Assembly (NCBI GenBank): GCA_035529075.1
Contig: DATKXK010000010.1
Coordinates: 477,401-541,400 of the forward strand
DNA length: 64,000 nucleotides
Origin: Acidobacteriota bacterium
Lineage (GTDB): Bacteria > Zixibacteria > MSB-5A5 > GN15 > FEB-12
Direction of reading: 5' to 3'
The translations under genes were made by a program, and so were the position numbers. Below, in pieces: positions 1-64,000 of this stretch. The notes below the pieces were generated by a model. It saw only the letters and a list, made by a program, of their open reading frames with translations, did not search any database and was not told where the DNA came from. The first letter of the stretch is position 1; each line of letters opens with the position of its first letter.

Positions 1-614
1 ACGAAGATCAGTGCGCCGAAATACTTGACGGTAAACGGGATCGACTGCCCCATGGTATCTCTCAAAACAAGATCGACACGTTCGGTCAGAGCCAGCACGG
101 AATCTACGGGCAGGTTGATGTTGCTCAGCCGCAGGCGGTGTGCGGCGAGCACGTTCGACAGCCGGTATTCAAAGCGGCTCAGGGCGTTGAAATCGTCCGA
201 GTTTGTCACCATGAAGACGTTGCTGTCGGCCAGGTGAGGATCCGGTTTGACGACAAGAAAGTACTTCAGCCCCTTGTCGGTCACCAACTGGGCAAGCGAA
301 TCGTATAGCACCTGGAAGCGCGCATCATCGTCGGCCGCGGGCCGAAAGATCCCGCGCACGCTGTACGAGGGTGTGTCCGTCCCCTTGAGCTTGTATCGTT
401 GCAACGATTCAGCGAATTCCTCGGCAATCTCCATGCCGCTCTGGTCAATGACGGCGAGCTTTTCAGTAACCGCCGTCTCCTGCCTGGCGAGCATAGCAGG
501 AAGCAGGATAAGCAGCCCCATGAAAACCGGTATGAGCAGTATTCCGATAATGAATGACTTCTTCTTGACGATCTGCGCGTACTCGCGCTTGAAAATGGCC
601 AGGAACTTATACAT
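1..614 (-). CDS. ABC transporter permease, NatB/ABC-2 type (partial, C-terminus off the window)
   Basis: The first 204 codons of a membrane permease are visible; the rest lies beyond base 1. It starts MYKFLAIFKREY, the usual amphipathic opening of ABC-2 permeases, followed by one hydrophobic segment at about residues 20-42 and then a long polar, presumably extracytoplasmic region. This is the NatB/YhaP layout, in which the other transmembrane helices sit at the C-terminus (not visible here). Its ATG overlaps the end of the ATPase gene by 8 bp, so the two are translationally coupled and very likely form one exporter. NatAB-type systems export ions or small molecules, but the substrate cannot be read from this sequence. 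Confidence 0.85.
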   Translation of the reverse strand, partial: MYKFLAIFKREYAQIVKKKSFIIGILLIPVFMGLLILLPAMLARQETAVTEKLAVIDQSGMEIAEEFAESLQRYKLKGTDTPSYSVRGIFRPAADDDARFQVLYDSLAQLVTDKGLKYFLVVKPDPHLADSNVFMVTNSDDFNALSRFEYRLSNVLAAHRLRLSNINLPVDSVLALTERVDLVLRDTMGQSIPFTVKYFGALIF

Positions 615-1539
615 GACCTTGCCTCCCGTTCTTATGAAGCTCGGCCGGGTCGACCTTGGCCATGTCGATGAAGATGTCGTAAAGCGACGGTTCCATGATT
701 TCAAAACGGCGGACGGCTACTTTTTCGATCAGCGCCCTCAGGATCGTGTTCGGCAGTGCTCCGTCCTCCAGGCGGACTTCAATATAGTTGTTGAACTCGG
801 TCATGGCCTGTACGCCGGGGAGGGACCTGATGAACGCGCCGTCGCCCTCGATGCCGATATGCAGGGAATTCTTGCCGAACCTCGCCTTCACCTCGGTGAG
901 CCTGCCGTCAATGACCTTCTGACCGTGTGAAATCATGCAGATGTAGTCACACAGCTTCTCCGCCTGTTCCATGACGTGGGTGGAAAAAAGGATGGTCTTC
1001 CCAGCCCGTTTGAGTTCAAGGAGTATGTCCGTGATGAGTTCGATGTTCATGGGATCGAGGCCCGAGAAGAGCTCGTCGAGAATGATTATGTCCGGTTCGT
1101 GCAGGATAGTCGCGATAAACTGGAGCTTCTGCGCCATGCCTTTCGACAGTTCCTCGACCTTGCGCTCGCGATACTCCGACAGGCCCATGCGCTCAAGCCA
1201 GGGCCCGATCTGCTCGCGCGACTTCTTCGGAGGATACCCTTTAAGCTGCGCCAGGTAAGTGATTATCTCCTGAAGCTTCATTTTCTTGTACAGGCCGCGC
1301 TCTTCGGGAAGATAGCCAACGCAGTCCTTGAACGTGTCGTCCACCCTCCGACCGTCGAAATAGATTTCTCCGGCGTCCGGGGCGATGATGTTCATGATCA
1401 TGCGAATGGTGGTGGTCTTCCCCGCGCCGTTCGGCCCGATGATGCCGTAGATGACCCCTTTGGGCACGTGAAGAGTCAGGTTGTCAACGGCGACCTTACC
1501 ATCGTATTCTTTGCGCACATTTTCAAGCCGGAGGTACAT
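607..1539 (-). CDS. ABC transporter ATP-binding protein (NatA-like)
   Basis: A 310-residue cytoplasmic ATPase that would power the permease next to it. Walker A is GPNGAGKT near residue 37, the signature is LSKGM instead of LSGGQ, and Walker B reads IIILDELFSGLDP with Leu where most families have Pro. The H-loop is STHVMEQ. A C-terminal extension of about 90 residues after the nucleotide-binding domain is typical of NatA/YhaQ-type exporter ATPases (DUF4162-like region). I chose the ATG at 1539 because GAGAGG lies 9 bases upstream; a TTG two codons earlier is possible. A TTGACG/TAGTTT pair with an 18-bp spacer at about 1569-1598 may be the promoter. Confidence 0.93.
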   Translation of the reverse strand: MYLRLENVRKEYDGKVAVDNLTLHVPKGVIYGIIGPNGAGKTTTIRMIMNIIAPDAGEIYFDGRRVDDTFKDCVGYLPEERGLYKKMKLQEIITYLAQLKGYPPKKSREQIGPWLERMGLSEYRERKVEELSKGMAQKLQFIATILHEPDIIILDELFSGLDPMNIELITDILLELKRAGKTILFSTHVMEQAEKLCDYICMISHGQKVIDGRLTEVKARFGKNSLHIGIEGDGAFIRSLPGVQAMTEFNNYIEVRLEDGALPNTILRALIEKVAVRRFEIMEPSLYDIFIDMAKVDPAELHKNGRQGHV

Positions 1540-1623
1540 TCGCAATCGCCTCTCACGTTTCGGGTACGAAACTACTATTGTTCTGCGGACATCGTCAACT
1601 AAAAAAGTGCTGATCGGCCGTGG

Positions 1624-2433
1624 CTACGACTCAAGGAGCTTGACGAAATCGACCGCGTTGCCGACGGCCTGTCCCAGGTGACAGTTGTTGAAGTAGACGT
1701 AAAGTCGACTGACCTTGGTCATCAACTTGCCTATCTTCCGGCGCCAGAGCTCGAGTTCCTCCTTCGAGTAGGTGTAATCGTACCGGAGTGGGCCGCCGTC
1801 CCACCACCGGTCGGCGTTGCGGCCGTGAAGCCGAACGTAGGCGGTGTCGGTCGTGGCGAACGAGTCCGGTGCGAGCAGGCCGGGGAGCTGCGGCTCGTCA
1901 ACGCAGACGTAGCCTATCCCCTGTTTTCTGAGACGGTCATACATGGAGCGGTTGACCCAGCCGCTGTGGCGGAATTCGACGTACAGGCGGTGCGGCGCCA
2001 CGGCGTCACGGCAGATGCTCACGTAATCCAGGGCGTCCGGGGAAAACTTGAACGAGTACGGGAACTGCGCCAGCAGCCCGGCGAGCTTGCCGGATTCCGC
2101 GAGCGGGCTGATGGCCTCGGCGAACCGGCCGGCGTCGCTGTCGAGATCCGTCCGCCGGTGAGTGAAGGACTGCGGCACTTTTACCATAAAGTCAAACCCG
2201 GCGGGCGCTTTCTTTACCATGTTGGCAAATACGGCGGGGTGCGGGATGCGATAGTAGGTCGTGTTTATCTCGACGGTCGGAAAGTGCCGGACGTAGTAAT
2301 CGAGCATCTTGCCCTTGTCGATGGTCTGGGGGTAGAACGGGCCCCGCCAGTCGGCAAAGCTATAGCCGGATGTGCCCACGCGGATTCGCCCGTCACGGCT
2401 CCGGGGGGCAGGCGTGTCTGGCTGTATGCTCAT
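1624..2433 (-). CDS. DUF72 (YecE-like) family protein
   Basis: A 269-residue soluble protein with the hallmarks of the DUF72/YecE family: an early IRVGTSGYSFADWRGPFYP block, EINTTYYRIP, FDFMVKVPQSFTH, YVEFRHSGW, and a late YVYFNNCH near the C-terminus. The family has a TIM-barrel-like fold but no firmly assigned reaction. The length matches the family, so it appears complete. It is followed by a 132-bp gap before the membrane-protein cassette ends and shows no obvious functional link to its neighbours. The family call is secure; the function is not known. Confidence 0.92.
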   Translation of the reverse strand: MSIQPDTPAPRSRDGRIRVGTSGYSFADWRGPFYPQTIDKGKMLDYYVRHFPTVEINTTYYRIPHPAVFANMVKKAPAGFDFMVKVPQSFTHRRTDLDSDAGRFAEAISPLAESGKLAGLLAQFPYSFKFSPDALDYVSICRDAVAPHRLYVEFRHSGWVNRSMYDRLRKQGIGYVCVDEPQLPGLLAPDSFATTDTAYVRLHGRNADRWWDGGPLRYDYTYSKEELELWRRKIGKLMTKVSRLYVYFNNCHLGQAVGNAVDFVKLLES

Positions 2434-2570
2434 AGGCCGCTTCTAATCACAGTTCCTCTACCGCTACTACGACCGAGTATTCAGCCGGTTGCGAGGTTTT
2501 TCAATCACTTTTTTTCCGGGCAGCCGTCGACGCGGGCCAACGCCCCGTGTGCGCCGGCTGGGCACATATT

Positions 2571-3185
2571 TCAACTGGTCAGCTTGAGAAAGTCGTTCAG
2601 CAGGAATTCCACTCGGCCTATGAACGTCGACATGCGGGACATGACGGTATATCCAAACGTCGTTCCGAAGAAGATCATCAGGAAGTAGGTGCCGATTCGC
2701 GCCGAAACGCCCAGCAGCCCGCGATGCTCGCGGCTAAAGTAGAAATAGGAAAGCGTGCTCAGCACACCGAGCAGCACGATCAGGCCGGAGAAATCAAACC
2801 AGCCGGATTCGCCCAGCAGCGGGACCACGGTGGCAGACATCTGCTTGAGTGTCCGTGCGTTCAGCATGGCGGGAATGGCCACGCCGGCGCCGGAGCCGAT
2901 CAGCACGGCCATGGGGATTCGCGACAACCAGGTGGCCCGGCGCACGAATCGCGTGAACATCAGGAAACCGAGCACCAGTGGCACGACGAGCGGCCATTCG
3001 CCCTGCGTGAGTAAGGGCTGAAAAAGCAGATCCATCAGGCTGTTCGTCCACGTGATCACGAGAAAGTAGCCGATCGACACGCCGATCAGGATGGATTCGG
3101 CCATCCTGTAGACGGGATTGTCACGGTACAGAAACGTGAATATGGCCAGGGTCAGGACCCCGGCGACGACCGTGCCGATCTCCAT
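2571..3185 (-). CDS. uncharacterised polytopic membrane protein, fourth gene of the DUF6754 cassette
   Basis: A 204-residue protein with about six hydrophobic segments and short loops. It has no signal peptide beyond the first helix, and I can see no catalytic motif. It is the last of four overlapping minus-strand genes: its ATG shares a base with the stop codon of the gene before it (TGATG). This tight coupling implies an equimolar product and probably a membrane complex with the other three proteins. I do not recognise a named family. It could be a channel or scaffold subunit, but that is only inference from topology. Confidence 0.85.
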   Translation of the reverse strand: MEIGTVVAGVLTLAIFTFLYRDNPVYRMAESILIGVSIGYFLVITWTNSLMDLLFQPLLTQGEWPLVVPLVLGFLMFTRFVRRATWLSRIPMAVLIGSGAGVAIPAMLNARTLKQMSATVVPLLGESGWFDFSGLIVLLGVLSTLSYFYFSREHRGLLGVSARIGTYFLMIFFGTTFGYTVMSRMSTFIGRVEFLLNDFLKLTS

Positions 3186-3994
3186 CAGGCCTCCCTTCTC
3201 TTTGACCGCAAGCGAAAGTATATGACGTTGCCGATGATTATGAGCAGGATCACGTAGACGTGGGCCGCCGTCTGCGCGAGCATCGCCCGCGTGCCGCTCC
3301 CGCCGATTTCAATGAGCCCCTCGTATTCGGCGGCTCCGCGCAGGCCGCCCACCATGGCGTACATCTGCCCCGAGGCCAGGTAGGGATCGTACGTCGTCAC
3401 CATGGCCGCCGTGACGAACGCCGACACGCGCACGCCGTAGCGTGCCCCGGCGTACTCTATCCAGTGTGTCGTCAGGGAACCGTCGGCAATCGAAACGACC
3501 CCGGCAACGTCATCATAATTCGAAATCCCCGAAAGGAGAGGCAGCGCGCCGTATTCATTGCCGCTGTAATCCTCCGGATATGTCTTGGATAAGGACTCGC
3601 CCATGGAGAGTATCGCGGCGATATACTGTGGCTTGAATCCCAGATGCACGTAATCGGTGCCGTATTTGAGTCCGTACTCGTCGGCTGTCTGAGACATAAG
3701 GCGATAGCCGATGCCGGTCCCCTCGGCCAGCAGCGAAACGCCGATCAGCCGGAGCCCCCTGGACATGGCGTGTCGAAGGAAAGCCTGCGCCAGCGGCGCT
3801 ATTTCGGGCAACGAGGATGCCTCGTGGTCGAACGACACCATCAGCACTGTGCCGGCCGGGAGTGAATCAAGATACCCGTACATGCGTTCGGTATCGGCGG
3901 AAGGCACGACGGCGGGCCTGATACCGAGCAGCATGGTTACGGTGACCACGGCGATCAATCCGAGGAACGCCCAGTGTCGGCCCTGGAGGCGCAT
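3185..3994 (-). CDS. uncharacterised membrane-anchored protein, third gene of the DUF6754 cassette
   Basis: A 269-residue protein with one hydrophobic segment near the N-terminus (about residues 8-28), a large polar domain of about 200 residues, and a second hydrophobic segment near the C-terminus followed by a basic tail (RLRSKRREA). The topology suggests an extracytoplasmic or cytoplasmic domain held by two anchors. The middle domain contains a predicted alternating strand/helix pattern (TVLMVSFDHEAS, LRLIGVSLL, DYVHLGF) of Rossmann-like appearance, without a nucleotide-binding motif. ATG 3994 overlaps the previous stop as TGATG; a GTG one codon upstream is an alternative. I cannot assign a function. 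Confidence 0.85.
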   Translation of the reverse strand: MRLQGRHWAFLGLIAVVTVTMLLGIRPAVVPSADTERMYGYLDSLPAGTVLMVSFDHEASSLPEIAPLAQAFLRHAMSRGLRLIGVSLLAEGTGIGYRLMSQTADEYGLKYGTDYVHLGFKPQYIAAILSMGESLSKTYPEDYSGNEYGALPLLSGISNYDDVAGVVSIADGSLTTHWIEYAGARYGVRVSAFVTAAMVTTYDPYLASGQMYAMVGGLRGAAEYEGLIEIGGSGTRAMLAQTAAHVYVILLIIIGNVIYFRLRSKRREA

Positions 3995-4617
3995 CACGAG
4001 TCACTCCCCAGCCAGGTCCGTTCCAGACCGAGCAGAACTCTGAGCGAGGTCGTCAGGGAGCCCAGGCCGATGCCGATAAGGATGGCCCGCCGGGCCGCCA
4101 TGGACGGAGCGTCGCGAACCCACTCGGCGACATCGGAGAACTCCGCGAAGAGGACGTCACCCAGGTCGGAGCGACTGATAAGCGTCAGCAGCGCGGAAAC
4201 GAGCAGGACGGTGGCCGGCACGGAGCGGGCGCGAAAGCCGCGCAGCGAAGCCGAAGCGACAAAGAAGGCCAGCAGCGCGAAGACGGTCGATTGCATGGGC
4301 ACCTGCACGTAGTCAAACACCCATATGAACGGGGAATCGCCCTTTATCCCCCACACCAGCGCGAGAAAAGGCATGCTGAACAATCCGACCAGGCTGGCTA
4401 TCCGGTATGGGCGGTCGCTTCCCCGTGCAATCGCCCCCAGGTTGAATCTGGCAAAACTCACCACTCCCACCAACAGGGCAAAAGCGAAAATGATCTGCCA
4501 GTATCCGCGCAGCACCGTTTCATTGATGGCACCGGCGATGGGATGCCCGGAGAAATACACGGCAAAGAGGGTGAATCCGAAAAGACCACAGACGATCTGC
4601 GGGAACCGGCGCCGCAT
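3994..4617 (-). CDS. uncharacterised polytopic membrane protein, second gene of the DUF6754 cassette
   Basis: A 207-residue protein that is mostly hydrophobic, with about six to seven predicted membrane helices and a positively charged start (MRRRFPQ). I chose ATG 4617 because it forms a TGATG overlap with the stop of the upstream gene, the same arrangement as the other two junctions in this cassette; a longer reading that starts at 4659 would overlap by 43 bp. No family is recognised. It contains no charged pairs or motifs typical of known transporters that I can see. Confidence 0.83.
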   Translation of the reverse strand: MRRRFPQIVCGLFGFTLFAVYFSGHPIAGAINETVLRGYWQIIFAFALLVGVVSFARFNLGAIARGSDRPYRIASLVGLFSMPFLALVWGIKGDSPFIWVFDYVQVPMQSTVFALLAFFVASASLRGFRARSVPATVLLVSALLTLISRSDLGDVLFAEFSDVAEWVRDAPSMAARRAILIGIGLGSLTTSLRVLLGLERTWLGSDS

Positions 4618-5426
4618 CAGAACCTCCACCAGCCCGAGGTCGGGTCTATGGTTGCCCACAAAATCGCGCCGACAAGAAATATCGCGATCAGGATTTTCAG
4701 GACGTCCTGCGCTCTTACCGAGGCCAGGATCGAGGCATCCTGTGAGAGGTAACCGGACGCCGCGAAAACCTCCTCGCCGATCAGCGTGTAGTCACAGGCC
4801 ACAATGAAGAAGGCCAGTTGAATGGTGGAGTCGGTGCCCGCGATCTGGATGGCCCCGACCGTGTTGCCGACCTCCGCAAGAATGAGCGATTCGGCCTCAA
4901 AGGTGCCCAGCAGGAAGATCGACGCGGGCTTCAGCCGGGTTATCATCCCCTCTACGGCCGCCGCGTAGCCGAACTGCGACGACGACACGTAGCAGATGTC
5001 GTCTTCGGAGAAGCGGTCACCCTGCCCTGCCCGGGCGTAGCTTTCCCGAACCACTTCCTGGGCGACGGCCATAATGACCGGGTCGTGCGTGGGGAAAACA
5101 AGGCGGCAGTCGTACTGCGCCGTCTTTTCCGCGATGTGACTGAGGATATTCAGAGACGCGATGGTGGTGGGTCGCTGAATGTCTCCCCCCCACCCGGGCG
5201 TGTACAGGACGGGGCGGGCCATCTCGGTGGCGCGCCCGACGGCCTCCTCGACCGCTTTCAGGCCGGCAATCTCCCGCATCTTGAATGGCCGCCCGGTTCG
5301 TGCACGGTGCATTGTGTAAAGCACAATTGCGATTGAGATGATTGCACAGATCAACACCGTTGTACGGCTGGTGTCAAACCACGCCCCGCCGCCGGCCAGG
5401 AGCAGGTAAAGACCAGGGAAAAACAT
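4617..5426 (-). CDS. DUF6754-like membrane protein, first gene of a four-gene cassette
   Basis: About 269 residues with two N-terminal membrane helices, a soluble domain of roughly 190 residues and one helix near the C-terminus. The soluble domain holds YTPGWGGDIQRPTTIASLN, then a strand/helix pattern (CRLVFPTHDP, SIFLLGTFEAES, AIQIAGTDS). This resembles proteins annotated DUF6754, a family without a known role; I recall that match and have not searched for it. ATG 5426 begins just before the first helix; a TTG at 5462 would add 12 residues, and neither has a clear ribosome-binding site. It leads the cassette and is divergent from the sugar-transport operon. Confidence 0.75.
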   Translation of the reverse strand: MFFPGLYLLLAGGGAWFDTSRTTVLICAIISIAIVLYTMHRARTGRPFKMREIAGLKAVEEAVGRATEMARPVLYTPGWGGDIQRPTTIASLNILSHIAEKTAQYDCRLVFPTHDPVIMAVAQEVVRESYARAGQGDRFSEDDICYVSSSQFGYAAAVEGMITRLKPASIFLLGTFEAESLILAEVGNTVGAIQIAGTDSTIQLAFFIVACDYTLIGEEVFAASGYLSQDASILASVRAQDVLKILIAIFLVGAILWATIDPTSGWWRF

Positions 5427-5477
5427 TGCTGCCAAACAGCGGCGCGGTTTTCGGGAAATCAACTAAAAGATTTCTTG

Positions 5478-5506
5478 TTGACCGGCACCGGCAACGGATA
5501 TATTAA
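5478..5506 (+). promoter_or_regulatory. predicted promoter of the sugar ABC operon
   Basis: TTGACC and TATTAA are separated by 17 bp, 48 bp upstream of the solute-binding protein start. It sits in the 127-bp divergent spacer shared with the DUF6754 cassette. Confidence 0.55.
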
Positions 5507-5553
5507 CCGACTGTTACGAACAACACCCGACAGAGACGGAGGAGCCATCCGCC

Positions 5554-6768
5554 ATGTATAGAATCGTTTTCGCTGCCGCCTTTCTGGTACTGCTCGCTTT
5601 CGATATGCCCGACTGCAAAACGACCCTTACCTGGTGGCAGTTCTGGACTGATCCCGACGTGAAGCCCGCCATAGACGCGATCGTGAGTGATTTCGAGAAG
5701 GCCAACCCCGATATCGAGGTCAAGCTGACCGACCTGACGTGGGCCAACGGGCATGAGAAGATCGTGATTGCCTTTTCCTCGGGGTCAGGACCGGACGTTG
5801 TGGAACTGGGCTCGGACTGGATCGCCCAGTTTGCACAGACCGGACACCTGTCCGACATTTCCGATCACGTCACCTCCGACAGCGCCGAATTCCAGGGCTG
5901 GGGGATGGCTACATACGATGGCAGGGTGTTTGCGCGGCCGTGGATCCTCGGCACGCGAGTTATGTTTATCAACCGGGACTTGCTTTCCTGGGGCGGCTTC
6001 AACAAAGATTTTGTGCCGTATGACTGGGAGAAGTTCAGATTCACCACCAGGCGAGTGCGCAAGCTCAGTCCCGATATCTATGGCTGGGGTTCGAACACGG
6101 CGGAAAAGCACCGCCTGTATAAGAAATTCCTGCCCTTCTTCTGGTCCAACGGGGCCAAGATCTTCACCGAGGACGGCGAGTATTGCATCGTGTCATCCGA
6201 CAAGGCGATCGAGGCGTTGACGTTCTACAAACTGTTGCATGACTCCTGCGGATACGTGGCCGACCAGCGGGGGATTGAGGATGCCTTCCTGGATGGAAAG
6301 ATCGGCTTCATTATCTCCGGAGACTGGCTGCTCAAAAGGATTGCGCTTGAGAATAGGGACATAGACTTCGCCGTGACCAACATTCCGGGACCGGCCTTCC
6401 CCGGCAAGTCGTTCCTGGGGGGAGAATTCCTCGCCATAAATGAAGCCTGTGAGAACAAAGAGGCCGCCCGGAAGTTAATTAACTTCGTTACTTCGCCGGA
6501 AAACCAGGTGCGGTTCTGCAAAGCCAACTACTCAGCCAACCCCTCCAGTCTCGAGGCCCAGGAGGATCCGTACTTCGCGGACAACGAGTACTTTCAGGCG
6601 TTTATCCGGCAGATACGTTCGGCCGTGCATCCCCCGGTCGACCCGGACTGGGTGTACATCGAGGACATCATTGAAGAGGCCGTGGAGGACGCCCTCTTCG
6701 GTTCCGGTCTGCCCGCGACGGCCCTGAGGGAAGCCCAGATAAAAATCGCAAAGCTGAAGAAGAAATGA
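5554..6768 (+). CDS. extracellular sugar-binding protein of an ABC importer (family 1)
   Basis: A 404-residue protein with a hydrophobic leader (about residues 1-20) and a family 1 solute-binding fold: TWWQFWTDPDVKPAID, DFEKANPDIEV, GSGPDVVELGSDW, and a C-terminal INFVTSPENQVRFCK region. It should capture a sugar, or a sugar-phosphate such as glycerol-3-phosphate, outside the inner membrane and hand it to the two permeases that follow. The cysteine at residue 21 is in MPDC, which is not a standard lipobox, so membrane anchoring is uncertain. GGAGGAG lies 9 bases before the ATG. The gene overlaps the next by 4 bp (ATGA). Confidence 0.92.
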   Translation: MYRIVFAAAFLVLLAFDMPDCKTTLTWWQFWTDPDVKPAIDAIVSDFEKANPDIEVKLTDLTWANGHEKIVIAFSSGSGPDVVELGSDWIAQFAQTGHLSDISDHVTSDSAEFQGWGMATYDGRVFARPWILGTRVMFINRDLLSWGGFNKDFVPYDWEKFRFTTRRVRKLSPDIYGWGSNTAEKHRLYKKFLPFFWSNGAKIFTEDGEYCIVSSDKAIEALTFYKLLHDSCGYVADQRGIEDAFLDGKIGFIISGDWLLKRIALENRDIDFAVTNIPGPAFPGKSFLGGEFLAINEACENKEAARKLINFVTSPENQVRFCKANYSANPSSLEAQEDPYFADNEYFQAFIRQIRSAVHPPVDPDWVYIEDIIEEAVEDALFGSGLPATALREAQIKIAKLKKK

Positions 6769-7631
6769 GCCCGAAGTCAAAGACGGCGCTGCTCCTGGCG
6801 TCCCCCTGGGTTCTCACCTTCCTGCTCTTCTGGCTCCTCCCTCTGGTATACTCGTTTGTCATCGGGTTCACCGACTACGAACTGCTGAAAGGCTCTCACT
6901 GGGTCGGGCTGGCCAATTACAGGGAGCTGTTCTCGGATGCGGAATTCATAGGCTCGATCAAGAACACCTTCATTTTCGTCCTGGGTACCATCCCTGTTAC
7001 GACCGTGCTGGCCTTGGGCATGGCGTTGCTGGTGAACCGTCAGTTCAAAGGGCGGGGCGTTTTCCGGGCCGCGTACTTCGTACCGTCAATAACCTCGATG
7101 GTGGTGGTGGCGCTCATCTTCATCAACCTGTACGCACGAGGCGGCTACGTGGCGATCCTGGCAAGAATGGTGGGGCTGGCGCCGCCGCCGCATGGTTTCC
7201 TCTATGACGGCAGGACGGCCTTGTACTCGATCATGGCCATGGACGTGTGGATGTCGGTCGGCTACTATATGCTGATCTTCCTTGCCGGCCTGAAGGCGAT
7301 TCCGGACGAGTTGTACGAGGCCGCCGAGATCAGCGGCGCCTCACGAGTCCGCCGGTTGTTTTCCATTACGCTGCCCCTGCTCAGGCCCGTGATGCTGTTT
7401 ATCCTGGTCATCAATTCCATCAAGTCGTTCCAGGTCTTTGTCGAGATATTCGTGATGACGAAGGGCAAATTCGACACCTCCACCGTGGTCTACTTCGTGT
7501 ATGAGACCGGTCTTGCCACGGCCTTCCGTCTGGGTTATGCCTCGGCGGCCGCTTACGTGCTGTTCGTGATAATCGCGGTGTTTTCACTGGTGTACTTTGC
7601 GCTCCTGCGCCGGAGGCGGATTGCATGGTGA
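6765..7631 (+). CDS. ABC sugar transporter permease, MalF/UgpA type
   Basis: A 288-residue inner-membrane protein with six predicted helices. The ATPase-docking EAA loop is visible as ELYEAAEISGASRVRRLFSITLP, matching the family pattern EAAxxDGAxxxxxFxxIxLP. It pairs with the downstream MalG-like permease to form the translocation pore. It overlaps the binding-protein gene by 4 bp and the next permease by 7 bp, so the three genes form one transcript. The likely substrate class is carbohydrate. Confidence 0.94.
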   Translation: MSPKSKTALLLASPWVLTFLLFWLLPLVYSFVIGFTDYELLKGSHWVGLANYRELFSDAEFIGSIKNTFIFVLGTIPVTTVLALGMALLVNRQFKGRGVFRAAYFVPSITSMVVVALIFINLYARGGYVAILARMVGLAPPPHGFLYDGRTALYSIMAMDVWMSVGYYMLIFLAGLKAIPDELYEAAEISGASRVRRLFSITLPLLRPVMLFILVINSIKSFQVFVEIFVMTKGKFDTSTVVYFVYETGLATAFRLGYASAAAYVLFVIIAVFSLVYFALLRRRRIAW

Positions 7632-8452
7632 GCCAAACCGGGAGATTCGGCGCCGTCATCAGGTACGGATTCCTGACCGGGTTGCTGGTCGTAATGGTCT
7701 TTCCCCTGGTCTGGATGTTCCGGGTGGCCCTGGCGGAACCCGGCAGCAGCATCGGCAGCGAGATTCTTGCAAGTTCAAGTATAACTTTAGATAACTTTAC
7801 GGACTTATTTGCCAGGGCTAACATCGGCCGACCACTGTTCAATTCGCTGTTTGTCGGTGTGACCGTGACGCTGGGCAACATCCTGTTCTGCTTCATGGTT
7901 GCATATTCGCTGGCCCGTTACCGGTTCCGGTCCGGGAAACTGCTTTTTGTGACAGTAGTTGTGGTGCTGATGATTCCCGCGCACATTACGATCATCCCGT
8001 TGTACGCCCTGTGCGTCAAAGCCGGGGTATACAACACGTACTGGGCTCTCATTCTCCCCTGGCTGGTCAACCCGATAGGCGTATTTCTCGTCAAGCAGTA
8101 TGTCGAATCGATCCCCCCGGCCATGGAGGAGGCTGCACGCATCGACGGCGCCGGTGAACTGCGCATTTTGTTCCAGGTCGTGATGCCCTTGTGCAAGCCG
8201 GCCCTGGCGGTGCTGGCCATTCAGGTCTTCTTTACTAACTGGAATTCGTTCCTGTTCCCCTACATTCTCACCCTGGACGAGGGTTTGCGCACCCTGCCGG
8301 TGGCCCTGGCTCTCTACCAGGGACACCAGGCGATTGACTGGCAGCACCTGATGGCCGGCTCGGCTGTTGCCGTGATTCCCGTCCTGGTCCTTTTTGTTTT
8401 CATGCAGCGCCAGATAGTGTCCGGCATCACGGCCGGGGCTGTAAAACAGTAG
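7625..8452 (+). CDS. ABC sugar transporter permease, MalG/UgpE type
   Basis: A 275-residue inner-membrane permease with about six helices and the EAA loop AMEEAARIDGAGELRILFQVVMP. It is the second half of the pore. No ATP-binding subunit follows: the next gene is an OmpA-like lipoprotein after a 106-bp gap. In many bacteria one shared MsmX/UgpC-type ATPase serves several such importers, so the missing subunit is probably encoded elsewhere. Confidence 0.94.
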   Translation: MVSQTGRFGAVIRYGFLTGLLVVMVFPLVWMFRVALAEPGSSIGSEILASSSITLDNFTDLFARANIGRPLFNSLFVGVTVTLGNILFCFMVAYSLARYRFRSGKLLFVTVVVVLMIPAHITIIPLYALCVKAGVYNTYWALILPWLVNPIGVFLVKQYVESIPPAMEEAARIDGAGELRILFQVVMPLCKPALAVLAIQVFFTNWNSFLFPYILTLDEGLRTLPVALALYQGHQAIDWQHLMAGSAVAVIPVLVLFVFMQRQIVSGITAGAVKQ

Positions 8453-8558
8453 TGGGCTTTTCAGGGTTTTTTTTGTTGCGCAGACCGGCCTCGTCCTCTA
8501 CCTTTTCCGCCGAAATCGAGTTTGGAAGCGATTCCCGGAAAGAAAGGATTCTGCACAA

Positions 8559-9149
8559 ATGGCGAAAACGATCCTGGCACTTGCGGTTCTGCTGTTAGCT
8601 GTCGCCGGTTGCGGCGTGAATAAGGACTACGTCGCCGGACAGATAACAGACTCGGAAACAAAGATGGCCACGCAGATGAAGGCGCTTGAGGACAAGACGG
8701 ACTTCAACGCCGCGGAGCTTACCAAGCTGCGGTCTCTGGCCACGGAACTGGAACAGAAGACCGACATGGCTGTCAATGAGGCCAAGGGATTCGAAAACTA
8801 CCAGATCATCTGGCAGGGGGAGATCAATTTCGACTTTGACGGCTACGAGATCGACGACGTGGCCGCCCAGATACTTCAGGAGGCCGGTAACAAAATGACC
8901 GGCTACCCGAGATCCCTTATCGAGATTACCGGTCATACGGATGCCTCCGGCTCAGGCAATTACAATCTTCTCCTTGGGGAGAAACGTGCCAACTCGGCGA
9001 AGCGTTACCTTGCCGACAATTACGGCATCTCGCTGTACCGTATGTTCGTGATCTCGTACGGCGAATCCAAACCGATAGCCATGCCCGACGAGAAGTACGC
9101 CAGTTCCAAGAACAGGCGGGTCGCTCTGACCGTCTGGGGCAGTCTGTAG
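8559..9149 (+). CDS. OmpA-family (Pal-like) lipoprotein
   Basis: A 196-residue lipoprotein. The lipobox LAVAGC places the lipidated cysteine at residue 19. A helical region (about 25-75), probably a short coiled coil, precedes a C-terminal OmpA domain: INFDFDGYEID, ITGHTDASGSGNYNLLLGEKRA, SYGESKP and the terminal KNRRVAL. OmpA domains bind peptidoglycan, so the protein should tie the outer membrane to the wall. It looks like a stand-alone gene on the plus strand, closed by a strong hairpin at 9181-9211. Confidence 0.95.
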   Translation: MAKTILALAVLLLAVAGCGVNKDYVAGQITDSETKMATQMKALEDKTDFNAAELTKLRSLATELEQKTDMAVNEAKGFENYQIIWQGEINFDFDGYEIDDVAAQILQEAGNKMTGYPRSLIEITGHTDASGSGNYNLLLGEKRANSAKRYLADNYGISLYRMFVISYGESKPIAMPDEKYASSKNRRVALTVWGSL

Positions 9150-9180
9150 ATCTCTGGCAGCGAGTTTATCGTTCTGGCTC

Positions 9181-9211
9181 GAGCGGCGGGATCGTGGAGG
9201 TCCCGCCGCTC
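9181..9211. terminator. hairpin between convergent genes
   Basis: A perfect 11-bp inverted repeat, GAGCGGCGGGA and TCCCGCCGCTC, with a 9-base loop. It lies between the OmpA-like gene (plus) and the Ig-like lipoprotein gene (minus), so it may terminate both. There is no clear T-run on either side. Confidence 0.5.
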
Positions 9212-9226
9212 CTGTATTCGTTCCGG

Positions 9227-10918
9227 TTACCTGAACTCGAACAGGATACCGGATGTCTCGAACCGAGCCCTCACGGCGACCGTGTCGGCATAGAACGCCG
9301 TCGTCTCGGCCGGCTCAAGAGGAATCAGCGAGCCGCCGTCGCGCCGGCCGTTGCCGTTGCTGTCGACAAAGCCGGACAGAAGATATTTGCCGCCGGGGAC
9401 GTCTATGCCGAAGGACCTTCCGGAAACGGGCAGCTCGAAAGCGTCACTGCCGGAAACACTTTGGAAGGTGAGCACGACCGGGGCGTCGGTGCGATCCGGC
9501 AGGTTCACCGTGACCTCGCCTGAAATACGGCCAAGCGAATCGGCGTCCAGCGTCGAAAAGCCGTACTGCGTAAGCGAGTCACCAAGCAGGTTGCCTGCAA
9601 GGTCCGCCAGGTCGAACTCCGTAACATCAAGGCGGTAACGCTCGCCCGGTCTGATCTTCTCCGGGACAAACCCGATATGGAAGCGGTCGATCCAGTGGCG
9701 GGCCAGAGCCACCGTCCGTGTCTCCGACTGCCACAGGACAAATGTCTGATCCGTAATCTTGGATGTATCCAGCGGCTCCGACAGGGTCATCTGCATTTCG
9801 ACGGCGTCCGGGAAATGCGCCTTATCCTCCGGTTGGAAGGCGATTATCTTCGGGACCGTCTCATCTTCGACGGCCTGGATTTCGATCTGGTCGTACGTCA
9901 TCGCCACTTCGGCCGAATCGGGAGTCACTTCAAGCCCGTAACTGCCCGTAATCAGAGTGTCGAAAAAGACCGTCAGTGTCGACGATTCTTCTTCGGAGGA
10001 CTCGAGGAAACCCCGGGCGGGCACGGGCTGTTCGTCCGGATTGGAGGGCAGCAGCCTGATCATCTCCGGGTGGTGACGGAGCCGGCCCAGTCCGATCGGC
10101 CTGGACAGGCGAACCCGCACGAGCCCGTCGGTGGTCTGGGACGCCGACAGGATGGCGGGTGCGAGAGTATCGGCAGTCGCGAGGTGAAGGTTAAGCGCAT
10201 CGAGAGGAAGCGGTCCCCCGACCACTATACTGCGATCGGGCACGGCAAAAGGTTCACGGTACGGGTCAGGTCGCTCGTTCCGGTTCTTATCCTCAAAAGC
10301 CACCAGCCGGTACTCGTGTTCCGGCAGGTACCGGAAACTGAAGAAGCCGTCGCTGTTGGTTGGAGCCAGGTAACTGGGGTAGACGGAATCGTAGGCAATC
10401 GTATCACCGAACAGCGACAGGTCATACAGGGCCGCCACGGCGGCAGCCGCCCGGGCGTTGTCTTTGTAAAGATACCCGGATACACGGCCGGTATCGATGG
10501 CTGCTCCGGTGGAGAACGCGATGGTAGCGGAACTGTCAAGACGGTTCCTGCGCAAGTCGGTAACAGTGGCATTGAGCGTGATGACGTACGTCCGATTGGC
10601 CTTAAAGGCCTCCGGCAGCGTGATGATGATGCGGTCCTTCTTCCATTGGATCCGGGGCTCGCTGGCCGGACGCGGGGAGATGAAAACGGGAGAGCCGGTC
10701 AGCGGCTTCAGGAGAGGTTCGGAGAAGTACAGGGCAATCCGGTCGCCGGTCGTCACCATAACGGATTCGTTTTCGGGCGAAGACCCGATAAGAACCGGTC
10801 CGGTCCGGTCCTCTTCCCCGCCGGGCGGGGCGCTGATCTGGGCGCATCCGAAGAAGGCGGCCAGCACCAGCACGCCAACTGTGAAAACGTAACCCCTCTG
10901 CCTCACCCGGTACCGCAT
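9227..10918 (-). CDS. Ig-like-domain lipoprotein (SbsA/Big_5 type)
   Basis: A 563-residue secreted protein with a lipobox (AAFFGCAQ, Cys at about residue 25) followed by a PPGGEEDRTGP segment and an Ig-like domain beginning PVLIGSSPENESVMV. Further beta-rich domains follow, and a late segment (SGFVDSNGNGRRDGG) resembles a SdrD/B-type prealbumin repeat. Lipoproteins opening CxxxxPPGG followed by an SbsA-type Ig domain are common in the Bacteroidetes/FCB group, with unknown function. It is coupled to the TPR lipoprotein gene by a TGATG overlap, so I start it at ATG 10918; a TTG lies one codon earlier. Confidence 0.88.
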   Translation of the reverse strand: MRYRVRQRGYVFTVGVLVLAAFFGCAQISAPPGGEEDRTGPVLIGSSPENESVMVTTGDRIALYFSEPLLKPLTGSPVFISPRPASEPRIQWKKDRIIITLPEAFKANRTYVITLNATVTDLRRNRLDSSATIAFSTGAAIDTGRVSGYLYKDNARAAAAVAALYDLSLFGDTIAYDSVYPSYLAPTNSDGFFSFRYLPEHEYRLVAFEDKNRNERPDPYREPFAVPDRSIVVGGPLPLDALNLHLATADTLAPAILSASQTTDGLVRVRLSRPIGLGRLRHHPEMIRLLPSNPDEQPVPARGFLESSEEESSTLTVFFDTLITGSYGLEVTPDSAEVAMTYDQIEIQAVEDETVPKIIAFQPEDKAHFPDAVEMQMTLSEPLDTSKITDQTFVLWQSETRTVALARHWIDRFHIGFVPEKIRPGERYRLDVTEFDLADLAGNLLGDSLTQYGFSTLDADSLGRISGEVTVNLPDRTDAPVVLTFQSVSGSDAFELPVSGRSFGIDVPGGKYLLSGFVDSNGNGRRDGGSLIPLEPAETTAFYADTVAVRARFETSGILFEFR

Positions 10919-12567
10919 CAACGGTCCAGCTTCTCCCTGATTCGTTCGTTATCAGGCTGCTGATCAAGTGCCTTCTGCCACCACTCCCGGGCTTTTGCCA
11001 TATCGCCCAAGGCCTGGTGCGTGTCTCCCAGATGATCGAAAATAACCGCATCGGTGTCAAGGGATACTGCCTTTTCCAGGTGCTTGAGGGCCTCCTTGAA
11101 GTCTCCCAACCGGTAGTAGACCCAGCCGTAGCTGTCAAGGTACGCGGCGTTGTCGGGCGACAATTCCAGAGCCCGGGCGATCAACTCCCGGGCATACTCG
11201 AGTCGCTCTCCCTTGTCGGCCAGCATGTAGCCCAGGTAGTTCAGCGAGGGCGAATGACTGGAATCGTGCGCAATGATCTGCTCGAAGGTGGCGACCGCTT
11301 CCTCGATCCGGCCGGCTCGCTCATATGTCGCTCCGAGCGCAAAGGAGAGATTGATGGCGCTGGTTTCGTCCCGCATGCGGTTCAGGCCGGTTTGATAAGC
11401 CTCGATCTCCTGGTCGATACGGCCCAGTTGCCGATAGGCAAGCGCCAGGTCGAGCCAGCTTCCATCGAGAGTGTCGGCCAACTGCGTCTCTTTCAGGAAT
11501 TCATCGCGAGCCTGCTCCCAGTTGTCATTCAGGCCCGCAATCCGTCCCAGGTAATAATGGTTTAGCGCACTGCGATCACCGGAGGCCACCAGAGAGCTGA
11601 ATATGGAATCGGCCACCGCCACCGAGTCGACGGCAAAGTAAAGGGCCCCCAGCCGCCGCTTGGCCGAGCGCTCCATCGGTGCAAGCGTCGCCACCTTCCG
11701 GGCATGGTGCAAAGCGGCGTACAGTGAATCCGCCTGGGCGTATAGGCCGGTTAACTCTCGATGAAGCACCAGGTTGTCCGGGGATAGTTCAAGTCCTCGT
11801 TTAAACGTTGCGATAGCCGAGTCGGGCTGCCCCGCTATTACGAACAGCTCACCCAGGCCGATCACAGCGAACACGTTGGCCGGGCCGGATTCAATGCCCA
11901 GCGATTGGCGGAAAGCCTCTGCCGCCCGTTCCAACTCGCGATGTGTGGCCAGCAGTCTGGCCAGGTCGTTCAGATGGCGGAAATTCTCCGGGTGCAGGCG
12001 AATCAGACTCTCATACGCCCATATCGTAGAATCCAGGTCGTTTTTCTGTCGGTAGAAGTTGACCAGAAACGAGAACGCAACCGTGTTATCGGGGTCGAGG
12101 GCGACCAGCCGTACGTATGTTGACCGTACACTGTCCGGCAACTCGAGTTGGTGATAGCACTGGGCCGTGAGTTGCAGTACGTCGACGTCCTGTGGCTCGA
12201 GTTTGCTGAGTGTGGCCAGTGCCTCGGTCGGTTCGCGCAGGTAGTACAGTACGCGTCCAAACGCCAGGCCGATTTGTTGCGACTCGGGAAAGAACTGAAG
12301 CGCCTTCCTGTACTGCTTGGCGGCGTTGTAGATATCCCCCACTGCCTCGTACAGAAGGCCGTTGACATAGAGGTTGTACGCACGGTAATCAAGCGGTTCT
12401 GCAACCTTCTCCTCCCGGGCGGCAGTTCGGGTACGCCCCGGGTCCGAATCCGGGCGGGCCTGGGCTATCTTGTGGTTGACCGCCTTCGATCCGCATCCGG
12501 CTGCCAGCAGTCCCGTGAAAAGCGCAACGGCTGCAAGACCACGGACCATGGGTATACTTAATCGCAT
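10918..12567 (-). CDS. TPR-repeat lipoprotein
   Basis: About 549 residues, with a lipobox (LLAAGCG) and then almost entirely tetratricopeptide repeats, 12 or more, for example YRKALQFFPESQQIGLAFGR and ALEKAVSLDTDAVIFDHLGD-like units. The last repeats (DSYGWVYYRLGDFKEALKHL, AREWWQKALDQQPDN) have a good consensus. TPR lipoproteins usually scaffold envelope complexes. ATG 12567 is chosen because the signal peptide begins there (MRLSIPMVRGLAAVAL). It follows tyrS after 59 bp on the same strand and is coupled to the Ig-like lipoprotein, so all three may share the tyrS promoter. Confidence 0.92.
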   Translation of the reverse strand: MRLSIPMVRGLAAVALFTGLLAAGCGSKAVNHKIAQARPDSDPGRTRTAAREEKVAEPLDYRAYNLYVNGLLYEAVGDIYNAAKQYRKALQFFPESQQIGLAFGRVLYYLREPTEALATLSKLEPQDVDVLQLTAQCYHQLELPDSVRSTYVRLVALDPDNTVAFSFLVNFYRQKNDLDSTIWAYESLIRLHPENFRHLNDLARLLATHRELERAAEAFRQSLGIESGPANVFAVIGLGELFVIAGQPDSAIATFKRGLELSPDNLVLHRELTGLYAQADSLYAALHHARKVATLAPMERSAKRRLGALYFAVDSVAVADSIFSSLVASGDRSALNHYYLGRIAGLNDNWEQARDEFLKETQLADTLDGSWLDLALAYRQLGRIDQEIEAYQTGLNRMRDETSAINLSFALGATYERAGRIEEAVATFEQIIAHDSSHSPSLNYLGYMLADKGERLEYARELIARALELSPDNAAYLDSYGWVYYRLGDFKEALKHLEKAVSLDTDAVIFDHLGDTHQALGDMAKAREWWQKALDQQPDNERIREKLDR

Positions 12568-12626
12568 GAATCGACCCTGCGTATTCTCTTTCCCTGATAA
12601 TGCCGCCGGACGGAAAAAGTTGCAAT

Positions 12627-13898
12627 TCAAACCGATTTTAATCGGAGAAAGCGTCGCTTCCCAACCTTGAGCACCATATCACCGCTTAGTTGGAACTCGA
12701 AGCCAGTGTCGGTGATCTTCTTCTCGTCCAGTGAAACGCTTCCCGCCTCGATCAGTTTTCTTGCTTCACTGTTTGACCGGCTCAGTCCGGCTTTGGTCAT
12801 CAGGTGGACAAGATAGATGCGCCCGGGATCAAGGCCGAGTTGGCCAAGTTCCGCGGGTGTCAGTTCCGGTATTTCGTCCGGAAGCTGCTTTTGCGAAAAA
12901 ACGCGCTCAAACTCTTCCCTGGCACGGCCACCCGAGCCGGCCGGATGGTACATGTCCACCAGCGTCACCCCCAGCTCTTTCTTGATATCCATCGGGTTGA
13001 CATCCGGGCTGGACAGCGCCGTTTTGATTTCCCGAAGTTTTTCCAGTGGCACGTTCGCGGCAAGCTCGAAATACTCATATATGAGCCGGTCCGGGATCGA
13101 CATCACTTTGCCGAAAATCTCTCGCGCCGGTTCGTCGATTCCGATATAGTTGCCCAGGGATTTCGACATTCTCTTCTCGCCGTCGGTACCGACAAGTATC
13201 GGCACGGTCAGGATGCACTGAGGATCGAGGCCGTACGCTTCCTGGATGGTCCGGCCCGCAAGCAGGTTAAACGTCTGCTCCGTCGCGCCAAGCTCCAGGT
13301 CCGCCTTGATAGCCACCGAATCGTACCCCTGCATCAGCGGGTAGAACAGCTCATGCAGCGAGATGGGAATGCCGTTCTTGATCCTGTTGGCGAAGTCATC
13401 GCGCTCGAGAAGCCGGGCCACCGTAAACCGGGTAGCCAGGTTCATGATCTCGACAAAATCCATCTGTCGAAACCATTCGCCGTTGAACCGAACCTCGGTT
13501 CTGGACTTATCCAGAATCTTGAAGAACTGTTTCTGGTACGTCTCGGCGTTCTTCATGATATCGTCGTAGGCCAGCCGGGGACGGGTGGCGGATCGTTCCG
13601 ACGGGTCGCCGACCATGGCGGTATAATCGCCCACGATGAGAACGATCTGGTGACCCAGGTCCTGGAAATCCCTGAGCTTTCGGACGCCCACCGTGTGGCC
13701 GAGATGGATGTCGGGAGCCGTGGGATCGAAGCCCTGTTTGATGCGAAGCGGCTTATTCTCCCCGATGGAGCGCGCCAGCTTGGCCCTGAATTCGACCTCG
13801 GGCAGCAACTCTACCACGCCGCGCAGGATTACCTGGAGCTGGCGCTCCAGTTCCTTCTTTTGCTCCACACCGAGGCTGTCTGCCGATGTATCCGTCAA
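12627..13898 (-). CDS. tyrS: tyrosyl-tRNA synthetase
   Basis: A 423-residue cytoplasmic class I synthetase that charges tRNA-Tyr. The HIGH-type motif is HLGHT (about residue 65) and the KMSKS loop is KRMSKS (about 240). A C-terminal S4 RNA-binding domain starts near residue 355 (LSRSNSEARKLIEAGSVSLD). The length and motif order fit the longer bacterial TyrS type. The start is a TTG at 13898: GGGAG stands 6 bases upstream and no in-frame ATG is closer. A promoter with a 17-bp spacer is visible at 14000-14028. Confidence 0.97.
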   Translation of the reverse strand: MTDTSADSLGVEQKKELERQLQVILRGVVELLPEVEFRAKLARSIGENKPLRIKQGFDPTAPDIHLGHTVGVRKLRDFQDLGHQIVLIVGDYTAMVGDPSERSATRPRLAYDDIMKNAETYQKQFFKILDKSRTEVRFNGEWFRQMDFVEIMNLATRFTVARLLERDDFANRIKNGIPISLHELFYPLMQGYDSVAIKADLELGATEQTFNLLAGRTIQEAYGLDPQCILTVPILVGTDGEKRMSKSLGNYIGIDEPAREIFGKVMSIPDRLIYEYFELAANVPLEKLREIKTALSSPDVNPMDIKKELGVTLVDMYHPAGSGGRAREEFERVFSQKQLPDEIPELTPAELGQLGLDPGRIYLVHLMTKAGLSRSNSEARKLIEAGSVSLDEKKITDTGFEFQLSGDMVLKVGKRRFLRLKSV

Positions 13899-13955
13899 TT
13901 CAATCTCCCGCTTATGGTCTTTTCGTAGCTATCGGCATATAAGGATATGAGTTTG

Positions 13956-13980
13956 ATTGGCCGGCCGCGCCGGCCAATCC
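13956..13980. repeat. perfect 11-bp inverted repeat in the tyrS leader
   Basis: GATTGGCCGGC and GCCGGCCAATC with a 3-base loop (CGC). It lies downstream of the predicted tyrS promoter, so the tyrS mRNA would carry it as a hairpin close to the start codon. Confidence 0.7.
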
Positions 13981-13999
13981 ATCTCGTAATGTATGGCCG

Positions 14000-14028
14000 A
14001 GAATAGCCAATTACCGTTTAAAAATCAA
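14000..14028 (-). promoter_or_regulatory. predicted tyrS promoter
   Basis: On the minus strand TTGATT and TATTCT are separated by exactly 17 bp. The predicted leader is about 95 nt and contains the 13956-13980 hairpin. Confidence 0.55.
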
Positions 14029-14095
14029 CGGGATATGGGCAAAGGCGGCTGTTTTTGGTTGACTGAAACCAGTCTGAAAGCGGACATTTGCGCTG

Positions 14096-16252
14096 ATGGT
14101 CATTCCACCTAGAAAAGTCGTTGCGAGGCTCAGGGGTCGCCGTTTCAGAAACCCCATTCTCGTGTTGTTCGCCCTGTTGTTTGTGCTCGCGGTCATTTTA
14201 TTCTATCGCACCTACCGGATATACCGCTCGGAACTGCCGTCCTTCGAACAACTGCACAACATCGAGCCGAGCCTGAGTACTCGCATTTTCGACCGGAACG
14301 GCACGTTGCTCAAGGAGTTTTACACCGAGAACCGGGCGTTGACACCGCTGCGGAGCATGCCGCCGCACCTGACCGGCATGTTGCTGGCCGTCGAGGATCA
14401 GGAGTTTTACGATCACTGGGGTCTTAACCTGAGGCGTATCCTCATTGTAGCCACCAACAACCTGATCAAGGGACGGATCACCGCCGGGGCCTCCACCATC
14501 AGTCAGCAGGTGGCGCGGATGTTGTTCCTTGACCGGCGCGTCACGTACGAGCGCAAAATCAAGGAGGCATTGACAGCCGTTAAGCTGGAGAGGACATACT
14601 CCAAGGATGAAATCATCGAGATGTACCTCAACCAGCACTATTTCGCCCGGGGGACGTACGGCGTGGCGGCGGCGGCACGGTTGTACTTCGGTAAGGCCGT
14701 CCCCGACCTTAACCTTAACGACTGTGCCATCCTGATTGGCATGACCAAGGGTCCGAACATCAATTCGCCGCTGAACAACCCGGACAAAGCACTGCAGGCG
14801 CGCAACCGCGTGCTGTACACGTATTTCTCCGTGGGCGGATTGACGCGGACGCAGTACGATTCCCTCAGGGCCGAACTATTGCAGATCTCAGCCCCGAAGG
14901 AAGAGGTCGGGATTGCACCGTATTTCACGGAGGCCATCCGGCAGGGGATTCTGGAAAGGTACGGCGAGGATGTCCTGTATTCGGGCGGTCTGAAAGTGTT
15001 CACGTCGCTCGATGCCACGCTGGAGGTGGCGGCCGAGGAGGCCGTGGCTAAAAAGGTCGATTCCCTTCGGGCGATGATAGAGCGCACCTACAGCCTGACC
15101 AACCCGGCGTATTCGTTCAACCTGCCGGACACTGTTGACGAGTTCGGCGATTCCATCCGCGTGTACAAGAAGATCCAGGGGGCGTTCATTGCCATCGACA
15201 ACTTCAACGGCGACGTGCTCGCCATGGTGGGCGGGCGGTCATTCGAGGAAACCCAGCTTAACCGTTCTTACCAGTCGCCGCGGCAGGCCGGCTCGGTGTT
15301 CAAGCCGTTCGTCTACACGGCCTGCATCGACAACGGGTTCCGCACGACGGACATAGTCGACGACAACCCCATCGTTTTGGACATCCCGGGGGCCAAGCAG
15401 TGGCGGCCGCACAACTTCGACTACAAGTTCCGAGGGCCGATCCCCCTTCGCACCGCCATCCAGGACTCGCGCAACCTGGCCACCATCAGGCTGCTGCTCA
15501 AGATCAGCCCCCAGGAGGCCATCTTCTACGCCCGCCGCATGGGCATCACGTCGCCGCTCGACCCGGTTCCCTCGCTGGCTATCGGGACCGCTGACGTTCG
15601 GTTGATAGAGATGGTCTCGGCCTTTTCCATTTTCCCCAACCGGGGGATCCATATCCCCTACCGGATGGTGCGCCAGATTGTCGACCGCTACGGCAAGGTG
15701 ATCGAGGACAACCGGGCGATCCTCAAGGAAGAAGTGCTCTCAGCGCAGACGGCGTATATCATGGTGGACCTGATGCAATCGGTGGTCAAGGAGGGCACCG
15801 GCAGGCGTTCGCAATGGATGGGCTTCACGCGGCCGGCCGGTGGCAAGACCGGCACCTCCAACGCCTTCTGCGATAACTGGTTTATCGGCTACACCCCGCA
15901 GATTACGGCCGGGGTCTGGATCGGGTTCGACGACCGCACTTCTATCGGCCGGGGCATGGACGGGTCCAGGAACGGTGTCCCGCCGTGGACCGAGTTCATG
16001 ATCGCCGCCCACGACTCCCTGCCGATAGCCGGCTTCGAGGAGCCTGACGGCATCGTCCATCTTGATGTCTGCCGCGAATCCGGGGAGCTTGCCACCGACC
16101 GGTGTATCGACGTCCGCAACGAGGTCTTCATGGTCGAGAACCAGCCGACCGGCACGTGCCACATACATCCGTCGAGTGGTCTGTATACTCCCCGCGCCAC
16201 GCAGGAGCAGCCGATTCAGGAAGACACCGCCAGCGACCGCGTGCATTTCTAA
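14096..16252 (+). CDS. class A penicillin-binding protein (PBP1A family)
   Basis: A 718-residue bifunctional murein synthase. One N-terminal membrane helix (about 20-38) is followed by a GT51 glycosyltransferase domain with EDQEFYDHWGLN (Glu100) and TISQQVARMLFL, and then a transpeptidase domain with the active serine in SVFK (about residue 400), the SRN motif (about 459) and KTGTS (about 583). All catalytic motifs are intact, and the length is normal for a short PBP1A. It should polymerise and cross-link peptidoglycan on the outer face of the inner membrane. Transcribed alone, it is followed by a palindrome at 16312-16329. Confidence 0.96.
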   Translation: MVIPPRKVVARLRGRRFRNPILVLFALLFVLAVILFYRTYRIYRSELPSFEQLHNIEPSLSTRIFDRNGTLLKEFYTENRALTPLRSMPPHLTGMLLAVEDQEFYDHWGLNLRRILIVATNNLIKGRITAGASTISQQVARMLFLDRRVTYERKIKEALTAVKLERTYSKDEIIEMYLNQHYFARGTYGVAAAARLYFGKAVPDLNLNDCAILIGMTKGPNINSPLNNPDKALQARNRVLYTYFSVGGLTRTQYDSLRAELLQISAPKEEVGIAPYFTEAIRQGILERYGEDVLYSGGLKVFTSLDATLEVAAEEAVAKKVDSLRAMIERTYSLTNPAYSFNLPDTVDEFGDSIRVYKKIQGAFIAIDNFNGDVLAMVGGRSFEETQLNRSYQSPRQAGSVFKPFVYTACIDNGFRTTDIVDDNPIVLDIPGAKQWRPHNFDYKFRGPIPLRTAIQDSRNLATIRLLLKISPQEAIFYARRMGITSPLDPVPSLAIGTADVRLIEMVSAFSIFPNRGIHIPYRMVRQIVDRYGKVIEDNRAILKEEVLSAQTAYIMVDLMQSVVKEGTGRRSQWMGFTRPAGGKTGTSNAFCDNWFIGYTPQITAGVWIGFDDRTSIGRGMDGSRNGVPPWTEFMIAAHDSLPIAGFEEPDGIVHLDVCRESGELATDRCIDVRNEVFMVENQPTGTCHIHPSSGLYTPRATQEQPIQEDTASDRVHF

Positions 16253-16311
16253 GCGGGCTGCCTCTCCCCTGTTCCGTGCCGCAAAGCCGCCTCTAATCAA
16301 CGTCCGGGTGA

Positions 16312-16329
16312 CCCAGGGCTTGCCCTGGG
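16312..16329. repeat. REP-like palindrome, possible terminator of the PBP gene
   Basis: CCCAGGGC-TT-GCCCTGGG, followed by TTTCTTGCTTTT. It is preceded by CCGGGTGA. A second copy with compensating arm changes lies at 38638-38655 in the opposite orientation, so this may be a dispersed repeat as well as a terminator. Confidence 0.65.
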
Positions 16330-16418
16330 TTTCTTGCTTTTGGCTTCCGGACAATATCCTTGCCTTCACCTCTTCCCTACTGTAACTTATTGCCGTTCAT
16401 GAAGCAGGCTATGCCTGT

Positions 16419-16502
16419 GCCGGAGTGGTGAAACTGGTAGACGCAGGGGACTCAAAATCCCCCGGCAGCAATGTCATGTCGGTTCAAGTCCGACCTCCGG
16501 CA
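16419..16502 (+). tRNA. tRNA-Leu (anticodon CAA)
   Basis: The acceptor arms GCCGGAG (16419-16425) and CTCCGGC (16495-16501) pair perfectly. The anticodon stem GGGGA/TCCCC encloses the loop CTCAAAA, giving anticodon CAA at 16453-16455. A long variable arm and a GGTTCAAGTC T-arm are present, as expected for tRNA-Leu. The CCA end is not encoded. Confidence 0.97.
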
Positions 16503-16618
16503 CTATGATATCAGCAGCGGGGCATACTAGGCGCGGCAACTCGAACCTGACGGCGCAACTAATTGTAGGTTTGCTATCGTTTTGTGAAGAACTGAATTCA
16601 CAGGAGTCGCGATCTACC

Positions 16619-18070
16619 ATGAGCACCGAACAAGAATGCAGATTTACTCTCAAAGATAACACGCCCTGTGGGCAGACCGGCGGCGACGCGGCCAAAGGAA
16701 TGTGCAGGTTCCATCAATGGGTGCGGCCTGACAGACTGTGGGCGCGCGGAGATCTTAGCGCCATTAAGCAATATGTGACGAATTGCAAACAGGAGTTTGT
16801 CGACTTCGCAGGTATCCGTTTTGACGGTGTGGACTTCGCGGGTCTGTTGGGCACCGAAAAGCGACTCCTGTTTGAGGGTTCACAGTTTACCAAATGCACA
16901 TTCAAGGCTTGTGTATTCTACAATGCTTCGTTTATCGGCGAGTGTGTGTTCAAGGACACGGTTTTTCGTAAATGCGAATTCCGAGGCACTGAGTGTAGCT
17001 TCGAAGATTCTGTTTTCGACTCGGATGCGATCGTCTTTGATGAGTGCACGTTCATTCTGACGTCCAAGGACGAACTCGACCCTACTGCGGTGTCTTTTAA
17101 GGGTTGCGACGCAAGTATTGTTCACGGACTATTCAGGAACTGCTATGTGAAAGCTTATCGATTCGATGCGAACGGCTTACAGCTTATCGGGAAAGATGTA
17201 CATCCTAAACTAGCTTTATTCGTCACGGACGCGGGCCAGCGCCTCAAAACAGATATGCTGTGTTTGGATAGTGTTCACCAAGTTCTGTTAAGTGGACTTC
17301 AGTTTCGGGGTGTATTCACGTACAGGCAGCATCAAGAGTATGGTGATTTCGTGCCGAGGCTGGACTTAACTCAAATTGACTTCGACAAAATGCTGTCTGC
17401 GCATCTTTTTGACGCAAACTTGAAAAAGGCGTGGTTCAGGAATTCATCTATCGAGGCGGTGAAGTTTCATAACTGCCGCTGGCCTAAGAAAGGTGAATAC
17501 AAGTATCTGCCTGAAGATGGACTCAGCGAAAAGGCTCTCGTCAAGGATGACTCAGAGCTGCTGAGGCTTTACGTCCAACTGAAGAAGAATTTCGAAACTA
17601 ACGGCGATTTCATCGGTGCTGGCGACTGGCACTTTCGAGAGATGGAGGCAAGGCGACGGCTTAAGCTAGGGAACAGTAAAGGCCCGAAGCGCTTGCTGTA
17701 CAAGTGTCTTTCCCTTATATGCTGGTACAAGAGGCTCTCCAACTATGGGGAGAGCTATGCTCGCCCGTTGATATGGATTATTGCAGTGTGGTTTGTGTTT
17801 TCGTGGATATACCTATTCTCTGGCTTCGTTGAGTCGGGTGCGTTTGTCAACTTGGATGTTTTTCACGGGCACGTAGTGAGCGTCAGAACGTTCCTCGATC
17901 ATCTCCTCAAGGCCATGCTATTCAGCTTCCTGGCTATGACCCTTCAAGTCGGCAGAGGTGCAAACCTGCAGGGAAGCTGGTTGCAGTTTTGGCACAGCCT
18001 CCAGTTACTGCTTACCGCCGTGCTGGTGCCTTTAATGCTGTTAGCTGTGCGCAGAAAGTTCCGCCGCTAA
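16619..18070 (+). CDS. pentapeptide-repeat protein with C-terminal membrane helices
   Basis: About 483 residues. The N-terminus is rich in Cys/His (CRFTLKDNTPCGQTGGDAAKGMCRFH), which could bind a metal. Residues of about 55-160 and 250-310 follow a pentapeptide pattern A(D/N)LxF-like with aromatic centres (FEGSQFTKCTFKACVFYNAS), which folds as a right-handed beta-helix. After a helical linker, the last 110 residues hold two or three membrane helices, an arrangement seen in pentapeptide proteins with an ion-channel-like tail. Base composition is visibly A+T-richer than its neighbours and it sits 116 bp after tRNA-Leu, which suggests acquisition by transfer. ATG 16619 starts the conserved part. 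The function is unknown. Confidence 0.85.
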   Translation: MSTEQECRFTLKDNTPCGQTGGDAAKGMCRFHQWVRPDRLWARGDLSAIKQYVTNCKQEFVDFAGIRFDGVDFAGLLGTEKRLLFEGSQFTKCTFKACVFYNASFIGECVFKDTVFRKCEFRGTECSFEDSVFDSDAIVFDECTFILTSKDELDPTAVSFKGCDASIVHGLFRNCYVKAYRFDANGLQLIGKDVHPKLALFVTDAGQRLKTDMLCLDSVHQVLLSGLQFRGVFTYRQHQEYGDFVPRLDLTQIDFDKMLSAHLFDANLKKAWFRNSSIEAVKFHNCRWPKKGEYKYLPEDGLSEKALVKDDSELLRLYVQLKKNFETNGDFIGAGDWHFREMEARRRLKLGNSKGPKRLLYKCLSLICWYKRLSNYGESYARPLIWIIAVWFVFSWIYLFSGFVESGAFVNLDVFHGHVVSVRTFLDHLLKAMLFSFLAMTLQVGRGANLQGSWLQFWHSLQLLLTAVLVPLMLLAVRRKFRR

Positions 18071-18207
18071 TGTTGCGCGGTGCGCAAGCCCCGGGCCACC
18101 GGACCGAATCCAATGCGTACAGTAAACAAAACCCATAGTGTCGTGAAGGCAGTCCGCCCTGTGCTAAAACCTTGACACCGGCAAGCGCGGCGGCCTGCTT
18201 GCGGCGT

Positions 18208-19392
18208 ATGACGATGCGATTGCCGTTGCTTTTGCGAAAGGCGGTCCTGCGCTACATGGGGCCGGTCTGGGCGCTCGCGGTGTGCGCGGGATGGTTGGTC
18301 GGTTGCGGGTCCGGCGGTGAGTCCGGCCAGCCGCAGGATCAGCCCAGGGAGATGACGGCGGAGCTTGATGTATCGGCGGCGCGGGCCGGGCACGCCGACT
18401 GGTTTTTCGATTCTTCGTACATCCACGATGGGGCGGGCCTAGATGGCGGTATCGGCCACGATTGTTCCGACAGCGCCCACGTGACCCATCCCTCCCTTGT
18501 CCATGCCCCCGGCGGCTGGAACTCAAAGAAGTTCTGGATGGCCTACAGCCCGGTGACGTCCTGCCGGGGGGCGGGCGACGAGGACCCTCGCGTCATATGC
18601 AGCGACGACGGCCTGCACTGGGGCGTGGTCGTGCGGGACGGAGACACGATCGCCAATCCCATATTCAGGGAGCGCGACCTGGATGCCCGGGTGCACTACC
18701 TGTCCGATGCGGAACTGTTCTTCGACGGGCAGGAGAACCTCTGGCTAATGTTCCGCGCCAAGTTCGGCATTGCTGAAACCGATTCGGTGGGTTTGTACGT
18801 GTCGTGCTGCGACGACGGCGTTACCTGGAACAGTCCGGCCCTGGTCGTGGTGGACACCGGGATCGGCAAAGGTGATTGTCCCCTGATGTCCCCGGCCATC
18901 ATCCGGTGCGCGGATGATCGTTACAGGATGTTTGTGGTCGACGGTTCGACCGGGATCAGGGACACAAACGTGATTCTCATCTACGCGTCTTCGCGGCCCG
19001 ACAGCGGCTGGAGCCTCATCGATACGATTCATCCGGGCGTGGTGAGCAATTCATCATCGTCTATCGGTCAGCAAGTCTGGCACCTTGATGTGATTCCCCG
19101 GACAGGCGACGAACTGTTGGGTCTTTTTACCATGGGCGACCGGGTGTCACTGGGCGCCAACGCCACGCTGTACATCGGCTACAGCCGTGACGGCGGGCGG
19201 AACTGGAAGCTGTCGGACGGTCCCGTGCTTCAGCCGCGAAAAGGCGCCTGGGACTCGGAATTGATATACCGGGCGACGGGGTACTTCCCGAGCGGTTCCG
19301 CCAATGAACTGAAGGTGTACTACTCAGCTTACGGCGGACCCGGCCGCACGTGGCACATGGGCGTCACAACCGTGTCCTTTGAGGCCCCGTAG
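18208..19392 (+). CDS. lipoprotein with a sialidase/glycosidase-like beta-propeller
   Basis: About 394 residues. A signal peptide ends in the lipobox WLVGC, then comes a domain with repeated blade-like motifs: DEDPRVICSDDGLHWG, GLYVSCCDDGVTWNSP and YIGYSRDGGRNWK, the latter two resembling Asp-box (SxDxGxTW) turns. Such turns occur in sialidases and five- or six-bladed glycoside hydrolases. I cannot see a full catalytic set, so it may only bind carbohydrate. The start is uncertain: ATG at 18208, 18214 or 18253 all leave a working signal peptide. It appears to be transcribed alone. Confidence 0.8.
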   Translation: MTMRLPLLLRKAVLRYMGPVWALAVCAGWLVGCGSGGESGQPQDQPREMTAELDVSAARAGHADWFFDSSYIHDGAGLDGGIGHDCSDSAHVTHPSLVHAPGGWNSKKFWMAYSPVTSCRGAGDEDPRVICSDDGLHWGVVVRDGDTIANPIFRERDLDARVHYLSDAELFFDGQENLWLMFRAKFGIAETDSVGLYVSCCDDGVTWNSPALVVVDTGIGKGDCPLMSPAIIRCADDRYRMFVVDGSTGIRDTNVILIYASSRPDSGWSLIDTIHPGVVSNSSSSIGQQVWHLDVIPRTGDELLGLFTMGDRVSLGANATLYIGYSRDGGRNWKLSDGPVLQPRKGAWDSELIYRATGYFPSGSANELKVYYSAYGGPGRTWHMGVTTVSFEAP

Positions 19393-19487
19393 CGAGGGTC
19401 GAACGCCCGCCCCGGGCGGGACCGGCTCAGCACCCGTCCGATCCCTCGGCTGATGCCGTCTGGCGCCCCGTACGATACAGGAAGTGC

Positions 19488-19516
19488 TTGAAAATCGGGC
19501 TGAAAGGTCTTACTTT
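19488..19516 (+). promoter_or_regulatory. predicted gatE-gatD promoter
   Basis: TTGAAA and TACTTT are separated by 17 bp, about 70 bp before the gatE start. Confidence 0.5.
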
Positions 19517-19584
19517 GGCTCTCTGAATGAGCATGACCGGGCGCCCGGCATTCCGTTATTCGGGCGCGGGAATGATAAAGACCT

Positions 19585-21576
19585 GTGAACGTACTTTCTG
19601 ACGCTGCCGCAAACTATGAGCGAACCGGGCAACTGGTCGGATATGTTCCCCGTAAGCTGGCCGCACCGGAGGTGTACGCAGACCTCGGGTTCAAGTCCGG
19701 CCTGGAAATCCATCAGCAACTGAAGACTGAAAAGAAGCTGTTCTGCCGCTGCCCGGCCGGGATTTATCAGAAGGACGGCGAATTCGACGCGGAAGTGATT
19801 CGGCACATGCGGCCGACGTTAAGCGAGATGGGCGAATACGACGGCACCGCCCTCATGGAGCGCAAGACCCGGAAAAACATCATCTACCGGATCAAGTATG
19901 AGACCGCCTGCACGTATGAGATCGACGACACGCCGCCATTCCCGCTGAACCGCGAGGCGCTCGGAATCGCCATCAAAATCGCCCTCATGCTGAACCTGAA
20001 CATCGTGGGCGAACTGCACATCACCCGTAAGCAGTATCTCGACGGCAGCATTCCGACGGGATTTCAGCGGACGGCCATTATCGGTATCGAGGGCGACATA
20101 GCGCTGAGCAACGGCCCGGTCAGGATCATCCAGCTGAGCGTCGAAGAAGACGCCTGCCGTGAGGTCTCGGACGTCGGCCACTGGCGCGTATATACTACTG
20201 ACCGTCTGGGCATGCCGCTGATCGAGACGGTCACGTATCCTGACATGAAGACGCCTGACGAGGTCGCCGACGCCGCCCACTACCTCAGGTTCCTGACCCG
20301 GAGCACGGGAAACGTCCGCACCGGCATAGGTGCGGCGCGCCAGGACGTCAATGTCAGCATTGACGGCGGCACGCGGGTGGAGATAAAGGGGGTGGCCCAT
20401 ATACGCTCGATTCCTGAGCTGGTGCACAATGAAGCCTTCCGGCAAAAGGCCCTGCTGCTGATAAGGGATGCGCTCAGGGAGCGCGTCACTGATCCTTCCG
20501 CATGGAAGGCGTCGCATATAGACCTGAACTTCAACAATGCGCTCTCGCAGTATGCGCCCGTTCGGGAGGCCAAGAAGCAGGGGCAACGGCTGGTGGCGGT
20601 CAACCTGCCCCGGTTTGGCGGCATCCTTTCGTTCTTTACCCAGCCGGGGCAGTCGTTCGCCGACGAGTTGAGCGGGCGTCTCAAGGTCATCGCCTGCCTG
20701 GAAAGGCCCAACATGTTGCAATCGGAGCAGACCGGCGAGCCTTTGCCGGCCCTGCCGCCGCAGGCGCTGTCGCAGATACGAGAGAAACTCGGCGCCCGTG
20801 ATGGCGATGCCCAGGTTGTCGTCTGGGGCGCATCCGATGACGTTGACACGGCCATAGAGACTATCGAGGAACGTTGCCGCATGGCGTACGAGGGCGTTCC
20901 GAACGAAACGCGCCAGGCTCTGGCAGACGGCACGACTCTATTCGAACGCGTGCTGCCCGGCCCCGACCGGATGTATCCGGATACCGACTCCGCCCCGATC
21001 CCCGTGGAACAGTCACATATCGACGAGCAGAAACGGGACCTGCCCACGTCCGTGCGCAATCGTACCCTGCAGCTCGAGGAATGGGGCGTTCCGCGGGACA
21101 CGCACCATTACATTCTGAAGCGCAATCTGGCCGGCCTGATATCCAGGATAGTTGAAGACCTTGGCTACGAGGCGAAATTCGCGGGCACCGTCATCGGACA
21201 CACGCTGAGGCATCTGGAGGGCACCGTCAGCCCGGCTTCGCCGTTTGATTATGAGCGGGTGTACGAGGTGTTTGCCTTCGTCAGCGCCAGGCAGCTCGAG
21301 CGGCGGATTATCCAGGAAATGCTGCCCGTTGCCTATGAGCACCCCAACATGGTGCTTGACTCGGCTCTGACGACTATCCAGTATAAACCGATGTCGTGGC
21401 AGGAAATTATATCTTTCGCGCCGTCACTTGACGAGAAGTTTCGTGAAATCTGCAGGTCGCGCGATCCGGGCGCCGGGGCGCGCTGGATCATGGGGAACCT
21501 GCGCAGGCTCGCGATCGGCAACGTCCCCATGAGTGACCTGAGAACCTACGTCGAGAACCTGACCGCTCATGTCTGA
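19585..21576 (+). CDS. gatE: Glu-tRNA(Gln) amidotransferase subunit E (archaeal type)
   Basis: A 663-residue protein of the GatB/GatE family. It has the GatB-like opening LGFKSGLEIHQQL, the cysteine-bearing FCRCP, the kinase-like active-site region around QLSVEEDACREVSD, and VEIKGVAHIRSIPELV. The length and the domain inserted after residue 290 identify GatE, not GatB; a YqeY-like tail occupies the last 130 residues. With GatD it converts Glu-tRNA(Gln) to Gln-tRNA(Gln) using ammonia passed from GatD. The pair is characteristic of Archaea. The start is GTG 19585. The gene overlaps gatD by 8 bp. Confidence 0.95.
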   Translation: MNVLSDAAANYERTGQLVGYVPRKLAAPEVYADLGFKSGLEIHQQLKTEKKLFCRCPAGIYQKDGEFDAEVIRHMRPTLSEMGEYDGTALMERKTRKNIIYRIKYETACTYEIDDTPPFPLNREALGIAIKIALMLNLNIVGELHITRKQYLDGSIPTGFQRTAIIGIEGDIALSNGPVRIIQLSVEEDACREVSDVGHWRVYTTDRLGMPLIETVTYPDMKTPDEVADAAHYLRFLTRSTGNVRTGIGAARQDVNVSIDGGTRVEIKGVAHIRSIPELVHNEAFRQKALLLIRDALRERVTDPSAWKASHIDLNFNNALSQYAPVREAKKQGQRLVAVNLPRFGGILSFFTQPGQSFADELSGRLKVIACLERPNMLQSEQTGEPLPALPPQALSQIREKLGARDGDAQVVVWGASDDVDTAIETIEERCRMAYEGVPNETRQALADGTTLFERVLPGPDRMYPDTDSAPIPVEQSHIDEQKRDLPTSVRNRTLQLEEWGVPRDTHHYILKRNLAGLISRIVEDLGYEAKFAGTVIGHTLRHLEGTVSPASPFDYERVYEVFAFVSARQLERRIIQEMLPVAYEHPNMVLDSALTTIQYKPMSWQEIISFAPSLDEKFREICRSRDPGAGARWIMGNLRRLAIGNVPMSDLRTYVENLTAHV

Positions 21577-22951
21577 TCTGTTCAAAGGATACAAGGGCGA
21601 CGGCCTGGCCGTGCTGAAGAAGTTCAAGGTGCGGGTCTGGAGCGAAACGCGGGTCAAGACGACGCGCGGCGATTTCTCCGGCATAATCCTGCCCCGGTCG
21701 GAGAACGACGACGACAGGCATATCGTTCTGAAGCTGGCCACCGGCTACAATGTCGGCATCGCCACTGACACAATCATAGACATGCATGAAAGCGGTTACA
21801 AGGAAGCTCACTACAAGATACCGGAAAAAGAGTTCCCCGTATCCGAAGATAAACCGGGCATCAAGCTGCTCGGCACCGGAGGGACCATTGCCTCCCGGCT
21901 CGACTACCGCACCGGCGCGGTGATACCGGCCTTTTCCCCGGGCGAACTGTACGGTGCCGTCCCCGAACTGGCCGACATCTGCAACCTGACGACCGAGAAG
22001 CTGTTCGCCGTGTTCAGTGAAAACATGGGCCCGGACCAGTACACGAAGCTGGCCGTGGCTATCGGCGAGGAGATCAGGAAAGGTATTGACGGTATCGTCA
22101 TCGGTCACGGTACCGATACCATGCACCACACGGCGTCGGCTCTGGCCTTCATGGTACAGAACCCACCGGTTCCCGTTGTGCTCGTCGGGTCGCAGCGATC
22201 GTCCGACCGGCCTTCATCCGACGCCGCGCTCAACCTGATCCATGCCACCAAAGCTGCCGCCGAGTCGGACATCGCGGAGGTTATGGTCTGCATGTTCGGT
22301 CCCACCTCGGACAAGTACGGGCTTCTACACAAAGGAACCCGGGTGCGTAAAATGCACTCCTCCTATCGGTCAACGTTCCGTACGGTGGGCGATATCCCGC
22401 TGGCCATGGTGGACCGCGAGACAATCACGCCGCTGCGGCAGGATTACAACCGCCGCCGCAAGGACCGGCAGGTCACGATCCTGCCGTACTTCGAAGAACG
22501 GGTGGCGCTGGTCTACTACTACCCCAACATGCACCGCGACATCATCGATTCCCTGGTGGACAACGGCTACAAAGGGATCGTGATCGCCGGGACCGGGCTG
22601 GGGCACGTCAACAAGCCGGTCTACCCCGCCATCGAGCGAGCCACGAAGGAGGGCGTGGCCATCTACATGACGGTGCAGACGCTGTGGGGCTATGTGCACA
22701 TGTTCGTCTATGACACCGGCCGTGATCTCATGGCCAGGGGCATAATCCCGACCGAGAACATGCTTCCCGAGGTGGCCTACGTCAAGCTGGGCTGGGCGCT
22801 CGGCCAAACCTCCGACCTGGCCAGGGTGAAAGAGATTATGCTTACCCCCCTGTGCGGCGAGATTACGGAACGAGAGCCGTACAACGGCTACCTCATTTTT
22901 CAGGGCGGCATCCCTGAAGTCGAAGAGTTCCTGCACAAGATCCACAAGTAA
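21569..22951 (+). CDS. gatD: Glu-tRNA(Gln) amidotransferase subunit D (archaeal type)
   Basis: A 460-residue glutaminase subunit. A GatD-specific beta-barrel N-domain (about 1-90) precedes an L-asparaginase-like domain. The catalytic residues expected for the family are visible: Thr106 in GTGGTIAS, Thr182 and Asp183 in GHGTDTMHHTA, and a lysine near 228 (HATKAA). It releases ammonia from Gln or Asn and channels it to GatE. A plain cytoplasmic asparaginase is excluded by the N-terminal domain and the overlap with gatE. All active-site residues are intact, so the complex should work. Confidence 0.96.
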   Translation: MSDLFKGYKGDGLAVLKKFKVRVWSETRVKTTRGDFSGIILPRSENDDDRHIVLKLATGYNVGIATDTIIDMHESGYKEAHYKIPEKEFPVSEDKPGIKLLGTGGTIASRLDYRTGAVIPAFSPGELYGAVPELADICNLTTEKLFAVFSENMGPDQYTKLAVAIGEEIRKGIDGIVIGHGTDTMHHTASALAFMVQNPPVPVVLVGSQRSSDRPSSDAALNLIHATKAAAESDIAEVMVCMFGPTSDKYGLLHKGTRVRKMHSSYRSTFRTVGDIPLAMVDRETITPLRQDYNRRRKDRQVTILPYFEERVALVYYYPNMHRDIIDSLVDNGYKGIVIAGTGLGHVNKPVYPAIERATKEGVAIYMTVQTLWGYVHMFVYDTGRDLMARGIIPTENMLPEVAYVKLGWALGQTSDLARVKEIMLTPLCGEITEREPYNGYLIFQGGIPEVEEFLHKIHK

Positions 22952-22998
22952 GTCCTGCTCCGGCCGATCTTATCCGGCTCGGTCTTTTGCCTGACCAG

Positions 22999-23100
22999 CG
23001 CGGCTATGCAGCCTCGGCCGGGAGTATTGACATCGGTGACCTGACCGGCTTAATTGAATACTTGTTCCCGGCTGACACGCCTTCGAAGGACTGTCCGTAG
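22999..23100 (+). pseudogene. dockerin-like C-terminal remnant
   Basis: The frame ending at the TAG 23098-23100 reads SIDIGDLTGLIEYLFPADT followed by PSKDCP and stop. This matches the terminal dockerin repeats of the proteins ending at 28134 and 50839. No start codon, signal peptide or rest of a protein precedes it: it follows the gatD stop by about 50 bp. It is best read as the leftover end of a lost secreted protein. Confidence 0.65.
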
Positions 23101-23168
23101 AATCACGCATCGCTGACGGTCTGCATCACGAACAGCACGCGACGGCTATTAAGAAGGAGTTGCAGTTG

Positions 23169-23729
23169 ATGTTACGTTTATTCTGTTTATTGATGGTAAC
23201 GGGCATACTTGCAGGTGCCTGCGGGGAAAAGGAAGAACCTGAATCACTGCCAAAAGGAGAAGAAGAGATGGCGATAATCGTCACCAGTGCCGCCTTCGAA
23301 GAGGGCGGCATGATTCCCAGGGAGTATACCTGTGACGGCGCGGATATTTCTCCCCCGCTTTCCTGGAGCGGAGTGCCGCCGGCGGCAAAGAGCATGGCGC
23401 TGATATGCGACGACCCCGACGCGCCCGCGGGTACATGGGTCCACTGGGTGCTGTTTAACCTCCCGCTCGATACCACGGAACTGCCTCAGAGCATTCCGCC
23501 CGAGGAGACTCTCGCCAACGGCGCCAGGCACGGCGTGACGGATTTCGGCCGGCACGGGTACGGCGGCCCATGTCCGCCCGGAGGCACGCACCGGTACTAT
23601 TTCAAGCTCTATGCCCTCGATACGATGCTGGAGATCGCGGGGCGCGTGACCAAGACGGGGCTTCTGAGTGCGATGGAAGGACATACCCTGGCCCAGGGTC
23701 ATCTAATGGGGAAATACCGCAGACAGTAG
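23169..23729 (+). CDS. YbhB/YbcL-family (PEBP, Raf-kinase-inhibitor-like) lipoprotein
   Basis: A 186-residue protein with a signal peptide and lipobox (GILAGACG), a short charged linker, and a PEBP domain: FEEGGMIPREYTCDGADISPPLSW, the ligand-pocket motif DDPDAPAGTWVHWVLFNLP, and GYGGPCPPGGTHRYYF. The fold binds small anions or phospholipid head groups; bacterial members have no settled function. ATG 23169 is preferred since AAGGAG lies 9 bases upstream. Lipidation is less usual for this family. Confidence 0.92.
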   Translation: MLRLFCLLMVTGILAGACGEKEEPESLPKGEEEMAIIVTSAAFEEGGMIPREYTCDGADISPPLSWSGVPPAAKSMALICDDPDAPAGTWVHWVLFNLPLDTTELPQSIPPEETLANGARHGVTDFGRHGYGGPCPPGGTHRYYFKLYALDTMLEIAGRVTKTGLLSAMEGHTLAQGHLMGKYRRQ

Positions 23730-23825
23730 GCGCAGCGGGCTGACCCGGGCGCGCGAGTCACGGTTCTGCGGCCGATGGACACGCACTGCGTCGGCGGACG
23801 TCAGCCTCAATGTTCGGGAACAGCT

Positions 23826-24824
23826 ATGCCGCTTTCAGACGTCATCAAAGCAAGAATCTCCCGAAAGCTGGAGAACTCTACCCTCAAGCGAGTCATCGTT
23901 GAAGAACTGGCTGACCTTCTTGACGACTGTCCGTCCGATGTATCTCCCGAAGAGTACTGCACCACCGTCACTCTGCTGATCCTGAAGGAATTCGGCTGCC
24001 ATGCACGGACTGTGGATTCGCCGGCAGGAACCGGCGAGAATTCGGCCCGGCCCGGCACCCCGGCGGCGACTCTGCCCTTCGAGACAATACTGGAGGCCCT
24101 GCTGGCAGCCACGCAGTACGATCTGATCGGCGCGAACGTACAGATGGTCAAGGCGCTCGGCAACGCCATCGCAGAACGCGACACCGGCACGAACGACCAT
24201 AACCTGAAAGTGACGCTGTACGCCGCCGGTCTTGCGGTGCCAGCAGAATTTCACCAGCAGGAGATCCAGGCGCTCATCAAAGGTTCGTTCCTGCACGACA
24301 TCGGCAAGATTGGCATACCCGACGCCACCCTCCTGAAGACGGGAGAACTGGCCGAGGACGAGCGGCGCCTGATGAACAGTCACCCGGTCAGGGGCGGTCG
24401 CATCATTGCCGGGGTTCTCTGGCTCGAGGACGCCCGCGACGTCGTCGTGCACCACCACGAGCGCTGGGACGGTTCCGGTTATCCCGACGGGCTGGGCAAC
24501 GACCGGATACCGGTTGCGGCGAGGGTGTTTGCGATCGTCGACGTTTTCGATGCCCTGACGTCTCATCGCCCCTACAAGGAGGCCCTCTCCTACGACGACA
24601 CCATTGCCTATATGAAGAGGCAGAGCGGAAGCCACTTCGATCGCTCCTTGTTCAACCTGTTTCTTGACATATCCAAAGACCTCTACGAACGGATCTGCTG
24701 CAGGACTACGTCTGAACTTGAAGCTCTCATGGTACGCCTCGTGCAGGAGCATTTCGGGCTTGATCCCAAAGGCCGGTACCTTGGCTCGCTCTACGGCGGC
24801 CCGCGCAGACCTGGTCGGCATTGA
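23826..24824 (+). CDS. HD-GYP domain protein, probable cyclic-di-GMP phosphodiesterase
   Basis: About 332 residues. An N-terminal region of about 110 residues with no recognised domain precedes an HD-GYP domain that carries HDIGKIGIPD, the metal ligands HPVRGG and HHHERWDGSGYPDGL, and DVFDALTSHRPYKEAL. The GYP signature is intact, so hydrolysis of cyclic di-GMP is likely. There are no membrane helices, and the input domain is not recognisable. ATG 23826 starts the compact protein; an ATG at 23775 would add 17 residues, and neither has a strong ribosome-binding site. Confidence 0.92.
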   Translation: MPLSDVIKARISRKLENSTLKRVIVEELADLLDDCPSDVSPEEYCTTVTLLILKEFGCHARTVDSPAGTGENSARPGTPAATLPFETILEALLAATQYDLIGANVQMVKALGNAIAERDTGTNDHNLKVTLYAAGLAVPAEFHQQEIQALIKGSFLHDIGKIGIPDATLLKTGELAEDERRLMNSHPVRGGRIIAGVLWLEDARDVVVHHHERWDGSGYPDGLGNDRIPVAARVFAIVDVFDALTSHRPYKEALSYDDTIAYMKRQSGSHFDRSLFNLFLDISKDLYERICCRTTSELEALMVRLVQEHFGLDPKGRYLGSLYGGPRRPGRH

Positions 24825-24942
24825 TATCGGCAGCCACGTCTTCCGAGGCACAGCCTCACCATGCCGCCCGACTCTGCCGGGTATGCGTGCCGATTGGACG
24901 CCCACCGCTCATCTTTGCGGCGCTTTCTGCCGATCTTTTGTA

Positions 24943-24971
24943 TTGACAGATGCCGGATAAGACGGTACACT
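24943..24971 (+). promoter_or_regulatory. predicted promoter of the C25 peptidase gene
   Basis: A perfect TTGACA box and TACACT are separated by 17 bp; the predicted transcript starts about 30 bp before the ATG. Confidence 0.6.
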
Positions 24972-25008
24972 TTAATAGTCGCCTAGTTTACACATCGAGC
25001 CCGATTGC

Positions 25009-28000
25009 ATGCACTACAACTTCGAACCGGTCCTGTTCCGACGCCGACGACGCTTGGTAACCCAGCCACGTGCGAAGAGAGCAAGGACAGGTATATCTGC
25101 CGCTCGGTGCGGATCTGCATGCCTGGTCTGGCTGGCCGCTGCATTTGCCGTGACAGCCTTAAATGCAGGGGCGGAAAATCTGACCCTGAGCCTTCAGGCC
25201 GGAGGCTACGAGATAGTCGACCAGCCGGACGGACAGCAGGTTGTCACGATGGAAGGCTTCAGCTACCTCTCGGTACCCGGCAAGCCGCTCCTTCCGGCCA
25301 GGAGCTATATGATTGCAGTCCCGCCCGGCGCGAGCATTCTTTCGGTCTCTGTTGCCGGTGACGGCGAGTTTGAAATTGACGGCCGCTACCGGATCATGCC
25401 GGCACCACCGTTTCTGCCGACTGACGACCGACAGGCGATGGTTGACGAGTGCCGCCGGGAGTGGCAGGAAAGCTACAATACAGTCTATGAATCCGACCAG
25501 ACGTATCCTGAGAAGCCCGGGGAATTTCTCGGCACGGGCGGGTTGAGGAAGTACTCTTTCGTCAGGGTGTCTTACTTTCCGTTCGCCTATAACCCGCGTT
25601 CGGGCAAGCTCGTATTCACACCCTCCCTGACGGTCTCCATTGACTACGACCTGTCGCCGTCCGGTCTGGCGCGCGCAGACGCCATGATGGCCGATACCAG
25701 GGCCGACGAACGGGCCTCCGACCTTCTGGTGAATTACTCTCAGGCACGCCAGTGGTACCCGCCCGCCGTTGCCCGGCAGTCACCCGACACCATCGCGGCG
25801 GATTACGTGATTGTCACGACGGACGCCCTGAGCGGCGCCGTGACTGCCCTGGTCAACTGGAAAGAGTCCATTGGCTTCAGCGTCGAGGTCGTCACCACTG
25901 CCTGGATCAGCAGCGGCTACAGCGGCGCCGATCTGCCCGAGAGGATCAGAAACTTCCTTAGTACTACCTATCTCGATTGGGGTATTGAGTACGTGCTGAT
26001 TGTCGGGGACATCGACGTTATCCCGATGCGGCACTGCTTTCCTGATCCCACCAACCACCAGCCGAATTCGGATTACTGCCCGCCGACGGACTATTACTAC
26101 GCGGACCTGACCGGCGACTGGGACAGCGACGGAGACGGCTTCCACGGTGAATACGGTCAGGACAACGTTGACTTTGTACCCGAAGTCATCGTCGGGCGAA
26201 TCCCGTTCAGCGACTCGGCCACGGTCGCCTCGATATGTCAGAAGCTGGTCGTCTTTGAAAGCGATACCGCGTCCTGGAAAAGCAACGCCCTGCTGCTGGG
26301 CGCCATGAGCAACTATGCCGACGAAGATGAATCCGGCTGGGATCGGACCGACGGCGCCGCGCTCATGGAGGACATGATTACTGACATACTCGGCGGCTGG
26401 ACGTACACGACGATGTATGAAAAGGCCGGTCTGAATCCGAGCACGTACACCTGTGACCTGCCGCTGAGCTATGAAAACGTAATAAGCGACTGGTCCGCCG
26501 GCGACTACGGCGTCGTCAACTGGTGGGCCCACGGAAGCAACACCGGTGCCTGGAGGAAGTGGTGGGCCTTTGACGACGGCGACGGCATCCCCGAGACGCA
26601 GTCCCCTGACGAGATGGACTGGGACGCGTTTATATACAGCACGGTCGTGAACAATCTTGATGACAACCACCCCTCGATTGTCTTTTCCTGCTCGTGCAAC
26701 AACGGCTGGCCGGAGTATGACAATCTGGGACGGCAACTGCTGCGCCACGGCTCCTCCGGCATCGTTGTCTCTACCAGGGTCTCGTGGTACGCGATCGGCT
26801 GGGACCAGTGGGGCGGCGGCAACGCCTCCATAGACTACGACTTCTTCCGCTACATGATCGTCAACGGCGAGAAAGTCGGTAACGCCCTCTTCGACGCAAA
26901 ACTCTACTACCTTAACCACTATTTCTGGTGGGGCTGGCAGTCGCAGCAGAACATGTTTGACTTCTGTCTCTATGGTGACCCATCGCTCGTCCGCGAGGGT
27001 ACGGCATCTGTCCTCTGCGTGGACAGCGACGGCGACGGCTACGGCGATCCCGGTTACCCGGAGAACCAGTGCCCGACCGACAATTGCCCCTATGCATACA
27101 ACGCGGACCAGGCTGACGGCGACGGTGACGGAGCCGGGGACGCGTGCGACAACTGCCTGGGGGTCGTCAATCCGAGCCAGGCCGATACGGACGGCGACAA
27201 TATCGGAAACGCATGCGACAACTGCCCCGACGAAGCTAACACCGGCCAGGCTGACACCGACGGCGATCTGGTCGGCGATGCGTGTGACAACTGCCCGGCG
27301 CTGCCGAATCCAGACCAGACTGACTCGGATGGTGACAGAATCGGCAACCCGTGCGATGACTGCCCGGACACGCCCGATCCGTTCCAGATCGACTCCGACG
27401 GTGACGACGCCGGTGATGCGTGCGACAACTGCCTTAGCACACCCAATCCCGACCAGCTTGATTCGGACGGTGACGGGCACGGCGACCTCTGTGACAACTG
27501 TCCCGGGGAACCCAATACCGATCAGGCCGATGACGACGGCGATGGAATCGGCGATGCCTGTGACAACTGTCCCGGTGAACCCAATGCCGATCAGGCCGAC
27601 GGTGACGGCGATGGAGTCGGCGACGCCTGTGACAACTGTCCCGGTGAACCCAATCCCGATCAGGCCGATGGCGACGGCGACGGACTGGGCAATCCCTGTG
27701 ACAATTGCGCCGACCTGGCCAATCTTGAGCAAACGGACTCGGACGGAGACACCATCGGCGATGCCTGCGACGAGTGTACGGATACCGACGGTGACGGCTT
27801 CGGTGACCCCGGCTATGCCGCCAATACCTGCCCGACGGACAATTGTCCGGACGACTACAATCCCGGCCAGGCCGATGCGGACAATGACGGCACCGGCGAC
27901 GAGTGCTGCTGCATGGATCTCACCGGCAACGTGGACTGTGATTCAGATGATATCATAGACATCGGCGATCTTACAAAGCTGATTGATTTCCTGTTTATCT

Positions 28001-28134
28001 CGCATAGCCCGCTGTGCTGTCACCGGGAAGCAAACGCCGACGGCGACTCCGAACATATTGTCGACATTGGCGATCTGACCAGCCTCATTCAATATCTCTT
28101 TATCAGCGGAGCGGATCCCGCCGTATGCCCGTAG
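25009..28134 (+). CDS. gingipain-type C25 cysteine peptidase with TSP3 repeats and a dockerin-like end
   Basis: A 1041-residue secreted protein. An arginine-rich start leads to a hydrophobic segment (about 34-55), then a propeptide-like region (56-255) and a C25 catalytic domain. The family's catalytic pair is visible as His508 in WWAHGSNTG and the cysteines 561/563 in FSCSCNNG. Ten exact 23-residue thrombospondin type 3 repeats (DNCPxxxNPDQxDxDGDxxGDAC) plus one divergent unit should bind calcium. The C-terminus has two dockerin-like repeats, [16 protein letters not shown] and [16 protein letters not shown]. It should act outside the cell, possibly docked onto a cohesin-bearing surface. Confidence 0.93.
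27079..27768 (+). repeat. ten tandem 69-bp repeats encoding TSP type 3 units
   Basis: The array is exactly 10 x 69 bp, in frame with the peptidase gene, each unit beginning at a GAC codon for DNC or DDC. Units 7-9 are the most alike at the DNA level, which points to recent duplication or gene conversion. Confidence 0.9.
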
Positions 28135-28279
28135 CCGACCTCCGGCGCTCTTGATCTGCAACGGGCACCGGGGCGTGGGAATATCCGCAACCGGCGGGGG
28201 AATATATACGTATGATCGTTCAAGAGGGCGATCCTGGCCATCGCTGCCCTCTATCCTCGCTGAACAGTGCTGAACGGTA

Positions 28280-28308
28280 TTGAATATGAACTCGTCTTTT
28301 GGTATTAT
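28280..28308 (+). promoter_or_regulatory. predicted promoter of the M16 peptidase gene
   Basis: TTGAAT and TATTAT are separated by 17 bp. Transcription would start near 28315, which rules out an ATG at 28280 and supports the start at 28409. The rest of the 274-bp gap after the C25 gene shows nothing further. Confidence 0.55.
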
Positions 28309-28408
28309 TCGATCTACAGTGAGAGGTTCCCGTGCATGCTCGGGTCCTGCCGGGCTGCGCAGGTGCATTGGAACCGGAAGAAGCATACGTGCAGAAAGGC
28401 ATTGCGAG

Positions 28409-31400
28409 ATGAGACGACAATCCGTCAGGATCATGCTGTTGGGTGCGATCCTGGTTGCGGCCGCCTGCTGTACCGCGTTATGCGACGCGGCGCTGGACGG
28501 GCTTACGCCGAATCAGGAGATCGCCGCCTTCACGGTTGAGGCGCTCTATGACAACGAGGCCGGTAGCGCCATTGGCGCCCGTTTCCGGCACGCCCGGAGC
28601 GGCTTTGTGTTGGATTTCCTTCGCATTCAAACCCTTCCCCAATCGTTCATGTGGGTGAATACGCCTCCCACGAGTGACGAGGGTGCCCCTCACACTCTCG
28701 AGCACCTGCTGCTCGGCAAGGGGACGCGCGGGCAATATGTCTCCTCGCTCGAGGACATGTCGCTGGGGAACAGTTCCGCATTCACTCAACAGGTGCGGAC
28801 CTGTTACCACTTCAACACGTCGGCCGGAGTTGACGTCTTCTTTGACCTGTTTAAAGCAAAGCTTGAAGCGACACTGCACCCGAACTACTCCGATGAGGAG
28901 ATACAGCGAGAGGTCTGCAACATGGGCCTGAGGCTCAACCCGGCCGACAGCTCCTTTGAGCTGGAGGAAAAGGGGACCGTATATGCTGAAATGATCACTG
29001 CGTTCGAGCGACCGTGGGGTAATTTGGCGCGTGACCTGGGTCAGCTTCTCTATGGTGAGAAGCATCCCTTGTCCTTCTCAGCGGGCGGTTATCCGCCGGC
29101 TCTCAGGACCGTAACGCCCGCGGGCCTTCGGGAATTCCATGCCGCCACCCACCACCTGAACAACATGGGGGCGGTCGTAGTGATCCCGGCCGAAATCACG
29201 TTGGAGGATTTCCTCACACGGGTAGGGCAGATTCTGGCCGAAGCCGAGCCGGATGCCACGGCCGGTTCTCATCCTGAAGATTTCGAGCAGCAGTTGCCGA
29301 AATCCGCCCCGGCGCCGATCGGCACTGTCCGGCAGGTGGCCTTCCCGCATCCGAACGAGAGCGAACCGGGCATGATTCTGTTTGCCTGGCCCGCCGATAA
29401 GTTCACTGAGACCAGGGAGCGATTTCTGCTGGAACTGCTGATTGCCAACCTGGCCAGCGGCCAGACCTCCAACCTGTTCAACAAGTTCATCAATTCCGAG
29501 AAGCGCGTCATCGACGTGGGGGCCACGGGCGTCTTCGGCTGGGTAGACACCGACTGGGGACATCCCATTTTCATCGGTCTGAGCAACGTGCGGCGCGAGG
29601 CCACGAGCCTGGAGATGATCGATTCCCTGCGGTCGCTGATCCTGGCGGAACTTGAGGGCATAGCGGCCATGCCGGACGGATCCGACGAACTGCTGGCCTT
29701 TAACCAGCGGGCGCTCAACCGCGTGATCGAAAGCCGCAAGAACCTGCGCGATATGCTCAACTCCCCCCCGAGGTTCGGAACCCGAGGGACCGGTTCGGCC
29801 TGGATGAGCCACCTGTCGCGCCTTCACGAAAAGGGCGGATTCAGGCGCTCCCTTATTCTCCAGGATGAACTGGAGTACGCTGAAGGTCTGCTGGGTTCAC
29901 CCGTAAACATCTGGCGCGAGTATATCGACAAATGGCGCCTGATCGCCGACGCTCCGTACGCAGTGGCGACAAGACCGGACCCCGGTCTCCAGGCGCGGAG
30001 CGAACAGGCCAGAACGGAGCGTATCGAGCAATATGCCAACACGTTGAAGGACAAGTATGGCATCGCCACCAAGCAAGAGGCCGTTGACCGTTATCGCACC
30101 GAGTACGACGCCAGGACCGCCGAGATCGAGGCGGCCGGCCGGTCCATCGAGTTGCCCCCATTTATCGACAACCCTCCCATGACTCTCGATGATCAGCTTC
30201 AGTACACCGTTGAGACGCTGCCCGGTGGCGGCCGCCTCGTGGTGTCGACTTTTAACGCCATGACGAGCTCTTCCATCGGGCTGGCCTTTGACATGTACGT
30301 CGTTCCCGAGACCCAGCTGATGTACCTGGCCATTCTGCCGTCCCTGCTGACGGACGTCGGGCTTTTCAAGGACGGGCGCGCCGTTGCATACGATGAAATG
30401 CAGGAGGCCGTGCGGCGGGAGATCCTCGGTCTGCACGCGTACTACACACGCAACGCGCGAACTGAGCGGGTCGAGCTGACTCTCCGCGCGCAGGCCAGCC
30501 ATACGGACGAGACCGCCAAGGCCACCGGTTGGTTAAACGACATCCTTTACCACGCTGACCTGCGGCCGGCAAACCTCTCGCGTATCCGCGACGTCATTGA
30601 TCTGAATCTCGGTCAGACGCGCAACCGCATGAAAGGTTCTGAAGAATCCTGGGTCACCATACCAGCCACGGCGTATTGGAGGCAGTCCAATCCTCTCTTT
30701 CTGAACACCGGCTGTTTTCTGACGCAGTCCCATGCTCTGCTTCGGCTTCGCTGGCAGCTAAAGGAGGCGGGTGACCAACCTGAAGAATTCACACAGTTCA
30801 TGCAACTGCTGGCCGGGCTTGCTGAAGGCAGGCAGCGATCCGATCTGACGGATATCCTGAGCCTTCTTGCCGGCCCGCAGGACACAGCGACCGTTCCAGC
30901 CGAATTGGAGGACGCCGTTTCACTGATGAGATCGGCTTCAGAGACAGCTCGAGGGCACATGAACGAGGCCCTCAAGGATCTCCAACTCACACTCTCGGAT
31001 TTGCCGGACGTCTCGCTTGCCGACGACTGGCGGTACCTCTGCGCCCGGTTCGTGTCTGATCTGCGCGTTCATCCGAATGACGCCCTGGCCGCTCTTTCGG
31101 AAGTCCTCTCGTTAGTACGAAGGCAGGATAACGTACGTGGCTTCGTCGTGGCCAATGAGGCCAACGAGGCGATCATACGACCCGCCGTTGAGAACATCGT
31201 GGGCCGGCTTGACACCACGCCATCGCGGCGGAATCGTTACTCCGCCACCCCCGTGATTACGTCTCGGCTGCGGCAGCGGACCGGTGAGCCGGTCAAACCG
31301 TTGTTTGTCGGGCTGGTCAATGAGGCCACCCGGTCCGGGGTGCACATCAATAGCGCCGACTGCGCCGGCTATGAAGATGGCAGCAACCAGGACCGGCTGC

Positions 31401-32005
31401 TCAACTATGTATCGTCCTGCCTTTACAGCGGCGGCGGTGCGCACAGCATCTTCATGAAGACCTGGGCCGCGGGCCTGGCATACTCTAACGGGTTGCGGCC
31501 CAACGAATTTACCGGTCGCCTTACCTATTATGCGGAGCGCTGCCCTGACCTGGCCCAGACTATGCAATTTGTGATAGGTGAACTGGAAAGCGCGCCGTAT
31601 GACCCTGCTCTGGCCGAGTACGCCATTGCCCAGACGTTTTCAAGGATCCGCGCCGGCACGCGGTATGAGATCCGCGGCGAGGTGATGGCAGCGGACCTCG
31701 CTGACGGTCAGACGCCGGACGTTGTCAGGAACTTCCTCGGGAAGGCTCTCCAGCTGAGAGAGTATGAGAACCTCGGTGACACGTTGTATGCGCGGATGAC
31801 CTCTACTTACGGGACGGTGCTGCCCGGGTACGGCGTGTCCAGCCGCAAGGCCGCCGCCGAGTCGAACAGTCTGTACTTTGTAATCGGCCCGGAAAAACAG
31901 ATGCAGTCGTACGAGCAGTATCTCAAGAGCGTGGAAGGCGACGAGACCGTGCTTTACCGTCTCTACCCCAGGGACTTCTGGATTACGTCCCAGTCCGGAG
32001 ACTGA
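28409..32005 (+). CDS. large M16-family zinc metallopeptidase (M16C/PreP-like), secreted
   Basis: About 1198 residues with a signal peptide (MLLGAILVAAACC). The inverted zinc motif HxxEH is visible as HTLEHLLLGKGT, with the distal glutamate in KGTVYAEM. An M16C associated domain and a second, inactive M16 half follow, as in presequence proteases and Cym1. At about 1200 residues it is longer than typical PreP (about 970-1000), with extra sequence in the middle. It would degrade peptides in the periplasm or outside. It follows the C25 peptidase on the same strand, so the two may process the same substrates. The gene ends at a good terminator. Confidence 0.93.
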   Translation: MRRQSVRIMLLGAILVAAACCTALCDAALDGLTPNQEIAAFTVEALYDNEAGSAIGARFRHARSGFVLDFLRIQTLPQSFMWVNTPPTSDEGAPHTLEHLLLGKGTRGQYVSSLEDMSLGNSSAFTQQVRTCYHFNTSAGVDVFFDLFKAKLEATLHPNYSDEEIQREVCNMGLRLNPADSSFELEEKGTVYAEMITAFERPWGNLARDLGQLLYGEKHPLSFSAGGYPPALRTVTPAGLREFHAATHHLNNMGAVVVIPAEITLEDFLTRVGQILAEAEPDATAGSHPEDFEQQLPKSAPAPIGTVRQVAFPHPNESEPGMILFAWPADKFTETRERFLLELLIANLASGQTSNLFNKFINSEKRVIDVGATGVFGWVDTDWGHPIFIGLSNVRREATSLEMIDSLRSLILAELEGIAAMPDGSDELLAFNQRALNRVIESRKNLRDMLNSPPRFGTRGTGSAWMSHLSRLHEKGGFRRSLILQDELEYAEGLLGSPVNIWREYIDKWRLIADAPYAVATRPDPGLQARSEQARTERIEQYANTLKDKYGIATKQEAVDRYRTEYDARTAEIEAAGRSIELPPFIDNPPMTLDDQLQYTVETLPGGGRLVVSTFNAMTSSSIGLAFDMYVVPETQLMYLAILPSLLTDVGLFKDGRAVAYDEMQEAVRREILGLHAYYTRNARTERVELTLRAQASHTDETAKATGWLNDILYHADLRPANLSRIRDVIDLNLGQTRNRMKGSEESWVTIPATAYWRQSNPLFLNTGCFLTQSHALLRLRWQLKEAGDQPEEFTQFMQLLAGLAEGRQRSDLTDILSLLAGPQDTATVPAELEDAVSLMRSASETARGHMNEALKDLQLTLSDLPDVSLADDWRYLCARFVSDLRVHPNDALAALSEVLSLVRRQDNVRGFVVANEANEAIIRPAVENIVGRLDTTPSRRNRYSATPVITSRLRQRTGEPVKPLFVGLVNEATRSGVHINSADCAGYEDGSNQDRLLNYVSSCLYSGGGAHSIFMKTWAAGLAYSNGLRPNEFTGRLTYYAERCPDLAQTMQFVIGELESAPYDPALAEYAIAQTFSRIRAGTRYEIRGEVMAADLADGQTPDVVRNFLGKALQLREYENLGDTLYARMTSTYGTVLPGYGVSSRKAAAESNSLYFVIGPEKQMQSYEQYLKSVEGDETVLYRLYPRDFWITSQSGD

Positions 32006-32020
32006 GACGAGATGCGATCT

Positions 32021-32056
32021 GCGGACCGGGTGCGCCGAGTATCCGGTCCGCGGTTT
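32021..32056 (+). terminator. rho-independent terminator of the M16 gene
   Basis: A 9-bp stem, GCGGACCGG and CCGGTCCGC, followed by GGTTTTA. Confidence 0.75.
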
Positions 32057-32198
32057 TATAGATGCAGAATCCCTCCGGGCAAAAGGTGCTTGCCTTGCCG
32101 CCGGCCGCGTAGTTACTTGGAGGCCGGATCGTTTGCAGGGGCTGCTCGCTCTGCCCACGTCGATTTTACCTGCTGACCCCGGTCGAGTTGCGGCCGCG

Positions 32199-32216
32199 TT
32201 TCAGGAACCCCTGAAA
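32199..32216. promoter_or_regulatory. palindrome upstream of the superoxide dismutase gene
   Basis: TTTCAGG-AACC-CCTGAAA, centred 68 bp before the sod start. It has the size and symmetry of a dimeric regulator's operator; the regulator is unknown. Confidence 0.4.
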
Positions 32217-32275
32217 GGCGACGGTGTTAAGAGGTGCATATCGATCGCAAACCAATAAAATGAGAGGAGACGCTG

Positions 32276-32878
32276 ATGCCTTATACGTTACCTGATCTGC
32301 CCTACGCGTACGACGCGCTGGAGCCGTATATCGACAAGGAAACCATGACCATACATCACGACAAGCATCACCAGGCCTACGTCAACAACCTCAATGCCAG
32401 CCTGAAGGATCACCCGGAGCTTCACGGCAAGGCGGTAGAGGATCTGCTTGCCAATCTGGGTGCGCTTCCGGAAGCCATCCGCACGAAAGTGCGGAACCAT
32501 GGAGGCGGTGTCGCCAATCACTCCTTTTTCTGGTCGATCATGAAAAAGGACGTGCCGTTCGGCGGCCCGGCGGCCGATGCGATCAAGAGTGCGTTCGGCT
32601 CGCTCGATGGTTTCAAGGAGAAGTTCGCCGCTGCTGCGGCCGGCGTGTTTGGCTCGGGATGGGCCTGGCTCGTTGTCGGCGCGGACGGTCTGGAAATCAT
32701 CGGCACGTCCAACCAGGACTCTCCCCTTTCGGTCGGCAAAACCCCGTTGCTGTGCCTGGACGTCTGGGAGCACGCGTACTACCTGAAATACCAGAATCGG
32801 CGGCCGGACTTTATCCAGGCCTTCTTCAACATCATCAACTGGACCAAGGTGAACGAGCTTTACTCAAGGGCCGGTTGA
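32276..32878 (+). CDS. superoxide dismutase, Mn/Fe family (probably Mn)
   Basis: A 200-residue cytoplasmic enzyme, with no leader, that converts superoxide to oxygen and hydrogen peroxide. Metal ligands are His27, His82 (NHSFFW), Asp162 and His166 (DVWEHAYY). A glycine just before the NH motif and Gln147 (SNQDSPL) are the positions that usually mark manganese use instead of iron. GAGAGGAG precedes the ATG by 7 bases. The gene stands alone between two terminators, with a palindrome upstream that may control it. Confidence 0.96.
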
Positions 32879-32906
32879 ACCGGTTCCACGCGAGGGCAAA
32901 AGGAAT

Positions 32907-32945
32907 AAAACCGCTCTCCTGCTTTGCCGGGGGCGGTTTTTCTTT
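32907..32945 (+). terminator. rho-independent terminator of the sod gene
   Basis: AAAACCGC pairs with GCGGTTTT, followed by TCTTT. Confidence 0.75.
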
Positions 32946-33033
32946 GCCGGCCCGTCACCGCTGGGTTTGTCCACCGCAGGAAAGCAATCCGACCGGCGGG
33001 CCGGGGCTGTGCCAGCCCGGTGTGATTTTTGAT

Positions 33034-33062
33034 TTGGAAATCCGGGCGCCGGACAGTAAATT
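33034..33062 (+). promoter_or_regulatory. predicted promoter of the cold-shock gene
   Basis: TTGGAA and TAAATT are separated by 17 bp. The predicted leader is about 98 nt; long leaders are common for cold-shock genes. Confidence 0.45.
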
Positions 33063-33166
33063 ACCGCTTAATGGCAGAGGTTGTGGCTTCTGGGGTATTG
33101 CTTCTTTGAGGCCGGGAAGAACTGCTCTGTCGGACATTGATCAGGGTCATCGAGGAGGTAGGCAAT

Positions 33167-33379
33167 ATGGCAGAGCGTGAGACTGGTACTGTCAAGTGGT
33201 TTAACCCCGCCAAGGGTTTCGGCTTTATCAAAAGAGGGCAAGGGAATGACGTATTCGTTCATCATAGCGCGATCCAGGGTGAGGGATTCCGTTCGCTGGA
33301 GCAGGACCAGAAAGTTGAATTCACCATCGTGGAGACCCAGAAAGGGCCGCAGGCACAGGACGTAACCATCATATCGTAA
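33167..33379 (+). CDS. cold-shock protein (CspA family)
   Basis: A 70-residue single OB-fold protein with the two RNA-binding motifs KGFGFI and VFVHH and the start [15 protein letters not shown]. It binds single-stranded nucleic acid and melts mRNA structure. ATG 33167 has GAGGAGG 8 bases upstream; a longer reading from 33137 would add ten residues outside the family pattern. It is a complete, standard-length member. Confidence 0.96.
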
Positions 33380-33504
33380 CCCATTTCAACCGGACCGGCA
33401 TGTGAAATACGAGTTCATGCCGGCTCTGCAGCGCAAGGCGACACGCGTCGAGGTTGTCGCCTGTCGCTCCGCCCGGCAGTGAGGACACCCTGCTGGCCCT
33501 TCTG

Positions 33505-34866
33505 TTACTTGCTCACGACCAGAGAACTTCGGCTCTGGTTCAGCTTCTCAAAGCTCATGCCGGAAATGACGTAATACCAGTCGGCAAAGCGCGCGTTGAG
33601 CGTCTCCGCGAGTCGCGTGCCCTGATCAACCTTATTCTGCCATTGGTCAAGCGCCTCTTGCCGCTCCTTGTTCTGCCGATCCTTGACCGAAAGGAGGCTG
33701 TCGGGCTTGGTGCGGAATTCATCGTTCGCAGGACCGGCTGGCTGGGGTCCGAAGTAGTCAAGATCAAAGCGGGCGGTAATGAACAGATACCGGTTCTCTT
33801 CGGTGCCGGATTCATCACCCTTTTCCGCCTCCGCACCCGCCGTCACGGCCAGCCCTGAACCGTACAGGACCTCACCGAACCGGAGAGTGTAGGTGATGCC
33901 ATCCGTAGTAGAAACCTGCATCTCTCCCTCGTTTGACAGTAACTGGCCGTCGCGGGACAGGTAGAACCCCTTCTGCTGTAAAGAGAGCTGGTCAGCCTGC
34001 GAGACGGTCGTTTCCCCGCTGCTTCCCCTCAGGCTGGCCGACAGGCCCCCAGGTTTGGGCCGCACGCCGACAATCGACAGCTCATCCAGCGCGGTCAGCA
34101 GCTCTTTCATTTTCGAAGAGTCCACCTGCTGTGACGCTGACATCCGATCAGCCGTCCACGTTTCGTTCTGAAGCGTCAGGATCAGGTTGTCGCCCTGCTC
34201 GATGGACAGTGTACGTTCGTTTATCGAGTAATCCCGGCGGACAAGCCGGCGGATCCTGTCGGCGTCAGTCTGGAGGAGGTCACTGTCGATCCAATCCTCA
34301 AACCGGGTGGAGATATCCGCGTCCACGCGGGCGGCATATACGCGGTTCTGTTGCGGCACCCGGACAAACCGAAATCCCGGGCGCGACAAGATATTCTTGC
34401 CGATGATGACGTCGGCCAACAGGGCGCCGCCCTGTTCCTTGAGAGTGACTCGCTTGCCCCGGCCGGACAGTCCCGCGGCTGACTCGTCCAGCGGGTCGAC
34501 CACGCCGCACGCTTCGTGATCAGCAACGTTGTCCGTGCGAAAATCGTCCTTCTTGATGTCAATGACGCCGGCGGCCGTCTTAGCCAGCCGGTCCCTGGCA
34601 TCGGCCGGGTAATTGTGATGAGACGGTATCGTCCATCGGCCCTGTGTAAACGTCACTTTGAACGGGCGTGCCGAACCGGTCGCCTCATCGTAGTCGATCA
34701 CCTCCAGGGTGGTCGCGTCGTTCGGGTCGGTGAAATCCGGAAAGAACGGTTCGCCCTGGTCAAGGAACGCTTCCGGAGTAATCCGCGCCGGGCGAACGAG
34801 AATAGCGATGATCGCCAGGACCACGGCTACTGCGCCCAGAATCAGCGTCTTCTTGGTCTCACTCAT
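33505..34866 (-). CDS. DUF4340 domain-containing protein
   Basis: A 453-residue protein with one N-terminal helix (about 7-27) and a large, mostly beta-rich region facing away from the cytoplasm. DUF4340 proteins regularly follow GldG-type auxiliary ABC genes, as here: it begins 2 bp after the fusion permease. It is probably the periplasmic partner of that transporter. The family has no experimentally defined role known to me. The sequence runs to a normal end with no sign of breakage. Confidence 0.88.
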   Translation of the reverse strand: MSETKKTLILGAVAVVLAIIAILVRPARITPEAFLDQGEPFFPDFTDPNDATTLEVIDYDEATGSARPFKVTFTQGRWTIPSHHNYPADARDRLAKTAAGVIDIKKDDFRTDNVADHEACGVVDPLDESAAGLSGRGKRVTLKEQGGALLADVIIGKNILSRPGFRFVRVPQQNRVYAARVDADISTRFEDWIDSDLLQTDADRIRRLVRRDYSINERTLSIEQGDNLILTLQNETWTADRMSASQQVDSSKMKELLTALDELSIVGVRPKPGGLSASLRGSSGETTVSQADQLSLQQKGFYLSRDGQLLSNEGEMQVSTTDGITYTLRFGEVLYGSGLAVTAGAEAEKGDESGTEENRYLFITARFDLDYFGPQPAGPANDEFRTKPDSLLSVKDRQNKERQEALDQWQNKVDQGTRLAETLNARFADWYYVISGMSFEKLNQSRSSLVVSK

Positions 34867-34868
34867 GT

Positions 34869-37559
34869 TTAGCTCCTTAACCTCCTGGCCGCGGTTTCTC
34901 CCTCGCGTTCACGCTGACGCCGCTGCACGAAGATCCAGACTCCCATGATGAACACCGGAATAGGCGGCAGAAGCACGGCCAGTGTCTTGATGCGGCTCTG
35001 GATCGATCTGATGGCTACTTCCATACTGGCCTTTGCACGCTCAATGCGGGCCTGTTTCTTGGACTCGACGTTGGCCTTAGCCACCTCGAACCTTCGGTTC
35101 TCGACCTCCTGCAGATTCCTCATCATGATCTGCTTGGTCTGGTCGTCGAGATCGGTCCGGTTCTGTACGCGGGCCACTTTCTCATTGAGACGGTCCTGGG
35201 CCTCGGCCAGAGCCAGTTGGGCCTCGTTTTCCGCCTCCCGTTCCTGGTCGATCCGCCGCTGCACGTACTCGCGGGTCCGCGCTTCGACCGCCTCGAGGGT
35301 GCGATGTCGAACCCGTTTCTTGCGCAGGGTGATGAACGATTCGTCCTGCACCAGCAGGTCCATGCAGTTTAACGCAAATGTCACGTTATCGAAATTGAGC
35401 GTCTCGATCCCCTGCTGGCGGAAAAGGAAGAACTGCTCGGAGATCATATCGATGTCGGCCACAACCACGGCGTTTACCCTCCGGATTTCCGTCGCCCACT
35501 GTCCCAGGCTGTCGGGGAACGTGCCCACAGTGTCCACCGTCTGGCCGGTAGCGTGAGCGGCGATGATGTATGATTCGCCGGTCGGTAAGCGGCGCGGGTT
35601 GCGGTTGAGGCTCATGCCAAAGAAACCGCGCTGGACTACCTGGTCCCAGTTGAGCACGCCCGAAAGATGGCCCGTACGAAGCAGCGGTTCAAAACTGAAA
35701 GGCGTCATCCCGGCCTTAAACAGGTACCCGGAATAGAGAACGACGAGCTCCTGAAGGTCGGCCGAGGCCGGGCTGGCCTGACTGAAAGCGTCCGCGGATT
35801 CGTTGCCCTCGCCCACAAAGACGATCTCGGGCGGCAGTTGCCCGAGGCTGGGGTGAGGATTGTAGGTGTCCCAGACAAGCTGCGAGAAATTCCACTGCAC
35901 GCCGATCCGGGCCAGGAAAGAACGAATGTCGCCTTTGCTCTCCGGCTGCTGGGTTTGCTGTCGCATGAACGGGTTTGACTGCGCACCCGGCGGCAGCACC
36001 GGTGACAGGCCCGGGTCTACCATCGGCAGCGGGTCTATGAAAAGCAGAGTCGGGCGCCCCTGCAGGACGTACTGGGCCAGGTTGTCCATCTTCGGCTGTG
36101 AAAGCGATGACGGCAGCACCACCAGCAACCCGTCCAGCCTTTCGGTGATCGGCTCGGCGGGGTCGACCTGAACGACCTCGTACTGCTTTTTGAGTTCAGA
36201 GACAATGGACCAGGGCGGCATGGAATTCATCGTCTCGAAGTCAAAGCCGCCCCACACCTTGGCCTCGGTGGTCAGCACTCCGACGCGCTTGCGCTGCGTT
36301 TTAGCTACCACTCTGATACTGCGAATCAACTCGTACTCGACCGGCAGCCCGGTGCTGAAAAACGGGATGACTTCCTGCCCGGCCCCGCTGGCGAAGGCCA
36401 CGCCCATGAACACGCCGGCCGTACTGACGCGCGCGCTTTCGGAACTGACTACCTCACGGGGCTGAATCCCGAACTTGTCGCGGGCGTCTGCGGCCTCGGC
36501 GGAGAACGGTTCGGTTTCGTGGACGAGCACTTCCACCTTGTCTCCGGCCGCGGCGTCGATTTCCTCAAGCATGCTAAGCAGATTGGCCCGCGTCTCGACG
36601 TACTGCCGGGGCACCTCGGGGCTCACGAAAACCTGGATCAGCACCGGCCGGTCATCGGGCAGTTCGCTCAGCAGTTCTCGTGTTTCGTCCGACAGCGAAT
36701 GCAACCGCTCGGCGGTCGTGTCAAGACGGAAACCGGGCCGGCCAAGGATGGCGTTCACGCTGATGACGGCGACGACCACGGCTACAATACGGACCGCCTG
36801 GTGAAGCCAGTAGCGTCGCCCCTCGATGTGGACCGGCCAGTGGCGACGACCGAGGATTACGACGTTCAGATAGAGCATCAGCCCGGCGAGGGACACGAAA
36901 TAGAGCAACCCGGACAGGCTGACTATGCCTTTCGCGAAATCGCCGAAATAGCGAAAGACCGAAAGCGGCAAAAGCTGTTTCTGCAACCACTCGTTGAGCA
37001 CCCAGTCCGAGGAACCGGGCAGGATGAAAATCGAACAGAACAGCGCACCGAGGATAAAACCGATGGTCACGTTAGCCGTCAACAGTGACGCCAGCATGCC
37101 CACTGACACCAGGGCCGCCCCGATAAGCCAGTAGCCCACGTAGTTGCCGAACATCAGCCCGAGGTCGGGCGAGCCGAGCCAGAACAAAACAATCACGTGG
37201 CTCAGCGACAGCAACAGCGACGCCGTAAAGACACCCAGCACTGCCAGATACTTGCCCAGGACGATCTCGACGTCGGTAGCTGGCAAAGTCAGCAGAAGTT
37301 CATCGGTGCCCTGCTTCCTTTCCTCAGCCCAGACACCCATCGTGAGCGCCGGCACAAAGAACAGCAGGACATAAGGAAAGAAGGAGTTGAGCTGGTCAAG
37401 GTTGGCCAGATTGTTGGCAAAGAACCGCTGCTGCCAGAAGGCCGCGGCGGCCGACAAAAAGATGAACAAGGTGATAAAGATGTATCCGGTCGGGCTGCTG
37501 AACGACGTTCGCAGGTCGCGCCTGAAAATCACCCAGATCAGTTTCCAGTTCAGCCTCAT
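34869..37559 (-). CDS. GldF-GldG fusion: ABC-2 permease with an ABC-transporter auxiliary domain
   Basis: An 896-residue protein. Residues 1-245 are a six-helix ABC-2 permease (GldF/NosY-like, [20 protein letters not shown]). From about 250 a helix leads into a GldG/IFT52-like periplasmic domain ([29 protein letters not shown]). A charged coiled coil at about 770-850 and a final helix complete it. In Flavobacterium GldA, GldF and GldG are separate and serve gliding; the fused form is widespread in other FCB and environmental phyla where gliding is not proved. The gene overlaps the ATPase gene by 4 bp. Confidence 0.92.
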
Positions 37560-38323
37560 ACCTGGCCCCCCGCGTCCGTCTTCGTCGCCGGCCGCCCGTA
37601 GTCGGTCAGCTGATAGAACGTTTCGTCAAGCGATCTGTCACTGGTCATCTGGCTGGTAGAACCGTCATATACCAGACGTCCGTTATGGATAAACAACACC
37701 CGCTCAGCGACCGCCTCGACCTCCTGCAGGATGTGCGTCGAGATCAGAATCGTTGTGGACTTGCCGAGCCTGGTAACGTTCGACCGGAAATCCCGAATCT
37801 GGTTGGGATCAAGCCCGGCCGTCGGTTCGTCCATGATCAGAACGTTCGGTTCGTGAAGGAGAGCCTGGGCCAGGCCGACGCGCTGGCGGTAGCCGCGTGA
37901 GATTTTGCCGATCGGCTTTTCCAGCACTTCGTGCAGCGCGCACTGTTCAACCACCTGGTCCACACTGCGCTGCAACTGCTGCTCGGACAGGCCGCGCGCC
38001 TGCCCGAAGAAGCGCAGCGATTCCAGCGGCGTCATGGTGTCATACAGCGGCCCGTCCTCGGGAAGGTAGCCCAGCCGTGTGGCGGCCTGAAGCCGCTGCC
38101 GCTGAACGTCGAGACCGGCAATGAAAGCCGTCCCCTCGCTCGGCGACAGAAAGCCGCTGAGGATCTTCATGACGGTGGTTTTGCCGGCCCCGTTGGGGCC
38201 GAGGAACGCCACCACCTGCCCCTTGGGAATGGAAAAGGTAATGTCTTTGACAGCCACAAACGGACCATAGTACTTGCTCAGGCCTCTGGCCTCGATCATG
38301 GCCGGGGATTCATCTTGAGGCAT
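37556..38323 (-). CDS. ABC transporter ATP-binding protein (GldA-like)
   Basis: A 255-residue ATPase. Walker A is GPNGAGKT, the signature is [13 protein letters not shown], Walker B is [13 protein letters not shown] and the switch is [11 protein letters not shown]. It forms a complex with the fusion permease and, as first gene, sets the order ATPase, permease-GldG, DUF4340. ATG 38323 has GAGGAG 7 bases upstream; a GTG five codons earlier is less likely. A promoter is visible at 38404-38432. Confidence 0.94.
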
Positions 38324-38403
38324 CAAACCACTCCTCACCTCTATTGTTAGTGCCTTTTAACCGGGTAACCGCCGACCATACATAGTCGCGGTGAAACCCG
38401 GCT

Positions 38404-38432
38404 AAAATAGACAAGTCGCCGCATGTTGTCAA
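38404..38432 (-). promoter_or_regulatory. predicted promoter of the GldA-like operon
   Basis: On the minus strand TTGACA and TATTTT are separated by 17 bp, about 80 bp before the ATPase start. Confidence 0.55.
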
Positions 38433-38500
38433 GGCTCCGGGTTGGCCGGGTTGGCCTGCCGCATCCCGCCAGGATACCTATGCGCGCGTCAAATTAAGAA

Positions 38501-38535
38501 TTATATCGCCCGGGACGCCGGAGGTTCCAACAGAT
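38501..38535 (+). repeat. left copy of a direct repeat flanking the 38728-39453 gene
   Basis: It begins TTATATC and contains CGGGACGCCGGAGGTTCCAA at 38511-38530, then a near-match to AAAGAT. The same 20 bases recur at 39542-39561 in the same orientation. The two copies enclose about 1 kb. Confidence 0.8.
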
Positions 38536-38559
38536 TGTCCCCCGCCACAGAAAAGACTC

Positions 38560-38586
38560 ACCCCGGTGATCGGCGGGGTTATTTTG
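38560..38586 (+). terminator. possible terminator inside the repeat-flanked segment
   Basis: ACCCCG and CGGGGT form a short stem followed by TATTTT. No plus-strand gene precedes it, so it may be a leftover of the inserted element. Confidence 0.35.
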
Positions 38587-38637
38587 GATTGAATAGGCCA
38601 GTTATGATATTTGGGGATAGACTTTGATCCAGGGAAC

Positions 38638-38655
38638 CCCACAGCAAGCTGTGGG
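38638..38655. repeat. REP-like palindrome, second copy
   Basis: CCCACAGC-AA-GCTGTGGG. On the minus strand it reads CCGGGTGG, then CCCACAGC-TT-GCTGTGGG, then GGTT, the same layout as 16304-16331 with two paired changes in the arms. Confidence 0.65.
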
Positions 38656-38692
38656 CCACCCGGGCGACAGGACTAAGCACGCGCGATCCCGC

Positions 38693-38721
38693 TTGACCAC
38701 AGTGATGGGTGGCACTATTTT
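38693..38721 (+). promoter_or_regulatory. predicted promoter giving a leaderless transcript
   Basis: TTGACC and TATTTT are separated by 17 bp; the expected start point, about seven bases on, falls on the A of the ATG at 38728. Confidence 0.5.
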
Positions 38722-38727
38722 CTATTT

Positions 38728-39453
38728 ATGGAGAGTTTGCTTGATCTAATATACCGGTGCGGTCTTCCTGTGGCTGCGACGATAATTCTCGTTCTCTCTG
38801 CGGTCAAGGGCAAGGAGAAGGGGAAAGGCAATATAATGGCCTTGGTGTTGATTATATTGGGCTCCGCGACGATCTGGTTGGGCTGGTACCAACAAGATAC
38901 CGCTCAACGTCACCTGAAAACAAAGATTGATCAGATTCTCAGTGACGGTGCTAAAGAAGAACAAGCCAGGTCAATTCTCGAAGCGATTGATGGGGTTCAA
39001 GGTACGACCGACACGACTCTTGTTTTGGTGCGTAACCTAAGCTCTGATACCGTCATGCCGTTTGTCGCAAGGGTTGATACTTTCTATGTGTCCACTGAAC
39101 CGGGGGAACTTCATCCAGTAATGCCACGAACACGACTCCAGAGAGTTGAGGCCAAGTCCGTGCTCGCACAAGACCTGCCATCAGGGGAAAAGCTAACTCA
39201 GTTGGTTTTCAGGGACAGAGAGAGTCGTGTTTTACGAGACATCAAAATAGACTTGAAGTTTGACAAACCTATTCTTTCGGCATCCTATCAGTTTCTTGGC
39301 GCAGTTGTGATTGATCAAGGCTCCAGGTTGATTCCAAGTGAAGACTCAACTCGTCTCTTTTTTAGCACAAGTTACTTGAGTCCATCAAATGACATTTGCA
39401 TCAATATCATCAGTCGAGATTCACTTGACATTCAGGAAAACCTCAGTCCGTAA
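38728..39453 (+). CDS. uncharacterised membrane-anchored protein in a repeat-flanked segment
   Basis: A 241-residue protein with two hydrophobic segments (about 10-24 and 35-52) and a polar, probably beta-rich domain of about 180 residues that contains TDTTLVLVRNLSSDTVMPFVARVDTFYVS. No family is recognised. Its composition is clearly A+T-richer than the flanking genes, it lacks a ribosome-binding site, and it lies between the two direct repeats, all of which point to horizontal gain. With no transposase or integrase inside the repeats it would need outside help to move. Confidence 0.7.
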   Translation: MESLLDLIYRCGLPVAATIILVLSAVKGKEKGKGNIMALVLIILGSATIWLGWYQQDTAQRHLKTKIDQILSDGAKEEQARSILEAIDGVQGTTDTTLVLVRNLSSDTVMPFVARVDTFYVSTEPGELHPVMPRTRLQRVEAKSVLAQDLPSGEKLTQLVFRDRESRVLRDIKIDLKFDKPILSASYQFLGAVVIDQGSRLIPSEDSTRLFFSTSYLSPSNDICINIISRDSLDIQENLSP

Positions 39454-39532
39454 GAGTCAATCAGACAATCATTGAACTCCCCAAAGGGCCATAGGGGCAC
39501 CTGCGAGCTCCCTTACCGGCAATAGATAAAAG

Positions 39533-39566
39533 TTATATCCTCGGGACGCCGGAGGTTCCAAAAGAT
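39533..39566 (+). repeat. right copy of the direct repeat
   Basis: TTATATCC leads into the same 20-base core (39542-39561) and AAAGAT. It differs from the left copy by one indel and about three substitutions. The rest of the 293-bp gap up to 39747 shows nothing else I can identify. Confidence 0.8.
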
Positions 39567-39746
39567 CCCTCCCCGGATGATGATTGCCCATTTCACATCG
39601 TTTTCAGTCGGGAGACCGTGCTATGCGGCCGGGCGGATGGAATAAGGGAAACAACGGCCCGCCCGTCATCGGGAGCAGGCCGCACTGTATGCGAACATAA
39701 TCTGAAGGCAGAAAACCGGTTCCCGGCGAATCGGGCCGGGACGGCC

Positions 39747-41786
39747 TCAGTCGTCTGCCGGAGGATCGCCCGAATCGGCCTGAGCACTGCTGCTCACTTG
39801 AACCGGCGGCCTGGGGACCAGCAACCTTGAAATGGCGGGTTGCGTGCTCTCCGCGCGGTCTCCCGACCCAGCCTCGTCGAACTGAGCCAGCGCCGGGTCG
39901 TCCGGATGCTCGTGTCGATAAACGTCCAGCGGCATCATGCCGTCGATCCACGACGGGTTCATCGGGTAGACACTGGGATTGAACACCGTCGAGTACATGT
40001 GCCACACGAGAATGGCCAGCGAGGCCAGCCAGGCCTCGTAGTAGTGGATAACCAGCATCACGTCGAGAAAACCCTTGGGAAACCACAGGACGGCGACGTT
40101 GTCGAACCAGAGGAAGAAGCCGGTCAGAATCATCACCACCGTTCCCCAGACCAGGGCCCAGTACTCGGCCTTCTCGACGTAGCTGAAGCGGCCGAATCTC
40201 GGCCTGTGAGCCGCCAGGTTCAGGTTGTACTTGATCATCAGGAAGAACTGCTCGAAGTCGCGCAGCGTGGGAAACATGTCCCTGACAAACTGTCTGCCGC
40301 GTGCGGTGGTCAGATAGAGGCCATGCCATACAGTGGCAAAGATGAACAGCACGGCCGCCACGCGGTGAATAATGCCGCGAAGCGGAAACCCACCTTCCCA
40401 CCCGAACATGAGATCCACCCACCAGGACGCGGCGTAACGAAGCGAGAAACCGGTCAAAACGAGAACAACAAACGTCACCATCAGGAACGTGTGTTGCCAG
40501 GTTTCATTGGTGGTCATGCGCCGGATCTGCTTCTTGGCCCGCACCAGCTGAATCTGTCTGCGCAGGTCGACGAGCCAGTGGACCACCATGGATCCGATGA
40601 TCAGAAGAATGGCAACAACGTAAATGTTCTTGACGACGTCGGCTGCCGGAGTCTGTGAGATACCGGGTGCTTCGTGAATCGGTGTGTTGGCCATGGCCGC
40701 TGTTATGCCGGGATGGCACTCGCCGCAGGTATGCTGGAGGTTGGCGGTGTTGACCGAGGATGCCGGGTCGGTCGACGAAAGAACCATGTGGGCATTGTGG
40801 CATGAGGCGCAGTTGGCCACCGTGACGTCGCCGGCCTTGCTCTTCAGGCCGTGGTAGCTGTCGTACCAGGACCTCAGGCGACCGGTGGGAATGTCGTACT
40901 TCTCGTTCAGGGAAGCCGACTCGTGGCACGGCGCACACGTCGCCTCGGCTACCCGGGTCGGGCTTACGGGTGAACGAGGATCAGACGGCGCGATAATGCC
41001 GTGCTCACCGTGGCAGTTAGTGCAGACCGGCGAGTCCGTTTCGCCGCGCGCCACCAGTTTGCCGTGGATGCCCAACCAGTACTCCTGTTCGACGCTGGAG
41101 TGACACCGACCGCAGGTTTTCGGGATGTTGAAATGGTTTATGGTCGATTCGTGGTCGCCGGGCCCGTAAATGCGATGGGCAGTACCGTTACTGGAATGGC
41201 AGTCGTTGCAGGATGCCGCCAGCAGGACGCCGCCGGAAATCGCCCGCCCGTGGACACTGCTCTTGAACAACCTTATGGCTTCACCGTACAGAATCTCATG
41301 CTTGGTGGTCAGGTCGATGTCCTCGTGGCACGTACCGCACGTTTTGGGAAGGTTCTCCGGGCTGACCCGAGATGCCCTGTCGCTTGAAGGCAATATGTCA
41401 TGGCTCCCGTGGCAGCCGGCGCAACTGGGGACGTCTTCGTCCTCACCCACAACGACCCGGCCGTGCTTATCGTAGATCCGCGCTTCGTAGGCGTGACAAT
41501 TGCCGCAGTCGACTGCGACCAGGTCCTCCGCATGGGGGTAATCATCAACCGTGGCCAGATCGACGTGGCACTCTACGCAACTCATCCCCGAGTGCGAGGA
41601 CAAACCGACCGCATCCTCGCCGACGTACATCGACACTTCATTGTCGTGCCGGTCGAGCCCCGTCAAGTTCGGATCACCGTGGCAGCCCAAACAAGTCTCA
41701 TCGTCCTGCGCCAGGGCCCCGCCCCCGGCCAGCAGAACAATCACCGACAATCCGGCCAGCCATCTTCGTGCTGCGTCGTGTAACAT
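39747..41786 (-). CDS. multihaem c-type cytochrome (11 CxxCH) fused to a b-type cytochrome membrane domain
   Basis: A 679-residue protein. After a signal peptide (LSVIVLLAGGGALAQ), residues of about 30-395 carry eleven CxxCH haem-attachment motifs (CLGCH, CVECH, CGNCH, CAGCH, CGTCH, CNDCH, CGRCH, CTNCH, CAPCH, CASCH, CGECH). The C-terminal half holds about five membrane helices with histidines suited to b haems, as in cytochrome b561 or formate dehydrogenase gamma subunits. It would move electrons between quinones in the membrane and a periplasmic acceptor or donor. ATG 41786 is chosen for AAGGG 8 bases upstream; a GTG at 41819 is possible. The Ccm genes that make such cytochromes lie next door. 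Confidence 0.94.
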   Translation of the reverse strand: MLHDAARRWLAGLSVIVLLAGGGALAQDDETCLGCHGDPNLTGLDRHDNEVSMYVGEDAVGLSSHSGMSCVECHVDLATVDDYPHAEDLVAVDCGNCHAYEARIYDKHGRVVVGEDEDVPSCAGCHGSHDILPSSDRASRVSPENLPKTCGTCHEDIDLTTKHEILYGEAIRLFKSSVHGRAISGGVLLAASCNDCHSSNGTAHRIYGPGDHESTINHFNIPKTCGRCHSSVEQEYWLGIHGKLVARGETDSPVCTNCHGEHGIIAPSDPRSPVSPTRVAEATCAPCHESASLNEKYDIPTGRLRSWYDSYHGLKSKAGDVTVANCASCHNAHMVLSSTDPASSVNTANLQHTCGECHPGITAAMANTPIHEAPGISQTPAADVVKNIYVVAILLIIGSMVVHWLVDLRRQIQLVRAKKQIRRMTTNETWQHTFLMVTFVVLVLTGFSLRYAASWWVDLMFGWEGGFPLRGIIHRVAAVLFIFATVWHGLYLTTARGRQFVRDMFPTLRDFEQFFLMIKYNLNLAAHRPRFGRFSYVEKAEYWALVWGTVVMILTGFFLWFDNVAVLWFPKGFLDVMLVIHYYEAWLASLAILVWHMYSTVFNPSVYPMNPSWIDGMMPLDVYRHEHPDDPALAQFDEAGSGDRAESTQPAISRLLVPRPPVQVSSSAQADSGDPPADD

Positions 41787-42154
41787 GTTGGTATCCCTTA
41801 CCCTCTTCTTCACTGACACGGCTTTGTGTCAGCGTGCGGTAGACCACTGTGTGGGCAAGTGTTGACTTATGCCGAAGCTCTCAGTGCGGCGGTTGAGCGT
41901 ACAGGTTTCATCACCTTGCCTCGGTGCTGGTTCCGCGCGTACGTTATCGGACGCTAACCGATATCTTGTGAAAAACGTAACAAAGCCTATCACATTTGTC
42001 AAGCTTTCAATCGCCTAAGGAATCACATTTGTAGGGTACCGGATCAGCCAATCGAGAGGCAAACCGGCCGGGCTTACCGCGGGCCGCGTAAGTACCTGCC
42101 TGCCCGCACGATACGTGACTTACTTAATGGGGGAGCTTAAGCCGCTCCGGCAAA
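41787..42154 (-). promoter_or_regulatory. intergenic region with the multihaem cytochrome promoter
   Basis: TTGACA and TACGTT with a 17-bp spacer lie at 41974-42002 on the minus strand. They give a leader of about 180 nt, in which I see no clear structure. Between 42003 and the ccmF stop at 42155 I see nothing. Confidence 0.55.
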
Positions 42155-44539
42155 TCAGGATCGCCAGCCACGGGCCTTGACAAGCTCTTCCCGACGACGG
42201 ATCACGGAAATAAGGCAACCCAGCAGGATAAGCGTAGTCCCGAGCCAGACGAGATTGATCCCGGGTTTCCTGGAGACGTCCAGGACCAGCCGGTCGGCGG
42301 GCGTATCCGGGAGCAGGCCGGGGATGCTAAGTATCACCGCACCCTCGTCGGCCAGAATCCGCTCGATCGACATACTATACTCCTGGTCCGCCACGACGAA
42401 TCTGGCCGGTTCAGAAATTACCGTCGGGCGGCCCGTGGAATCCTCGGTGTGCACGACTACCGGAGTAATCGTCGAGACCGTACCCTCGTATTCAACGTCG
42501 ACTCTCGCCAGCACCCTCATGCCGCTGGTTCGCGGATCCATGTGCCCCCCCATTTCGAAATCGCTGAACGAAACTTTGATATCGCCAATCCGGCGGGCCT
42601 CTCCCTTCTTCAGGGTGAGGCCGTTCGTGTTGCCACCGGCCTGAACGTCTTCCGGGGCCAGATACAGATCGTACAGGAGCGACCGCTCTATAAACGGCTT
42701 GCGCATTATGCCGCCCATTCGCTCGGAAAAGTACAGTTGCGGATGGATCTCGTCCGGGCCGGCACCTTGATCGAGAGTCAGAATGAGCTCGTTGTTCGGA
42801 TGCTCGAGGTCGTTGACCATGCCCAGGTACTGAACGGTCAGCCCGTACGAATCAGCCTCGGCGCTCTGCCCTCTGCCGATGACCAGTTTCTCACTGGAGC
42901 CTAAAGCGGATGATGCCAGGACACCGATAAGCATCAGGCCGAACCCGAAGTGGGTCACTTCTCCTCCCATCAGTTTCCAGCGGCACGGCAGAAATTCGGC
43001 CAGCGAAATAACGTTGGCGGTCGCAGCCATTGCAGCCGTGGCAAAAAACAGCAGGTAGAGGTAATCGCTGACGCCGAAGGCTGCCGCGACCCCGATCGTG
43101 ATCAGGAAAACCGCAAGAGCCGGCAGGAGCGATTTCCGAAGATCCGACTTGAAGAGGTAGACGAGCATGCCGCCCACCACGAGCGTGAACAGGATTGAAA
43201 ACGTCAGGCCGGTCGAAAGCAGAAAATAGAACAGCCCGAACCCTACTACCGCCGCAGCCGCCAGGGCGAGCGCTACTTTCCCGCCCGCAAAGGGCAGCCG
43301 ATAGGCCGTGAACTTCAGGTAAGGCGATGACGTAAGCAGGAAAGCCATGATTATGGCAAGCGGCAGGGCAAAGGTATTGTAAGTCGCTATGTCCGCTGCC
43401 CGCGGCTCGGCCGTGAATGTCGATGTCAGGATTGGCAGCGACGACCAGAACAACACAATGACACCAAAGGCTAACAGCACCGTGAGAGCTGCCAGCATGG
43501 CAAACTCGCGGCCGAAATAGCTGAGATCGACCGGCGCTGACGGGATCCCCCTGGCCCGTAGAATGAACAGAAGCACCGTCATGGCGGTAAAGAGAATCAT
43601 GAACCCGACGAGAAAGACGTTGACCCCGAGATCAGTAAAACTATGAACGGAGAATTCCTCCAGGACACCGCTGCGAGTGAGAAACGTTCCGTACACGACG
43701 AGAAGGAATACGAAAGCCGACAGCAGGAGGTTGATTCTGCGGAGACCTCCGCCGCGGCGTTCAATAATCAGGCCGTGCAGGAGCGCCAGAGCGATCACCC
43801 AGGGGACAAACGACGAATTCTCGACCGGATCCCAGGCCCAGTAACCGCCCCAGCCCAGGGTCTTGTAGGCCCAGTAACCGCCGAGCACGTTTCCGGCGCC
43901 GATCAACAGCGCAGATAGCGCCACCCACGGAAAGACCCGGTTTACCCACCCGGTATACTCGTGCCGGATAAGCGCCGCCATGGCAATCGCGAACGGCACC
44001 GCCGCAACGGCGTAACCGGCGAAAATGACGGGCGGATGAATGACCATCCACGGGTCGCGAAGCAACGGATTCAGTCCCAGGCCGTCCGAGGCCGGAACCG
44101 GCAGCTGGGCAAAAGGAGACAGTTTGACCAGGATCAGCAGGAAGAACAGGTTCACCAGGCTGAAAACGGCCATCGCGTAGTCCTTGTACTGCGCGGCCCA
44201 TCTGAGTATGAGATACCCGCACAGGGCGTTCATGAATAACCAGAGAAGATACGTACCCTCCTGCCCGCCCCACAGGCCGGAAAGCACGTACAGAAAACTC
44301 TCAGCGCTCCGGGAGTACTCGTACACGTATTTGAAAGCGAAGTTGTTCGAGAAGAACAGGTACAGCAGGTATGCCACCGCCAGCGACGCAAAAATGACAA
44401 AAAGATGGTAACTGCGATGAGCCAGCGTCTCGAATGCGGCTTTGCCGCGAGCCGCGAGCAGAAAGGAAATGCCCGCGAGCACGTTGGTGACAAGGGCAAA
44501 CCAGACGGCCAGCTCGCCCGGTACTTCATATCCCATCAT
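42155..44539 (-). CDS. ccmF: cytochrome c haem lyase CcmF
   Basis: About 794 residues with some 15 membrane helices. The WWD haem-handling motif is visible as WGGYWAWDPVENSSFVPW, with the flanking histidines expected of CcmF/NrfE. It joins haem from CcmE to the CxxCH cysteines of apocytochromes outside the inner membrane. It is longer than E. coli CcmF (about 650), with an extended periplasmic region near residues 590-760. ATG 44539 overlaps the ccmE stop (TGATG), so a longer reading from 44626 is rejected. No ccmG, ccmH or ccmI follows. Confidence 0.95.
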   Translation of the reverse strand: MMGYEVPGELAVWFALVTNVLAGISFLLAARGKAAFETLAHRSYHLFVIFASLAVAYLLYLFFSNNFAFKYVYEYSRSAESFLYVLSGLWGGQEGTYLLWLFMNALCGYLILRWAAQYKDYAMAVFSLVNLFFLLILVKLSPFAQLPVPASDGLGLNPLLRDPWMVIHPPVIFAGYAVAAVPFAIAMAALIRHEYTGWVNRVFPWVALSALLIGAGNVLGGYWAYKTLGWGGYWAWDPVENSSFVPWVIALALLHGLIIERRGGGLRRINLLLSAFVFLLVVYGTFLTRSGVLEEFSVHSFTDLGVNVFLVGFMILFTAMTVLLFILRARGIPSAPVDLSYFGREFAMLAALTVLLAFGVIVLFWSSLPILTSTFTAEPRAADIATYNTFALPLAIIMAFLLTSSPYLKFTAYRLPFAGGKVALALAAAAVVGFGLFYFLLSTGLTFSILFTLVVGGMLVYLFKSDLRKSLLPALAVFLITIGVAAAFGVSDYLYLLFFATAAMAATANVISLAEFLPCRWKLMGGEVTHFGFGLMLIGVLASSALGSSEKLVIGRGQSAEADSYGLTVQYLGMVNDLEHPNNELILTLDQGAGPDEIHPQLYFSERMGGIMRKPFIERSLLYDLYLAPEDVQAGGNTNGLTLKKGEARRIGDIKVSFSDFEMGGHMDPRTSGMRVLARVDVEYEGTVSTITPVVVHTEDSTGRPTVISEPARFVVADQEYSMSIERILADEGAVILSIPGLLPDTPADRLVLDVSRKPGINLVWLGTTLILLGCLISVIRRREELVKARGWRS

Positions 44540-44982
44540 CAAACCCCGGAGGTGCCTTGCGCGTCCTGATGCTTGCGGACATTCTGATACTCGTCGCCGC
44601 TCTCCCCCTGGTATTTGGACGGGCACTTGACCAGCATCTGTTCGGCCACAAAGGTGCCCTCGGCGTCCGGCTTCCCTTTGAGCACCACCGAGGTGGCCTG
44701 CTCGAAGTTGCCGGGTACGACGCCGTAATAAACCACCGGCAGCCTGGGAGCAAGGGCAGGATCGACCGCCTCGGTATCGTAGATGCTGAATTCGAGGCGG
44801 GACGCCGCCGCGTTATAGGTCACGTGATCGAAATCGATCTTACCCATCACCTGGACCACGCGGGCACTCCGCCCGGCCTCTCCAATCGAAACGTACTGAA
44901 CGGTTGTCTGAAGGAAAGCCGAAGCCCCCCATACGAGAAACACGGCAATGATGACACCGCCAACGATGTACCTGGCTGTCAT
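44539..44982 (-). CDS. ccmE: haem chaperone CcmE, CxxxY variant
   Basis: A 147-residue protein with an N-terminal anchor (about 4-22) and the CcmE OB-fold (VRVVGKI-like VVQVMGKIDFDHV, PVVYYGVVPGNF, KGKPDAEGTFVAEQMLVK). Where Proteobacteria have HxxxY, this one has Cys120-P-S-K-Tyr124. That change marks System I*, described from archaea and sulfate reducers. CcmE carries haem to CcmF in the periplasm. ATG 44982 has GAGGAG 9 bases upstream and shares ATGA with ccmD. Confidence 0.95.
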   Translation of the reverse strand: MTARYIVGGVIIAVFLVWGASAFLQTTVQYVSIGEAGRSARVVQVMGKIDFDHVTYNAAASRLEFSIYDTEAVDPALAPRLPVVYYGVVPGNFEQATSVVLKGKPDAEGTFVAEQMLVKCPSKYQGESGDEYQNVRKHQDAQGTSGV

Positions 44983-45092
44983 TTCGACCGCTCCTCGAGT
45001 CTCCTGACCTTCTTGTCCAGGCGCCACAGAAAAACAAAAAGACCGGCCCAGATGACCAGTGTAACGAACATGGCTATGTAGTTGCCGTCCAC
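44979..45092 (-). CDS. ccmD: CcmD-like small membrane protein
   Basis: A 37-residue protein: GTG start, a single helix (YIAMFVTLVIWAGLFVFLW), then a basic/acidic tail DKKVRRLEERSK. Size, topology and position between ccmC and ccmE all fit CcmD, which helps release holo-CcmE from the CcmABC complex. GAGGAGG lies 8 bases upstream, inside the last codons of ccmC. The gap to ccmC is 3 bp, and it overlaps ccmE by 4 bp. Confidence 0.88.
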   Translation of the reverse strand: MDGNYIAMFVTLVIWAGLFVFLWRLDKKVRRLEERSK

Positions 45093-45095
45093 TTG

Positions 45096-45749
45096 CTAAG
45101 CCTCCTCGAGACCCGCCCGGATAAGCACCGTTACCCGGCGCGCCAGCGAAAACATCCAGAAGAACAGAACCGTAAACAGAGCCAGCGACGAAAAGAACAC
45201 GATCCGCACGGCCGGCCCCATGGTGAATCTCAACTCTGAACTGACGACTGAGTCCTCCGGATGGAGCGAAGGAACTATCCGGGGGACCACAAAAATGAGG
45301 AACGGCACCGTGACAAAGGCAAAGATCGCATACACGGCCGACAGTGCCGCGCGCCTTTCCTCTACGTCAATCGCCCCTCTCAGCGCGAAATAGGCGCCGT
45401 ATATCAGCAGGAGAATGAAGATCGAGGTCTCCCTGGGGTCCCAGTTCCAGAACGAGCCCCAGGTTACCCGGGCGAAAATCGATCCGGAAACAGTCGCCAT
45501 CAGGCAGAAGACAAAGCCGAGACCGGCCGCGGCCACGGCCCGGTCGTCTTCCACGATCGCCTTCTTACCGAGATACCGGAGTGAGAAGATCATCGACATC
45601 GTAAATGCCAGGACACAGATCCAGGCCTGAGGTATGTGGTAGTAAAAGACACGACTGGCATCGCCGATGGTCTGCTGCGGGGCGGGCAGCACGTAGCTGC
45701 CGACGATCATCGCAGTCATTCCAACAAATAGCAGTATCTTCCACCACAT
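45096..45749 (-). CDS. ccmC: haem exporter/handler CcmC
   Basis: A 217-residue membrane protein with six helices. The WWD motif reads WGSFWNWDPRET, and a haem-ligand histidine is visible in YYHIPQAW. CcmC loads haem onto CcmE. ATG 45749 begins directly before the first helix and lies about 45 bp after a promoter with a perfect TATAAT box; a longer reading from 45902 would start upstream of it and is rejected. It is the first gene of ccmC-D-E-F. CcmA and CcmB are not in the window. Confidence 0.95.
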   Translation of the reverse strand: MWWKILLFVGMTAMIVGSYVLPAPQQTIGDASRVFYYHIPQAWICVLAFTMSMIFSLRYLGKKAIVEDDRAVAAAGLGFVFCLMATVSGSIFARVTWGSFWNWDPRETSIFILLLIYGAYFALRGAIDVEERRAALSAVYAIFAFVTVPFLIFVVPRIVPSLHPEDSVVSSELRFTMGPAVRIVFFSSLALFTVLFFWMFSLARRVTVLIRAGLEEA

Positions 45750-45800
45750 AATTACTACCGGCTCGCCTGCGGGGCCGCCTATCGTGTAACGTTTGGACCC

Positions 45801-45828
45801 ATTATATAGAATATTAAACAAAAGGCAA
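45801..45828 (-). promoter_or_regulatory. predicted ccmCDEF promoter
   Basis: On the minus strand TTGCCT and TATAAT are separated by 16 bp; the expected start point is near 45793, 45 bp before ccmC. Confidence 0.6.
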
Positions 45829-45924
45829 TACGTTTTTGATCCCTCTTGTTCCGGCACCGGCCGCAGCCTCGGCCGTAACGCCCGTCCGGGAGCAAGCCGC
45901 ATCTAACTACCTGTAGCAGCAGGT

Positions 45925-45936
45925 CTTAGGCCTAAG
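45925..45936. promoter_or_regulatory. 12-bp palindrome in the ccmC/46151 divergent region
   Basis: CTTAGGCCTAAG is a perfect palindrome. GCCTAAGAT from its right arm is repeated at 46002-46010, over the -10 box of the plus-strand promoter. This spacing suggests an operator, although no regulator is known. Confidence 0.4.
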
Positions 45937-45981
45937 ATTGAGAAAAATTGTCGGAATTGGATAATTTCTCCGCTCAGGGAC

Positions 45982-46010
45982 TTGACAAGCTATTACTGAT
46001 TGCCTAAGAT
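45982..46010 (+). promoter_or_regulatory. predicted promoter of the small gene at 46151
   Basis: TTGACA and TAAGAT are separated by 17 bp. Transcription would begin near 46017, leaving an unusually long leader of about 134 nt. Confidence 0.6.
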
Positions 46011-46150
46011 GGTATTTAGTACACCCGCTAAAGCAATCGTTTAGGCGTACCGGATAACTTTACACCAGCGCGGTCTAATAGCACAAGTAACCCCCGGGGC
46101 TTGTAGCAACCGGGTCGAAACGTATTGCATGCATGATATAAGGAGTCATT

Positions 46151-46381
46151 GTGCAGGCAAAAGTTATTGATGTAACTGATCGGACAATCTACCTCGAGAT
46201 TGAAGATCAGCTCCGCTTCAGAAGCGGATACCAAATCTGTAAGCCGGGCCGTCGGTTGGCCCCCCTGGATGAAGTAGAATTCGATTTTGACATCCGGAAT
46301 CGCGACGGTGCCGTCGTGATAAACGCCATACTCGCCCACCCCAGCGGGCGGGTTGGCCGCAGAAACTCAACGCTCCCGTAG
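46151..46381 (+). CDS. small uncharacterised protein
   Basis: A 76-residue protein starting at GTG with AAGGAG 5 bases upstream. It has no signal peptide or membrane helix. Alternating hydrophobic stretches (KVIDVTDRTIYLEI, DEVEFDFDI, GAVVINAIL) suggest a small beta-barrel or OB-like fold, and the C-terminus is basic. I recognise no family. The promoter and good ribosome-binding site make it more credible than the overlapping minus-strand reading at 46028-46339. Confidence 0.6.
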   Translation: MQAKVIDVTDRTIYLEIEDQLRFRSGYQICKPGRRLAPLDEVEFDFDIRNRDGAVVINAILAHPSGRVGRRNSTLP

Positions 46382-46447
46382 CCTCAGCCCCTTCCGTCCA
46401 GCAACGACCGGCGAAAAAGCAGAGCAGCGCCGTATAGCGCCGTTATC

Positions 46448-46476
46448 TTGACTATCCCCCGTCTGCCCCGTATACT
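46448..46476 (+). promoter_or_regulatory. predicted phosphofructokinase promoter
   Basis: TTGACT and TATACT are separated by 17 bp, about 88 bp before the gene. Confidence 0.6.
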
Positions 46477-46563
46477 CTATCCTTCGCGGGCCGATCGTTT
46501 CGGTCCCGCGCACGTGCAGCTTTGTCGTAAAGGGCGGAGACGCCTGTCGGAAGGGATAACGAC

Positions 46564-47769
46564 GTGAACAAGATTGGTATTATCACCAGCGGCGGCGACT
46601 GCGGAGGCTTGAACGCGGTCGTCAAGGGGGCGGCTCAGATGGCAACCCGCAGGGGCGCCATCGCCTATGCCATCCCCAACGGGTACGCCGGCCTGTACAA
46701 CCTGACGCATATGGACAGCCTGGTCGAATTGACCCCGGCACGGGTCGATTCCTTCAGTATCGGCCTGGCCGGGTCAGAGGCGGGTCATTCCCGTGTCAAG
46801 ATAGCGGCGATCAAGGACAAGCACAAGTATGAGCGCATAAAGGACGGACTGACCAAGTTCGGCATTGACGGTCTCGTGATCAGCGGGGGTGACGATACCG
46901 GCTCGGTGGTGCTGGACCTGGCAGCGCAGGGAATCATGTGCATACACGCGCCGAAAACGATGGATCTGGACCTCGTGCCGTATTCCGTCGGCGGTGACTC
47001 GACCATAAACCGAATCGGCTTTCTCGTCCGCGAGCTCAAGACGACCGGCCGCACCCACAATCGGATCATCATCATCGAGGTGTTCGGCCGGTACGCCGGC
47101 CACACCGCCTTCAGGGGCGGCGTTGCCGGAGAGGCTGATGCCATTCTTATTCCCGAGATACCCGTCGACTTCGACGAACTCTACCGGCACATGCGGAAGT
47201 TGTACACCAAACGGATCCTGGAGAGCGACATAAAAACCGGTACGTACACGATCGTGGTAGCCGAGGGGCTGAAGGACACGACGGGGCATGCCATGTACGA
47301 CGAGAACGCCGGGGTGGACACTTTCGGTCACAAGAAGCTGGCCGGGGCCTCCCGGTACGTAGCCTCAGAGCTGACCAAGCGCCTTCAGGCGGATGATGAG
47401 GTCAAACGGTTCATGATGCGGCAGGGCATGTTCGTGGAAGAACTGTACACGGTTCCGGAAATCCGGACCATTGTGCCGAGTCATCTCGTCAGAGCCGGCT
47501 CCACGTCGGCCTTCGACGCCAATTTCGGTATGGAGGCGGGAGCGAACTCGGTCGTTCTGCTGCTTAAGGGATTATCCGGCGTCACCGTGAGCGGCTTTGC
47601 CAAGAACACGATTCAGTACATGGATATCAAGGACGCGATCAAGCAGCGGCTGGTGGATCTGAACGCCGTCGCCCTCTATGAACAGATTGGGTTCTGCTTT
47701 GGGCGCGTGCGTGCCGATTACGAACCCGCCGTGCAGAAGATGACCGGGTTGGTTGACCGGCTGTATTGA
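46564..47769 (+). CDS. 6-phosphofructokinase family, probably PPi-dependent
   Basis: A 401-residue cytoplasmic enzyme for the fructose-6-phosphate/fructose-1,6-bisphosphate step. It shows the start IGIITSGGDCGGLNAVV, the phosphate-donor loop GGDD (108-111), the PKTMD catalytic loop (Lys131, Asp134) and the sugar-binding EVFGRYAGHTA. In this superfamily Asp in GGDD (Gly in ATP enzymes) together with Lys before TxD indicate use of pyrophosphate, making the reaction reversible. The substitution PKTMDLD for PKTIDND is slightly unusual. The start is GTG 46564. It is followed by a GlpX-like phosphatase gene. Confidence 0.92.
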   Translation: MNKIGIITSGGDCGGLNAVVKGAAQMATRRGAIAYAIPNGYAGLYNLTHMDSLVELTPARVDSFSIGLAGSEAGHSRVKIAAIKDKHKYERIKDGLTKFGIDGLVISGGDDTGSVVLDLAAQGIMCIHAPKTMDLDLVPYSVGGDSTINRIGFLVRELKTTGRTHNRIIIIEVFGRYAGHTAFRGGVAGEADAILIPEIPVDFDELYRHMRKLYTKRILESDIKTGTYTIVVAEGLKDTTGHAMYDENAGVDTFGHKKLAGASRYVASELTKRLQADDEVKRFMMRQGMFVEELYTVPEIRTIVPSHLVRAGSTSAFDANFGMEAGANSVVLLLKGLSGVTVSGFAKNTIQYMDIKDAIKQRLVDLNAVALYEQIGFCFGRVRADYEPAVQKMTGLVDRLY

Positions 47770-47957
47770 CCGGCCGGTAACGCCCACTGTGCACGGTTGC
47801 CGTCGGGACGGCGACAACGCCAGACCCCGATTCGACGGGAGCCCTGCGTGAAAGCGGCCCAGAATTCTTGACTGGAGACTTGTCTTTAAACGCCGGATTC
47901 CTTAAATATGGTGTAGCCGATCACGCAGTCCGCACAGTATGGACAGGATGGGGTATC

Positions 47958-49637
47958 ATGGATACAGATTTGCGATTCGACGTGGGCACTCACCCGCCGG
48001 AGTACAGCGGACGCCAGGACGAGTTTGTTTTTGAGCAGGATCGGATATGGGAGTTCAATCACCGCCACAAGGCGGTTCTGGCCAATTACGACATCGTCCT
48101 GGACGCCTGCACGATAATCACTCTCTCGGACCGCATCAACGGCCGGTCGAATCTCGGGGCGCTTCGAAACCGGCAGCTACGCCAGTCGGTAATTCTATCG
48201 GCCGGCCTGGCAGCGGTGGCGGTGGCTCTTCACGGTCGGGGCAGCCTGACACGGGTGCCAAAACACCACGTCACCAAGGAGTTGCAGAACCGGCTCAAGA
48301 GAGCGAACGACCGGACGGCGGCCCAGGTCATGGCCGAAGTGCTTCAGACTACCACCGAGACCCTGCCGGAAGGCGAGCAGGTGCTCATTGAGTCCGCCAT
48401 TACCGAGGGTGCCCGTATAAAGCCGGGCAAGGAACCCGGCGGAAATCCGACCATTCCGGTCGGCGCCGTGTTCGGCCTGGACCGACACCGGGCCGACTAC
48501 GGGCTGAGTATGCCTCGCAGCGTGACTCAGTTATCGATGGGCTCGGATGTCATCGACGGCACGACCAAGTCGATCAAAGGCTTGCACTCCAGCCTTACCG
48601 CTCTCTTTATCACCGAGGCCAACGTGAAGCGCCATTTGCCCGACATCTACGTGCAGCGATGGATGGGTGGAGCGTTTTTCCCCGAGTTCAATCCGCGGGA
48701 GGCCAAGCTGCTGGAGGCCGCGGACATTATTGCCAGGGCCTACGGCCATTCCGACATCGGCAGATTGAGCGCCTTCTTTCTTGACCGACCACGCCACGAG
48801 ACGCCCATTAGCATCCTGAACAAGGCGGGCATTTCCACTCCCATGGACAAGGACGGTGATCTTCTGCCCGGGGTCATCCTCGGCATTGACGGCCTGAAGT
48901 TTTCCGACGGGCGCGGGCTCACGTCGATGATCGGAGAAATCGGCGGCTCGGCCGAGTGGGCCCTTGGCGTCCTGCCCCTCGTGTGGCGAGGCGGCCAGGC
49001 TATCGGCATGCTGACCAGCCAATCCTCCCTTACCCGCAAGGACCATAGCCCGGAGGACCGGTGGAAGGAGCGCTTCCATTTCACGGAAGAAGAATTCCTC
49101 CTTATCCAGGACGCGCGGTTCGAACGGAAACCGTATTTCACCATTGACGACATTATCGATGATCCCTTTGCCGGCGGCGTCAGCGCTTTCGGCGGCATTA
49201 CAGACAACCGCTACCTGCCGTTCATGCACGGTGTCGAGACGGATGCGAATAACCAGCAGATCACCGTCAGCGTGCTCGTAATTAACTCGCTCGGCACGGT
49301 GGAGTGCTGGCAGATGGCATTCAAGTGCAATCAGAATCTGGAGCACACGACCAACCTCGTGGGTTCGCCGAAGGCACAGCTTGCCGAGCTGAACGGCAGT
49401 GATCTGCAGCGGGCTATTGCCGGAATGCTGGAGAACGAGCACATGAGCAGACGGTTCCGGATTTTCTTTGACAACGAATACTACCCGGCCCTCATACCGG
49501 TGCGCGACAGGATAGTCCTGTTGCAGCGCGCCGTCCGGGGACTGGTGGAGCGCGGAGTGCTTGACGATCGGGACCGTGAGATAATCAAGGCTGCGCAGCA
49601 GTACGCGCCGGACTGGTTCATTAACTCGGACTCATAG
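47958..49637 (+). CDS. GlpX-like (class II fructose-bisphosphatase-related) protein, long form
   Basis: About 559 residues. Two segments resemble class II fructose-1,6-bisphosphatase (GlpX): DVIDGTTKSIKGLHSSLTA, like the family's DPIDGTTLTAKGxxNAxA, and MIGEIGGSAEWALGVLPLVW, like GIGGAPEGVLAAAALKC, ending in a GGQAIGML counterpart of GGxMQGRL. GlpX is about 320-340 residues; this protein has an extra N-terminal region of about 90 residues and a 180-residue C-terminal extension. It lies 188 bp after the phosphofructokinase gene. A role in sugar-phosphate metabolism is inferred. ATG 47958 follows GGATGGGG. Confidence 0.72.
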   Translation: MDTDLRFDVGTHPPEYSGRQDEFVFEQDRIWEFNHRHKAVLANYDIVLDACTIITLSDRINGRSNLGALRNRQLRQSVILSAGLAAVAVALHGRGSLTRVPKHHVTKELQNRLKRANDRTAAQVMAEVLQTTTETLPEGEQVLIESAITEGARIKPGKEPGGNPTIPVGAVFGLDRHRADYGLSMPRSVTQLSMGSDVIDGTTKSIKGLHSSLTALFITEANVKRHLPDIYVQRWMGGAFFPEFNPREAKLLEAADIIARAYGHSDIGRLSAFFLDRPRHETPISILNKAGISTPMDKDGDLLPGVILGIDGLKFSDGRGLTSMIGEIGGSAEWALGVLPLVWRGGQAIGMLTSQSSLTRKDHSPEDRWKERFHFTEEEFLLIQDARFERKPYFTIDDIIDDPFAGGVSAFGGITDNRYLPFMHGVETDANNQQITVSVLVINSLGTVECWQMAFKCNQNLEHTTNLVGSPKAQLAELNGSDLQRAIAGMLENEHMSRRFRIFFDNEYYPALIPVRDRIVLLQRAVRGLVERGVLDDRDREIIKAAQQYAPDWFINSDS

Positions 49638-49702
49638 CGTACTCCGGGCATAAAACGACGGTCCGACCCGCGTCCGGCAACGGCCGACCGGTGCGTTTTC
49701 CC

Positions 49703-49730
49703 TTGACATTGGCGGGCGCCCGGCTATACT
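49703..49730 (+). promoter_or_regulatory. strong predicted promoter of a candidate structured RNA
   Basis: TTGACA and TATACT are separated by 16 bp, among the best promoter matches in the window. No good coding start follows it for over 300 bp. Confidence 0.65.
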
Positions 49731-49736
49731 ACGGTT

Positions 49737-49930
49737 AGACGGCTGACCAAAGTTCTTTTGCCGGCCGATCGGATCGAGCAATGAATGCCGGGCAGCAGCA
49801 CGCTGCCGGGGCACAAGATAACCTGCTTCGGCAGGTTAGCACGGTACCACATTGTTTGGGACAAGGTGGTAGTACCTTTGACCCGGTCCACGCGGGCCGG
49901 GTCATGTATGTTAGCCTCCCCGACCCAGCC
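49737..49930 (+). ncRNA. candidate structured non-coding RNA of unknown class
   Basis: From the predicted start point the transcript can form a closing stem, GGCTGAC (49741-49747) with GTTAGCC (49910-49916), around four hairpins: GGCAGC/GCTGCC (49791-49807, extended by outer pairs), an 8-bp stem TAACCTGC/GCAGGTTA with a UUCG loop (49819-49838), ACCAC/GTGGT plus TTGT/ACAA (49846-49870), and GACCCGG/CCGGGTC (49880-49903). A second promoter at 49933-49960 then serves the next gene, so this looks like a separate RNA of about 190 nt. It does not match RNase P, tmRNA, SRP RNA or any riboswitch consensus I know. The exact ends are guesses. Confidence 0.5.
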
Positions 49931-49932
49931 TC

Positions 49933-49960
49933 TTGCGAATTGTCTCTTTTTCACTATATT
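49933..49960 (+). promoter_or_regulatory. predicted promoter of the cohesin-like/dockerin gene
   Basis: TTGCGA and TATATT are separated by 16 bp, about 110 bp before the gene. Confidence 0.45.
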
Positions 49961-50068
49961 ACAAGTGAAATGCCGGTTGCCGCTTAAGCGGTGACCTGAA
50001 CAGACATTACGCGAGTGTCCCGGATACCCGCCGACAGGTACCAGCGAAGTTCCTGCGCTCAATGGTAT

Positions 50069-50839
50069 ATGAAAAGTCCCTATCGGTTTCTGTCAGTTGT
50101 CTGCGCGCTTCTGTTTCTGGAGCCGCCGGCCGTCCTTGGTCGGGTTATTATTGACGATCCCGGCTTCTCTGATACCGTGTTTGTCGACTCGGTCAGCGTC
50201 ACCATACCCGAATCGGCCGTGCTGACCGTCAGTTTCTGTAACGACCAACCGCTGGCCGCTGTCGAGGTCACCCTGGCCTACGACTCGCCGGACCTCGTAA
50301 TAGACTCGTTCTCATTCACCGGCAGCAAGATTGAGTACATCCAGTTGAAAGGCTGGACTACCTTCGACGACACTACCCTGACGATATTCGCATTCCAGTC
50401 CGACGAAGGCCTGATTTCGTTCGGCGAAGGACTCCTGGGTAACCTGTACCTGTCCTGTCCGGAGGGCACGGAACCGCAGGTGGTCGCTTTCGATACCACG
50501 ACGGTTATCATCGACCTGATCGTACATGCAACCTTCTTCACCAACGCTGACGTGCTCTCCTTCGTCCCGCAATTCGAGAAGGGCTTTGTCAACCTGCATA
50601 CCACCTGCTGTGAGGGGAACACCGGAAACGTGGATGCATCCCCCGACGGTGTGGTCGATATCGGTGACCTGACCGACCTGATCGACTACCTGTTCATCAG
50701 CAAAACGGAACCGTCCTGCCTCGACGAGGCCAACGTGGACGGTTCGGGCGACGGCGTCGTCGACATCGGGGATGTGACCTACCTGATTGTGTATCTTTTC
50801 GTGTCCGCCGAGACGTCCCCCCTGCAACCCTGCCCTTAG
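50069..50839 (+). CDS. secreted protein with a cohesin-like domain and a C-terminal dockerin
   Basis: About 256 residues. A signal peptide (FLSVVCALLFLEPPAVLG) is followed by a beta-sandwich of about 150 residues with the cohesin-like pattern AAVEVTLAYDSPDLVIDSF and FGEGLLGNLYLSC. The C-terminus has two dockerin repeats, DGVVDIGDLTDLIDYLFIS and DGVVDIGDVTYLIVYLFVS, each with the calcium-loop aspartates. A cohesin-dockerin pair on one chain could self-associate or link partner proteins. The cohesin call rests on pattern only. ATG 50069 places the signal peptide correctly. Confidence 0.82.
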   Translation: MKSPYRFLSVVCALLFLEPPAVLGRVIIDDPGFSDTVFVDSVSVTIPESAVLTVSFCNDQPLAAVEVTLAYDSPDLVIDSFSFTGSKIEYIQLKGWTTFDDTTLTIFAFQSDEGLISFGEGLLGNLYLSCPEGTEPQVVAFDTTTVIIDLIVHATFFTNADVLSFVPQFEKGFVNLHTTCCEGNTGNVDASPDGVVDIGDLTDLIDYLFISKTEPSCLDEANVDGSGDGVVDIGDVTYLIVYLFVSAETSPLQPCP

Positions 50840-50952
50840 GTCATTATCGCACACTTTGACGCACGTAGCGCTGCGGCTGAATAACTTACCGTGCCAAATC
50901 GCGAGGGCTTGTCGGTGGGGGTGGTGAGGCAAGTCGTTGGGTCATAAAGAAA

Positions 50953-51025
50953 AGCCACCGAGCGGGATCGAACCGCTGACCTATTGATTACGAATCAATT
51001 GCTCTACCAGCTGAGCTACGGTGGC
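50953..51025 (-). tRNA. tRNA-Thr (anticodon CGU)
   Basis: On the minus strand GCCACCG pairs with CGGTGGC as the acceptor stem. The anticodon stem ATTGA/TCAAT encloses TTCGTAA, giving CGT (complement of 50990-50992). The D-arm AGCTCAGCTGGTAGAGC and T-arm GGTTCGATCCC are standard. CCA is not encoded. Confidence 0.97.
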
Positions 51026-51155
51026 TTACCTGATATCCTTCGGTACGGGCCGACCAAGAATTAACCTAAAACGGCCGGCTTGTCAACTCAAAACGGATGA
51101 ATCTCCCCTGCCCGTGCGCGTCACAAAGACCGGCCTGAACGACCGCGCAGCGGGC

Positions 51156-51770
51156 CTACCTGATACGCCTGAGCAGGCCCACCACCCGGCCGACGATCTT
51201 GAAATCGCCGGTGCGCCTGCTGACGATGATCGGCTGAAAATCGTCGTTCTCCGGCTGTAGTCTTATCTTCTTGGCCTGAGGAAAGAACCTCTTGACAGTC
51301 GCTTCGCCGTTCATGACGGCCACGATGATGTTGCCCCTTTGGGCGGTCGGCTGCTTCTTCACCACTACGACATCACCATCGAGAATACCCGCGTTTTTCA
51401 TGGAATCGCCCGTGACTTTCAGGCTGAAGATCTCCCCTCTTGGCAGAAAGGACTGATCCAGCGCGAATTCAGATTCCACGTTCTCGACGGCGTCGATGGG
51501 AACGCCGGCCGGGACTGAACCCACAAGGGGGACACGCACGATGTCGCGGGCAAACTCCCGGGTCAGCTCGATCCCGCGCGATATGTACTCCTCCTTCTTG
51601 ATGTACCCTTTTCTGATCAGCGCCGAAAGGTGCGCCCGGACGCCGTTAGTGGATCGAATAGCGAAGGCCTCTCCGATCTCACGGATCGTGGGCGGCTGTC
51701 CCCGCCGGACAATCTGGTCGCGAATGTGCTCGAAAATCGCTCGCTGCCGGTCGGTAAGTTTTTCCTTCAC
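51156..51770 (-). CDS. lexA: LexA repressor
   Basis: A 204-residue SOS repressor. The N-terminal winged helix (LTDRQRAIFEHIRDQIVRRG, PPTIREIGEAF) reads STNGVRAHLSALIRKGYI in its recognition region. The cleavage site Ala-Gly is in GSVPAGVP, the catalytic serine in VTGDSM, and the lysine in NGEATVKRF. RecA-stimulated self-cleavage should lift repression after DNA damage. GTG 51770 has AGAGG 7 bases upstream and begins the conserved region, so a longer reading from 51830 is rejected. Three tandem 8-bp repeats lie in its promoter. Confidence 0.96.
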   Translation of the reverse strand: MKEKLTDRQRAIFEHIRDQIVRRGQPPTIREIGEAFAIRSTNGVRAHLSALIRKGYIKKEEYISRGIELTREFARDIVRVPLVGSVPAGVPIDAVENVESEFALDQSFLPRGEIFSLKVTGDSMKNAGILDGDVVVVKKQPTAQRGNIIVAVMNGEATVKRFFPQAKKIRLQPENDDFQPIIVSRRTGDFKIVGRVVGLLRRIR

Positions 51771-51808
51771 ATACGTACCTCTCGTTTTCGGGCCTTGGTC
51801 ACGCTGCC

Positions 51809-51838
51809 AAACTACTGCCCATCTGTTCATCTGTCAAT
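51809..51838 (-). promoter_or_regulatory. lexA promoter overlaid by three tandem 8-bp repeats
   Basis: On the minus strand TTGACA (complement of 51832-51837) and TAGTTT (51809-51814) have a 17-bp spacer. The plus strand across the spacer reads CTGCCCAT, CTGTTCAT, CTGTCAAT (51815-51838). This may be the LexA operator; neither the E. coli nor the Bacillus SOS box is present in full. Confidence 0.5.
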
Positions 51839-51890
51839 AACAAATCACTGCTCATTCGGGCCCTCTGCCGCTTTTTAGCCGAGCGGCTCC

Positions 51891-51921
51891 AAAAAAAGGC
51901 GGGCCCGGTCTCGGGCCCGCC
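51891..51921 (-). terminator. rho-independent terminator of the EF-G gene
   Basis: A perfect 10-bp stem (GGCGGGCCCG/CGGGCCCGCC, 4-base loop) is followed on the minus strand by seven T residues. Confidence 0.9.
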
Positions 51922-51950
51922 GTGCTTCGGATCGCCGATAGCGCAGAGCG

Positions 51951-54038
51951 CTACTTGTTCTCGGCCTCCTGGTCGGCCTTGGCCTGGGCTATGATCTTCT
52001 GGGTCTGCTCATGAGGCACTTCCTCGTAACGAGCGAACTCCATGGTGAAGACTCCCTGTCCCTGCGTCATTGAGCGCAGGTCCACCGAGTACTGGTAGAG
52101 TTCCGCCTGCGGTACAGACGCGCGGATGCGCTGATAGCGTCCCTCGGGATCCATCCCCGCGATCTTTGCCCGGCGCGAAGACAGATCACCCATGACATCG
52201 CCGGTGAATTCATCGGGCACCAGCACCTCCAGGCTGTAGATCGGCTCGAGCAGAACCGGGTTGCACTGCATAAACCCTTCCTTAAACGCCATCAGCCCGG
52301 CAATCTTGAACGCCATGTCAGAGGAATCAACGTCGTGGTACGAGCCGAAAAACAGGGCCACTCTGACGTCGACCACGGGTGCCTTGGCCAGGCCGCCGTG
52401 CTGCATGGCCTCCACGATTCCTTTTTCGACGGCCGGTATGTATTTGTTCGGGATCACACCGCCCTTGACCTGGTCGACAAACTCGAACCCACCGCCACGT
52501 TTGAGCGCTTCAATCCGCAGGTGTACGTCACCGTACTGGCCGCGCCCGCCGGTCTGTTTCTTGTGCCGGTACTGGTTTTCCGTCTTTCCTCGAACCGTTT
52601 CTCGGTACGGGATTTTCGGCCTGGTCAACTCTGCTTCGACACCGAACCGCGTCTTGAGCCTCTCCATGATGAAGTCAATTTGCATTGAACCCTGCGCGTA
52701 CAGTACCTGCTGTTTGAGCGCGGGGTCGGCCACGAGCCGGAAGGTCGGATCCTCTTCTTTGAGTTTGCTCAGCCCGGCGGAGATTTTGTCCTCGTCACCC
52801 TTGGATTTTGACGTCACGGCCATGTCCATGACCGGATTGGGGTAGGCGACTCCGCCCACCGTAACGGACAGACCCTTTTCGGCAAGAGTGTCACCGGTAT
52901 GCGTATTTTTCAACTTGACCACGACGCCGATATCTCCGGCCGGCACCACCGATATCTCTATGCGGTTTCTGCCCTGGAAGGAGTAGATCTGAGCAATGCG
53001 CTCGTTGGTCCTGGTCTGCTGGTTGGCCAGATCAGTGCCGGGCCTGGCCGTTCCGCAGATGGTGCGAAAGAACGTCATCTCGCCGAGATGGCCCTCAGAG
53101 ACCGTCTTGAATACGTATGCTACGGTACCGGCTGCGGGGTCGGGTGAAAGTTCCACTTCCTTATCAGTCCCGCTTTTGCTCGCCTTCAGTGGCGGCATCT
53201 GATTGAACGACGGGAGGTATTCAGCTATGAAGTCGAGCAATACTTTAACCCCGACATTCCCCAGTGCGGACCCGCACAGGACGGGGAAGAGCGTCCCTCG
53301 GGCGATTCCCAGGCGCAGCCCCCTGACGATATCCTCATGAGAGAGAGTACCTTCGTCGAAGAACTTCTCCATCAGGCTGTCATCAGCCTCGGCGGCTACC
53401 TCAATGAGGCTCTCGCGCTCGGCCTGGGCCCGATCCTTGAGGTCTTCCGGAATCTCGGTTTCGGTGCGCTCGCCGCCGGTATCGAATTTGTAGGCTTTCA
53501 TGTGCAGGAGATCCACGAGCCCGTTGAAGCTCTCGGCCTGACCTATGGGGAGTTGGACAGCCACGGCGCCTTTGCCGAAGGTCGACTTGATTGATTCGAG
53601 ACTGTTGTTCCAGTTGGCGTTTTCCTTTTCCATCTTGTTGACAAAAAAGAACCGCGCCGGCCTGTTATCGGGCAGCATGCGCCACTGCAACTGGGTTCCG
53701 ATCTCGACGCCCGCAACGGAGTCGATGACCATGCCCACCGAGTCCGAAACATGGATGCTGGAAAGCAGCCCCCCGACGAAATCCGGGTGACCGGGGCAGT
53801 CCAGCAGGTTCAGTTTGAGCTTCTTCCACTCGAAAGCCAGTAGTTTCGACGCGATCGACGTTTTTCTGCTTATCTCGGCATCGGTGTAGTCAAGCAGAGA
53901 GGATCCGTCATCGACGCTCCCGATCCGGTTGTTCGCCCCGGCGCAAAATGCTATGGCATCGGCAAGACTGGTCTTGCCACAGCCCCGTTGTCCGGCCAGA
54001 CAGAGATTACGAACATTATCGGTGGTATAGTCCTTCAC
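51951..54038 (-). CDS. elongation factor G paralogue (EF-G2-like translational GTPase)
   Basis: A 695-residue GTPase with the five EF-G domains. G1 is GQRGCGKTS, G3 is DCPGH, but G4 is NKME where NKMD is almost universal. The switch region (DYTDAEISRKTSIASKLLAF) and this divergence fit the second EF-G group, not canonical FusA, which is normally in the str operon. It may act in ribosome recycling or a special translocation role. GTG 54038 has GGAGGT 6 bases upstream. It has its own promoter and terminator, so it is a single-gene unit. Confidence 0.93.
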   Translation of the reverse strand: MKDYTTDNVRNLCLAGQRGCGKTSLADAIAFCAGANNRIGSVDDGSSLLDYTDAEISRKTSIASKLLAFEWKKLKLNLLDCPGHPDFVGGLLSSIHVSDSVGMVIDSVAGVEIGTQLQWRMLPDNRPARFFFVNKMEKENANWNNSLESIKSTFGKGAVAVQLPIGQAESFNGLVDLLHMKAYKFDTGGERTETEIPEDLKDRAQAERESLIEVAAEADDSLMEKFFDEGTLSHEDIVRGLRLGIARGTLFPVLCGSALGNVGVKVLLDFIAEYLPSFNQMPPLKASKSGTDKEVELSPDPAAGTVAYVFKTVSEGHLGEMTFFRTICGTARPGTDLANQQTRTNERIAQIYSFQGRNRIEISVVPAGDIGVVVKLKNTHTGDTLAEKGLSVTVGGVAYPNPVMDMAVTSKSKGDEDKISAGLSKLKEEDPTFRLVADPALKQQVLYAQGSMQIDFIMERLKTRFGVEAELTRPKIPYRETVRGKTENQYRHKKQTGGRGQYGDVHLRIEALKRGGGFEFVDQVKGGVIPNKYIPAVEKGIVEAMQHGGLAKAPVVDVRVALFFGSYHDVDSSDMAFKIAGLMAFKEGFMQCNPVLLEPIYSLEVLVPDEFTGDVMGDLSSRRAKIAGMDPEGRYQRIRASVPQAELYQYSVDLRSMTQGQGVFTMEFARYEEVPHEQTQKIIAQAKADQEAENK

Positions 54039-54110
54039 CAAACGACCTCCAGTATCTGATTTCACGGGTAACAGTGACCCGGATGGTAGCCTACAGGCTG
54101 CGAGCTAACA

Positions 54111-54139
54111 ACTATACCAAAATGCCGGGACTTTGTCAA
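54111..54139 (-). promoter_or_regulatory. predicted promoter of the EF-G paralogue
   Basis: On the minus strand TTGACA and TATAGT are separated by 17 bp, one of the closest matches to consensus in the window. Confidence 0.65.
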
Positions 54140-54210
54140 TCCGTTTGAAGATCGGCAGGTTCTCGGGGCCGGACGAGAGACAGGTGAATGCGGCGCGCTT
54201 TTTCAGACGT

Positions 54211-54241
54211 AAAAAAGCCCGCCTACGCGACGTATGCGGGC
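54211..54241 (-). terminator. rho-independent terminator of the YceI gene
   Basis: GCCCGC pairs with GCGGGC, followed on the minus strand by six T residues. Confidence 0.85.
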
Positions 54242-54262
54242 TTGCGGAGAATCAGTTGATCT

Positions 54263-54850
54263 TCAGTCTGCCTGCACAAACTCGGTCTCGATGGCGATAT
54301 CCACGTCGTTACCGACCACCAGACCACCGGCATCAAGAGTCTTGGACCACGAGACGTTGAAATCCTGACGGTTGATCGTTGTCGCCGCACTGAATCCGGC
54401 CCTGGTCTTTCCCCCCGGGTCCTTGATCACACCATGTAATTGGCAGTCAAAGGTGACTTCCTTGGTGACGCCGCGAATGGTGAGGTCGCCGACAAGCTCG
54501 AATTTGCCGTCCTCTCCCATAATGACCTTTCCGGATTTGAACTTCATCGTAGCGTGGTTTTCCACGTCCAGGAAATCCGCGGAGCGAAGGTGTTTGTCGC
54601 GAGCCTCGTCGCCTGTATTTACCGACGCCACGTCGACGGAGAACTCGACACTGCCCTTTTCCATTGCCCCAGGCTCAAGTGCGAGAGTGCCGGTGAAATC
54701 AGAGAAGTGGCCACGAGTGTTGGAAATCACCAGGTGCCCCACTTCGAAATTCACCGATGAGTGGGCCCGATCGACCTCCCAGTCAGCAGCGCTGGACATT
54801 GAGGCCATAGCCAGAACCGCCGTTACTGCAAGCACAATTCGATTCACCAT
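54263..54850 (-). CDS. YceI-family periplasmic protein
   Basis: A 195-residue protein with a cleavable signal peptide (VLAMASMSSAADW) and a YceI lipocalin-like barrel: DRAHSSVNFEVGHLVISNTRGHFSDF, HLRSADFLDVENHATMKFKS, LTIRGVTKEVTFD. The family binds isoprenoid quinones or similar lipids. GGAGG precedes the ATG. The length is standard and the gene stands alone. Confidence 0.95.
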   Translation of the reverse strand: MVNRIVLAVTAVLAMASMSSAADWEVDRAHSSVNFEVGHLVISNTRGHFSDFTGTLALEPGAMEKGSVEFSVDVASVNTGDEARDKHLRSADFLDVENHATMKFKSGKVIMGEDGKFELVGDLTIRGVTKEVTFDCQLHGVIKDPGGKTRAGFSAATTINRQDFNVSWSKTLDAGGLVVGNDVDIAIETEFVQAD

Positions 54851-55008
54851 GTATAACCTCCGATTAAACTGTGGTGATTTGCGTAGAAGACTATATGCCT
54901 GTCACATCGCGGTCGGACTGCGGTTCCGGGACCGTCGCCGGTATGCAACGTGGCGGCACAACCTGCTTAAAACTAAGTAATTTCCATCGATGGTAAAAGC
55001 GAAAAATG

Positions 55009-55392
55009 CTATCCCCGGAATACAAAGACCAGCAGCGCCCCGGTCACGTAGGCCAGTATCCACCAGATATAGGCCAAGCGGGAGTAGCGGTGAAACCAGG
55101 ACGATACGGCCCGATTCCCTGCCGTAAGCCGGTGCCGCCAGGCCAGCGCGGTATCGATGACCATGCCGGTCAGGGATGAATAGCCGAGAATGCCATGCAG
55201 CGAAAAAGCACTGCCGGTGGAACCGATGATCATAAAGATCGTCGCGGTGACGTCAAACGCGACTCCCGCGGTCAGAAACGCGAGCACTCCCGCGCTGACC
55301 AGCCGCCGTCTTTGCGCGTTGACGATGCCCACGGTATATGCGATCAGTGCAAGATTGACTATAACGGTGCCGGCAATCAAGATTGGCTTCAC
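55009..55392 (-). CDS. HsmA/TIGR03987-like small membrane protein
   Basis: A 127-residue protein with four membrane helices. FDVTATIFMI, FSLHGILGYSSLTGMVIDTALAW and WFHRYSRLAYIWWILAYVTGALL follow the order seen in proteins annotated as TIGR03987/HsmA; I recall this similarity and have not searched for it. No function is established. It is divergent in size and composition from its neighbours but shows no damage. Confidence 0.8.
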   Translation of the reverse strand: MKPILIAGTVIVNLALIAYTVGIVNAQRRRLVSAGVLAFLTAGVAFDVTATIFMIIGSTGSAFSLHGILGYSSLTGMVIDTALAWRHRLTAGNRAVSSWFHRYSRLAYIWWILAYVTGALLVFVFRG

Positions 55393-55602
55393 AGTATGGC
55401 CTTTCCTTCTGTTGAGGTATTACGGTGAAACAGCGAAAACGGCGGCTTAGTTCAAAAAGAGTTGGCGCGTCGCAGAGCAAAGGCCGGGCAAGCTCCGGCC
55501 ATTGAGCGGCCAAATTCCGTTGACTCCGGAAATAGTCCCGATATATTTCATATGACTACCAGTCAAGCGGCCCCTGAGCCTGTCTCGATCGGAAATCGTT
55601 CA

Positions 55603-55632
55603 GCCCCCGTCGGAGATTGTTCCGGCGGGGGC
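55603..55632. terminator. hairpin after the TrmH-family gene
   Basis: GCCCCCGTCGG and CCGGCGGGGGC pair with one mismatch. There is no T-run, so termination is uncertain. Confidence 0.35.
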
Positions 55633-55644
55633 CGGTTCATAAGG

Positions 55645-56301
55645 TCACCGTTGATTGTCTGAAACCCGCCTCTGACGGACGGCTTCAAAGAGGCATATGC
55701 CGGTCGCCACAGAGACATTGAGGCTTTCCACGCGACCGGCCATAGGAAGCGACACCAGGAAGTCGCAAAGCTCGCGCGTAAGCCGGCGCAATCCCTTGCC
55801 TTCTGAACCCATGGCCAGAGCAAGCGGCCCGGTCAGGTCGGTCTCGTACAGGCTCTTGTCTGCCTGGTCGGCCGTTCCGATTATCCAGATCCCGGATTCC
55901 TTGAGTTGCCGCATAGTCCGAGCCAGGTTGGTCACTTGCACGAAAGGGATGCTTTCGGCGGCACCACAGGCCACGAGCAGAACTGTCTCAGTCAGCGAGA
56001 CGGAGCGGTCTTTTGGGGTGATCACCGCGTCCACCCCGGCTGCATCGGCCGAACGAAGGCAGGCGCCCAGATTGTGAGGATCCTGCACATGGTCCAGAAT
56101 CAGCAGAAACGGCGGCTTGTCCAGCCTGCCAAGCAAGGCGAACAGAGCACTATCGTCCAGGACGCTCACCGGGGCGGCAAGGTCGGCGTGCCGGTGGATT
56201 CGGCCTTTGCTTGATCGGGGGTTCTTGACCAGTGGTTCGGGCTCCTTTTTTGCTGAGACTCTACCTGTGATGGTCCCTGGCCCGGCCGGCCGAGCCGACA
56301 A
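55645..56301 (-). CDS. TrmH/RlmB-family rRNA 2'-O-methyltransferase without the usual N-terminal domain
   Basis: Up to 218 residues. The SPOUT knot is complete: [65 protein letters not shown] and [18 protein letters not shown], closest to RlmB, which methylates G2251 of 23S rRNA. RlmB normally has a 75-90-residue RNA-binding domain first, and only a short basic segment is present here. The start is unclear: TTG 56301 lies upstream of the start point expected from the promoter at 56304-56332, and the best ribosome-binding site (AAAAAAGGAG) precedes a CTG at 56232. Confidence 0.85.
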
Positions 56302-56303
56302 CG

Positions 56304-56332
56304 ATTCTAAGGGTTAACCGTCGTTCCTGCAA
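56304..56332 (-). promoter_or_regulatory. predicted promoter of the TrmH-family gene
   Basis: On the minus strand TTGCAG and TAGAAT are separated by 17 bp; the start point would be near 56297. Confidence 0.5.
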
Positions 56333-56493
56333 GCGAAAAAGCTCCAGTGCCCCGGCCGGAAACGCGATTGCCGGTTGACCTGACCTTCGGGGGAAACCTA
56401 TCTTGGGCCCGACGTGTTTAAGACCCGTCGACAGGGTTTACCGGGTCACCGGCGGGCGCAGGCTCCCTGAGACCGGATTGAAGGCTGTTTACA

Positions 56494-57792
56494 ATGTCTA
56501 TTGGCAAATTCTCTTCGCTGCTCTGCTTGATACTGGCTGCATCCATTCTTGGTTCCTGCGGCGGTGACGACAACGGCACCGGCCCGGAGACGGACAGCAC
56601 GCCGCCTGCGGTCATCAGCACGTTTCCCTCCGATGGTGCCGTCCAGGTGCCCTTGAACGCCGTTATCACCGCTTCGTTCTCGGAGAAGATCAACCCCGCT
56701 TCACTGACACCGGCCTCGTTTTTCGTTAGCCCGGGCGTCACGGGCACACTCAGTTACGCCGATTCCACGGCCGTTTTCACCCCGGACGCTGATCTCGATT
56801 CGGCCGTGCATTTCACCGCCATCATAACGACAGGCATCAGGGATAAAGCCGGAAACGCCATGGCGTCCGATTTCTCATGGACGTTCAGGGCCGTGCTGGA
56901 TTCCGCTACCGCCGACCTCGAGCCGCCCCAGATTACGCTCAGCCGCCCGCAGGACGGGGCGATAGTGGGTGATACGCTCACGATCCAGGCCGACGCGACC
57001 GACAACATCGGCGTATCACGCGTTGAGATTTTCATCGATCATACTCTGGTCGTGCCGGGCGGGGATGTAGCGGCGCCGTACGAGTATGCGTGGGATCTCT
57101 CGGCTCTCGAGATCGCCGGCGAGCACACGGTATATGCGGTGGCCTTTGATACCGCCGGCAACAGCACCTCCACCGATACCGTACTGGTCAGTCATCTCTG
57201 GCGGCTCCTGGCCACCGACGGGGATGAGCCGCACGCCCGCGATATCAAAAACGTGTGGGTACGCAGCAGCGATGAGACTCTCGAGTTTCGCGTTGAGACC
57301 AACGGTAACTGGGCCGATTACCGTTCGGCGACCGAGGGGATCGACGTGGCGTTCTTTTTCGACGTGGACCGTGATCGGTTGACCGGTGACACGGCTGTCT
57401 TCGGCCAGACTATCCTGATCAACGATATCGGCGCCGAGTACCGCGTGGTAATCGGCAACCACGGTGACAGCCTCGCCAGGTACAACGGGCTTCTCTCAAG
57501 CTGGCAGTCAATCCACGGCCCCAGCGGATTCGCCTATCGATCCATCGCCAACGACACCAACATATTCGAGATAGGCATTTACCGTTCGCAGATGACCGAC
57601 CTGGAGGATTCACTTGATATCGTCACAGCCAACGTCCTCCTGCCGTCTACCTGGGACTGGGCACCCAACCAGGGACACGTAACGTATTATCTGAATACGC
57701 CCCGCCTGTTTGCACCCGAGCAGCCCGCCATCAGCGGCTTCACGAGCGAACCGGAGCCGCTCTCCCCCGCGCCCCGCAATCCGCTGGATTAA
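56494..57792 (+). CDS. Ig-like-domain lipoprotein
   Basis: A 432-residue surface or periplasmic protein. A signal peptide and lipobox (ASILGSCGG) are followed by a low-complexity linker, an SbsA-type Ig domain (PPAVISTFPSDGAVQVPLNA to SDFSWTF), and a second Ig-like domain of the Big_9/cadherin-like type (PPQITLSRPQDGAIVGDTL, AVAFDTAGNSTSTDT). The last 190 residues resemble no domain I know but hold Asp-rich loops (DGDEPHARD, FFDVDRDRLTGDT). A TTGACC/TATCTT pair with an 18-bp spacer at 56375-56404 may be the promoter. Confidence 0.86.
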   Translation: MSIGKFSSLLCLILAASILGSCGGDDNGTGPETDSTPPAVISTFPSDGAVQVPLNAVITASFSEKINPASLTPASFFVSPGVTGTLSYADSTAVFTPDADLDSAVHFTAIITTGIRDKAGNAMASDFSWTFRAVLDSATADLEPPQITLSRPQDGAIVGDTLTIQADATDNIGVSRVEIFIDHTLVVPGGDVAAPYEYAWDLSALEIAGEHTVYAVAFDTAGNSTSTDTVLVSHLWRLLATDGDEPHARDIKNVWVRSSDETLEFRVETNGNWADYRSATEGIDVAFFFDVDRDRLTGDTAVFGQTILINDIGAEYRVVIGNHGDSLARYNGLLSSWQSIHGPSGFAYRSIANDTNIFEIGIYRSQMTDLEDSLDIVTANVLLPSTWDWAPNQGHVTYYLNTPRLFAPEQPAISGFTSEPEPLSPAPRNPLD

Positions 57793-57819
57793 GGCCCGGG
57801 ACTTGTACAACCGTAGCCG

Positions 57820-59577
57820 TCAGTCCGTCTGCTCCGCGAGTCTGTCGGCGGCCAGACCTCCGATTCTCATTGCCGTCGCCGCACCGGATTGATCGAGGTC
57901 GAAGTCGACCTCCAGGTTCTCAGCCATCCCCAGGTGGTAGCCGGCAAACCGGGTTTCGGACATCGGCAGAAACGGTATCTCCAGGGGAGGGCTGGGCATG
58001 GCGGGGGCGACGCCGATGTTCTTGCCTTCACGCCAGACCATGAGAAAATAGATACTTTCTTTTTCACCCCTCAGCTCGACCACCGTTTCAGCGGCATTAG
58101 CTTCATAGCCCGACGGAAAGGTACCGACGGCGACGACGTCCGTTATGGCCCCGATCCGGTCCCGGTAGGCCGCGAGGCGCCCGTCCACGAGCTGGCGTAC
58201 CGACCCGACCCGCTCCTGCGGTCGCATGGACGCTTGCTTGAACGGTTCATAGTCTCCCTGAATCATCCCCCTGAAAACGGCCACGGCCTGATCGTTCAGC
58301 TTTTTACGTTCCTGAACGCCGGACGTATCCCCGTAGGCCATCACATCGAGGGCATCCTGTCCCTGAGGCGTAATTGTCAACCATCCGGTCTCGACCCGTC
58401 CTGTCAACCGGCCGCCCGATGGAAGTTCGTAGGTCCCGGCATAATCCTGCAGGTCGACGGAACCGTCCCCGTTGATTGCAGGCGGCAGCGTGACGCTGCC
58501 GCCGAACGCCAGCCTCTCGATTCTGTCTCTGACCGGATTGAGGAGTGCCCGGCCCTGGAACGCCTGGTTGCAGAACAGAATGGTTACGACGTTTGAGTCG
58601 ATGTACCGCCGGACCTCGGCACTGTTACCGAGCATACTGCCGCCGTTGTGCTGGATGAGCGTACCGAACGGCGAATCCAGCACGTCCCAGCCGTAGGCAT
58701 ATTCGTTGCGAGACGGAGTGAACAGCTTCTCCCTGGCCTGTTTTGAGAGTATCTTGTCGCTCAGCAGGGCCAGGTGCCACCGGTACATATCCCCGGTGGT
58801 TGAAAGAATGCCGCCGTTGCCGAGCAGATTCCAGTACGGGTAAGGTTTCTCCAGCGGGGTTCCGTTGTCCGTTTCACCGACATACCAGTGGGCTACCACG
58901 TTGTCTTCCCACTTCGGCAGTCGGTAGCCGGTGTGCGTCATCCCCGCCGGTGTAAAGAACTGTTCGCTCAGGAACTGCTCGTACGGCTGGCCGGACACGA
59001 TTTCGACGATGGCCGCCAGCAGCGAGTACCCGGTGTTGGTGTACTCGAACCTCTCCCCCGGCCGGAAACCGACCGGCCCGGACAGCGCCCGCCTAACGAC
59101 CTCATCCCGTCCCGCTTGTTCGTAATCGCGGCCAGTGCTGACAACGAGGCCGGCGGTGTGGGTCAACAGGTGATGAAGCGTGATACCCGTTTTGTCTTCC
59201 GGCACGCTTTCAAAGTATTTGCCGATGAAGTCCTCGGTTTTCAGCTTGCCCTGCATCTCCAGTTTCACGACGGCGGCGGCGGTGAACTGCTTTGTTATCG
59301 ACCCGGTGCTAAAGACGGTAGCGGCCGTGTTGGGAGCGCTCTCAGAACGAATCGCCAGGCCATACCCCTTGTTGAGAATGATCTCCCCGTCTTTGGCTAC
59401 CAGTACCGCCCCTGAGAAGCCGAACGGGGTGATCCGCGTCAGATACTCATCGAGCCGTCCGCCCAGCTCGCCACTGACTGCGCCGTTCTCATTCGTTTGC
59501 TGTGCCGCGCAGGCGACCAGGGCCATAAGGATCAACACTGCCGCGCCGACAGTTGACTGTTTCACCAATCCGGTCAT
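57820..59577 (-). CDS. serine hydrolase/beta-lactamase-family lipoprotein
   Basis: A 585-residue lipoprotein (ALVACAAQ). The class C beta-lactamase fold shows the nucleophile motif STGSITK, the YTN motif (FEYTNTGY) and HNGGS as the third conserved box. Proteins of this kind are esterases, D-aminopeptidases or DD-peptidases more often than true beta-lactamases. The C-terminal 220 residues form a separate beta-rich domain. ATG 59577 has AAGGAG 9 bases upstream; a longer reading from 59784 lacks sense at its start. Confidence 0.92.
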   Translation of the reverse strand: MTGLVKQSTVGAAVLILMALVACAAQQTNENGAVSGELGGRLDEYLTRITPFGFSGAVLVAKDGEIILNKGYGLAIRSESAPNTAATVFSTGSITKQFTAAAVVKLEMQGKLKTEDFIGKYFESVPEDKTGITLHHLLTHTAGLVVSTGRDYEQAGRDEVVRRALSGPVGFRPGERFEYTNTGYSLLAAIVEIVSGQPYEQFLSEQFFTPAGMTHTGYRLPKWEDNVVAHWYVGETDNGTPLEKPYPYWNLLGNGGILSTTGDMYRWHLALLSDKILSKQAREKLFTPSRNEYAYGWDVLDSPFGTLIQHNGGSMLGNSAEVRRYIDSNVVTILFCNQAFQGRALLNPVRDRIERLAFGGSVTLPPAINGDGSVDLQDYAGTYELPSGGRLTGRVETGWLTITPQGQDALDVMAYGDTSGVQERKKLNDQAVAVFRGMIQGDYEPFKQASMRPQERVGSVRQLVDGRLAAYRDRIGAITDVVAVGTFPSGYEANAAETVVELRGEKESIYFLMVWREGKNIGVAPAMPSPPLEIPFLPMSETRFAGYHLGMAENLEVDFDLDQSGAATAMRIGGLAADRLAEQTD

Positions 59578-59773
59578 TCTACATATCTCCTTATGCTGTC
59601 TTTGATTCGGTATACCCAATATCGCCGGTTTTCTATACGATGTCCAGTGCCCGCGATGATTCCGCTGCCGGCCTGAGAGATTCAGGACGATCTCGAACCG
59701 AGAGCCGACCTTTAAAAGGCGGAGAATCAGGTGGCCGGGGCGGTGAGCCCGACAGAGAACGAGATACAGAGCA

Positions 59774-59796
59774 GGCAGGAGCACGAGGCTCCTGCC
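59774..59796. repeat. short palindrome upstream of the serine hydrolase gene
   Basis: GGCAGGAGC and GCTCCTGCC, 9-bp arms with a 5-base loop. It sits in the gap between two minus-strand genes and may act as the acetyltransferase terminator or be a REP-like element. Confidence 0.5.
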
Positions 59797-59909
59797 CTGG
59801 TGATTTCGGGTTTCTCCCGGCCTGCAGTCAGCCGGAACCCGACTTAGGTTGCCTGGCAGTTGTCCGGGCCGCTGTCCACCCTGCCGCCGGAGCCGGCGGC
59901 GGTATCGGG

Positions 59910-60473
59910 TCAGCGGCTGTCGTTCTCGTCAAATTCCTCTCTGGTCAGACCGAACAGGACGGAATCGTAGTACTGACCATTAAAGAACAGGTGTCTCCTG
60001 CGCCTGCCTTCACCGAGGAAGCCCAGCTTCTCATGCAGTTTGATCGAGGCTTCATTGGTATGTATGCAGGCGGAATTGCACTTCTGATACCGCTGTTCAT
60101 GAAAACAATACCGCAGCAGGATGCGGGCGGCGTCTTCAGCATAGCCTTTCATTCTGTGGGGTCTGCCGATGGTAAGTCCCAGGCTGAAGGTACCGTTTTT
60201 CATGTGCCTCCCGTGCAGTGAGATGCCTCCGACGTCAACTCCTTCGTGGGTTTCGACGGCGAATATAATCGTACCATCCACGTCTTTGCAGTCGGCATAC
60301 TTAGCCAGGAATTCTCTCAGCATTTCTGTCGAGGTCGGCAACTCGGTCCCCAGTTGAAGCGACTGTCTGGAAGGGCTGTCAAGGGACTCTACGAAACGCT
60401 GCTCGGCGTCGTCCACTCTCAACGGGCGCAGTCTTACCTTATCGCCCTGCCAGAAGTAATTCGAATAATCCAT
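59910..60473 (-). CDS. GNAT-family N-acetyltransferase (RimJ/RimL-like)
   Basis: A 187-residue enzyme of the acetyltransferase 3 group. It starts VRLRPLRVDDAEQRF, and the acetyl-CoA loop region reads GLTIGRPHRMKGYAEDAARILL, where the usual Q/RxxGxG is altered to RPHRMKGYA. The C-terminal CIHTNEASIKLHEKLGFLGEG is typical. Substrates may be a ribosomal protein N-terminus or a small molecule. ATG 60473 has AAGGA 6 bases upstream. Confidence 0.9.
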   Translation of the reverse strand: MDYSNYFWQGDKVRLRPLRVDDAEQRFVESLDSPSRQSLQLGTELPTSTEMLREFLAKYADCKDVDGTIIFAVETHEGVDVGGISLHGRHMKNGTFSLGLTIGRPHRMKGYAEDAARILLRYCFHEQRYQKCNSACIHTNEASIKLHEKLGFLGEGRRRRHLFFNGQYYDSVLFGLTREEFDENDSR

Positions 60474-60863
60474 ACGAAGTCCTTTCATGTCAGTTCCAAT
60501 AAAGCCCGGGCAGACCGTGACCGGACCTTCTCCTGTCCTCGGTCAGAGCTATCAGGGGAGGTCACCGTTCGGCGGGGACGGAGCGACTGGCAGCAGCCGA
60601 CACTCGGCTGCATGCTGTGGTCACAGTGAAGATATTATCTTAGAGGATCATCGTTCTAAACCAACCTCGCAAGACCGCTGTCCGGATTGAAAGCGGACCA
60701 ACAGTCTTTACAGGTCAAGAAACAGTGCTTATAGATATCGTCTTACGACAGCATTTCACTTTTGTTTCACGGTTGGTTCTTCAGCCGGCCCACGGCGGCG
60801 GGATTCAAGCTTATTCGGAAACGCAAGGCAGACCATGCCCTGCCCGTGCAAGCGCTGGACAGC
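60474..60863 (-). promoter_or_regulatory. intergenic region with the acetyltransferase promoter
   Basis: On the minus strand TTGGTT and TAAGAT with a 16-bp spacer lie at 60637-60664, giving a leader of about 155 nt. Between 60665 and the rrn terminator I see no gene or repeat. Confidence 0.4.
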
Positions 60864-60895
60864 AAAAAAACCCCCGCGCCACAAGGGCGCGGGGG
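60864..60895 (-). terminator. rRNA operon terminator
   Basis: CCCCCGCGCC and GGCGCGGGGG form a perfect 10-bp stem, followed on the minus strand by seven T residues, directly after 5S rRNA. Confidence 0.92.
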
Positions 60896-60907
60896 TCATC
60901 TATTTAC

Positions 60908-61023
<116 letters not shown>

Positions 61024-61115
61024 AAATTCAATTTCACAGCATTCGGAATGAACACGGACATCTTCTAACAGGCGGCGCAAGGCGCCCGAGAAATGCTCGT
61101 TGAGTAAATTTAAAT

Positions 61116-64000
<2,885 letters not shown>

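Follow-up and report, generated by a model that had tools for sequence, protein, structure and literature searches.

A DUF6754-containing four-gene membrane cassette kept as a set across little-studied bacterial phyla, and its possible ATPase partner

Four short genes that follow one another on the minus strand, overlap at every joint and encode only membrane proteins raise a simple question: do they build one device and, if so, what does it do? They were found in a 64,000-nucleotide stretch of DNA, hereafter the window, and we call them A to D in order of transcription. Gene A (5462-4617; start either at TTG 5462 or at ATG 5426) encodes 281 amino acids and belongs to DUF6754, as the original prediction had named it (PF20539, E 6.7e-99; 330.6 bits compared with a cut-off of 27, covering profile positions 4-248 of 257). 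Gene B (4617-3994, ATG at 4617) encodes a polytopic protein of 207 amino acids with about six transmembrane helices and its N terminus inside. Gene C (3994-3185, 269 amino acids) carries an extracytoplasmic six-stranded Rossmann-like alpha/beta domain between two transmembrane helices, and gene D (3185-2571, 204 amino acids) is again polytopic. Charge-based topology and the AlphaFold model of C confirm the expected pair of polytopic proteins together with a third whose domain sits between two anchors. Genes B, C and D have no curated family: none gave a significant Pfam or NCBIfam match, and 32 B, 32 D and 91 C homologues yielded sporadic weak matches only. For known transporter families in particular, there was no Pfam match to B or D of the window, and the 64 B and D homologues again gave only sporadic weak ones. 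These profile searches hit no transporter or enzyme family.

Consecutive genes meet in the pentanucleotide TGATG, in which stop and start codon have one base in common, at positions 4619-4615 (A/B), 3996-3992 (B/C) and 3187-3183 (C/D) of the minus strand, exactly as first described. It had further been argued that such perfect coupling means equal protein amounts, which is not borne out. Overlaps of 1 or 4 bases are found between other same-strand neighbours of the window too, and a TGATG overlap as such is unexceptional there. Near orthologues of the window cassette are mostly coupled; in the wider family the overlaps are not conserved, with ATG overlaps at all three joints in only 2 of 118 cassettes. 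The conserved trait of the cassette is its gene set and order.

Conservation of order is indeed wide. A scan of public genomes returned at least 576 relatives, from which we kept 79 loci labelled as more than a dozen phyla (some of these labels come from metagenome bins and may be wrong). Every complete cassette found, that of the window included, has the order A-B-C-D; conserved order across phyla had been named beforehand as one sign of a new complex. DUF6754 is present in 132 of 132 Zixibacteria genomes examined, commonly in about five copies, and in 0 of 14 control genomes; viral contigs gave no match. The genome that contains the window has five DUF6754 copies, which correspond to five complete cassettes with five A and five C genes: three in tandem (L021, 6865-18283), one in L022 and one in the window.

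The trees show that cassettes evolve as units. In tests against multi-cassette loci, the nearest cassette according to A was also the nearest according to B in 59 of 62 cases, according to C in 59 of 62 and according to D in 57 of 62. In a four-gene tree, tandem positions 1, 2 and 3 each fall into a clade of their own, interleaved with other phyla; the paralogue classes therefore appear to be older than the phyla, or else have passed from one phylum to another. On this tree the window type sits on a long branch and is related to class 3. Outward parts vary between copies: those of A are lacking in the window, FnIII-like N-terminal regions elsewhere (by reading) and a PQQ/BamB-like propeller in L138; L169 has a long insert in B. 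We read the window copy as a derived module devoid of an outward domain. An A protein of 795 amino acids in L064 was discounted as an assembly artefact, because its gene spans a run of N.

In many phyla, cassettes are also accompanied by recurrent partner genes. A MutL-family protein is encoded near the cassette in 31 loci. These linked proteins belong to the MutL/GlmL group of ASKHA proteins (PF13941, E 6e-128) and have both phosphate and adenosine motifs; ATDCGSTTTKA, D-GGATTD and GSGG are invariant in all eight sequences compared. The partner in L086 scores 229 bits with the NCBIfam GlmL equivalog model, whose cut-off is 475, and falls below the Or-4 cut-off as well. The usual order of the recurring set is M (two transmembrane helices), S (about 130 amino acids), MutL (about 615), K (about 375, a barrel-sandwich/KOW-like protein) and then A-B-C-D; neither K nor S reached the cut-off of any Pfam family. 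All eight genes stand together in L098 and L116 (labelled Fermentibacteria), L079 (labelled Zixibacteria) and L164-L166 (labelled as a Planctomycete phylum). In L145 the set M-S-MutL-K stands with two cassettes, and in L127 and L128 a fusion of MutL and K lies upstream of A. Fused MutL-K paralogues of 931-982 amino acids also exist with no A-D genes nearby (L142 6965-9808, L143 5563-8358 and L144 8010-10958).

K was detected in 123 of 132 Zixibacteria genomes, nearly always as one full copy, and 13 of 14 genomes have a single MutL. Cassettes, of which a genome may have as many as five or six, outnumber this one MutL and one K, a disproportion that fits one shared energising unit. The cassette of the window has no linkage to MutL; its genome does encode MutL and K, both in L021. 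Among 246 genomes from the phylum to which G132 belongs (source of locus L135, labelled Planctomycetaceae), 62 carry A and 59 carry K; the two occur together in 56, A alone in 6, K alone in 3 and neither in 181, counts that ignore kinship. The K of one of the three K-only genomes is a fragment of 28 residues. Of 16 genomes in the phylum of G133, 12 have A and 13 have K, with both in 12. Further, A is located away from B and C in five genomes (L168-L172), each of which nevertheless encodes a single C and a single MutL; the set is therefore retained even where its genes are unlinked. That A-B-C-D and the partners constitute one system is well supported.

The original prediction would have been abandoned if the genes proved scattered and independent in relatives. 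In those five genomes the genes are unlinked, but the parts are still present. One could argue that the cassette is nothing but a conserved operon, i.e. four membrane proteins of one pathway and not of one complex, and unlinked genes as well as the general commonness of overlapping genes in operons agree with this. Against it speak an order strictly kept from phylum to phylum, whole cassettes that have duplicated and diverged as units, and the small size of proteins that belong to no catalytic family, and we consider it quite improbable. Of the proposed single membrane complex, the functional part stands: conserved order across phyla, matching cassette phylogenies and co-occurrence of unlinked genes strongly support one functional unit, of an undescribed kind. 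The physical part we infer: A, B, C and D very probably form a complex.

What could such a complex do? Protein A starts with a signal-like segment and a transmembrane helix (residues ~31-55), continues with a six-stranded alpha/beta domain and ends in a second transmembrane helix (~243-272). The AlphaFold models of A (pLDDT 89) and C (pLDDT 96) are confident and each show a six-stranded alpha/beta domain between transmembrane helices, and the positive-inside distribution of charges in 119 homologues places the domain of A in the cytosol, that of C outside the membrane and the segments of B in alternation from an inner N terminus. Secondary-structure elements of A and C follow the same order, though with no detectable sequence homology; profile comparison gave none between A and C or between B and D, and sequence homology within either pair was rejected on this ground. 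More than twenty polar residues of A are invariant or nearly so, among them R77, T79, E80, Q163, R176, E191, Q206, T210, D224, E230, E231, D253 and K256. B has a conserved cytosolic loop (S122/R126/R129), C invariant E64, D142, Q210, E225, H245 and N256, and D a motif SFLY(K/R)DNPxY(K/R)xAE near its N terminus. Many conserved polar residues of A map to predicted strand ends, as judged from secondary structure and alignment, not from coordinates. Strand ends are the usual place of ligand binding in alpha/beta folds of this type, and both domains, A and C, have clusters of invariant residues there that may represent ligand pockets. A sequence search of the PDB found no relative, and in the PDB fold search the models of A and C had no hit at E <= 1e-3, the best ones being generic Rossmann-type folds, so these putative pockets rest on conservation and topology.

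So many invariant polar residues might also mark an active site. The Rossmann-like domain of A (and of C) would then be catalytic, and MutL a reactivation chaperone by analogy with the role proposed for GlmL-type proteins of B12-dependent mutases. MutL is a relative of GlmL, and A has a weak fold similarity to a molybdenum-cofactor carrier, not reaching E <= 0.001. Nevertheless, in the loci read we noticed neither a B12-dependent mutase nor a protein that binds B12 in the vicinity, and the missing fold match weighs on this proposal too; there is little chance, in our opinion, that the module is a membrane-bound enzyme.

Other neighbours point towards the cell envelope. ExbB/ExbD genes occur in 18 of 81 loci, compared with about 2% expected from an ExbB density of about one per megabase (an estimate that ignores kinship). 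The loci concerned are labelled Zixibacteria, WOR-3/Stahlbacteria, Fermentibacteria and a Planctomycete phylum, and their arrangements differ; at most loci this linkage is absent. In L146 the MutL and K genes are followed by apparent TolQ, TolR, TolA, TolB and Pal, the last three identified by eye. We regard these ExbB/ExbD and Tol neighbours as a suggestive link to the envelope. In five loci (L084, L093, L094, L096 and L125) gene D is followed by genes for a DUF4388 protein (E 7.7e-12 in L094), two roadblock-like proteins and ExbB-ExbD-ExbD.

Several other genes of the window can be described briefly. A sugar ABC importer operon (binding protein and two permeases, 5554-8452, plus strand) is divergent from the cassette and has no ATPase gene; it retains this position next to the cassette in L026, a locus from another family. 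A 521-residue protein (16505-18070, plus strand) with transmembrane helices near its C terminus weakly matches HalA of the Hailong anti-phage system, at 29 bits and so below the cut-off of 250. Adjacent genes for the archaeal-type Glu-tRNA(Gln) amidotransferase subunits GatE and GatD (19585-22951, plus strand) stand in this bacterial genome and exceed the NCBIfam equivalog cut-offs (481 versus 456 and 513 versus 310 bits, respectively). Dockerin-like repeats (DIGDLTxLIDYLFIS) end the proteins encoded at 25009-28134 and 50015-50839 (plus strand), the former of which has calcium-binding-type repeats in addition; all these repeats were read by eye.

We propose, with confidence that stops just short of even, that A-B-C-D belongs, as a membrane module, to a larger system of the cell envelope comprising M, S, the MutL/GlmL-family ASKHA protein, K and one or more such modules, in which use of ATP inside drives an action outside. 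The MutL protein, cycling through ATP and accompanied by K, would most likely dock on A at its cytosolic domain, which is strongly conserved. Polytopic B and D could relay the resulting change to the extracytoplasmic domain of C, and ATP used inside would thereby be converted into binding, movement or assembly of something at the outer face of the inner membrane. A single MutL-K unit might be common to several modules, whose specificity the outward parts of A would set. There are two links in this chain of unequal strength. Firstly, MutL-K probably acts on the A-B-C-D module. Secondly, transmembrane coupling driven by ATP is a tentative assumption. If both apply, one ASKHA ATPase of the actin/Hsp70 type would power several paralogous modules of four subunits, each with an alpha/beta domain on either face of the membrane; that this amounts to a new class of ATP-driven envelope machine, widespread among diderm phyla that are little studied, we put forward more tentatively still. 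Against the proposal stand the annotation of MutL relatives elsewhere as accessory proteins of B12-dependent mutases and not as parts of membrane complexes, the unlinked position of the window cassette, the majority of loci devoid of ExbB/ExbD, the six genomes with A in which K was undetected, and the failure of the fold search for A and C.

The same parts can be arranged differently. If nothing is moved, the module could be a transmembrane sensor or regulator, in which a ligand at C or at the outward domain of A alters cytosolic A, a change that MutL, K or S would then detect. A conserved alpha/beta domain on each face of the membrane, variable FnIII-like or propeller domains outside and the DUF4388 and roadblock-like genes after D would suit such a role. 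Two polytopic subunits are, however, more than a sensor usually needs, and the cluster has no conserved kinase, response regulator or transcription factor; we find this reading unlikely. Similarly unlikely is an importer akin to group II ECF transporters, where C would bind the substrate on the outside, B and D make up its route and A couple to the shared MutL-K ATPase, with one substrate for each cassette. The ratio of MutL and K to cassettes, the cluster of conserved residues in the extracytoplasmic domain of C and the position of the window cassette, and likewise of that in L026, next to a sugar ABC importer whose operon has no ATPase gene speak in its favour. On the other hand, B and D match no transporter family, the system has no ABC ATPase, the paralogue classes are ancient and conserved, and presence in every Zixibacteria genome suggests a housekeeping role instead of a nutrient-specific one.

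Taken together, A-B-C-D is an undescribed membrane module that is retained as a set in many bacterial phyla about which little is known, commonly with multiple copies in one genome beside one shared ATP-binding protein. In a literature search that lay mostly outside subscription journals we found no paper naming DUF6754, and what we found on GlmL, KamB/KamC and Zixibacteria membrane complexes does not describe the system; an earlier description may exist. Every Zixibacteria genome examined has the system, as do many other phyla, and as long as no function is described for it, part of the basic biology of these organisms is missing. The ATPase partner that its copies probably share offers a concrete handle. 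In the Planctomycete-labelled phylum, single-copy versions are encoded by complete single-contig genomes and would suit genetics.

How does the system compare with those already known? The Pfam entry DUF6754 covers A alone and gives no function. K is weakly similar to the barrel-sandwich proteins RnfC and NqrA (E 0.03-0.07 in L127, below cut-off), and no other Rnf or Nqr subunits were noticed. ExbB-ExbD and TolQ-TolR, whose genes lie beside the system in four phyla, provide an envelope setting; they are of families different from A-D and their linkage is not universal. The MutL/GlmL family includes the linked partner as a member with intact nucleotide motifs, although the partner lies below the GlmL and Or-4 cut-offs and is linked to a membrane module and not to a B12 mutase; A-D themselves are unrelated to this family. 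Group II ECF transporters combine one energising unit with several membrane modules in a genome, and the A-B-C-D system would resemble them in this arrangement. The family search found no ECF ATPases, T or S components here, and in place of an ECF ATPase the system has one of the ASKHA type.
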